This document shows positions 1 through 41,828 of a stretch of 41,828 bases of DNA, one piece after another; the stretch's first letter is position 1, and every line of letters begins with the position of its first letter. Under the pieces are notes generated by a model that worked only from the letters and a program-made list of their open reading frames with translations, made no database searches and was not told where the DNA came from. Source of the DNA: Chloroflexota bacterium (GTDB lineage Bacteria; Chloroflexota; Limnocylindria; Limnocylindrales; Limnocylindraceae); contig QWQR01000006.1 of assembly GCA_003670745.1 (NCBI GenBank), positions 1 through 41,828 of the forward strand, given 5' to 3'. Position numbers and translations under genes: made by a program.

Positions 1-289
1 AGCTCCCTGGCGGCGCAGCCTCTGGTGGGGTGAGCGCCTCGTTGGCCGGCCCCGACCAAATGATCGGTGTGGCGGGGGCATCGATCGGTTGCGCCGCCTC
101 GCGCGACGCCCAAGCAACGAATGCAGGACACGCGGTGAACCCTGGATCGAGGCAGTAACGCTCCTGCTGCGCCAGGTCGACCGGATTCGCGGGCTTCGAC
201 GCAAAGCAGGCGTGCGCGCGGTCAGGGATCGACGAGCGACGGGCAGGCTCGCCCGCGATCGCGAGGAATGGACAGACGGTCGCGCTCAT
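1..289 (-). CDS. Partial CDS (3' end beyond left edge), Cys-rich N-terminal domain protein
   Basis: Manual translation from ATG at 289 (complement) is open to the window edge: MSATVCPFLAIAGEPARRSSIPDRAHACFASKPANPVDLAQQERYCLDPGFTACPAFVAWASREAAQPIDAPATPIIWSGPANEALTPPEAAPPGS. ATGA overlap with the stop of the upstream plsC-like gene. Not in the ORF track because it has no stop in the window. Confidence 0.6.
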   Translation of the reverse strand, partial: MSATVCPFLAIAGEPARRSSIPDRAHACFASKPANPVDLAQQERYCLDPGFTACPAFVAWASREAAQPIDAPATPIIWSGPANEALTPPEAAPPGS

Positions 290-1062
290 GTCGCCGATCC
301 TACCCCGCCGCCTACTCCGTTGCGCCAGATCTGCTCCATACGATCGGCGAGGGCATCGCTCCATGACGCGGCGAGCACCAACTCTTCGCGTGAGCCCGCG
401 GCGGGCGGCGCAGATCCTGCGGGCACGACCGTGAGATCGGCGAGGGCGATCACCTCGATGCGCGGCAGTCCAAATCGGCGATTGCGGAATCGAATGACGA
501 GCGGCACGATCGGTACTCCCGTGCGCAGCGAAATCACTGCGGCACCCGGCCGAAACTCAGCGAATCGATCCTTCGGTCCGCCGGTCCCGCCTTCAGGCAT
601 CACCGCGTAGTGCGCGCCCGCGGCGAAGACAGCCGTCGCTGCGGCCAGGTGCGTTTCGATTCCGCTCGCGCCGCGCCAGACCGGCAGCAGTCCGCCGAGT
701 CGACGCAACAGCGCGGCGCGCACGCGACCGCGCCCAACGAGGAACGGGCCGAGACCGAGCCACCAAATGCGCGGCTGCGCTGGTGCTGCAATGCCGATCG
801 CAAACGGCTCGAGGTAGCGACGATGTGGCGCGCCGATGAGCACACGCGACCCCGAGTGCGCGAGTCGGTCGAGCCCGACGCCTTGAACGCGCAGCCCAAA
901 GATCCACCCGACGGAACGAATGCTGATCCGCAGGAGCCGGTAGCCGGGACCGGCGGCGGCCCAGGGGCTCCTGCCAAGCCATGCGACCCCCTCCCCCGCT
1001 GAAGGAGGGGTCAGCGCGTCGGCGCTGTAGGTGGAGTACGCCCGAACCTTGCGCTCAGCCAT
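286..1062 (-). CDS. 1-acyl-sn-glycerol-3-phosphate acyltransferase-like (PlsC/LPLAT family)
   Basis: LIGAPHRRYLEPFAIG (HX4-type motif region), VMPEGGTGGPKDRFAEFRPGAAVISLRTGVPIVPLVI (PEGT-like and GVPIVPV motifs). Start taken at MAERK (1062), preceded by TAGGGT-N7; the ORF track start at 1167 is probably too long. Confidence 0.8.
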   Translation of the reverse strand: MAERKVRAYSTYSADALTPPSAGEGVAWLGRSPWAAAGPGYRLLRISIRSVGWIFGLRVQGVGLDRLAHSGSRVLIGAPHRRYLEPFAIGIAAPAQPRIWWLGLGPFLVGRGRVRAALLRRLGGLLPVWRGASGIETHLAAATAVFAAGAHYAVMPEGGTGGPKDRFAEFRPGAAVISLRTGVPIVPLVIRFRNRRFGLPRIEVIALADLTVVPAGSAPPAAGSREELVLAASWSDALADRMEQIWRNGVGGGVGSAT

Positions 1063-1157
1063 CGAGCGAACCCTACACCGCGAGCGGCGGCGCGGGCGGA
1101 GGGTTACCGTGAGGGTGGCCGCTGACCGTGGCGGCGTACACATAAGGGGGGAATGGC

Positions 1158-1511
1158 ATGACGGCACTTGGCACGCTGGAGTTGGTACTCATTTTTGTTC
1201 ACCTGCTTGGCATGGCAGCGATCGTCGGTGGCTACTTTGCGGGAATCTCGTCAGCAACCAAGCGGCTGAGCGCTGGCATGGTCCACGGGACGCTCTTGCA
1301 GCTCGTGAGCGGCATAGCAATCCTAGGTGTTGAAATGGCAGAAAATTCACCGTACAGTCGTGCGAAATTTGGCGTCAAACTACTTATCGTCATCGTCGCA
1401 CTCTTGATCGCGTGGCCGCGCCGCCGAGCGGCCTCGGTGCCGGCAAGCACGTATCACGCTATCGGGCTCTTGGCTATCACGAACGTCGTGATCGCAATCT
1501 TTTGGAAGTAA
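1158..1511 (+). CDS. Small integral membrane protein
   Basis: 117 aa with several hydrophobic segments (LELVLIFVHLLGMAAIVGGYFAG, LLIVIVALLIAW, IGLLAITNVVIAIFW). Confidence 0.65.
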   Translation: MTALGTLELVLIFVHLLGMAAIVGGYFAGISSATKRLSAGMVHGTLLQLVSGIAILGVEMAENSPYSRAKFGVKLLIVIVALLIAWPRRRAASVPASTYHAIGLLAITNVVIAIFWK

Positions 1512-1539
1512 CGAATACATAGAGATGGAGGCAACTACG

Positions 1540-1965
1540 ATGCGTAACCTGATCAAGCTCCCGAAGTTCTCGCTCCCTGCAGTCGTTGAGGTGCACGCGC
1601 ACTGCGACGTGCCGTGCGGGATCTACGACCCAGCCGGTGCCGTCATCGCCGCGAAGACTGTCGCGCGCATGGTCGAGCTGATCGGCCAGATTGAGGTGAC
1701 CGACGTCGCCAGCCGCAACAAGTTTGTGCGCTGCGTCGAGGTGAAAGAGGAGCACGCCGAGAAGGTGAAGCACGAAGTCCAGATCATCTGGTCCGACTAC
1801 TTCAAGCCTGAGCACCTCGCCAAGGTCCCCGACCTCCACGACCAGGTCTGGAAGTTGCTGAAGCTCGCCTCGAAGAACAAGCAGAACGTCGACGCCGCTG
1901 CTGCGGCGGAGCTCGTGGCTGCAACCGAGGCCTTCGCCGCCTCGTTCGCTGCGTCGAAGGCGTAA
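1540..1965 (+). CDS. sodN: Nickel-type superoxide dismutase, with N-terminal propeptide
   Basis: Ni-hook motif HCDVPCGIYDP after a ~20-aa propeptide (MRNLIKLPKFSLPAVVEVHA); downstream IIWSDYFKPEHL typical of NiSOD. SD GGAGG 8 nt upstream of ATG 1540. Confidence 0.93.
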   Translation: MRNLIKLPKFSLPAVVEVHAHCDVPCGIYDPAGAVIAAKTVARMVELIGQIEVTDVASRNKFVRCVEVKEEHAEKVKHEVQIIWSDYFKPEHLAKVPDLHDQVWKLLKLASKNKQNVDAAAAAELVAATEAFAASFAASKA

Positions 1966-1993
1966 CGCAGTAATTAATCGACGAGGCGAAGCG

Positions 1994-2365
1994 ATGCCTC
2001 GCGCGCGCCGCATCTGGCGCGCGATCGTCGTCGATCGATCGATGGAGCCGGCCCTCCGCGCGGAGGACCGGCTCCTCGTTTTACCCGCGGGCCCAGGAGG
2101 GCTCCCTTGGCTGCGCGGCGCGCCGCGCATCGGCAGCGTGGTGATCGTCGAGCGCGACGGCCGCCTCGACGTGAAGCGCGTTGGAGGGCTGCCAGGCGGC
2201 GAGCTGTGGCTGCTCGGCGATAACGCGGCGGCCTCGAGCGACTCACGGAGCTCTGGCCCCGTGCCGTTGAGCGCGCTGCGCGGCATCGTGGTGTGGCGGA
2301 GCGGACCACCCGGTCGACGCGGCCGAATTCCCAAACTTCGCGCGCGCACCGAAGCGTCCGCGTAG
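1994..2365 (+). CDS. sodX: Nickel-type superoxide dismutase maturation protease (S26/S24-like signal peptidase)
   Basis: VVDRSMEPALRAEDRLLV (Ser motif) and VIVERDGRLDVKRVGGLPGG (Lys motif), immediately downstream of sodN. Confidence 0.85.
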   Translation: MPRARRIWRAIVVDRSMEPALRAEDRLLVLPAGPGGLPWLRGAPRIGSVVIVERDGRLDVKRVGGLPGGELWLLGDNAAASSDSRSSGPVPLSALRGIVVWRSGPPGRRGRIPKLRARTEASA

Positions 2366-2379
2366 CGACGCCGAACGGA

Positions 2380-3321
2380 CTAGAGGGAGGCCACGACCTC
2401 GGCGAGCAGGTCGAGCGGCTCGTCCTCGTTCGGCAGGAAGTGCTGTAGCAGCAGGCGCTGCGCCCCAGCATCGCGGAAGGCGCGGATGCGCTCCGCCGCC
2501 TCACTCGGCGTTCCAGTCACCCACCGCGCTCGTCGCGGCGCCATGTACGCCTCGGCGTCACCGGCGGCACCAACCCGCTCCATGAAGCGCGCGACCGAGT
2601 CAGCCAGGCTCGACGTATCGCGCCCGATGAGCATCCCCGTCATTGCCGATCGCGCCAGCGTCGCAGGGTCGCGACCCGCGGCACGACACGCCGCGTCGAG
2701 CGCAGCGAACTTTTCGCGCGCGGACTCGGGAGTTGCCGAGGTGACGTTGAACTCATCGGCGAACGCTGCTGCGATGCGCATGCCGCGCGGCGATCCCTCG
2801 CCGCCAGTGATCACGAACGGCGTGGGCTCAGGGCGCGACCGAAAGCGCGCATCGCTCACGTGATAGTGGCGACCATCAAACGACCAGCCGTCGCCGCCGG
2901 TCCAAAGGCCGCGCAGCACCGTGAGCTGCTCCTCGAGCATCTCCGCGCGCACCGGCATGTCGGGAAAATCAAAGCCGTGGCGACGGTGCTCCGACTCTTG
3001 CCACCCTGCGCCAAGGCCAACATGGATCTGGCGCCCCGCCATCTCCTGCACCGTGGCCGCGATCTTTGCGAGGTTCCCAGGGTGACGAAAGGTGACGGGG
3101 CTCACGAGCGTGCCGATCGCAATGCGCTGCGTCTCGCGAGCGATCCCCGCAAGCACGCTCCATGCATCGGTGGTGGGCTGATCATCGGGGCCCGGGAACG
3201 ACTCGTAGTGATCGGTGCGATAAAAGGCGGCGAAGCCGAGCGACTCGACGCGTTGCGCGAGGGCACGCTGTCGCTCGTAGGTAAGTCCCATCTGCCCTTC
3301 GATCACGATGCCGATCTGCAT
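2380..3321 (-). CDS. LLM class flavin-dependent oxidoreductase, probably F420-dependent
   Basis: MQIGIVIEGQMGLTYERQRALAQRVESLGFAAFYRTDHYESF, IAIGTLVSPVTFRHPGNLAKIAATVQEMAGRQIHVGLGAGWQESEHR typical of the luciferase-like fold. Confidence 0.88.
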   Translation of the reverse strand: MQIGIVIEGQMGLTYERQRALAQRVESLGFAAFYRTDHYESFPGPDDQPTTDAWSVLAGIARETQRIAIGTLVSPVTFRHPGNLAKIAATVQEMAGRQIHVGLGAGWQESEHRRHGFDFPDMPVRAEMLEEQLTVLRGLWTGGDGWSFDGRHYHVSDARFRSRPEPTPFVITGGEGSPRGMRIAAAFADEFNVTSATPESAREKFAALDAACRAAGRDPATLARSAMTGMLIGRDTSSLADSVARFMERVGAAGDAEAYMAPRRARWVTGTPSEAAERIRAFRDAGAQRLLLQHFLPNEDEPLDLLAEVVASL

Positions 3322-3394
3322 GGGTGCAGGCTAGCGGAGCGAGATCGCCGCCGACCATGAGCCCATCTCACGAGACGTGCCGCGGCACACTGGG

Positions 3395-3400
3395 TATAAT
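3395..3400 (+). promoter_or_regulatory. Candidate -10 element (TATAAT) for the MFS gene
   Basis: Exact TATAAT in the intergenic region about 58 bp upstream of the ATG at 3458; no convincing -35. Confidence 0.4.
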
Positions 3401-3457
3401 CGTTGCGTTGCGAACCATTGCGGGACCCCGCGAGGACGCTGAACGTAGGAGGACCCC

Positions 3458-5128
3458 ATGGCCACCAGCACACGACGCTCACCCGCGCGCGCCAAGGGCG
3501 CGAAGCGACCCGCCGCGCAAGGCGCTGCACCCGCACGAGGCGGCGGTAGCGCCATCTCGGCAAACCTCTCCCCCCGCGCCAAGCAGGGGATCGTGGTCGC
3601 GATCATGCTCGCCCTCTTCCTCGGCGCGCTCGACCAAACGATCGTCGGAACCGCGCTTCCGCGGATCATCACCGAGCTGAACGGCGCCAATCTCTACACC
3701 TGGGTCGTAACGATCTACCTGCTCGCAAGCACCGTGACGGTGCCGATCTACGGAAAGCTCTCCGACATGTACGGCCGCAAGCCGCTCCTCCTGATCGGCG
3801 TCGGCCTCTTCCTTGTCGGCTCGGCGCTCGCCGGGCTCTCGCAGAACATTGAGCAGCTGATCATCTTCCGCGGCATCCAGGGGCTCGGCGCCGGTGCGCT
3901 CTTCCCGATCGCCCTCGCCACCATCGGCGACCTCTTTAGCCCACAGGAGCGCGGACGCTACCAGGGGCTCTTCGGCGCCGTCTTCGGCCTCTCAAGCCTC
4001 ATCGGACCAGCACTCGGCGGCTGGCTCACCGACACGTTCAGCTGGCACCTCATCTTCTACGTCAACCTGCCAATCGGCCTTCTGAGCATTGCGATCATCC
4101 TGCTTGAGCTTCCAACGTTTAAGGGTCGAGCGAACCAGAAGATCGACTTCCTCGGCGCGATCGTCTTCGCCGCCGGCATCATTCCAGTACTCATCGGATT
4201 GACGAACGTGCAGAGCAACGCCTTCGCTACCCCAGAGGTTGCAGGGCTGATTTCAGCGGGCCTCGCCATCCTCTGCCTCTTCCTCTTTATTGAGGCGAAG
4301 GCGGAAGAGCCGATCATCCCGCTTGAACTCTTCAAGAACCGTACGTTTGCGGCGGCGGCGGCGGCGACCTTCTTCGCCTCGTTTGGCTTCTTCGCCTCCA
4401 TCATCTTCTTGCCGCGCTACTTCCAGACCGTGCTCGGCGAGACGGCGACCAACTCTGGCTACGCCACGCTTCCGCTCCTGCTCGGCGTGATCATCAGTTC
4501 CATTAGCGCAGGGCAGATGGTGGCGCGACGGGGTCGCTACAAGTCGCTCATCCTCGGCGCGATCGTGCTCGTCACATTGGGGTCGCTCCTGCTCACAAAT
4601 ATCAAGGCAGATACCGACCCGTGGGTGCTGCGCGGATGGATGTTCCTCGCCGGTCTCGGCGTTGGGCCAACCCTCTCGGTATTCACCATCGTGGTGCAGA
4701 ACGCAGTGCCGTTTAAGTTCCTCGGCGCCGCAACGTCAAACCTCACCTTCTTCCGCCAGGTTGGCGGCTCCGTGGGGCTCGCCATCGTTGGCTCCTACTT
4801 CGGTGGGCAGCTAACGACCACCATTCCGAAGGAGCTTGCCGCGGCGGCTCCGGTGGGAACCTTTGACGCATTCTTTGCCGCAACGGGCGGCAATCTTGAT
4901 CAGTTGACGAACGTTGGCGGAAAGTTTGATCCCGCCCTCCTCGCGCTGATCCCAGGAGAATTTGTTGATGTCTTCTTCAACGCAATCAAGGCGGGGATTG
5001 CCGATGCGATCGGCTCGATCTTCTGGCTTGCCGTGGTAGCAAGCCTTGTTGCACTTGTTGCCGCGACGTTGATTGAGGAGATCCCGCTCCGCTCGCGCGC
5101 GGGGGCAGGGGCACCAACCGAGCTGTGA
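3458..5128 (+). CDS. MFS drug transporter, DHA2/EmrB-QacA family
   Basis: LDQTIVGTALPRIITEL, YGKLSDMYGRKPLLLIGVGLFLVGSALAGLS, RGIQGLGAGALFPIALATIGDLF; multiple TM segments; SD AGGAGG upstream. Confidence 0.93.
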   Translation: MATSTRRSPARAKGAKRPAAQGAAPARGGGSAISANLSPRAKQGIVVAIMLALFLGALDQTIVGTALPRIITELNGANLYTWVVTIYLLASTVTVPIYGKLSDMYGRKPLLLIGVGLFLVGSALAGLSQNIEQLIIFRGIQGLGAGALFPIALATIGDLFSPQERGRYQGLFGAVFGLSSLIGPALGGWLTDTFSWHLIFYVNLPIGLLSIAIILLELPTFKGRANQKIDFLGAIVFAAGIIPVLIGLTNVQSNAFATPEVAGLISAGLAILCLFLFIEAKAEEPIIPLELFKNRTFAAAAAATFFASFGFFASIIFLPRYFQTVLGETATNSGYATLPLLLGVIISSISAGQMVARRGRYKSLILGAIVLVTLGSLLLTNIKADTDPWVLRGWMFLAGLGVGPTLSVFTIVVQNAVPFKFLGAATSNLTFFRQVGGSVGLAIVGSYFGGQLTTTIPKELAAAAPVGTFDAFFAATGGNLDQLTNVGGKFDPALLALIPGEFVDVFFNAIKAGIADAIGSIFWLAVVASLVALVAATLIEEIPLRSRAGAGAPTEL

Positions 5129-6654
5129 TTCGACGGCGCGCGCTCGTCGTCGCCCTCCTTCTCGCACTCAGTGCGGGGGGGATCGACGCGAGCGCGCCGC
5201 AGCCGGTAGCGGCGGCAGCCTTCCGCTGCACCGACTGGAACTCGCTCACCCAGCCCCCCGACAAGCTCTGGGTGCACGTGGCGCTCAAGGTGGGTCGTAA
5301 GTGGAAGATCGATAAGCGCCAAGAGGTCGACTTCAAGACCTACGTTGAGCGCGTGATCATCAAGGAGTGGGGCCCCAACGAGACGAACCGTGCGCAGCTC
5401 CTCGCCGCAGCGATCATCGTGAAGCAGTACGCCTGGTGGTACGTGATGCACCCCGACAAGGACCGTACCGACATCGACGAGAACTGCTTCGACGTTGGAT
5501 CGACCCCCGTCACCTATCAACTCTACCGATCCGACGCCATCGAGAAGCAGGAGGTGGCCGATATCGCACGCGTAGCCCGCGGTGAGGCGGCGCGACTCCC
5601 CCTGATTCGCGCAGCGATCGAGGCAACCTGGAACATGACGCTCTGGAAGACGAGCGGCGTGAACAAAGGGTTCGCCCACACCGGATATCGCGCCGGTCGC
5701 TACAAGAAGGGATGCGACCACTACTACTCCGCCTTCCACCTCTATCAGCAGAACGCGCGGCGCTGCGCGCAAGATGGTGAGAGCTACGAGGCGATCATCC
5801 GTCGCTTCTACGGGCCGAACATCGCCATTTACAGCGAGCCGCCATTCACCGACGTGAACGGCAATTTGCAGGGGCCGCCGGAGTGGAGCTTCGACTCTAC
5901 GAACCCGCCGTACGACTGGAGCGGCGCCGGTGGCAGCACGACCGAACTCCAGGGAGATTTCGACGGCGACCTGCGCCCCGAGATCGGGCTCCTCAGCGTC
6001 AACGCCTCGAGTGGTCGCGCCGCGCTCGGCGCCTTTGAGGCGCGCAGTAACGGCACCTTCTGGCGCGACGGCATCTGGAACGCCGACCTGACGGCGGCGA
6101 AGATTGATGCGGCGAGTGCCCAGTTCCAGCTTGCCGACATGAACGGTGATGGCGCCGACGACATGGTGATCACCGCCCCATCGCCCGCCGTTGGCGCAGC
6201 TCCCGCTCCGGCAACGACGAGCATCTGGATCGCCCTCTCTGAGAAGCGCCCGTGGATTAACGGGGTGCTGCAAGATCCCGTCATCGGCGCCCCGATCCTC
6301 GTCGGAACGGTCGCATCGGCGAATCTCCTTTCGATCTGGGATCGCGACGCCGATGGGCGCGCGGAGCTCGTGCTCCCCCGCGTCGAGAGCGATGGGCGCC
6401 TCAGCATTGACCTTTTGGTCGTTCCAAAGGCGGGCGGCGCTCCGCTCGTTACCCGATGGTGGAGCTCGCCAACGGAGCGTGGAGCGGTCGACATCAACTC
6501 GCTCCAGGTGAGTAGCGCCCCACTCGGGATCGTGCGAGGGGTCGATAAGAAGCGCACCCCGCGCTCAGAACTCATCGTCGCGGCTCGCTACGCAGCGGGG
6601 AGTGCCACCTTCGCAATCGGTGGCTGGCTCCGCGATACCGCGACGCTCCGCTAG
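5125..6654 (+). CDS. Secreted SpoIID/LytB-like domain protein with C-terminal FG-GAP/VCBS-like repeats
   Basis: Signal peptide; DFKTYVERVIIKEWGPNETNRAQLLAAAIIVKQYAWWYV and ESYEAIIRRFYGPNI resemble SpoIID; GDFDGDLRPEIGLL, ADMNGDGADDMVI, WDRDADGRAELVL resemble FG-GAP/VCBS repeats. GTG start overlaps MFS stop. Confidence 0.7.
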   Translation: MIRRRALVVALLLALSAGGIDASAPQPVAAAAFRCTDWNSLTQPPDKLWVHVALKVGRKWKIDKRQEVDFKTYVERVIIKEWGPNETNRAQLLAAAIIVKQYAWWYVMHPDKDRTDIDENCFDVGSTPVTYQLYRSDAIEKQEVADIARVARGEAARLPLIRAAIEATWNMTLWKTSGVNKGFAHTGYRAGRYKKGCDHYYSAFHLYQQNARRCAQDGESYEAIIRRFYGPNIAIYSEPPFTDVNGNLQGPPEWSFDSTNPPYDWSGAGGSTTELQGDFDGDLRPEIGLLSVNASSGRAALGAFEARSNGTFWRDGIWNADLTAAKIDAASAQFQLADMNGDGADDMVITAPSPAVGAAPAPATTSIWIALSEKRPWINGVLQDPVIGAPILVGTVASANLLSIWDRDADGRAELVLPRVESDGRLSIDLLVVPKAGGAPLVTRWWSSPTERGAVDINSLQVSSAPLGIVRGVDKKRTPRSELIVAARYAAGSATFAIGGWLRDTATLR

Positions 6655-6677
6655 CGAGGGCTCGCTACCATGCACCT

Positions 6678-7007
6678 ATGAGCAACGACACAGCGAGCAG
6701 CGGCGCGACTGGTTGGTTCTCTGCACGCCTTGCCGCGCGGCCTGGAAGCCTCGCCGCAGCGGCCACGGCGCTCGCCGCTGCCGGCATCGCGATCGAGGGG
6801 ATGGTCGGCAGTCCTGAGGGCGGTGATGGCGAGGTGCAGATCGGCGTTGCGGCGGCGCAACTCGATGCCGCAATCAAGGCGCTGAACGCCGCAGGTGTGA
6901 GCACGCAGCACGATGCGGCAGCGCCGCAACTCGAGCCCACTGGCGCTGCAGGCGAAGGGCTCGAACTCGGGATCATCGGCGCGATCCTTCGCGGCCCACG
7001 CAGCTGA
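6678..7007 (+). CDS. ACT-like domain small protein
   Basis: WFSARLAARPGSLAAAATALAAAGIAIEGMVGS...GEVQIGVAAAQLDAAIKALNAAGV resembles the ACT fold pattern. Confidence 0.55.
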   Translation: MSNDTASSGATGWFSARLAARPGSLAAAATALAAAGIAIEGMVGSPEGGDGEVQIGVAAAQLDAAIKALNAAGVSTQHDAAAPQLEPTGAAGEGLELGIIGAILRGPRS

Positions 7008-7017
7008 GCTCGCGCCC

Positions 7018-7842
7018 GTGAGCGCGCAACGACTCACGGTTGCTACCTGGAACGTGAATGGTCTCCGCGCGCGCGTTGAGCGGGTCGGAACCTGGCTCGA
7101 CGCCTTCGCCCCCGACGTGGTGCTCCTTCAGGAGACGAAGTGCAATCCCGAGCAGGTCCCCGCTGAACTCTTCGCGCCGCGAGGCTACACCTGGTGCGCG
7201 CAAGGTGCGGGCGGGCGCAATGGCGTGTTGATCGCCTCACGCGTCGGCCTGGAGCCCTCCGACGATCGCCTTGTGAGCGCAGCAGCACCTGCGAGCGAGG
7301 TCGACCTACTTACTGAGCCGCGCTTCATCAGCGCAACTTGCGCCGGCCTGCGTGTCGCCTCAATCTACGCGCCACATGGCCGCGAGGTCGACTCGCCGTA
7401 CTGGCATGAGAAGCTGCGCTGGTACGCGGCACTCCGCGACTGGTCTGCCACACGCCTCACCGCCGCAGATCCGTTGATCATTGGCGGCGACTTCAACGTT
7501 GCGCCGACCGACGACGATGTGTGGGATCCAGCCGTGCTCGCTGGCGGCACCCACGTGAGCGAGCAAGAACGCGCCGCATTCGCAGCGCTCACCGGGCTCG
7601 GACTCGCTGACGCCGCGGTTGCGCTCGCGACCCCCGAGGAGAAGGCGCCGTACACCTGGTGGGACTATCGCAACGGCGCCTTTCATCGCGGCTGGGGGAT
7701 GCGCATCGACCAGATCCTCGTCGACCCGCGCGCAGGAAGGCTCGTCGCTAGCAGCGTCGACCGCGAGGGGCGTAAGGGTGCGTCGCCCTCAGATCACGCC
7801 GCTCTGCAGGCAACGATTGAGCGCAGCGCAGCAACAGCATGA
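7018..7842 (+). CDS. xth: Exodeoxyribonuclease III
   Basis: LTVATWNVNGLRARVERVGTWLDAFAPDVVLLQETKC, IIGGDFNVAPTDDDVWDP, MRIDQILVDP, SDHAAL. GTG at 7018 preferred over the track start at 6913. Confidence 0.93.
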   Translation: MSAQRLTVATWNVNGLRARVERVGTWLDAFAPDVVLLQETKCNPEQVPAELFAPRGYTWCAQGAGGRNGVLIASRVGLEPSDDRLVSAAAPASEVDLLTEPRFISATCAGLRVASIYAPHGREVDSPYWHEKLRWYAALRDWSATRLTAADPLIIGGDFNVAPTDDDVWDPAVLAGGTHVSEQERAAFAALTGLGLADAAVALATPEEKAPYTWWDYRNGAFHRGWGMRIDQILVDPRAGRLVASSVDREGRKGASPSDHAALQATIERSAATA

Positions 7843-8933
7843 GCGCGCAACCGAGCACAGAGCGACTTGCGGCAAGTGATGCGGGGATCGCCCGCGCCGC
7901 AGAGATCGTGCGCGGCGGCGGCCTCGTGGCCATGCCAACGGAGACGGTCTACGGCCTTGGCGCCAACGCGCTCGATCCGATCGCCGTTGCGAAGATCTTC
8001 GCCGCAAAGGAGCGCCCGACCTTCGATCCGCTGATCGTGCACGTGGCCGACCGCGCAGCGCTCAACGACCTGCTCACCACAGAGGCGCTGGCTGATCCTC
8101 GCATCGCCGCCCTCGCTGACGCCCTCTGGCCTGGGCCGCTCACGATCGTCGCAGCGGCGAGTGCATCAATCCCGTCGCTCGTGCGTTCGGGGCTTCCAAC
8201 CGTCGGCGTTCGCATTCCTGATCACCCGGTTGCCCTCGCACTCATTCGCGCCGCAGGCGTGCCGATCGCCGCGCCGAGCGCGAATCGTTTCGGCCGCCTC
8301 TCCCCCACGCGCGCCGAACACGTGCTCGCCGACCTCGACGGCCGCATCGACGCGGTGATCGACGCAGGGGCGACGCGCGTCGGCGTGGAGTCGACCGTCG
8401 TCGCGCTCGATCCGGGTGGGCCCGCCACGCTGCTCCGCCCTGGCGGCGTGAGCCTTGAGCAGCTTCAGTCGCTCCTCGCCCCGCTCGGCGGCATCCAGGT
8501 TGCCGCTGCGGTGCAGGCAGGTTCAACACCACTCCCCGCTCCGGGAATGACCGCGGCGCACTACGCGCCGCGCGCGCCGATCCGACTCTCGAACCATTCG
8601 ACCGAGTCGGCGGCGCCGACCGACGATCCTTTCGCTGGGCTCGACCACTGCGCGCTGCTCGGGATCGACCGTGCCGATCTTGATCGCCTTGAGGCTGAGG
8701 CGAAGCGCGCAAACGTACCCGTCGTTGCCGCCCTCCCCCTCTCCGAGGTGCGCGACCCAGTCGCGGCCGCAGCGGCGCTCTTCGATCTGCTCCATCGCCT
8801 CGACGCGGCGCTCGCGAGCGTCACGAACGGAGGAATCGTCGCGACCCTCTATCCTGCTTCAGGACTCGGTCTGGCGATCGCCGATCGACTCCGCCGTGCC
8901 GCAGCGGCATCAACGAACGGAGCAGCGCAGTGA
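7839..8933 (+). CDS. L-threonylcarbamoyladenylate synthase (Sua5/YwlC type with C-terminal Sua5 domain)
   Basis: GGLVAMPTETVYGLGANALDPIAVAKIFAAKERPTFDPLIVHV, GVRIPDHPVALALI, PSANRFGRLSPT; ATGA overlap with xth. Confidence 0.93.
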   Translation: MSAQPSTERLAASDAGIARAAEIVRGGGLVAMPTETVYGLGANALDPIAVAKIFAAKERPTFDPLIVHVADRAALNDLLTTEALADPRIAALADALWPGPLTIVAAASASIPSLVRSGLPTVGVRIPDHPVALALIRAAGVPIAAPSANRFGRLSPTRAEHVLADLDGRIDAVIDAGATRVGVESTVVALDPGGPATLLRPGGVSLEQLQSLLAPLGGIQVAAAVQAGSTPLPAPGMTAAHYAPRAPIRLSNHSTESAAPTDDPFAGLDHCALLGIDRADLDRLEAEAKRANVPVVAALPLSEVRDPVAAAAALFDLLHRLDAALASVTNGGIVATLYPASGLGLAIADRLRRAAAASTNGAAQ

Positions 8934-9628
8934 CGAAGGCATCTGAGGCGAAGCGCAGCAACTGGCTCTCCGAAGCGATTACCGCCGAAGCGATTCGACG
9001 GCTGCCACAGTCGCTCTTCGGTCAGGCGATCTTTGCAGCGGGGCTTAGCCTGATGGTCGTCGCCGGCGCCGGGCTCCCATCCTGGGAGATCCTGCATCAG
9101 GGGCTCGGCAAGGTTTTCGGCATCACCATTGGACAGGCGGCGCAGCTGAGCGGCCTCGTCGTAATCCTGCTCTGGATTCCGATTCGCCAGCGCCCAGGGC
9201 TCGGCACACTGAGCAACATCATTGCGATCGGCTGGGTGATGGACATCGTCATTCGAAGCCTCGGACTTCTCGGCCTCCCCGCAGACCTGTGGACATCGAA
9301 TCAGCAGCCACTCGCGATCCTCTTCACCCTCGTTGGCACGGCGCTCGTTGGGCTCGGATCTGGGATCTACATCGGCAGCGGCAACGGGCCAGGGCCACGC
9401 GACGGACTCATGACTGGACTCCACCGCCGCACCGGGCGCCAGATCTGGCAGGTGCGTACGGCGATCGAAGTGGTCGTTGGGATCCTCGGATTCGTGCTCG
9501 GTGGAACGTTCGGATTCGGCACCATCTGGTTTGCCTTCACCATCGGTCCGCAGGTGCAGTTCTGGCTGGCCAGACTCGATCGCGGCGGCCGCGCTGAAGC
9601 GCAGGCGGCGCTCGCCGATCGTCGCTAG
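8930..9628 (+). CDS. YczE/YitT-type integral membrane protein
   Basis: Hydrophobic protein with GLGSGIYIGSGNGPGPRDGLMTGLHRRTG, characteristic of YczE-like proteins. Confidence 0.75.
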   Translation: MTKASEAKRSNWLSEAITAEAIRRLPQSLFGQAIFAAGLSLMVVAGAGLPSWEILHQGLGKVFGITIGQAAQLSGLVVILLWIPIRQRPGLGTLSNIIAIGWVMDIVIRSLGLLGLPADLWTSNQQPLAILFTLVGTALVGLGSGIYIGSGNGPGPRDGLMTGLHRRTGRQIWQVRTAIEVVVGILGFVLGGTFGFGTIWFAFTIGPQVQFWLARLDRGGRAEAQAALADRR

Positions 9629-9649
9629 CGCGAGCTCGCGCGGCCTGAA

Positions 9650-11476
<1,827 letters not shown>

Positions 11477-11537
11477 GCACCGATCATATCGTCAAGCGAT
11501 ACGCAACGTGCGCCGCCGCTGCGCTAAGGTGATCTCC

Positions 11538-12533
11538 ATGCGAAACCTTCGAAACGCTGCGCTGCTCGCACTCGCCGCCGCACTAACCCTCGCCGCCTGC
11601 TCCCCTTCGGCTTCATCGAGCAGCCCACCATCAATGTCGACATCTGGTGGTGGCGCTACGGGTGCGCGGACCGGCTGCCTCGATGCTTGGCCAGCGGCAG
11701 GGAGCACGAGCACGACTGGCCCGATCCCAGTGCTGGTGAACAGCGACCTCGCCCCCGGCGAGGCGCGACTGATCCTCGGCCTTGTCGACGGTGCCGGCTT
11801 CCCGCTCGGCGATCCTGGCTGGAAGATTGACGCGGCGCTCTACGACCTTGGCGCAGATGGATGTGCGCCGTTCGCCACCTCGCTCGCCATGCCCTTCGCC
11901 TGGTCGATCGAAAAGGTGCGCGGCTTCTTCATTGGCACAACGACCATTCCGGCGGCAACGCGCGAGCTCGGCTTGCTACTCACCGGCAAGAACGCGGCTG
12001 GTGCAGCGGTGCGAGTCTCATTCGCCGCCGCAGTGGCTGCAGCGCCGATGGCACTTCGCCCGGGCGATGCCGCGCCAACCATCGCCACGCCGATCGCCGC
12101 CGCTGACCCACACGGCGCTGCGGGGATCAGCACCGACCCGACGCCGCTCGCGCGCCTATACGGCAGCTCTGCCGCCGAACTACTCGCGGCGAAGCGCCCC
12201 TTCATGATCGTCTTCGCCTCTCCCGCCTTCTGCGTCTCGCAGGCGTGCGGCCCAACGCTCAAAGTAGTCAAAGCCGCTGCAGTGAAACATTCGTCGGTCG
12301 TGATCATTCACGTCGAGCCGTATGTGATGGCGTGGGATGGCCAACGCCCCCTTCCCGTGATGAAGAGCGGACACCTGCAGCCGAATCCAATCGCCGAGGC
12401 GTGGCGCCTCCCCGTTGAGCCATGGATCTTCACGGTCGGAGCTGACGGAGCGATCCTCCGCTCGTATGAGGGAGTTGTATCGCTCGATGAACTGAACGCC
12501 GCGCTCAAAGAGCTCGAGGCGCTCGGAGGCTAG
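11538..12533 (+). CDS. Lipoprotein with C-terminal thioredoxin-like region
   Basis: Lipobox LALAAALTLAAC; C-terminal RPFMIVFASPAFCVSQACGPTLKVVKAA...VEPWIFTVGADGAILRSYEGVVSLDELNAAL. Start at 11538 rather than 11394. Confidence 0.75.
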   Translation: MRNLRNAALLALAAALTLAACSPSASSSSPPSMSTSGGGATGARTGCLDAWPAAGSTSTTGPIPVLVNSDLAPGEARLILGLVDGAGFPLGDPGWKIDAALYDLGADGCAPFATSLAMPFAWSIEKVRGFFIGTTTIPAATRELGLLLTGKNAAGAAVRVSFAAAVAAAPMALRPGDAAPTIATPIAAADPHGAAGISTDPTPLARLYGSSAAELLAAKRPFMIVFASPAFCVSQACGPTLKVVKAAAVKHSSVVIIHVEPYVMAWDGQRPLPVMKSGHLQPNPIAEAWRLPVEPWIFTVGADGAILRSYEGVVSLDELNAALKELEALGG

Positions 12534-13246
12534 CGGCCGGCACTCCCTGGGGCGCCGATCGGCTCCCCCTTCGCGCAGAGCGGGCAGCTCTCGGCCGCAT
12601 ATGAGGCAATGTCGAGCGTCAGCGCGGCGATGAGTGGCAATGGGTCATGCCCTGGCAACTCAATCGCCGTGATCGACGGCGTGCGGTTGGCGAGCACCGC
12701 GGCGGCGATCGGATGCGCCCCGGCCGCGTAGAGCGGTGGAAGCAGCGCCTGCAGCGAACCGCCCGTCGTCAGAATGTCATCGACGAGTAGCACCCGCGCG
12801 CGTGGTGGAATGTGAAAGCCGCGGCGAAACTCTCGTCGCGGCTCGCCGTCGCCGCGTACCTCTTCGGCGAAGATGCCGCGCACGCCGAGCAGTCGACCAA
12901 CCTCGTAGGCGAGGAGCACTCCCCCGGTCGTTGGCCCCACCACCAGATCAATCTCCGTTGCCGTTGCGCGAGCAAGCGCCAGGGCGCGCGCTGCGATGAT
13001 CGCGCAGATCTCCGCCGCCGCCTCGGGGAACTGCAAGAGCGACCACTTCTCTAGGTAGCGATCGCTGTGTCGCCCGCTCTTCAGCAGGTAGTGACCGCGC
13101 TGCAGCGCGCCGGTCGCGAGCAGCAGCCCTTCGACACGACGCGCTGCGAGCGCCTCGTCGCTGGGATCGACTGGACTCGCCGGATACCCGTCGGGGGCGT
13201 GCAGCGGGTCGCGCGGCGGCACGAGTGGTTCGTTGTGGCTGCTCAT
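12530..13246 (-). CDS. pyrE: Orotate phosphoribosyltransferase
   Basis: LLKSGRHSDRYLEKW, VVGPTTGGVLLAYEVGRLL, RREFRRGFHIPPRARVLLVDDILTTGGS (PRPP loop). Confidence 0.92.
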   Translation of the reverse strand: MSSHNEPLVPPRDPLHAPDGYPASPVDPSDEALAARRVEGLLLATGALQRGHYLLKSGRHSDRYLEKWSLLQFPEAAAEICAIIAARALALARATATEIDLVVGPTTGGVLLAYEVGRLLGVRGIFAEEVRGDGEPRREFRRGFHIPPRARVLLVDDILTTGGSLQALLPPLYAAGAHPIAAAVLANRTPSITAIELPGHDPLPLIAALTLDIASYAAESCPLCAKGEPIGAPGSAGR

Positions 13247-14289
13247 GACCTCAGCCTATCGCGCAGCGCGGCACCAACGAGATCGGTGACGCGCGGTGCG
13301 CCACGCGAGGCGGCGGCGCGGCGTGCGGATTCGGCGATTGCACCGGGGAGTCCAGGGTCAGCCCAGAGGGCGCTTCCGACGCTCACCGCCGATGCCCCCG
13401 CGGAGAGGAAGTCGAGCGCGTCGGCCGGTGAGCCGATGCCGCCGCCGCCGATGATCGGCAGCGCGCCAACCTGCGCCGCCTCGGCGACCGCGGCGAGTGC
13501 AAGCGGGCGAATGAGCGGCCCAGAGAGCCGCCCGCTCCCCGCGGCGAGCGCCGCACCGCGACGTGCGCGATCGGGGAGGAATCCGACCGGTGAGCCACTG
13601 ATTGACACGATGTCTGCGCCCGCATCAGCAAGATGGGCGACGAGGCGCGCCACGCTCGTCGCCGTCGGTGAGATCTTGGCGATAAGGGGCAGCTCGGTCG
13701 CCTCACGGGCAGCATCGATGAGCCGCGCCGCCTCATCAAGTGACGACTCAAATGGCGCGCCGTCGAGCGCGTCGCATGGGGCGGTGAGATCTAACTCGTA
13801 GGCGTCAATGCCAAGGGTCGCACCACGCCCTTCGACCTTGCGCATCAGTCGCTTCAGCTCCGCCGTGTCACCCGCTGCGACCGACAGGGCGACGGCGCAC
13901 GCTGTATCGCGCCAGGCGGGCGCGTGGCGCTGGATCACCTCGTCGATCCCCGGATTCTCGCGATCGATCGCATGTAGCAGGCCACCTGGAACCTCGACGA
14001 GTCGTGGCGGCAGTCCCGCGCGACGGGCGGTCAGCGTTGCGGTGCGCACCACAAAGAGTCCAACGTCGCGCAAGTCAATGAGCGTCGCCGCCTCTGCGCC
14101 AAAACCGAGCGGTCCACTCGCCACAACTACCGGTCGCTCGAGACGCAGCGGCGCGCGCGCACCAAGCTCGACCGCAAGGTCGATCGTTGCGGCGTTCAGT
14201 CGCTCAGGTGCTGCTGGTGCGGAGGATTTCGTGCGACCTTCGTTTGATCGCGGCGTTGGGTGCACCTTGGTGCGACGACGCGGCGGCAC
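13243..14289 (-). CDS. Dihydroorotate dehydrogenase-like (class 1B PyrD homologue) with atypical active site
   Basis: Overall PyrD layout (PVVVASGPLGFG, LLHAIDRENPGIDEVI, SGPLIRPLAL, PIIGGGGIGSPADALDFLSAGASAVSVGSALWADP) but DLTAPC in place of N-x-S-C-P-N. GTG start, 1-nt overlap with pyrK-like stop. Confidence 0.8.
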   Translation of the reverse strand: MPPRRRTKVHPTPRSNEGRTKSSAPAAPERLNAATIDLAVELGARAPLRLERPVVVASGPLGFGAEAATLIDLRDVGLFVVRTATLTARRAGLPPRLVEVPGGLLHAIDRENPGIDEVIQRHAPAWRDTACAVALSVAAGDTAELKRLMRKVEGRGATLGIDAYELDLTAPCDALDGAPFESSLDEAARLIDAAREATELPLIAKISPTATSVARLVAHLADAGADIVSISGSPVGFLPDRARRGAALAAGSGRLSGPLIRPLALAAVAEAAQVGALPIIGGGGIGSPADALDFLSAGASAVSVGSALWADPGLPGAIAESARRAAASRGAPRVTDLVGAALRDRLRS

Positions 14290-15161
14290 TACTCGGTCCC
14301 TCCGCTACGAAACTCGCTCATCGGAATCGCCGGACCTTCACGGCAGAGGCGTAGGTCGCCCGAGCGCGCCGGCAGGGTGCAGCCGCCGCAGACGCCACTC
14401 CCGCAGCCGATCTCATGGGTGAGGAGAAGCTGCATCCAGCTACCGCGGTTCGCTCCGCCCTTGGCGCGTGCCCCCGCGCTCGCCGCGACGCGATCCACAC
14501 CACGACGCCCCTGGGCAGCGTCGTAGGCGCCGGCGAGGAGTGCCGCCGATCCCGCTGCGAACGCCTGCTCCGCCCATGACGCGTAGCTCGTGATCAGATC
14601 GGCGGCGACGCCAGCGTGACCGAGGCTGCCGTCTGTAGTCGCAACGACGAGTTCGACCTGCTCTGGAAGGAGGCTCGCTGGCGCAAGATCGTGCGCGCTC
14701 TGCGCCTCTTGGATGAACACCACGGAGCGGCCCGCGGCAACGGCCGATATGGCGAGGAGGCGCAGCCAGGCGAACCCTTCGGTGTCAGAGATGAGCAACA
14801 GGTTCGACCCCTTTGCGTCGAGAGCGATCGGTCGTCCAATCGGGCCGACGAGCGTCAGCGCGTCGCCAACGCGCAACTCGGCGAGCGAATCGCGACCGCC
14901 GTCAGCGCGTGGTTGCAGCGCCACCTCAACGCTGCCGCGCAGTGGATCAACCTTCGTGACTGGTGCAACACGTCGGAGGCGGTAGCCGCCCGCCTCCGCG
15001 CGCACGAGATGCAGTGCATGACCAGGACGAAGGCCCGCAACGAGCGTTGGGGCGCGCAGCTCGAGGGTGGTGCGTCCGGGGGCAAGCTCTCCGATGGCGA
15101 GGATGCTCGCCGCGACGGGCGCAGGGCCCATCGGCGCGTTAAACCTTGGCGCCGTGGTCAC
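14289..15161 (-). CDS. Dihydroorotate dehydrogenase electron transfer subunit-like (PyrK homologue) with atypical FAD/NAD motifs
   Basis: C-terminal [2Fe-2S] ligand set IGCGSGVCGGCTLPARSGDLRLCREGPAI matches PyrK, but SDTEGFAWL replaces GGGxGxPPL and RRVAPV replaces RRPISI. Confidence 0.72.
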   Translation of the reverse strand: MTTAPRFNAPMGPAPVAASILAIGELAPGRTTLELRAPTLVAGLRPGHALHLVRAEAGGYRLRRVAPVTKVDPLRGSVEVALQPRADGGRDSLAELRVGDALTLVGPIGRPIALDAKGSNLLLISDTEGFAWLRLLAISAVAAGRSVVFIQEAQSAHDLAPASLLPEQVELVVATTDGSLGHAGVAADLITSYASWAEQAFAAGSAALLAGAYDAAQGRRGVDRVAASAGARAKGGANRGSWMQLLLTHEIGCGSGVCGGCTLPARSGDLRLCREGPAIPMSEFRSGGTE

Positions 15162-15606
15162 CGGCGACGCCGAGGCCAGCGATGATCGCGCCGGTCGGTC
15201 GCGACTTGAGCCCAGCCGCGCTGCGGAGCGCCGCTTCGATGCGGTCGTACAGATCGGCCGACCCCCAGAGCTCCACGATCTCCGCGGCGCTCACGCGATC
15301 AAGGCTCGAGCGACCGCGCCCCGATGAGGAGATGACACGGAACGAAAGATCGCCGTCGAGGATCAGCTGCGGCGCCTTGGCGCTCCCCGCAAGGATGAGC
15401 GGCGCGACGACGAGGAGGATCGGGCGATGGCTGTTGAGGTAGCGGCGGAGCTGATCCGCGGCGCGCTCTACGGCGGTCAGGCGCTCTGCACCCGCCGCCT
15501 CCGCCGCGTCGGCGGCGCGGCGCGCAAACTCAGGAGAGAGAGTTGAGCGCTTCGGTGCGCCACGCTTTACTGCGCTCTTCTTCGCCACGGGCTTCTTTGC
15601 TGCCAT
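15139..15606 (-). CDS. Hypothetical protein with basic Lys/Ala-rich N-terminus
   Basis: Open frame overlapping pyrK-like start, same strand in the pyr operon; start at MAAKKPVAKKSAVKRGAPKRS (15606). Confidence 0.55.
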   Translation of the reverse strand: MAAKKPVAKKSAVKRGAPKRSTLSPEFARRAADAAEAAGAERLTAVERAADQLRRYLNSHRPILLVVAPLILAGSAKAPQLILDGDLSFRVISSSGRGRSSLDRVSAAEIVELWGSADLYDRIEAALRSAAGLKSRPTGAIIAGLGVAGDHGAKV

Positions 15607-15932
15607 CAGCCGCGGTACTCCAAGTCGCGCGAGAGTCGCTCGCGCAGGAACATGGAGTGGTGTCGCTCGAACATCCACTCGCCGGCACGGTGGCCGAGTG
15701 CGCGTGTCGACTCGTCGGCCTCAAGGCGATCGAGCGCCTCGTAGTTTGGAAGGTCGAAGAGGATCACGTTGTCGAAGTCCCAACCGTGGGCAACGTTGTA
15801 CCAGCCGAGGAACTTGATCCCGAACTTCTCTTCATACGTCTTTACGGTGCGCGGGAAAAGGGTGCGCATAAAGAACTTGAAGAAGGGGTCGCGACCCCGA
15901 CGCACGGAGAAGTAGGTTGCTAGGACTGGCAT
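15606..15932 (-). CDS. Hypothetical protein (small, possibly ferredoxin-like/dimeric alpha-beta barrel)
   Basis: 108 aa MPVLATYFSVRRGRDPFFKFFMRTLFPRTVKTYEEKFGIKFLGWYNVAHGWDFDNVILFDLPNYEALDRLEAD...; tightly packed between neighbours with 1-nt overlaps. Confidence 0.65.
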   Translation of the reverse strand: MPVLATYFSVRRGRDPFFKFFMRTLFPRTVKTYEEKFGIKFLGWYNVAHGWDFDNVILFDLPNYEALDRLEADESTRALGHRAGEWMFERHHSMFLRERLSRDLEYRG

Positions 15933-16312
15933 CAGCGGGATTCTCCCACGTCATCGCCGCTCGTGGGTGGCCGTGCGGCAGCGGCGCGCGCCTCATCCTC
16001 GAGCTCGCCGACCGTCTTGCTTCGGCCGCTCAGCGGGGCGCGGCGTCCGCGCCGATCGGCCGCCACGAGGCGCAAGAGGAAGATCGACGTCTGGCCGACG
16101 AGCAGCAGCAGCACGACGACCGCGATGAGGAGGATCGTCGCGATCGTGGCCCCCCAGTTCAGCACCGCAGAGAGCGGCGCCAAGATGATTACGACCACGA
16201 GGGCCACCGCCTGGATCCAGAAGCAGCCGAGCCCTGGACCGCGATCGGCGTTCAGTGGCGCACCCTTGTACTCGGGTGGCTGCGGCGTAGCGGAGGCGGG
16301 CGGAAGACTCAT
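15932..16312 (-). CDS. Hypothetical small membrane protein
   Basis: Two hydrophobic segments (FWIQAVALVVVIILAPLSAVLNW; TILLIAVVVLLLLVGQTSIFLL), same strand as the pyr operon. Confidence 0.6.
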   Translation of the reverse strand: MSLPPASATPQPPEYKGAPLNADRGPGLGCFWIQAVALVVVIILAPLSAVLNWGATIATILLIAVVVLLLLVGQTSIFLLRLVAADRRGRRAPLSGRSKTVGELEDEARAAAARPPTSGDDVGESR

Positions 16313-16409
16313 GTGACCATTGTGGCGGGTGGCGCGAACGCCCGCAGAAATCTACGCCGCGCGCACGCCGCAGGCGCCGCGCGCGCCACGGGCGCCGCGC
16401 GACGAGGCG

Positions 16410-17840
16410 TTAACGCTCTGGCGCCTCCCAGACGACCACGCCGCTCACAAGCGTCAGGCGCACGACGCCGGGGAGCGCGCGACCGATCAGCGGCGTGTTG
16501 AGGCTCTTCCCGGCGAGTGTCGCGCGACTCGGCGTCCACGTTGCTGCAGCAGCGATCACGACGAGATCGGCGGGGGCGCCCACGCTGATCCCGCGCGACG
16601 CATGTGCTGCGGGGAGCAGCGATGCTGGCCCCGTCACAAAGGAACGCGCGATCGTGGCGAGCGAAAGTTCACCAGCAGCGCGAGCCGCAAGCGCAACGCT
16701 CAGCGCCGTCTCAATCCCCGCGATCCCGTTCGCTGCGAGGCCGAACTCCATCTCCTTGCGTTCGCGTGAGTGCGGCGCATGATCGGTGGCGATCGCGAGC
16801 GCCGTACCGTCGCGTAGTGCGGCACGGCAGGCTGCGGCGTCGTCGGCGCCGCGCAGTGGCGGGCAGACGCGTACGTTGCTGTCGAATGCCTCTGGCGTGG
16901 GGTCGAGCGCTGAAGATTGATCCGCAGAGCGGTCCGACGAGCCATGCGCCACCAGCTCCCAGGCCCAGCGGCGATCTCCGGCAATCCAACGGTCGGTGAA
17001 GGCGATGTGGTGCGGCGTCACGTCGCAACTCACGGGCAGCCCTTCGGCGCGTGCTGAACGCACAAGGTCGAGCGCCGCGGCGGTCGAGAGATGCGTCAGG
17101 TGGAGCCGAACGCGCGGTTCGGTGGCGAGCGCCTCGCGCAGCAACGCGATATCGCGCGCGACCGCCTCGATCTCGCCGGCGGAGGGCCACGGTCGCATCC
17201 CGAGGCGCGTCGCAACGGCGCCATCGGCCGCCTCGCCACCTGCGGTGAGGTGTGGCGCCTCAGCGTGTTCAATGACCGGCAGGCCGAGGGCGCCTGCGCC
17301 GATCAGTGCGGCGCGAAAGAGCGCCGCATCAGCGATGGGGCTCCCGTCATCAGAGAAGCCAATCGCGCCGGCGGCGGCAAGGTTGGCGAGCGGCGCGAGT
17401 GCCGTGCCGGCACGACCGCGCGTTGCGGCGCCGATCGGCAGCAGCCGCACCCCGCGACGTGCACCATCAACGCGCACCATCGAGGCAAGGATCTCGGCGC
17501 TGTCGGCGGCGGGCTCGCTGTTCGGCATGAGGCAGACCGTGCCGTATCCACCGTGCGCGGCGGCGCGCTCGCCGCTCGCCGCATCTTCTGAGGCGGCCGC
17601 CCCCGGCTGACGGAAGTGCGCATGGAGATCGATGAGCGCTGGAAGGAGCAGGTCGGTTGGATCGCCGAGGTCTGGTTCGCCGCCAGCACGGAATCGTGCA
17701 GCGGCAGCCTCGGCACCATCACGCCAGTCAACGCGTTCAATGCGCCCATCGCGCAGCGCAACGTTCGCTGCGCCCGCGAGCTCCGCGACCGGATCAACAA
17801 CCCAAAGCGTTCCGAGATCCCGCGTCACCCCGTGGCTCAT
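16410..17840 (-). CDS. pyrC: Dihydroorotase
   Basis: LIDLHAHFRQPG, GTVCLMPNSEP, AIGFSDDGSP, LHLTHLSTAAAL, IATDHAPHSRERKEMEFGLAANGIAGIETAL; overlaps pyrB by 4 nt. Confidence 0.92.
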   Translation of the reverse strand: MSHGVTRDLGTLWVVDPVAELAGAANVALRDGRIERVDWRDGAEAAAARFRAGGEPDLGDPTDLLLPALIDLHAHFRQPGAAASEDAASGERAAAHGGYGTVCLMPNSEPAADSAEILASMVRVDGARRGVRLLPIGAATRGRAGTALAPLANLAAAGAIGFSDDGSPIADAALFRAALIGAGALGLPVIEHAEAPHLTAGGEAADGAVATRLGMRPWPSAGEIEAVARDIALLREALATEPRVRLHLTHLSTAAALDLVRSARAEGLPVSCDVTPHHIAFTDRWIAGDRRWAWELVAHGSSDRSADQSSALDPTPEAFDSNVRVCPPLRGADDAAACRAALRDGTALAIATDHAPHSRERKEMEFGLAANGIAGIETALSVALAARAAGELSLATIARSFVTGPASLLPAAHASRGISVGAPADLVVIAAAATWTPSRATLAGKSLNTPLIGRALPGVVRLTLVSGVVVWEAPER

Positions 17841-18865
17841 GGCAGCTCACCGCGCGCTGCAAGCGACAGGACGGCCATGCGCATCGGCACCCCAGCCGCC
17901 ACCTGATCGAGCACGAGGCTGCGTTGCCCGTCGGCAACATCGGCGTCGATCTCGACCCCTTCGTTCATTGGGCCTGGGTGCATCACGAGGCAGCCAGACG
18001 CCGCCCGCGCCGCGAGTCGCTCTTCGGTCAGCCCCCAATCGCGGCGATACCCCTCGAGTGAATCAATCTCGCCGCCGCTCAAGCGCTCCCGTTGAATGCG
18101 GAGCGCCATGGCGGCGTCCACGCCATCAAGCGCCGCGTCGATCGATGCGACGAGCTGCGCGCTGCCAGCGGCGTCGCCGCTGCGCGCTCGCGCCTCGCGT
18201 GTCAGCGCGTCGGCAAGGTCCGCAAAGCCGGCGACGAGGTTTGCTGGCCCCGCAAGACGCACTGAGGCGCCGGCGGCGATCAGGGTGTGCAGGTTTGAGC
18301 GCACGACGCGGCTGTGGAGCAGGTCGCCGATGATAGCGATTGATCGACCACGCAGTGACCCGTCGGCGCCGCCGATGCGCGCGCTGAGCACCGAGAGGTC
18401 GAGGAGCGCCTGCGTCGGATGGGCGTGCCACCCATCACCAGCGTTGATCACGCTCCCATCGAATGCGCGTGCCGCAAGCCACGGCGCGCCAGAGCGCTCG
18501 TGGCGCAACACCACCACATCTGCGCCCAGCGCGCGCAAAGTGCGCAGCGTGTCAACGAGCGACTCCCCCTTGCCGACCGACGAGGTTCCAACGTCGAACG
18601 AGAGCAGCTCGGCGCCAAGCGCACGTGCGGCGATCTCAAAGGAGAGGCGCGTGCGTGTCGACGCCTCGTAGAAGAGGGTGGCGACGATCGTGCCGCGCAG
18701 CTCGTCGCTACGGCGCTCGGGGGTCGCGAGGATCGCGCGCATCTGCCCAGCCACGTCGAGAAGCCTGCGGAGTTGACCCCACTCAAGCCCCGCAACGTCG
18801 AGCAGGTGGCGGTGATCGGATGGCGCGCCTGCGGCGCGCGAGCGTGGAGCTTCGTTGGGCGTCAT
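17837..18865 (-). CDS. pyrB: Aspartate carbamoyltransferase catalytic subunit
   Basis: LFYEASTRTRLSFEIAARALGAELLSF, DGWHAHPTQALLDL, IAIIGDLLHSRVVRSNLH. Confidence 0.94.
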   Translation of the reverse strand: MTPNEAPRSRAAGAPSDHRHLLDVAGLEWGQLRRLLDVAGQMRAILATPERRSDELRGTIVATLFYEASTRTRLSFEIAARALGAELLSFDVGTSSVGKGESLVDTLRTLRALGADVVVLRHERSGAPWLAARAFDGSVINAGDGWHAHPTQALLDLSVLSARIGGADGSLRGRSIAIIGDLLHSRVVRSNLHTLIAAGASVRLAGPANLVAGFADLADALTREARARSGDAAGSAQLVASIDAALDGVDAAMALRIQRERLSGGEIDSLEGYRRDWGLTEERLAARAASGCLVMHPGPMNEGVEIDADVADGQRSLVLDQVAAGVPMRMAVLSLAARGELP

Positions 18866-18888
18866 CGGCGGCCTCCTCGAGCCCGCGC

Positions 18889-19464
18889 TCAGCCCTTCGC
18901 CTTCTTCTCTGCCGCCTCATTCGCGGCGAGGTGCTCCGCAAGCAGTTCGACCTTGACGAGATCCTCGCTATCGATCTCCTTCACGCAGACACGAACGACC
19001 TCTTCGCTCGTTGTTGGAATATTTTTTCCAACGTGGTCGGCGCGAATCGGCAACTCGCGGTGCCCGCGATCGATGAGGGCCACGAGACGGATCGCCTTCG
19101 GTCGACCGTAGTCAATCAGGGCGTCGAGCGCCGCGCGGATCGTTCGACCGGTGTAGAGCACGTCGTCGACGAGGATCACCGTCTTTCCGGTCACGTCGCC
19201 AGGGATGCTCGTCCCCTTGTGGACTGGCGCGACGGAGATGGTGGTCAGGTCGTCACGGTAGAAGCTGATGTCGAGGGTGCCGAATGGAACGTCGACGCCC
19301 TCGTGCTCCTTGATCGCGTCGGCAACGACGCGTGCCAGCGGTACGCCGCGGCGCTGGATCCCGACGACGATCAGGTCGGCGGTCCCCTCCTTCTCGACGA
19401 TCTCATGCGAGATGCGGGTAAGGGCTCGGCGGATCTCCTCCGCGTTCATCACCTGTCGGGCCAT
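18889..19464 (-). CDS. pyrR: PyrR bifunctional pyr operon regulator / uracil phosphoribosyltransferase
   Basis: [58 protein letters not shown]. Confidence 0.93.
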
Positions 19465-19479
19465 CGCTTCTCTCCTCTC

Positions 19480-19502
19480 GCCGCCGGCCGCTCTCTGGCG
19501 AC
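19480..19502 (-). promoter_or_regulatory. Candidate PyrR-binding RNA hairpin in the pyrR 5' leader
   Basis: Minus-strand GUCGCCAGAGAGCGGCCGGCGGC: contains CCAGAGAG, the core of known PyrR binding loops; flanks GUCGCC/GGCGGC can pair (6 bp, one G-U). Followed directly by SD-like GAGAGGAGAGAAGCG-ATG. Confidence 0.5.
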
Positions 19503-19523
19503 CACGTTGCGGGCTGCGGGGGG

Positions 19524-19529
19524 ATCCTA
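19524..19529 (-). promoter_or_regulatory. Candidate -10 (TAGGAT) for the pyr operon
   Basis: Minus-strand TAGGAT in the 73-bp galT-pyrR gap, giving a ~50-nt leader that would include the hairpin. Confidence 0.35.
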
Positions 19530-19537
19530 GCAGGGGG

Positions 19538-20500
19538 CTAGGAGAGCGCCTTGCGGAGTTCCGCCGCCGCCTCTTCGGGGGAGATGGGTACCACCGGGAT
19601 CCCCGAGGCGAGCTCTAGACCGCCGATCGGCCGAAGGCGCGGGTGCAACTCCCAGTGCCAGTGGTAGGTCGACTCGACGCGCTCGCGGAGCGGCGCCGTA
19701 TGCAGCAGCAGGTTGTACGGTGGCGCGCCGATCGCCCGTAAGGCGCGCACCGCCGTCTGGATCGTTTCAGCCACGCCGCGCAACGTCGCTCCGTCGGCGT
19801 CGGCGAAGTCCGAGGCGTGAAGGTGCGGCACGATCCATGTCTCAAACGCCGAACGGCTCGCGAACGGCGCGAAGATCGCGGCGTGGGCGTCACGATGCAC
19901 GAGACGTCGTCCGCTCGCCTGCTCCTCTTCGGAGATGCGACAAAAGGCGCAGCCGCCGTTGCGAATGGAGAGGCGCGCCGCACCACCGATCTCTTCGGCA
20001 ACGCGATGGGGCACCTGAGGAAGATCGTACGCCTCGAAGCAGAGGTGATCGCTCATCGCCCCCGCCTGCGCGCCAGCGTTGCGCACGTACTGCACGTAGG
20101 CGGTTGCGCCCAGTTCGCGCGCCGCGCGCAGGTGGTCGCGGATCGCCATAAGGAACGACGCGACGAGCGCCGGCTCCGCGGTGTCGAGCTCGCCGTGCTC
20201 CATGACGGGGGCGATAAGGGTCGACCACGATCCGGCGCGATCCATGTCGCCAATGGTGAGTAGACCGCCATCTGAACCGATCGCCTCGCTCCGCGTTCCC
20301 ACGGAGTGGAACGCCCCCTGGCGTAGCGTGCGCCGCGTCACCTCAGAACCTGCTGCGGCGCAGTTCTCGCAACTCGCGCCGCGGGCGCCAGAGACGCGCT
20401 CCTCGTTAAAGCGCGCGGGGGCAAACTCGCGATCGACGACGGTCGCCGACCACCAGCCAGTGATCTCGTCGCGACGAAGCTCCCAGATTCCGCCGCTCAC
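19538..20500 (-). CDS. Galactose-1-phosphate uridylyltransferase-like (GalT/HIT superfamily) with atypical active site
   Basis: GalT layout: [71 protein letters not shown]. Canonical HPHxQ is replaced by HLCFE. Confidence 0.8.
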
Positions 20501-21246
20501 GCTCGTGCCGCCATCGGGTTCAGCGTATCGGCGACCGCATACTCGCCACGCGCATCCATCGCCTCGCGCAGGGTCGCCCCAACCGCCGTGGCGTACGAGC
20601 GCGCGATGTGGCGGGCAACCTCATCGAGCGGTGGCGGTGGCGCGCCGACCGCCTCGCGATGCCCTGCGGCCACCGCCGCCCAGTCGCGCTCAAGGGCGAT
20701 CGAGGTTGAGGTCACACCGATGTGACCGCACGGATCGATGAGCTCAAAGGCGCCGAGGTCGCGACCGACGTTCAGGGCGAGGCCGTGCCACGCCACGCCG
20801 CGCTCCACACGTACGCCAACGGCGCCGATCTTTCGGTCGCCGACCCAGCAGCCTGGCGCACCGTCGCGGCGTTCGGCGGTCACGCCGTATGCAGCGCAGG
20901 CGTCGATGAGCGCCCCTTCGAGCGCACGAATGTGCGCGCGCAGCGAAATGTTCGCGAGGCGCATCGCGACGATCGGATAGACGACGAGATGCCCCGGCCC
21001 GTGATAGGTGACCTCGCCGCCGCGCTCGACGCGGCGCAGCGCGATGCCGCGCGCCACGTACTCCGCCTCGCTGAGGTGCAGGTGTTCAAGTGACGCGTTG
21101 CGTCCGAGGGTGACGACAGGGTCATGCTCGAGAGCGAGGAGCGTGTCGATCCCCTCTCCAGCGGCGCGCTCCGCTACGAGGCGCCGCTGCAGGGCGTGCG
21201 CCTCGTCGTAGCCGACCCGGCCGAGTAGGCGAAGGCTCATCTCCAT
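20497..21246 (-). CDS. lipB: Lipoyl(octanoyl) transferase
   Basis: LLALEHDPVVTLGRNA, RVERGGEVTYHGPGHLVVYPI, RDGAPGCWVGDRKIGAVGVRVERGVAWHGLALNV, GVTSTSIAL. True start at 21246 (TAGGCT-N7-ATG) or 21240; upstream part of the track ORF is antisense tRNA. Confidence 0.93.
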   Translation of the reverse strand: MEMSLRLLGRVGYDEAHALQRRLVAERAAGEGIDTLLALEHDPVVTLGRNASLEHLHLSEAEYVARGIALRRVERGGEVTYHGPGHLVVYPIVAMRLANISLRAHIRALEGALIDACAAYGVTAERRDGAPGCWVGDRKIGAVGVRVERGVAWHGLALNVGRDLGAFELIDPCGHIGVTSTSIALERDWAAVAAGHREAVGAPPPPLDEVARHIARSYATAVGATLREAMDARGEYAVADTLNPMAARA

Positions 21247-21311
21247 AGCCTTGAGCCTAGCGCGGGGCGGAGTACCGCGGCTGGGCACCCTGCGGTATCC
21301 TTCACCCTCTC

Positions 21312-21387
21312 GCGGGAGTAGCTCAGTTGGTAGAGCGTCTGCTTCCCAAGCAGAAGGTCGAGAGTTCGAGACTCTTCTCCCGCTCCA
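21312..21387 (+). tRNA. tRNA-Gly (anticodon CCC), 3' CCA encoded
   Basis: Cloverleaf by eye: GCGGGAG/CTCCCGC acceptor, GCTC-AGTTGGTA-GAGC D arm, TCTGC-TTCCCAA-GCAGA anticodon arm, GAGAG-TTCGAGA-CTCTT T arm, T discriminator + CCA. Confidence 0.95.
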
Positions 21388-21440
21388 CTCCCTCGACCCG
21401 TGCATCCGTTTGTGGCCGCACTTCGCCTAGACTCCCCACC

Positions 21441-22625
21441 ATGGCAAAAGACGGAGCGAAACCACTCAAGGGGGCGGCCTTCGACACGCGTGCTGTTCAT
21501 GCCGGCGAGCAGGCCGACCCAACGACGCGCGCGCATAACCTGCCGATCTACCAGACGGCGACCTTCAGCTTCGAGACCGCCGATGAGAAGGAGGCGGCGG
21601 TCGACGCGGCGCTTGCTTGGGAGCCCGGAGCGTTCTTTTACACGCGCACCTCAAACCCCACGACTGCGGCGCTCGAGGAGAAGCTCGCCTCGCTCGAAGG
21701 AGCCGAATCGGCGATCGCCTCTGCCTCGGGGATGGCCGCCGTCTCGGCGTCGCTCCTTGCCCACCTGAAGTCGGGCGACCACATGGTCATCGCAGACGAC
21801 CTGTTCATCATCAGCCAGCTCCTGTTTGCTGAAGACTTCCCGACGCGCGGCATTGAGGTGACGCCGGTGGCGATCACCGACCTCGACGCAGTACGCGCCG
21901 CGATGCGGCCGAACACGCGAGTGATGTACGCCGAGGTGCTCTCAAATCCATGGATGCGGGTGAGCGACCTGCCGGTGCTCGCAGAGATCGCCCACAAGGG
22001 GAAGGCGCTCCTCGTGATCGACAACACCTTCCTCTCCCCCGCTGTGGTGCGTCCGCTCGAGCTCGGTGCCGACCTCGTGCTCCACGCCACGACCAAATGG
22101 CTCTCCGGACACGGCGACGCGATCGGCGGCGTAGTCGCCGGTTCGAAATCGCTGATCGATCCGATCCGTCGCCAGACCGACCTGCTCGGCCAGGCCGCGT
22201 CGCCATTCAACTCGTGGCTGATCGCGCGCGGCGCTCGCACGCTGCCGCTGCGCATCGAACGCGCCGCCGAGAATGCGTCAAAGCTTGCGGCGCTGCTCGA
22301 GGCACATCCGAAGGTTGAGTGGGTGCGCCACCCGAGCCTCGCCTCTCACCCCGATCGCGCCGTTGCCGACAAGGTGCTGCGCGGCTCATGGGGCGGGATG
22401 CTCGCCTTTAAACCACGCGCCGTCGAAGGGGTTGACCCACTCGACGCCATGCGTGCCTTCTCGGATCACCTGCGCATCTTCGGCGTGGGGGTGAGCCTCG
22501 GCGAGGTCGACACGCTCGTCTACCCAATGCCGAAGCGCGGCGGGATCTTCCGCATCAGCGTTGGCATCGAATCGTTCGACGACATCGCAGCAGAGTTCAA
22601 CCAGGCGCTCGAGCACGTGCGCTAA
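21441..22625 (+). CDS. PLP-dependent trans-sulfuration enzyme (Cys/Met metabolism family: methionine gamma-lyase / cystathionine synthase-lyase / O-acetylhomoserine sulfhydrylase-like)
   Basis: FDTRAVHAGEQADPTTRAHNLPIYQTATF, YTRTSNPTTAALEEKLASLEGAE, LLVIDNTFLSPAVVRPLELGADLVLHATTKWLSGHGDAIGGVV (PLP Lys), RISVGIES. Start 21441 after TAGACT-N7. Confidence 0.92.
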   Translation: MAKDGAKPLKGAAFDTRAVHAGEQADPTTRAHNLPIYQTATFSFETADEKEAAVDAALAWEPGAFFYTRTSNPTTAALEEKLASLEGAESAIASASGMAAVSASLLAHLKSGDHMVIADDLFIISQLLFAEDFPTRGIEVTPVAITDLDAVRAAMRPNTRVMYAEVLSNPWMRVSDLPVLAEIAHKGKALLVIDNTFLSPAVVRPLELGADLVLHATTKWLSGHGDAIGGVVAGSKSLIDPIRRQTDLLGQAASPFNSWLIARGARTLPLRIERAAENASKLAALLEAHPKVEWVRHPSLASHPDRAVADKVLRGSWGGMLAFKPRAVEGVDPLDAMRAFSDHLRIFGVGVSLGEVDTLVYPMPKRGGIFRISVGIESFDDIAAEFNQALEHVR

Positions 22626-23170
22626 TGCCACGCGAGCGCGGTGTACTCCTGATCGCCGCCGTCATCGGCAACGCGCTCCTCGGCGTCATCTCGCTCGCCT
22701 TCGGCCTACTCGCCGCCGTCGCCACCTTCGCCGCCGCGATCGATCTCGCCGATCTCACCTGGGTCGGCGTCGGTCGAACGATTGCCGATCAACTCGGCGC
22801 CGATGCCCTCTCCGCCCTCGGGACCTTCGGCATTGACCCGGCAGCACTTGTCGCCGAGGCGGCGGCGCAGGCCGGACTCATCGAGCCAGGGCTGATAGCC
22901 CGCGCCGTACTCGCCGCACTTTTCGTTGGGCTCGCCCTCTTTATTGAGTCAGGAGTTGTCGCACTCGCTGCGGCGCACGCGCTCTGGCGCGCGAATCTGG
23001 CGCGCCCGTCGCGCCTGCTCACGCTCAACGCCGCACGACTCCTTGCGGTTGGACTCTTCGGCCTTGCGATCGCCGGCGCGCCGCAGCCGATCTTCGGTGC
23101 CTGGGTCATCGTTGGTGCGCTAACGCTGCTCGCCCTCGACGCGGGGCGTCGCGCCGCGCGCCGCAGCTAG
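22625..23170 (+). CDS. Hypothetical membrane protein
   Basis: Several hydrophobic segments; TAATG overlap with preceding gene. Confidence 0.6.
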   Translation: MPRERGVLLIAAVIGNALLGVISLAFGLLAAVATFAAAIDLADLTWVGVGRTIADQLGADALSALGTFGIDPAALVAEAAAQAGLIEPGLIARAVLAALFVGLALFIESGVVALAAAHALWRANLARPSRLLTLNAARLLAVGLFGLAIAGAPQPIFGAWVIVGALTLLALDAGRRAARRS

Positions 23171-23186
23171 CCACAGTTAGCCGCGG

Positions 23187-24326
23187 TTAACCGCCGAAGC
23201 CGCGCAGGTCGAGCGCCGCGCGCGCGAGGCGCCCACGCAGCGAATCGATCACCACGTCGAACCCGCCAGGGTACGCATAGGCCGTGCCGCCCCAGGCGGC
23301 CTTGAACTCTGCAATCCCTTGCGTGGAGATCCCCCACATGTCGTAGGTGCGGCTGCCGAGCGCGACCGCGCGCTCAATCGCGTACGCCTTGAGCAGATAC
23401 GGCACGCGGATCGCGTTCCCCTCGTCGGTGGCGCCGCCAAAGATTTCGGTGGTCGTCGTGGCGGTGGTTGCTAAGAGGAGCGCCCCCACGACGCGCCCCT
23501 CGGCCGACTCAGCGATCGCGAACTCGCCGCCGCTTCGCAGTTCACTTGCGCCGGCGCTCGGCGCGGCGTTGAGCGACGCGATGAGATGCGCAAAGGCGGC
23601 GCCGCTCCGCACCTTCACGCCGGTGCGGCCGGCGATCGCCAGCATTACGTCGCGGAAGGCCTCGGCATCGGCGACACCGCCAACGCGCATCGTCGCGCCG
23701 GCCTCGGTCGCCTTACGCGCCGACGCCGCAGAGGTGCGTCGCCAATCGGCGCGCACCGCGTCGATCCCGCGCACAAGATCAATGCGTCGACTGCTGCGTG
23801 GCTGCACCGGACGCGCCGAAAGGAGCGCAACTCCGGCGGCGCGCGCAGCGTCAATCCATGGCGAGCGCAGCGGCCCAGTGGCGCTCTCTGGTGGCGTCAC
23901 CTGATCGTCGCCCTCTACAAGCACGCGCGTCTCACCAGGTTCGATGCGCACGAGCGTCACCCCGTCGGCGCGCAGTGCGCTGAGGCCGCCCAAGAGTGCT
24001 GCGCGCAAGCGCGCAGCAAGCGCCTCGTCGGTGGCGACGACCAGTGGTCCGCGTGGCGCGTAGGCGATCGCGCCGAGCCCAGCGGGGAGTCGGCGAATGA
24101 GAAACTGCGCGCCGGCCCACGAGCCGTTCGGCGCAAGCGCAACGAGGCGCGCCGCGCTCCAGCCGGTGAGTGACTTATTCGCCGCCCATGCGGGGAGCTG
24201 CAGGAATGGGAGTTCGGCGATCGGCGCACCGGCGGCTCCGCCGTGCAGCGCTGCGGCGAGACGCGCCTCCCAGGCGGCAACCTCCTCGCGCTGCACCGTG
24301 ATCTCGCTGCTGCGACTCTGCTCCAT
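23187..24326 (-). CDS. FemAB/FemX-like aminoacyltransferase (GNAT-like, peptidoglycan bridge family)
   Basis: LPFLQLPAWAANKSLTGWSAARL, RKATEAGATMRVGGVADAEAF, GGEFAIAESAEGRVVGALLLATTATTTTEIFGGATDEGNAIRVPYLLKAYAIERAVALGSRTYDMWGI. Confidence 0.82.
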   Translation of the reverse strand: MEQSRSSEITVQREEVAAWEARLAAALHGGAAGAPIAELPFLQLPAWAANKSLTGWSAARLVALAPNGSWAGAQFLIRRLPAGLGAIAYAPRGPLVVATDEALAARLRAALLGGLSALRADGVTLVRIEPGETRVLVEGDDQVTPPESATGPLRSPWIDAARAAGVALLSARPVQPRSSRRIDLVRGIDAVRADWRRTSAASARKATEAGATMRVGGVADAEAFRDVMLAIAGRTGVKVRSGAAFAHLIASLNAAPSAGASELRSGGEFAIAESAEGRVVGALLLATTATTTTEIFGGATDEGNAIRVPYLLKAYAIERAVALGSRTYDMWGISTQGIAEFKAAWGGTAYAYPGGFDVVIDSLRGRLARAALDLRGFGG

Positions 24327-24331
24327 GCGCG

Positions 24332-24355
24332 AAGGGTAGCGGGGCGCGTACCCTT
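24332..24355. promoter_or_regulatory. Symmetric divergent leaderless promoter: inverted repeat AAGGGTA-N10-TACCCTT
   Basis: Both outward strands carry TACCCT exactly 6 nt from ATG (24361 on +, 24326 on -); the whole intergenic space is 34 bp. Confidence 0.6.
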
Positions 24356-24360
24356 GGTGC

Positions 24361-25029
24361 ATGCCTGAGCACCGTGAACTCCCCGCCATCGCCCGTAACC
24401 CCGAGGGGGTCGTCTTCGACCTTGACGGGGTGCTCTGCGATACCGAGCCGCTCTGGCTCGAGGCGCGCGACGAGGTGGCCGACGAGGTCGGCGGCAGGAT
24501 CGTACAAGACGACTACCTCCGCTTTTACGGGGCGAACACGGCGCAGTGGAGCGTGGCGATGGCGGAGATCCTCAACCACCCCGACCCCGCCTGGATCGGC
24601 GAGCGCACGATCGACGCGCTCCTCTCCCGCTATCGCGCTGGTCGCGTTCGACCGATCGTCGCGGGGGTCGCCGCGGTGCGGCGCGCCGCCGCGCGCGGTC
24701 CGATCGCCATTGCTTCGGGGAGTCCGCCACAGGCGATCGCAACGCTCCTCGAGATTCTCGGCCTCAACGACGTGGTCGCCACCTACGTGAGCTGCGACGA
24801 AGTCCCTGCTGGGAAGCCAGCGCCTGATGTGTACCTCGAGGCGTGCCGACGAATCGGCATCACCCCCGCGCGCTCACTGGCGATCGAGGACTCAACGAAC
24901 GGCGCGCGCTCGGCGAAGGCTGCAGGAATGACTGTCGTGCTCGTGCCGATGCCTGGCGCGCACTCGGCGATCGGCGGCGCCGAGGTTGCCGATGCGGTGG
25001 TGGAGAGCCTCGACGAACTGACCTTCTAA
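24361..25029 (+). CDS. HAD superfamily hydrolase, beta-phosphoglucomutase-like
   Basis: GVVFDLDGVLCDTEPLWLEARDEV (DxDGxLxDTE), IAIASGSPPQAI, GKPAPDVYLEACRRIGITPARSLAIEDSTNGARSAKAAGM. Confidence 0.92.
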   Translation: MPEHRELPAIARNPEGVVFDLDGVLCDTEPLWLEARDEVADEVGGRIVQDDYLRFYGANTAQWSVAMAEILNHPDPAWIGERTIDALLSRYRAGRVRPIVAGVAAVRRAAARGPIAIASGSPPQAIATLLEILGLNDVVATYVSCDEVPAGKPAPDVYLEACRRIGITPARSLAIEDSTNGARSAKAAGMTVVLVPMPGAHSAIGGAEVADAVVESLDELTF

Positions 25030-25057
25030 TCGCGCAACCGCGCGCATCGCTGCGCGC

Positions 25058-25312
25058 TCAGTCCTTGGCGAGCCCGACCTTTGCGCCGAGCGCCTCGTTC
25101 GACGGCTCAATGAGATAACTGCCGTCATCGAAGATGATCACAGGGATCGACTTCGCGCCGGTCATCGTCTCGATCATCGCCTTCGCTGCAGCGTCAACGT
25201 CAACATCGACGTAGGTGTAGGCAACACCGTGGGCGTCGAGGTACCCCTTGGAGCGACGGCAGTCGCCGCACCAGTCGGCGCCGTAGAGCGTGATCTTCTT
25301 CTCGTCGGCCAT
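25058..25312 (-). CDS. Glutaredoxin-like / mycoredoxin-type protein
   Basis: ITLYGADWCGDCRRSKGYLDAHGVAYTYVDVDVD with CxxC; SIPVIIFDDGSYLIEPS. Confidence 0.88.
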   Translation of the reverse strand: MADEKKITLYGADWCGDCRRSKGYLDAHGVAYTYVDVDVDAAAKAMIETMTGAKSIPVIIFDDGSYLIEPSNEALGAKVGLAKD

Positions 25313-25456
25313 GGAGCCTCCTTAGATACGGCGCACTGCGTGCGCGGTGCCTGAAGCATAACCCGCGGCATCGCGCCGATCAGCGCAAGCAGGGCACTTA
25401 TGAGCACGAATGAGCCCGTCTACCCCTCGCCCCCCTGAGCGGCTATGCTCCCCCGC

Positions 25457-25933
25457 ATGACTGGACCCGTATATCTGACAGAACAGGGGCGCACCGACCT
25501 TGAGGCGGAGCTGCACGACCTGATCCATAACCAGCGCCCCGCCGTGATCGCGCGCATCAAGGCGGCGAAGGAGCTCGGCGACCTGCGCGAGAACGCCGAC
25601 TATGAGATCGCCCGCAACGAGCAGAGCTTCATTGAGGGGAAGGTCCTTGAGATCGAGGAGAAGCTCCGCAACGCCGAGATCATCAAGCCTCCGCGCTCCA
25701 AGAGCGAGGTGGCGCTCGGCCTCTCCGTTGAGGTGATCGAGGGGCGCCAGAAGACGCCGAAGGTCTACCAGATCGTCGGCTCCACCGAGGCGGACCCGAG
25801 CGGCGATCCACCGAAGATCTCCGACGTGAGCCCGCTCGGCAAGATGCTGCTCGGCAAGAGGGTCGACGAAAAGGTCGAGGTGCTGCGCCCGAACGGCGAC
25901 AAGATCATCTACACGATCGTTCGCATCTTCTAG
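25457..25933 (+). CDS. greA: Transcription elongation factor GreA
   Basis: YLTEQGRTDLEAELHDLIHNQRPAVIARIKAAKELGDLRENADYEIARNEQSFIEGKVLEIEEKL; LLGKRVDEKVEV. Start 25457 after TATGCT-N7. Confidence 0.95.
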   Translation: MTGPVYLTEQGRTDLEAELHDLIHNQRPAVIARIKAAKELGDLRENADYEIARNEQSFIEGKVLEIEEKLRNAEIIKPPRSKSEVALGLSVEVIEGRQKTPKVYQIVGSTEADPSGDPPKISDVSPLGKMLLGKRVDEKVEVLRPNGDKIIYTIVRIF

Positions 25934-25945
25934 CCGCGAGCGGCG

Positions 25946-26764
25946 TTAGTCGCGCAGCGCGTCAGCGTTCGCCGACCAAACCTCACCGCTCTCAAAGCGC
26001 TCGAGCTTCCAGATCGGCACGTCGCGCTTCAGCGCGTCGATCAGCTGCTGGCTCGCCGAATAGGCGGCGGCGCGGTGCGGGGCGGCGACCACCGCAACGA
26101 GGCTCGTAGCACCGAGCGGAACGCTCCCCTCGGCGTGCACCACGCCGATCCCACCAATTGCGCCGTTCGCCGTGGCAAGGATCACGTCGCAGATCGCCGC
26201 GAGTGCCGGCTCAGCGAGCCCCGCCGCCACCTCGTACTCAAGCCCAACGACACGCTCGTTGGCAAAGCGCGCCGCCGTCGCCTCCTCGCCCGGAGCTGGT
26301 GTTCCCGGCGTCGCACGCGTGCGGCCGACGAAGGTCACCACCGCGCCGTCGCCTTCGCTGGCAATGAGTGCAGCGAGTCGTCCTTCGGTGGCAGCGTCGA
26401 GCGGCGCCGTTAGGATGCGCGCGATCCTGCGACCGCCTGCAACGTGGGCGAGCGACGCCGCAAGTTCGTCGGCCCCCAGCGTATCGGCGGCGCCGCCGCT
26501 CGCCGGTGGAAGCAGCGCCACCTCGTCGCCATCGCTCAGCGCAAGTTCGGCGAGCTCCACATCGCGGGCGATCAAGGTGCCGTTATGCGCGACGCGAATA
26601 TGCGGCCGCAGCGCGACCAGTGCGGAGCGATCGGCGAAGAATCGGTCGACGAGTGCGGCAGCGGTTGCGCCGCTCGGTACCTGCATCGCGACGGTCGATC
26701 TCCCCTCGCGGGAGCGGAGGATCGCAAAGAGGCGCACCGTGATCTGCATCGTTTCGTGGGTCAC
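25946..26764 (-). CDS. MoaD-MoaE fusion (molybdopterin synthase small plus large subunit)
   Basis: N-terminal MoaD-like fold ending DGDEVALLPPASGGA; C-terminal MoaE: GAVVTFVGRTR...GLEYEV...GIGVVHAEGSVPLG...VVAAPHRAAAYSASQQLIDALKRDVPIWKLERFESGEVW. Start could be 26749. Confidence 0.9.
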   Translation of the reverse strand: MTHETMQITVRLFAILRSREGRSTVAMQVPSGATAAALVDRFFADRSALVALRPHIRVAHNGTLIARDVELAELALSDGDEVALLPPASGGAADTLGADELAASLAHVAGGRRIARILTAPLDAATEGRLAALIASEGDGAVVTFVGRTRATPGTPAPGEEATAARFANERVVGLEYEVAAGLAEPALAAICDVILATANGAIGGIGVVHAEGSVPLGATSLVAVVAAPHRAAAYSASQQLIDALKRDVPIWKLERFESGEVWSANADALRD

Positions 26765-26767
26765 GCG

Positions 26768-27583
26768 CTAGACGAGGATTCCCGCCCCAAAGAAGAGGCC
26801 AGCGGCAAGGATCGTTCCCGTCGCCACCGCGCCAAGGTCGATGTACAGCAGACCGGTCGCCGACTCCATCGAGCGCGACTTTGCGGTGCGCCAGCCAGCG
26901 TAGGTGAGCAGCGCCGGAAAGATCAGGCCGATCGAGAGGCGCAAGATCGCGAAGAAGTCCCACCCCGATCCAAGGCCGCCGAGCCCCACGAGCTGCCAAA
27001 TCAGAAAGAGCGCCATCTGCACGACGATCCCCGCGCCGAGCGCGCGACTGAGCAGCAGGAGCGGCGCCTCGGGGAGCTTCGGCGTGACGAGGTACCAGTG
27101 CGCAAGGATCATTGCTGCGAATGCGCCGCCGGTGACGGCGGCGAGCACCAGGAGTTGCGCCGCGAGTGCGACGGCGAGCAGCGGCGTAGCCCCCCACCCG
27201 GCAGCGCCGAGCAGCAGTGCGCCAATCCCAACGGCAACGGTGAGCGCGCCGATGCGACGGCCGTCGCCGCCTGCGGCGATGCGCAACGTCCAGATGACCG
27301 AGAGCGAGGCGACGATCACAAGGAGGAGGCGCCGCGCAGCATCGATCTCTGCGGAGGCGACGTTAATCGGGGCGCCAGCCGGAGGGATTGGGAGCGCCCC
27401 ATCGGCGAGCCAGGCGAGAAAGGCCCAGCCGCCCGCGGCGAAGACGGCGAAGCCGCGGAAGCCGCGGGTCGACTCCGAGCGGTAGGTGAGCAACAGGATT
27501 GCGGCGAGCGAACCGACCGCGAGGCTCGCGAGCACCACCCAGTTGATGAACGCGAGGGAGCGGGCGACGATCTCAGCAGGCAT
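26768..27583 (-). CDS. Hypothetical polytopic membrane protein
   Basis: Multiple predicted hydrophobic helices (INWVVLASLAVGSLAAILLLTY..., GALTVAVGIGALLLGAAGW..., ALGAGIVVQMALFLIWQLVGLGGLGSGWDFFAILRLSIGLIFPALLTY). Confidence 0.65.
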   Translation of the reverse strand: MPAEIVARSLAFINWVVLASLAVGSLAAILLLTYRSESTRGFRGFAVFAAGGWAFLAWLADGALPIPPAGAPINVASAEIDAARRLLLVIVASLSVIWTLRIAAGGDGRRIGALTVAVGIGALLLGAAGWGATPLLAVALAAQLLVLAAVTGGAFAAMILAHWYLVTPKLPEAPLLLLSRALGAGIVVQMALFLIWQLVGLGGLGSGWDFFAILRLSIGLIFPALLTYAGWRTAKSRSMESATGLLYIDLGAVATGTILAAGLFFGAGILV

Positions 27584-27693
27584 GGGCTCCGAGCCTACCA
27601 CTCGCCCCGAACGCCCTATCCTGCACAGGTGCCGATCGGCACACTCGCGCTCGCGTGGTGCGCGGGCGACGCGTTGAGAGCTGAGGAGGAGAG

Positions 27694-28164
27694 ATGGCCG
27701 ACGAACCGCGCCGAGTCAAACTCCCCTCGCTCGACGGCTCGCCGAGCGGAGGTGCATCAGAAGAGAGCGCTCCCCCTGAGGCGCTCCGTGCAATCGCGGC
27801 GCTGCTCGGTCGCGCGGCAACGCCGGGTGGGAGCACCCCGAAGCCAGCGCGCGCTACGGCGCGAACGACGCCGCAGCCGAAGCGCCGCACCACTCCGCCG
27901 CGGCCGCGCGCCGGATCGCCGCGCCCCGTGGCGCCGCGCCATCTTGCCCCCGCCACACCAGTAATAGTTCCAGCTGCGGCCACGAATCGATCGGTTGCAA
28001 TCGGCGATCGCGAGGTGTTGATTCAGGGGGCCGGCGTGAGCGTTGGTGAGCCGGCGAGTGACGAGGTCCGACGCGCGCAGAAGCGAATGAGACGCGCGCG
28101 ACGCGCGGTGCGTGAGGCGCTGGAGCGCCTGATCGCTGCGGCCCCTGAGGAGCTCGCCGGCTAG
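27694..28164 (+). CDS. Hypothetical protein, Pro/Arg-rich linker and charged C-terminus
   Basis: SD GAGGAGAG before ATG; low-complexity centre KPARATARTTPQPKRRTTPPRPRAGSPRP, coiled-coil-like RRAQKRMRRARRAVREALERLI. Confidence 0.5.
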   Translation: MADEPRRVKLPSLDGSPSGGASEESAPPEALRAIAALLGRAATPGGSTPKPARATARTTPQPKRRTTPPRPRAGSPRPVAPRHLAPATPVIVPAAATNRSVAIGDREVLIQGAGVSVGEPASDEVRRAQKRMRRARRAVREALERLIAAAPEELAG

Positions 28165-28212
28165 AAGTTCCCCTGCGACCGTGCGCGAGGCGAGGGCTGC
28201 TGCGCGCGAGAG

Positions 28213-29670
28213 CTACTGCGGGTCGGCGAGAACGAGGAGGCGCAACTCCGTTGCCTCTTCGATCGCCCAGCGAACACCCTCGCGACCGAGTCCCGACTCC
28301 TTCACGCCGCCGTACGGCATGTGGTCGATGCGGTAGGTCGGAACGTCGTTGATGATCACTCCGCCAACCTCAAGCTGGTCGAACGCCTTACGGGTATGGG
28401 CGAGGTCGTTGGTGAAGACGCCGCACTGCAGGCCGAAGCGGCTCTCGTTGACTGACCGAATCGCGTCGTCGAAGGTCGCGAAGCGCTCCAGCACGACGAG
28501 CGGCGCGAACGCCTCCTCGCTGCACACCCGTGCAGTGCGTGGGGCGTCGGCGATGATCGTGGGGGCGAAGAGGCGCGGTGCGTCGGGGCGCAGCGGTGCG
28601 CCGCCGGCAAGGAGTCGCGCCCCCGCGGCGACCGCTTCAGTGATCCACTCCTGCGTTCGCGCCGCCGCCTTGTCGTCGATGAGTGGGCCAACGTCGGTGG
28701 TCGCGTCGGCAGGGTCGCCGACCTTCAGCTTTGCCGCACCGGCTACCAGGCGTCGCTCAAACTCGTCGGCGATCGCCTCATGCACGAAGATCCGCTGCAC
28801 GCTGATGCAGACCTGCCCCGCGTAGGCGAACGAGCCGATGAGGGCGCGCTTCACCGCCCAATCAAGATCGGCGTCTTGGTCGACGATGCATGCTGCGTTG
28901 CCCCCGAGCTCCAAGAGCACGCGCTTCGTTCCCGCGCGCGCCTTCATCGGCCAGCCGACCGCCGGCGATCCGGTAAATGAGAGGAGGCGGAAGCGTTCGT
29001 CATCAACGAGCGCATCGGCGCTCGCGCGATCGGTCGGGATGACGCTCAGCGCACCCTCGGGGAGCCCCGCCGCCACGGCGATCTCCGCAACTTTCAGCAT
29101 GATGAGCGGATCTGCTGATGGCGGCTTCAGCACGATGCTGCACCCTGCGGCGATCGCAGGTGCAACCTTATGCGCCGCGAGGTTCAACGGAAAGTTGAAG
29201 GGGCTGATCCCAAGGATCGGTCCGATCGGAAAACGTCGCGTGATGCCGAGGCGTCCGCGACTCGACGGCATCAGGTCGAGCGGAATCGTCTCGCCGATCA
29301 TTCGCTCCGCCTCTTCGGCGGCGAGGCGGAAGGTGAATGCGCCGCGATCAATCTCGGTGAGCGCGTCGCGGATCGGCTTCCCCGCCTCGGCGGAGAGCAG
29401 CGCAGCAAGTTCATCGCGTTGCGCTGCAATGCCGGCAGCGATCGCACGAAGGATCGCTGCGCGCTCCCAGGTGCCGAGCGCGCGCAGGCGTTCGAATCCC
29501 ACAACGGCGCCAGCGGCCGCGCGCTCGACCTGATCGGCCGAGGCGAGATACGTCGTTCCAACAAGGTGTCCGTCAAATGGCGAGCGAATCTCATGCGGGC
29601 GATCTGAACTCTCCCAGGCGCCGGCGACGAGAATCTTTTGTGCGGCGAGCCCCGCGGTATTGGTAGCCAT
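28213..29670 (-). CDS. NAD(P)-dependent aldehyde dehydrogenase
   Basis: GPILGISPFNFPLNLAAHKVAPAIAAGCSIVLKPPS, LLELGGNAACIVDQDADLDWAV, FAYAGQVCISVQRIFVHE (catalytic Cys). Confidence 0.93.
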   Translation of the reverse strand: MATNTAGLAAQKILVAGAWESSDRPHEIRSPFDGHLVGTTYLASADQVERAAAGAVVGFERLRALGTWERAAILRAIAAGIAAQRDELAALLSAEAGKPIRDALTEIDRGAFTFRLAAEEAERMIGETIPLDLMPSSRGRLGITRRFPIGPILGISPFNFPLNLAAHKVAPAIAAGCSIVLKPPSADPLIMLKVAEIAVAAGLPEGALSVIPTDRASADALVDDERFRLLSFTGSPAVGWPMKARAGTKRVLLELGGNAACIVDQDADLDWAVKRALIGSFAYAGQVCISVQRIFVHEAIADEFERRLVAGAAKLKVGDPADATTDVGPLIDDKAAARTQEWITEAVAAGARLLAGGAPLRPDAPRLFAPTIIADAPRTARVCSEEAFAPLVVLERFATFDDAIRSVNESRFGLQCGVFTNDLAHTRKAFDQLEVGGVIINDVPTYRIDHMPYGGVKESGLGREGVRWAIEEATELRLLVLADPQ

Positions 29671-29679
29671 GGCGCGAGT

Positions 29680-30555
29680 CTAGACCCGCGACGCTGGCTC
29701 GGTCGCGCGGGGATAGCTGCCGAGGAGGCGCAACTCCGTGGTCACGCCACGCAGCCCCTCGAGCGCCGTGGCGAGGGCAGGGTCGCCCTCCCCCGCATCG
29801 AGGTCAACCCAGAAGACGTACTCCCAGTCGGAGCCTGCGCTCGGTCGCGACTCGAGCTTGCTCATGTTCAACCCCGCGGAGGCGATCTGTGCGAGCACGG
29901 CGAGCAGCGTCCCTGGCTCGTTCTTCACGCCGATCAGCAGGGTCGTGCGATTCGTCGCACCGTTCGACGCCTCGGCCGTTGCGGCTCCGCGCGTCGCGGC
30001 GCCCTCTGCGCGCTGCAGGATCCAGAAACGGGTGCGATTCCCTTCGCTCCCCTCAACGGGACCGGTGAGCGGCGTGAGGCCGTGCAGCGTTGCTGCGCGC
30101 GGCGAGAGGAGCGCCGCCGCGTCGCGCTCGCGCCGCTCGCGGATCATCGCCCCGGCGCCGGCGGTGTTGTAGGTGGTGAGAAGCGTCCAGTCGCGCGACT
30201 TCAGGAAATCCTCTGCCTGCGCAAGCGCCTGCGCGTGGCTGTAGATACGCAGCACTTCGGCGAGTGCGACGCCAGGGAGCGCTGCGACCACCAGGTGAAC
30301 CGGCACAACCGCCTCGCCAACGATTTGCAGCGCCCCGTCGCGGAGCAGGTCGAGCGTCTCGCGCACGGTCCCGTTCACCACGTTCTCGATTGGCAGCACG
30401 CCAGCATCGGCGCGGCCGTCAAGGATCGCCTCGCGCACCGCACCGAACGAACCGACGGGGAGCGACGTTACCGCTTCGCCGAAGTAGGCGATCAGCGCAT
30501 CTTCGGCGAATGCGCCTGGCTCGCCGGCGTAGGCGACGCGGAGTGCTGCGCTCAT
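29680..30555 (-). CDS. pheA: Prephenate dehydratase with ACT domain
   Basis: LRVAYAGEPGAFAEDALIAYFGEAV, VLPIENVVNGTVRETLDLL, EGNRTRFWIL, KNEPGTLLAVLAQIASAGLNMSKLESRPSAGSDWEYVFWVDLD. Start at MSAAL (30555). Confidence 0.93.
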   Translation of the reverse strand: MSAALRVAYAGEPGAFAEDALIAYFGEAVTSLPVGSFGAVREAILDGRADAGVLPIENVVNGTVRETLDLLRDGALQIVGEAVVPVHLVVAALPGVALAEVLRIYSHAQALAQAEDFLKSRDWTLLTTYNTAGAGAMIRERRERDAAALLSPRAATLHGLTPLTGPVEGSEGNRTRFWILQRAEGAATRGAATAEASNGATNRTTLLIGVKNEPGTLLAVLAQIASAGLNMSKLESRPSAGSDWEYVFWVDLDAGEGDPALATALEGLRGVTTELRLLGSYPRATEPASRV

Positions 30556-30565
30556 TGTGCTGTGC

Positions 30566-32200
30566 TCATCGCGGAACGGCGCGCTCGGAGCGGCGTGATG
30601 CGCCGCCACCGCTGCGACGCAGCGCATATTCAAGCGAATCTGCGAGAGCGGTGGCCGAAGCGGCGATGATGTTCTCACCGACCCCCATCGTCGACCAGGC
30701 TTCGCCGCCGGCGACCGATTCAATCACCACGCGCGTCTTCGCCGCGGTCGCCGAGGCGCCGTCGAGGATGCGCACCTTGTAGTCGACGAGGTGCACCGCA
30801 TCGAGCTGCGGGTAGAAGGCGCCGAGCGCCTTGCGCAGCGCACGGTCGAGTGCATTGACTGGGCCGCTCCCGTCGGAGGCCGTGTGCAACTGCTCGCCGT
30901 TCACCTCAACCTTTACCGTTGCCTCGGCACGGGTCGAGGTGCCATCACGTCGCTCCACAACCACGGTGAAGTCGAGCACCTGGAAGGGGGCGACATAGTC
31001 CGGTCGGTGACGCTCCACGAGCAGCTCGAACGACGCCTCGGCCCCCTCATAACTCGCGCCCTCAGACTCAAGCTCCTTTACAAGGTTCGAGAGCGCCTTT
31101 GAGTCGAGCCCCGAGTCGGCGAGCTCAACGCCGAGCTCCGCGGCACGACTCCCGGCATTCGCCTTGCCGCCAAGCTCCGAAACGACGAGGCGACCGCGAT
31201 TGCCAACGATCGCTGGATCAATGTGCTGGTAGGCGCGCGGCGTCTTCACCTGCGCCGCGCCGTGCACGCCACCCTTGTGGGCGAAGGCCGAACGTCCAAC
31301 ATATGGCTGGTGATCATCTGGAGCGAGGTTTGCGATCTCGGCAACCGCGTGCGAGAGGCCGCTCAGCTCGCTCAGTCGATCTGCCCCCGCCACGGCGTAC
31401 GGCGTCTTCAGCGCGAGGTTCGCGAGGAGCGAGACGATGTTCGCGTTGCCGGCGCGCTCACCGTAGCCGTTGATCGTTGCCTGCACGTGACGCACCCCCG
31501 CGTCGACCGCGGCGAGGGCGTTCGCCACAGCGAGCTCCGCATCGTTGTGGGTGTGGATCCCCCAGACGATCGGCTTTCCCGACGCACCAGGATCGGCGGC
31601 GAGCGCCGCAGCGGCGTCGCGGACGATCGTCGCCATACGCCCGGTGAGGGTTCCACCATTCGTGTCGCAGAGCACCAGCGTCGACGCGCCAGCGTCGCGC
31701 GCGGCGCGCAGGGTGTCGAGCGCGTAGGCGTTGTCGGCCTCGTAGCCGTCAAAGAAGTGCTCAGCGTCGTACACCGCTTCGCGGCCGCGCTCGGTCATGT
31801 AGCCGATGCTCTCTGCGATCATCGCGAGGTTCTCGGCGCGCGACGTCTCGAGCACCTCGTCGACGTGGAGCGTCCAACTCTTGCCGAAGATCGTGACGAT
31901 CGGCGTCTCGGCGTCGAGGAGCGCGTTCAGGTTCGGATCGTCGCCGGGGCGGTTCGACTTATGACGCGTGCTGCCAAAGGCGGCGAGGCGGGCGCGCTCC
32001 CAGCGGATCTTCTTCGCCGCGGCGAAGAACTCGATGTCCTTCGGGTTCGAACCGGGCCAGCCCCCCTCGATCGCTGGCATGCCGAACTCGTCAAGGGCAC
32101 GGGCGATGCGCAGCTTGTCTTGCAGCGAGAGGACGAGCCCCTCGCGCTGCGCACCATCGCGCAGCGTCGTGTCGTAGAGGAGGACCGGATCACCACTCAT
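30566..32200 (-). CDS. cimA: (R)-citramalate synthase
   Basis: LLYDTTLRDGAQREGLVLSLQDKLRIARALDEFGMPAIEGGWPGSNPKDIEFF, IFGKSWTLHVDEVL, WGIHTHNDAELAVANALAAVDAGVRHVQATINGYGERAGNANI. Confidence 0.92.
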   Translation of the reverse strand: MSGDPVLLYDTTLRDGAQREGLVLSLQDKLRIARALDEFGMPAIEGGWPGSNPKDIEFFAAAKKIRWERARLAAFGSTRHKSNRPGDDPNLNALLDAETPIVTIFGKSWTLHVDEVLETSRAENLAMIAESIGYMTERGREAVYDAEHFFDGYEADNAYALDTLRAARDAGASTLVLCDTNGGTLTGRMATIVRDAAAALAADPGASGKPIVWGIHTHNDAELAVANALAAVDAGVRHVQATINGYGERAGNANIVSLLANLALKTPYAVAGADRLSELSGLSHAVAEIANLAPDDHQPYVGRSAFAHKGGVHGAAQVKTPRAYQHIDPAIVGNRGRLVVSELGGKANAGSRAAELGVELADSGLDSKALSNLVKELESEGASYEGAEASFELLVERHRPDYVAPFQVLDFTVVVERRDGTSTRAEATVKVEVNGEQLHTASDGSGPVNALDRALRKALGAFYPQLDAVHLVDYKVRILDGASATAAKTRVVIESVAGGEAWSTMGVGENIIAASATALADSLEYALRRSGGGASRRSERAVPR

Positions 32201-33363
32201 GCGAGGAGCGCCTCAACGATTGCGTCGGTCGCTTCGCGCGTGCCGACGAGGCGCAGCCCCGCAGCGCGGGCACCCGCCGCGTCGAGTTTTCCGGCGAGGT
32301 CGGCGGTGCGGGCACCGCTGCGAACGGCAGTTGCGACCGCGGCCTCAACGGCGGCGGCGGCTTCGGGTCGACCGAGCGACTCGCGCAGCATCATCGCGCC
32401 GGAGAGGATCGTGCCGATCGGGTTGGCGATGTTCTTTCCGGCGATGTCGGGGGCTGAGCCGTGGATCGGCTCGTAGAGGCCAAAGGTGCCGCTCGCCGTG
32501 CGGCGCTCACCGAGTGACGCCGAGGGGAGCATGCCGAGCGATCCGGCGAGCACCGCCGCCTCGTCGGAGAGGATGTCGCCGAAGAGGTTCTCGGTGACGA
32601 TCACGTCGAAGGTCCCCGGCCAGGTGGCGAGCAGCATTGCCGTGGAGTCGACGAGCCGATGCTCAAGCGCAACGTCTGGGTACTCAGCGCCGACCTCGGT
32701 GACGACCTTGCGCCAGAGGCGCGACGTTGCGAGCACGTTCGCCTTGTCGACCGAGGCGACGCGCTTGCGACGCTTGCGCGCCAGCTCAAAGGCGACCACG
32801 GCGATGCGTCGAATCTCATCTTCGTGATACGGGAGCGTGTCGACGGCGCGGCGGCCGGTGGGAGTTACCTCCTCACCCGAGGGCTTGCCGAAGTAGAGGC
32901 CGCCGGTCAGCTCGCGCACCACGAGCATGTCGACCCCCTCGAGTCGCTCCGCCTTGAGCGGCGACGACTCAACCAGCTCAGGGAGGATCGTGACGGGGCG
33001 CAGGTTCGCAAAGAGATTGAAGCGCGTGCGCAGGGCGAAGAGCGCCTGCTCGGGTCGCACGCTGGCGTTCGGGTTATCCCACTTCGGGCCGCCCACGGCG
33101 CCGAGGAGCAGCGCGTCGGCGGTCGCCGCAAGGTCGAGATCGGCATCGCGAATCGCGACGCCGTGCGCGTCGATCGCACAGCCGCCCGCTTCGATCTCGC
33201 GCCAGGCGAGGCGAAAGCCAAACTTTGCTGCGGCGGCGTCAAGCACGCGTCGTGTTGCGGCCACCACGTCGGGGCCAACCCCGTCACCGGGGATCGTGAC
33301 GATCAGGTGATCGGCGTCGCCAAGTGCGGCGCGATCGGCGAGCGGAGCAGCTGAAGTCTTCAC
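32197..33363 (-). CDS. leuB: 3-isopropylmalate dehydrogenase
   Basis: IVTIPGDGVGPDVVAATRRVLDAA, LLGAVGGPKWDNP, LVVRELTGGLYFGKPSG, VTENLFGDILSDEAAVLAGSLGMLPSASLG. Confidence 0.95.
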   Translation of the reverse strand: MKTSAAPLADRAALGDADHLIVTIPGDGVGPDVVAATRRVLDAAAAKFGFRLAWREIEAGGCAIDAHGVAIRDADLDLAATADALLLGAVGGPKWDNPNASVRPEQALFALRTRFNLFANLRPVTILPELVESSPLKAERLEGVDMLVVRELTGGLYFGKPSGEEVTPTGRRAVDTLPYHEDEIRRIAVVAFELARKRRKRVASVDKANVLATSRLWRKVVTEVGAEYPDVALEHRLVDSTAMLLATWPGTFDVIVTENLFGDILSDEAAVLAGSLGMLPSASLGERRTASGTFGLYEPIHGSAPDIAGKNIANPIGTILSGAMMLRESLGRPEAAAAVEAAVATAVRSGARTADLAGKLDAAGARAAGLRLVGTREATDAIVEALLA

Positions 33364-33373
33364 ACTGCCGCCC

Positions 33374-35014
33374 CTACTTCATCGCCTCGCGCGACCCCTC
33401 GACGGGGGCGCTCGGGGCACCGCTCGCGAGCGCTGCGAGCTTGTTCGCGGCGCTGATGTACGCGACCAGCGAGGCATCAATGATGTTGGTGCTCAGCCCT
33501 TGACCGGTGACGATCGGCGCCCCCTCGTTCGGATGCCCCTCAGCGTTCAAGTCGCTTGATCGACGGCAGCGTGCCGTCACCTGCCCCTGCGCATCTTCGC
33601 CCTCGGAGACGGCGCGAATCTCGTACTCGGCGAGCACTGGGTGCCAGCCGAGGTCCTTCTCAACTGCGCGGTCAATCGCCGCATACAGCGCGTCGACGGG
33701 GCCGTTGCCGTTTGACTCAGCGCCGCGCTCGGCGCCGTTCACGCGCACCTCCACGCGCCCCGACGAGCCGCCGCCGCGCGAGCTCGCGATGCTCCAATCG
33801 AGCAGTTCGATCGTTGCGGCGCTGCCGGTTGCTGCGCGCTTGTCGACGAGGGCGAGCAGGTCGGCGTCGGTCAGCTCCTTCTTCACGTCGGCGAGAGCGA
33901 TCGCCTCGCGGTAAAGCGCGTCGAGCGCCTCGCCGGTGAGGTCGTGCCCGAGCGCTGCGAGCTTCGACTGCAAGCCACGTCGCCCGGAGAGCTTGCCGAT
34001 GGTGATGCTCGAGCCGAGCAGGCCAACTGACTGCGGCGTCATGATCTCGTAGGTGAGCGGATTCTTTAACACGCCGTCTTGGTGGATCCCCGACTCATGG
34101 GCGAAGGCGTTCGCGCCGACGATCGCCTTGTTCGGCTGCACGGCGAACCCGGTCAAGTAGCTGACAAGTCGACTCGCCGCGGTGAGCTGCTCCGTTTGCA
34201 CGCCGATGTTGTGCGAGGAGAACTCGCCGGGGCGAGTGCGCAGCGCCATCACCACCTCTTCGAGCGAAGCGTTGCCGGCGCGCTCACCGAGGCCGTTGAT
34301 CGTGACCTCAACCTGACGGGCGCCTGCCTGCACTGAGGCGAGGGTGTTCGCCGTGGCGAGGCCAAGGTCGTTGTGACAATGCACGCTCACCGTTGCGTCG
34401 CGACCGACGAGGTCAACGACGCGCTTGGTGAGTGCGCCGAACTCCGCGGGGATCGCGTAGCCGACGGTGTCGGGGATGTTCACCGTTGACGCGCCCGCCT
34501 CAACGACTGCGGCGTAGACCTGCAGCAGATAGTCGTGATCGGTGCGGCTGGCATCTTCGGCGGAGAACTCCACCTCTGCGTCGCGACCGAGGCGCTCGCG
34601 CGCGTACTTCACCCACTTCACCGCCTCGGCGAGCGCCGCCTCACGCGTGGTGCGCAGCTTGTGGGTGAGGTGAATATCTGAGGTGGCGATAAAGAGGTGC
34701 AGGTGCGGGCGCTCAGCGACCTTGATCGCGTCAATCGCTCGCTGCGGGTCGCCCTCCTTGCAGCGCGCGAGCGCCGCAACGCCGATCCCCTTCGTCGCTT
34801 CGGCAATCTGGCGGACCGCCTCGAAGTCGCCCTCCGACGCCGAGGGGAACCCCGCTTCGATGACGTCAACCTTCAGCTTTGCGAGTTGACGCGCGACCTC
34901 AAGCTTCTCCGCAACGGTGAGGCCGGCCCCTGGGGCCTGCTCTCCGTCGCGCAGCGTCGTGTCGAAGATCCGAATGGCGCCGGTTGCGACGCCAGGACCC
35001 GGGGCGCCTCTCAC
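33374..35014 (-). CDS. leuA: 2-isopropylmalate synthase
   Basis: [116 protein letters not shown]. Confidence 0.96.
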
Positions 35015-36060
35015 GCCTTCGCACCCTTCTCGGCGGCGCCCTGTGCGCCGTCCATGTCGACCTCAACCGGATTCAAGAAGGTCATCTGCTTTCGCAGGCC
35101 GCGACCGACCGTCTCGATCGGATGCCCCGAGTTCTCGGCGCGTAGCCGCTTGTAGTTCGGGCGACCCGCCTCATCTTCGGCGATCCACCCCTTTGCAAAG
35201 GTGCCGTCTTGGATCTCGGTGAGCACCTGCTTCATGCGCGCCTTCACCGACGCATCAATGATGCGCGGACCCGACACGTAGTCGCCGTACTCGGCCGTGT
35301 CAGATACGGAGAAGCGCATGAAGTCGAGTCCGCCGCGATACATGAGATCAACGATGAGCTTCAGCTCGTGCATCGTCTCGAAGTAGGCAAGCTCCGGATC
35401 GTAGCCACCCTCAACCAGCGTCTCCCACGCGCTTTTCACGAGCTGCGCCGTTCCGCCGCAGAGCACGGCCTGCTCACCGAAGAGATCGCTCTCCGTCTCG
35501 TCCTTGAAGGTGGTCTCCATGATCCCTGCCTTCGTGCAACCGAGGCCGTTCGCGTACGCCATCACGCGTGCGCGCGCGGTCCCCGAAGCGTCCTGATGAA
35601 TGGCGAAGAGCGCTGGCACGCCGCCGCCGGAGACGTAGACCGAACGCACGAGGTGGCCGGGCCCCTTCGGCGCGACCATCCCAACGTCGATCCCCGCCGC
35701 GGGGGCGATGCGACCGAAGTGAATGTTGAATCCGTGGGCGAAGAGGAGGAGCGTCCCCGGCTTCAGGTTTGGAGCAATGTCGCGCTCGTAGAGCGCCTTC
35801 TGCCCCGTGTCGGGGGTCGCGATCATCACGACGTCGGCAGACTTCACAGCGTCGGCGACCGAGGCAACCTTCAGGCCGTCACCCTCGGCAACGGCGCGGC
35901 TCTTCGACCCCTCCTTGAGGCCAACGACCACATCGAGGCCCGACTCCTTGAGATTGCGGGCGTGGGCGTGCCCCTGGCTTCCGTAGCCGATCACCGCAAT
36001 CCTCTGACCCTTGAGCGCCTCGATCGGCGCCTCTGCGCTGTAGAACATCTTCACGCTCAT
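35011..36060 (-). CDS. ilvC: Ketol-acid reductoisomerase
   Basis: [99 protein letters not shown]. Confidence 0.96.
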
Positions 36061-36614
36061 CGCTTCACCTGCTCCTCTATGGACCCGCTTCCGCGGGACA
36101 TGACTACGGAGCCAGTTCGCACCAGCTCCTTGATTCCAAACTCCCGGAGGAGCTCGACCAGTCGGTCGACCTCGCCAGGCTCACCGATCGCTTCGACGAC
36201 GACCGCATCATCGCCCAGGTCAACGACCCGGCCGTGATGCATCTCTGCGACGCTGACGATCTCGGGTCGATTGCGCTTCGTCGCGCGCACCTTAATAAGG
36301 GCGAGCTCGTGCTCCACGATCGAGTCGTCGGTCACGTCTTGGACCTTCAACACGTCGATGAGCTTGTAGAGCTGCTTCGCCGCCTGCTCCACGTGCACCT
36401 CGTCGCCGAGGATCGTGAGGGTCATGCGCGACGTGCCCGGATCGTCGGTCGCCGAAACGGCGAGCGACTCAATGTTGAAGTTGCGCGCGCGCATAAGGCT
36501 GGCGACGCGATTCAGCACACCCGGGCGGTTGTTCACGATCGCCACGATCAGGTGGCGGCGTGCCTCGCCCGATCCTGGAAGGCTGCGTGCTGGCGCCTGG
36601 CTGCTCGGGGTCAT
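36057..36614 (-). CDS. ilvN: Acetolactate synthase small subunit
   Basis: [47 protein letters not shown] (ACT), [17 protein letters not shown]. Confidence 0.95.
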
Positions 36615-38524
36615 CGCGCCGCCCCTCCGCTTCCAGAGCCGTCGGCGGGATCGGCCGGATCGCGGCGCGGACCGCTCGCGCCGTCGGTCACGTCTTCGCC
36701 GTCATCGCCCCACTTGTCGATGAGGTCGGAGAGCCCCTTTCCGGCGGGCATCATCGGATACACATTCTGTCGCTCGGCGATCTCGAACCAGATCATCGCC
36801 GGTCCATCGACCGCGTTCGCGGATGCAACTGCGGCATCGACCTCTTCAGGCTTCGAGACCTTCCAGGCGGGAACGCCGTACGCCTCGCAAAGCTTCAAGT
36901 AATCAGGGCCGTTCAGCTGCTCAGAGTGGTAGTTGCCGGCGTAGACGATCTCCTGCCACTGTCGAATCATCCCGAGCTTCTTGTTGTCGAGCAGCGCGAT
37001 CTTTACCGGAATCTTTTCTTGCACGATCGTCGCCAACTCCTGCAGCGTCATTTGGAAACCGCCATCACCGGCGATCGCCCACGAGCGCTTCTCGGGAACA
37101 GCGACTGCGGCGCCCATCGCGGCGGGGAGTGCAAAGCCCATCGTGCCGAGCCCGCCCGACGAGAGGTGCGAGTTGGTGCGGCGGAAGCCGCCGTAGCGCG
37201 CCACCCACATCTGGTTCTGGCCAACGTCGGCGGTGAGGTTGGCGTCGTGGTCGCAGCCTGCAGCGATCCGATCGACCACGAAGTCGGCGGAGAGGACCCC
37301 ATCGCGCCAGCCGCCCGACCCATGCCATGGCGACTCGACGCTCTCGGCGCGCCAGGTGGCGAGTTCTGCGAAGAGCGCGGCACGACGCGATGCGTCGACC
37401 GTATCGATGAGCGGAAGCAGGGCGCCGAGCACGCTCTTCGCGTCGCCAACAACGGGAATATCGGCGACGACGTTCTTGCCGATCTCGGCCGGATCAATGT
37501 CGACATGCACGATGCGCGCCTTCGGCGCGAAGGTGCGCACGTTTCCGGTCACGCGATCGTCAAAGCGCATCCCCACCGCAAGGATCAGGTCGGCGGATTG
37601 GATCGCGCGGTTCGCGTGCTTCCAGCCGTGCATCCCCATGTAGCCGTAGGCGAGCGGGTCGCGCTCATCGATCGCGCCGATCCCGAGCAGCGTCCAGGCG
37701 ACGGGGATCTGCGCCTTGCGTGCGAGCGCGAGCAGCTCGGTTTCGGCGTGCGAGATCAGAATCCCGTGCCCAACGAGGAGCATCGGGCGCTCTGCCGCGG
37801 TGATCGCCTCAGCGACGCTCTTGAGCTGTCGTGGATGTCCTTCCATCTTCGGGCGGTACCCCGGAAGTCCGGCGAGCACCTCCTCGTCGCTCGGATGCGG
37901 CGCCGACGTTTGGCCCATGAGCGCGTCCTTGGTGATGTCGACGTGCACTGGTCCGGGTCGTCCGCTCCGCGCAATATGGAACGCCTCGGCGACCACAGCG
38001 GGAATCTCATCGGCGCTGCGCACCAAATAGTTGTGCTTCGTCATTGGCAGGGTGATGCCCGTGATGTCGATCTCTTGAAAGGCATCCTTACCAAGGAGCG
38101 CGCCGGGAACGTTCCCGGTGATCACCACCATCGGCACCGAATCGAGCATCGCGGTGCCGATCCCGGTGACAAGGTTGGTGGCGCCGGGGCCGGAGGTGCC
38201 GAGGCAGACACCAACGCGACCGGATGCGCGCGCGTAGCCGTCGGCGGCGTGCGCCGCCCCCTGCTCGTGGCGCACGAGGATGTGTCGCAGCTTCGGATGA
38301 TCGGCGAGCACGTCATAGAGCGGAAGGATCACGCCGCCGGGGTAGCCCCACATCACGTCGCTCCCCTGGCGCAGCAGCGCCTCGCAGAGTGCGTCGGCAC
38401 CGATGCGCGGTCGCGCACCGTCGCGCGAATCAATGCGCGCGTCACGGAGCATCTCCTTGCGCGCGCGCTCGGACTCCGCCGCAGCGGCGGTCCCCGCGCC
38501 TGGAACGTGCCCAATCTGCGTCAT
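36611..38524 (-). CDS. ilvB: Acetolactate synthase large subunit
   Basis: ALCEALLRQGSDVMWGYPGGVILPLYDVL, GVCLGTSGPGATNLVTGIGTAMLDSVPMVVITGNV, WAIAGDGGFQMTLQELATIVQEKIPVKIALLDNKKLGMIRQWQ (ThDP motif). Start 38524 with SD AAAGGAG. Confidence 0.95.
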   Translation of the reverse strand: MTQIGHVPGAGTAAAAESERARKEMLRDARIDSRDGARPRIGADALCEALLRQGSDVMWGYPGGVILPLYDVLADHPKLRHILVRHEQGAAHAADGYARASGRVGVCLGTSGPGATNLVTGIGTAMLDSVPMVVITGNVPGALLGKDAFQEIDITGITLPMTKHNYLVRSADEIPAVVAEAFHIARSGRPGPVHVDITKDALMGQTSAPHPSDEEVLAGLPGYRPKMEGHPRQLKSVAEAITAAERPMLLVGHGILISHAETELLALARKAQIPVAWTLLGIGAIDERDPLAYGYMGMHGWKHANRAIQSADLILAVGMRFDDRVTGNVRTFAPKARIVHVDIDPAEIGKNVVADIPVVGDAKSVLGALLPLIDTVDASRRAALFAELATWRAESVESPWHGSGGWRDGVLSADFVVDRIAAGCDHDANLTADVGQNQMWVARYGGFRRTNSHLSSGGLGTMGFALPAAMGAAVAVPEKRSWAIAGDGGFQMTLQELATIVQEKIPVKIALLDNKKLGMIRQWQEIVYAGNYHSEQLNGPDYLKLCEAYGVPAWKVSKPEEVDAAVASANAVDGPAMIWFEIAERQNVYPMMPAGKGLSDLIDKWGDDGEDVTDGASGPRRDPADPADGSGSGGAAR

Positions 38525-38550
38525 CGCGCTCCTTTCCCCTGAGAACACGA

Positions 38551-38575
38551 AACCCCCGCCTCGTTGGCGGGGGTT
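38551..38575 (-). terminator. Rho-independent-like attenuator hairpin between leader peptide and ilvB
   Basis: Minus strand AACCCCCGCC-AACGA-GGCGGGGGTT (10-bp perfect stem, 5-nt loop) followed by TCGTGTTCT, 26 nt upstream of ilvB ATG. Confidence 0.7.
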
Positions 38576-38619
38576 CTGGGTTCCGTTCGGTCGGTCTCTA
38601 CGTCCGCCCGCTCGTCTCC

Positions 38620-38739
38620 TCAGCCCCGCCGGGGCCGAATAAGCGACCCGAGAAGGTCGCCGACCCCCTCGATAATCGCGAAGTGGCGTACGAGGACGGC
38701 GATCTCGATCGTGCCCTGGAACGCCCCAACGGTTGTCAT
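38620..38739 (-). CDS. Candidate ilv operon leader peptide (39 aa)
   Basis: Manual translation: MTTVGAFQGTIEIAVLVRHFAIIEGVGDLLGSLIRPRRG*; 13 of 39 residues are Ile/Val/Leu. Sits between a TAGGCT -10-like box (38749-38754) and the attenuator hairpin. Below the ORF-track length cut-off. Confidence 0.55.
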   Translation of the reverse strand: MTTVGAFQGTIEIAVLVRHFAIIEGVGDLLGSLIRPRRG

Positions 38740-38822
38740 GAGAGATGCAGCCTACCAGAGGCGATGCGCCGCGGCGAGGGGGGAGCGCCTCGTCTGCGCA
38801 GGGTCAAACGGGTGGTCAGCCC

Positions 38823-40091
38823 CTAGAGGACATCGTGGGCGCGCTTCACGATCGGGCGATCCATGCGGAACGGCTCGTCGGCCACGGCGCTGCGGCCGAT
38901 CAGCAGGTCGACGGCGCGACGAGCACCCCCCGCAGAGCACATCACCCCGTGCCCGGAGTAGCCGGTGTTGACGTGCAGCCCAGCAAGCGCGGTGGGTCCA
39001 AGGAGCGGGCGATGGTCGGGGGTGTACTCGTACTGCCCCGCCATCAGGTGCCACGACGGCACGCCGCGGCGCCAGACCTCGCCCCAGAACGGCGCGAGGT
39101 TCGCGAGCGCGCTCGGTGATGCGGGGTCGAGGAGCGCCGTGGCGTATGCGGCGTCAGTCGGCACCTCAAGGAGCGGCTCGCCCACTGGTGTCGCCGGATC
39201 GGTGCGCAGCGCGTAGCAGCCGGCGAGCGCCGGTCGCCAGTGCGAACCGGTCTCGTCGTCGATCGTCATTGGCGCGGACTGATCAATATCAGGAAGTTCG
39301 GGGATGACGAGCTTCTGGCGAATCGTTGGAGCGATCGGCACGTCGATGCCGGCGATCGCGCCAACGACGCCGCTCCACGGTCCAGCGGCGATCAGCGTGT
39401 TCGCGGCGTGCACCGTGCCACGGCTCGTCTCGACACCGATCACAGCGCCGCTGACACCCGCTCCGTCGCGCACGAACCCGTGCACTTCGACGCCGAGTGC
39501 AAACTGTGCGCCGCCGCCAGGGAGCGCATCGGGGATGCGGTCGGCGTTTGAGGCGGCGGTTGCGTAGCCGCGCGCGAGCGCGATCTGATCGATGAATCCG
39601 TCGCCTGCGCGAAAGCGCGCCTGAATGATTGACGGTGCGAGCATCGGCCAACGGCGTCGCACCTCATCGCCGTCGATGAGCTCCACGTCGGTGAGCCCAA
39701 AGCCGCGTTGCAGCGCAACGAGCTCGCGCGCGCGCGCGGCGCTCGCCTCACTCCGCGCGCAGAAGAGATACCCCTGCTGCCGAATCCCAAGGTCCCAGCC
39801 ATCGAGCCCGGTGCGCGCCGCGAAGTCGAGATAGAGGTCAACCCCCTCGCGCACGAGCGCCAACTCTTCGGCGTTGTCGTGTTGCAATCGAAACGCTCCG
39901 GTTGCCGCGGCGGTGGTGAGCGAGGCGATCTCTGCGCGCCGCTCCACCACGAGTACCTGGAGTCCGGCACGCGCGGCATAAAAGGCGGTCGCGGCGCCAG
40001 CAATCCCGCCGCCAACAACGATCAGGTCGACGCGCGAAGGGAGCGCCCCGTCGACAACGCGCAGCTCTGTGCTCACCCCTGCGCCAGTCAT
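38823..40091 (-). CDS. FAD-dependent oxidoreductase (DAO family, sarcosine oxidase beta-subunit-like)
   Basis: DLIVVGGGIAGAATAFYAARAGLQVLVVERRAEIASLTTAAATGAFRLQH (GxGxxG), LIAAGPWSG, MAGQYEYTPDHRPLLGPTALAGLHVNTGYSGHGVMCSAGGARRAVDLLIG. Confidence 0.9.
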   Translation of the reverse strand: MTGAGVSTELRVVDGALPSRVDLIVVGGGIAGAATAFYAARAGLQVLVVERRAEIASLTTAAATGAFRLQHDNAEELALVREGVDLYLDFAARTGLDGWDLGIRQQGYLFCARSEASAARARELVALQRGFGLTDVELIDGDEVRRRWPMLAPSIIQARFRAGDGFIDQIALARGYATAASNADRIPDALPGGGAQFALGVEVHGFVRDGAGVSGAVIGVETSRGTVHAANTLIAAGPWSGVVGAIAGIDVPIAPTIRQKLVIPELPDIDQSAPMTIDDETGSHWRPALAGCYALRTDPATPVGEPLLEVPTDAAYATALLDPASPSALANLAPFWGEVWRRGVPSWHLMAGQYEYTPDHRPLLGPTALAGLHVNTGYSGHGVMCSAGGARRAVDLLIGRSAVADEPFRMDRPIVKRAHDVL

Positions 40092-40105
40092 TTGATCGCC
40101 ATTAC

Positions 40106-40756
40106 TTACGCGCCAGCCGCACTCCGCGCCGCGCGCAGCCGCTCGGCGATCGCAGCGGCGTCGTCGGCTGCGGCTCCGCCGAGGAGTCGCGCGCCAACGC
40201 CGAAGCCAACGGCGCCAGCCGCGGTGAGCGGCGGGATCTCCTCGAGTGACACGTTTGTTGGCACGATCTTTGCGTTCGGGCTCGGGGCCAAGACCGAGCG
40301 AAGGAAGGCCGGCGCGTCGATGGCGAGCGCCGGGAAGAGCTTCACGAAGGTGGCGCCGCTGCGCTCTGCCAGCGCGATCTCCGTCGGAGTGAAGGCGCCG
40401 GGGAGCCAGCCGACCCCCGCCTCACGACAGGCGACGCCCGTCTCTGGGTCGGTGATCGGCGAGACGACGAATCGCGCCCCTGCGGCGATCAGCCGCCGCG
40501 CCGCGACCGCGTCGTAAATGGAGCCGACGCCAACGATGAGTGCCGGGTGCGAGAGGGCGAGGTTGCGGATCGCGGCGAGCGCCGCCTGCTCGGCCCCGTC
40601 ACCGCGCAGGAGCAGCTCGAGCGCAGGTACGTTCGTTGCGATGCAGGCGTCGGCCCAGGCGCGCACCTCAGCCTCGCGCTGCGGCGGGATCGCCGGCAGG
40701 AGGCGGGCGCTCGCGAGGGCATCGTGGAGCGCGTTGGGCGCATGCGGCGCTGACAT
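40106..40756 (-). CDS. KDPG / 4-hydroxy-2-oxoglutarate aldolase family protein
   Basis: [64 protein letters not shown] (Schiff-base Lys), [10 protein letters not shown]. Start 40756 (MSAPHAP). Confidence 0.87.
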
Positions 40757-40822
40757 GCCGACATCATCGCACGCTCGGCACCGCGCGCGGGAGGCGTCGC
40801 CCCCCTCTGGTACGCTCGGCGC

Positions 40823-41828
40823 ATGGCGAAAACGATCGTCGAGAAGATCTGGGACGAGCATCTGGTGAGCCAAGAGGAGGGGGCGCCCGCCATCCTCTCC
40901 ATTGACCTGCATCTCGTCCATGAGGTGACGAGCCCGCAGGCATTCAGCGGGCTACGCTCCCGCGGCCTCACGGTGCGTCGCCCCGACAAGACGGTTGCCA
41001 CCGCCGACCACTCGATCCCCACCACGCCGCGCGACCTGCCGATCGCCGATGAGATGGCGGCGGCGCAGGTGCGCACCCTCGAGAAGAATTGCGCCGAGTT
41101 CAGCGTCCCCGTACACGGCTGGGACTCCCCCTATCAAGGGATCGTCCACGTGATCGGGCCAGAGCTCGGCCTCACCCAGCCGGGGGCAACGATCGTCTGC
41201 GGCGATTCGCACACAGCAACACACGGAGCGTTCGGCGCGCTCGCCTTCGGCATCGGCACGAGCGAGGTCGAGATGGTCCTCGCCACGCAGTGCCTGCTGC
41301 AGCGCAAGCCGAAGACCTTCCTCGTGCGCGTCGACGGCACCCTTCGCCCCGGCGTATCGGCGAAGGACATCATCCTCGCCCTCATCGCCCGCATTGGTGT
41401 GGGCGGCGGAACCGGACACGTCTTTGAGTACGCAGGATCAGCGATCCGCGCCCTCTCCATGGAGGAGCGCATGACGATCTGCAACATGAGCATTGAGGGG
41501 GGCGCACGCGCCGGGTTGATCGCCCCCGACGAGACGACCTTCGCCTATCTAAAGGGACGCGCGCACGCGCCAAAGGGGGCAGCGTGGGACGAGGCGGTCG
41601 AACGCTGGAGGCGCCTCCCCTCTGACCCTGGCGCAACGTACGACAAGGAGATCGTCATCGACGCGAACACGCTCGAGCCGATGATCACTTACGGAACGAA
41701 TCCGGGAATGGGTCTGCCAATTAGCGGCGTGATCCCCGACCCTGCGAACGAGAGCGACCCTGCCGCAGCGCGCGGCCTTGCGCGCGCCCTTGAGTACATG
41801 GGCCTCACCGCGGGGCAGCCGCTCCTCG
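40823..41828 (+). CDS. leuC: 3-isopropylmalate dehydratase large subunit, truncated by right window edge
   Basis: Manual translation: [48 protein letters not shown]...[17 protein letters not shown]...[38 protein letters not shown]...; absent from ORF track because it has no in-window stop. TACGCT-N6-ATG. Confidence 0.95.

Follow-up and report, generated by a model that had tools for sequence, protein, structure and literature searches.

A PyrD–PyrK-like pair with a replaced orotate pocket persists in the pyr operon of freshwater Chloroflexota that carry a second dihydroorotate dehydrogenase-type gene

The pyr operon in the window (the whole 41,828-nucleotide stretch that was analysed) encodes a PyrD-like protein in which the orotate-contacting and catalytic residues of class 1B dihydroorotate dehydrogenase (DHODH) are replaced, together with a PyrK-like protein whose NAD motifs are also altered; the source genome carries a second DHODH-type gene, here called DH2. 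Our main reading of these sequences, to which we assign a probability of roughly 0.7, is that the pair no longer acts as a DHODH or reduces NAD, that DH2 would make orotate in its place, and that the pair is kept for another, probably redox, role. Domain-based annotation would name these proteins dihydroorotate dehydrogenase and credit this step of the pathway to a gene that does not perform it, if our reading holds.

All genes of the operon lie on the minus strand, in the order pyrR–pyrB–pyrC–x3–x1–x2–pyrK-like–pyrD-like–pyrE. The genes pyrR (18889..19464), pyrB (aspartate carbamoyltransferase; 17837..18865) and pyrC (dihydroorotase; 16410..17840, above the TIGR00857 cut-off) are followed by x3 (15932..16312), which has a likely membrane stretch, x1 (15606..15932) and x2 (15139..15678), the last in a homologous position throughout the order. 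The 108-aa x1 protein is strikingly conserved in the pyr operon across the order, and Pfam and NCBIfam searches gave no match to it; x1–x3 were rejected as a hint to altered pairs, since they also lie upstream of canonical pyrK–pyrD. The pyrK-like gene (14289..15161), with a match to Pfam DHODB_Fe-S_bind, shares one base of its stop with the GTG start of the pyrD-like gene (13243..14289; 348 aa), whose own stop overlaps the ATG of pyrE (orotate phosphoribosyltransferase; 12530..13246; 143 bits with TIGR01367, cut-off 150) by four bases.

The closest solved relatives of the PyrD-like protein are the PyrD chains of Lactococcus lactis DHODB (5ue9/1ep1, E ~1e-40), whose residue numbers are followed here; the near-ungapped alignment and the overlapping genes uphold the class 1B kinship and operon position given in a preliminary description of this DNA. 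Lys48 is replaced by arginine (Arg82, in FVVRTAT; 14044..14046), MLNAIGLQNPG by LLHAIDRENPG (N72H, L76R and Q77E; 13948..13980), NISCPN by DLTAPC (N132D, C135A at the catalytic cysteine, and N137C; 13774..13791) and MINT by ISGS (N197G and T198S; 13591..13602). The catalytic and orotate-contacting roles of Lys48, Asn72, Asn132, Cys135, Asn137 and Asn197 are established knowledge of the family. That description had reported the loss of essentially every such residue through four motif replacements; all four are confirmed by the alignment and recur in every orthologue read from genus g1 (Ca. Limnocylindrus/Aquidulcis, a freshwater Chloroflexota genus), with two refinements: T198S is conservative, and the loop at 135–137 is not fixed within the genus. 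The whole protein was checked for the canonical motifs at other places, and none is present. The FMN side is intact, as had been stated, with the Lys170-type FMN lysine and the Ser-Gly-Pro, GGGG and G[ST]A motifs kept. The protein scores above the cut-off of Pfam DHO_dh (120 versus 27 bits) but below those of the class 1 models TIGR01037 (165 versus 270) and NF005574 (191 versus 269), and its predicted structure is a barrel (pLDDT 86) with L. lactis DHODB as best solved match (5ue9_A, TM 0.88 on the target).

The PyrK-like protein retains all four [2Fe-2S] cysteines, invariant in ten sequences of the genus, whereas its NAD loop reads SDTEGF in place of GGGxG and its CGP motif has become AAG. 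Judged from these motifs, the PyrK NAD site is lost together with the PyrD pocket, a change that, like the recurrence in other genera and another phylum described below, goes beyond the preliminary description. The pair resembles L. lactis DHODB (PDB 1EP1-1EP3, 5UE9) in operon position, predicted fold, FMN motifs and the four PyrK cysteines, but differs from it at Lys48, Asn72, Asn132, Cys135, Asn137 and Asn197 and in the absence of the PyrK NAD loop and CGP.

Related genomes and named records (Ca. Aquidulcis, Ca. Limnocylindrus) assign the window to g1. Within this genus, the pocket replacements are identical in every orthologue read, at the positions covered: R48 (14 rows), H72 (15 rows), D132 and S196-G197-S198 (16 rows each) and T134 are fixed, as are L76R and Q77E (14 to 16 rows). 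The old catalytic loop, by contrast, varies at 135–137 (A/V/S, P/S and C/S/A), which argues against new catalysis by way of this loop. Median dN/dS values (Nei-Gojobori; pairs with dS 0.1–1.5) are 0.18 for the PyrD-like protein (0.09–0.11 in close pairs), 0.20 for the PyrK-like protein, 0.13 for PyrE and 0.09 for DH2. By this measure purifying selection maintains the pair, and the view that its changes are not random decay stands. As pyrF is present in 17 of the 19 g1 genomes, orotate is still needed.

A second DHODH in the genome had been predicted, and there is one further PF01180 protein in the source genome, DH2 (G000:C15:12406-13320). It keeps the full orotate asparagine set and the catalytic cysteine (N94, N153, C156, N158 and N211) in a DHODH-type NxSCxN motif rather than the PreA-type NFSCPH, and has an insertion of about 18 residues upstream of LNAFG. 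It also carries arginine at the Lys48 position, which counts against it as the orotate maker; Lys48 is needed in L. lactis DHODB, to go by the title of Combe 2006 as cited in PMC8097209. DH2 falls short of the cut-offs of all DHODH class models tried, including those for class 1B (TIGR01037, 144 versus 270), class 1A (NF002702, 67 versus 301) and class 2 (TIGR01036, 32 versus 200), and its structural model is weak (pLDDT 70), so that its fold matches carry little weight. Fragments counted, it is found in 16 of 19 g1 genomes; the three others are 67–90% complete and include G014, at 90%.

The gene neighbours of DH2 in several lineages (pyrE, dihydroorotase and cytidine deaminase) indicate a place in pyrimidine metabolism. 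Cytidine deaminase follows it at nearly every g1 locus read (the exception is G009), pyrE follows it in g24 and also in g123, a distant genus, and in G098 a dihydroorotase does so. The DH2–pyrE cluster of g24 (L205, L214, L215) lies apart from pyrK–pyrD, and a dihydroorotase or allantoinase-type gene is near it in G097 and G098. A PyrK Fe-S domain was looked for in the three g123 genomes and none was found, all three carry pyrF, and in one of them (G343) DH2 is the sole PF01180 protein; these genomes are metagenome-assembled and 89–93% complete, so such absences are not proof. We infer that DH2 is a PyrK-independent DHODH; it would belong to an unassigned group of DHODH-like proteins that apparently work without PyrK.

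A survey of 126 genomes from the order places DH2 in genera g1, g11, g16 and g24 and in the single species G102 and G111. The PyrK NAD loop is altered in each of the four genera, and their PyrD proteins change by degrees: g11 shows K48R only; g16 shows K48R with Asn72 lost, Asn137 usually lost and INT kept; and in g24 and g1 Asn132 and INT are lost too. Scores with TIGR01037, for one protein each, drop roughly in step (canonical 325, g16 275, g11 262, g24 214 and the window protein 165). In the 69 other genomes read, the operon PyrD is canonical in all but G029 (K48R and N72S), which lacks DH2. A genus-level Fisher test of DH2 against the altered pair, counted by hand and ignoring kinship, gave p = 0.001. 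Against replacement by DH2 stand G102 and G111, with a canonical operon pair despite DH2, as well as G029 and G014.

The PyrD tree groups the altered pairs together (support 100/99), but a single origin was not adopted: RpoB rejects g1, g24 and g16 as one clade (AU 8e-10). When pocket columns are removed from the PyrD tree, g24 may join the canonical g6 (p 0.35); the grouping may reflect shared ancestry, transfer, convergence or long-branch attraction. A class 2 pyrD was also set aside as the replacement in Limnocylindria: the PF01180 proteins of about 405 aa from g16, G019 and G024 read NFSCPH and are, by motif only, PreA-like. Two further observations concern this family. In G031, G040 and G102 (L061, L022, L190, L191) there is a second, separate PyrD–PyrK-like pair with NxSCPN intact and a different PyrK loop (LGRGIG), and G277 (L253:5389-6873) encodes a divergent, class 2-looking DHO_dh protein in which GLVCPN and SLSG replace the usual motifs.

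The altered-pair pattern recurs, independently as far as these sequences tell, in Nocardioides (Actinomycetota), beside a class 2 pyrD. All 12 loci (L104-L112, L114, L115, L117) have class 2 pyrD upstream, then pyrK-like and altered pyrD-like genes, the class 2 placement being resolved over the full gene at nine; pyrF lies downstream at 11, and the remaining locus is a short contig. Family cut-offs are exceeded by the L115 class 2 protein and the L105 pyrF product. The PyrD-like motifs read K48R, N[VL]GAPD and GNA, and the three PyrK-like proteins aligned (L105, L106, L108) keep the four cysteines without GGGxG and CGP. Shared with the Chloroflexota pair are K48R, the loss of the catalytic cysteine, the altered PyrK NAD site, the kept cysteines and the presence of another DHODH; Nocardioides differs in keeping Asn72 and Asn132, in having a class 2 (quinone) partner DHODH and in its position before pyrF. 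Actinomycetota were sampled unevenly, because the pattern scan used peptides of this family.

On our main reading, the pair would descend from an NAD-dependent class 1B DHODH and would have lost both dihydroorotate oxidation and NAD reduction, orotate being made instead by the stand-alone, class-1-like DH2. The FMN and [2Fe-2S] motifs are retained and the NAD site is gone, and the old substrate pocket now holds a fixed new polar set (R48, H72, R76, E77, D132, T134 and S196-G-S198). What the sequences show directly is the replacements and how well they are conserved, the DH2 gene with its neighbours, and the recurrence; the lost activity, the binding of cofactors, the function of DH2 and the new role of the pair are inferred. 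New chemistry or a pseudoenzyme, with orotate from another DHODH, had already been suggested; this fits the evidence, and sequence cannot choose between a new substrate and a scaffold. Our preference is a redox complex with a redirected function, a scaffold or regulator being nearly as probable. The likeliest role, though held at somewhat under even odds, is that of an electron-transfer complex with FMN and [2Fe-2S] that acts on a different ligand and exchanges electrons with a one-electron protein partner.

Slightly less probable is that the pair is a non-catalytic scaffold or regulator of pyr-operon enzymes or of DH2, with cofactor motifs needed only for folding of the heterotetramer. The variable old catalytic loop and the retention of overlapping genes inside the operon would suit it, as would the mutual dependence, in stability and cofactors, of PyrD and PyrK in L. 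lactis (PMC8097209). There are known cases of dead paralogues activating a partner: prozyme and trypanosomatid deoxyhypusine synthase (DHS) (PMC5201418, PMC3663545) likewise set a conserved, apparently inactive homologue alongside an active one. In g123, however, DH2 would work without any PyrK partner, and at least seven pocket positions are fixed to new residues, several of them charged.

That the pair is still a DHODH with an unusual mechanism, and DH2 does another job such as dihydropyrimidine oxidation, seems improbable. The pair does stay adjacent to pyrE, DH2 does adjoin cytidine deaminase in g1, and DHODH relatives with other activity do occur in fungi, where they can be dihydrouracil oxidases (PMC10395836); yet the orotate asparagines, cysteine base and NAD site of the pair are all gone, while DH2 has NxSCxN, lies beside pyrE in two lineages and has no competitor in G343. 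The fungal enzymes resemble our pair as DHODH-family flavoproteins apparently devoid of DHODH activity, but are class 1A-like, keep the catalytic cysteine and have no PyrK. Least credible is relaxed decay in a genome-reduced, possibly hypermutator family, the Limnocylindraceae (PMC13212565), with overlapping frames persisting only through translational coupling to pyrE, given the low dN/dS, the fixed new residues, the invariant cysteines and the similar outcome in the larger-genome genera g16 and g24 and in Nocardioides.

A literature search, with most subscription papers outside its scope, found no altered PyrD/PyrK pair of this kind. In at least two phyla a two-subunit redox enzyme would have been replaced in its pathway while staying in its operon, and the role of the leftover complex is a directly testable question. 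It is a rather unlikely extension that PyrD–PyrK pairs without DHODH chemistry make up a flavo-iron-sulphur complex that recurs in Chloroflexota and Actinomycetota where another DHODH took over, and that these pairs share one new function linked to pyrimidine operons. Elsewhere in the window, a 608-aa ORF (9650-11476, minus strand) looks, by eye, like haem A synthase fused to protohaem farnesyltransferase.
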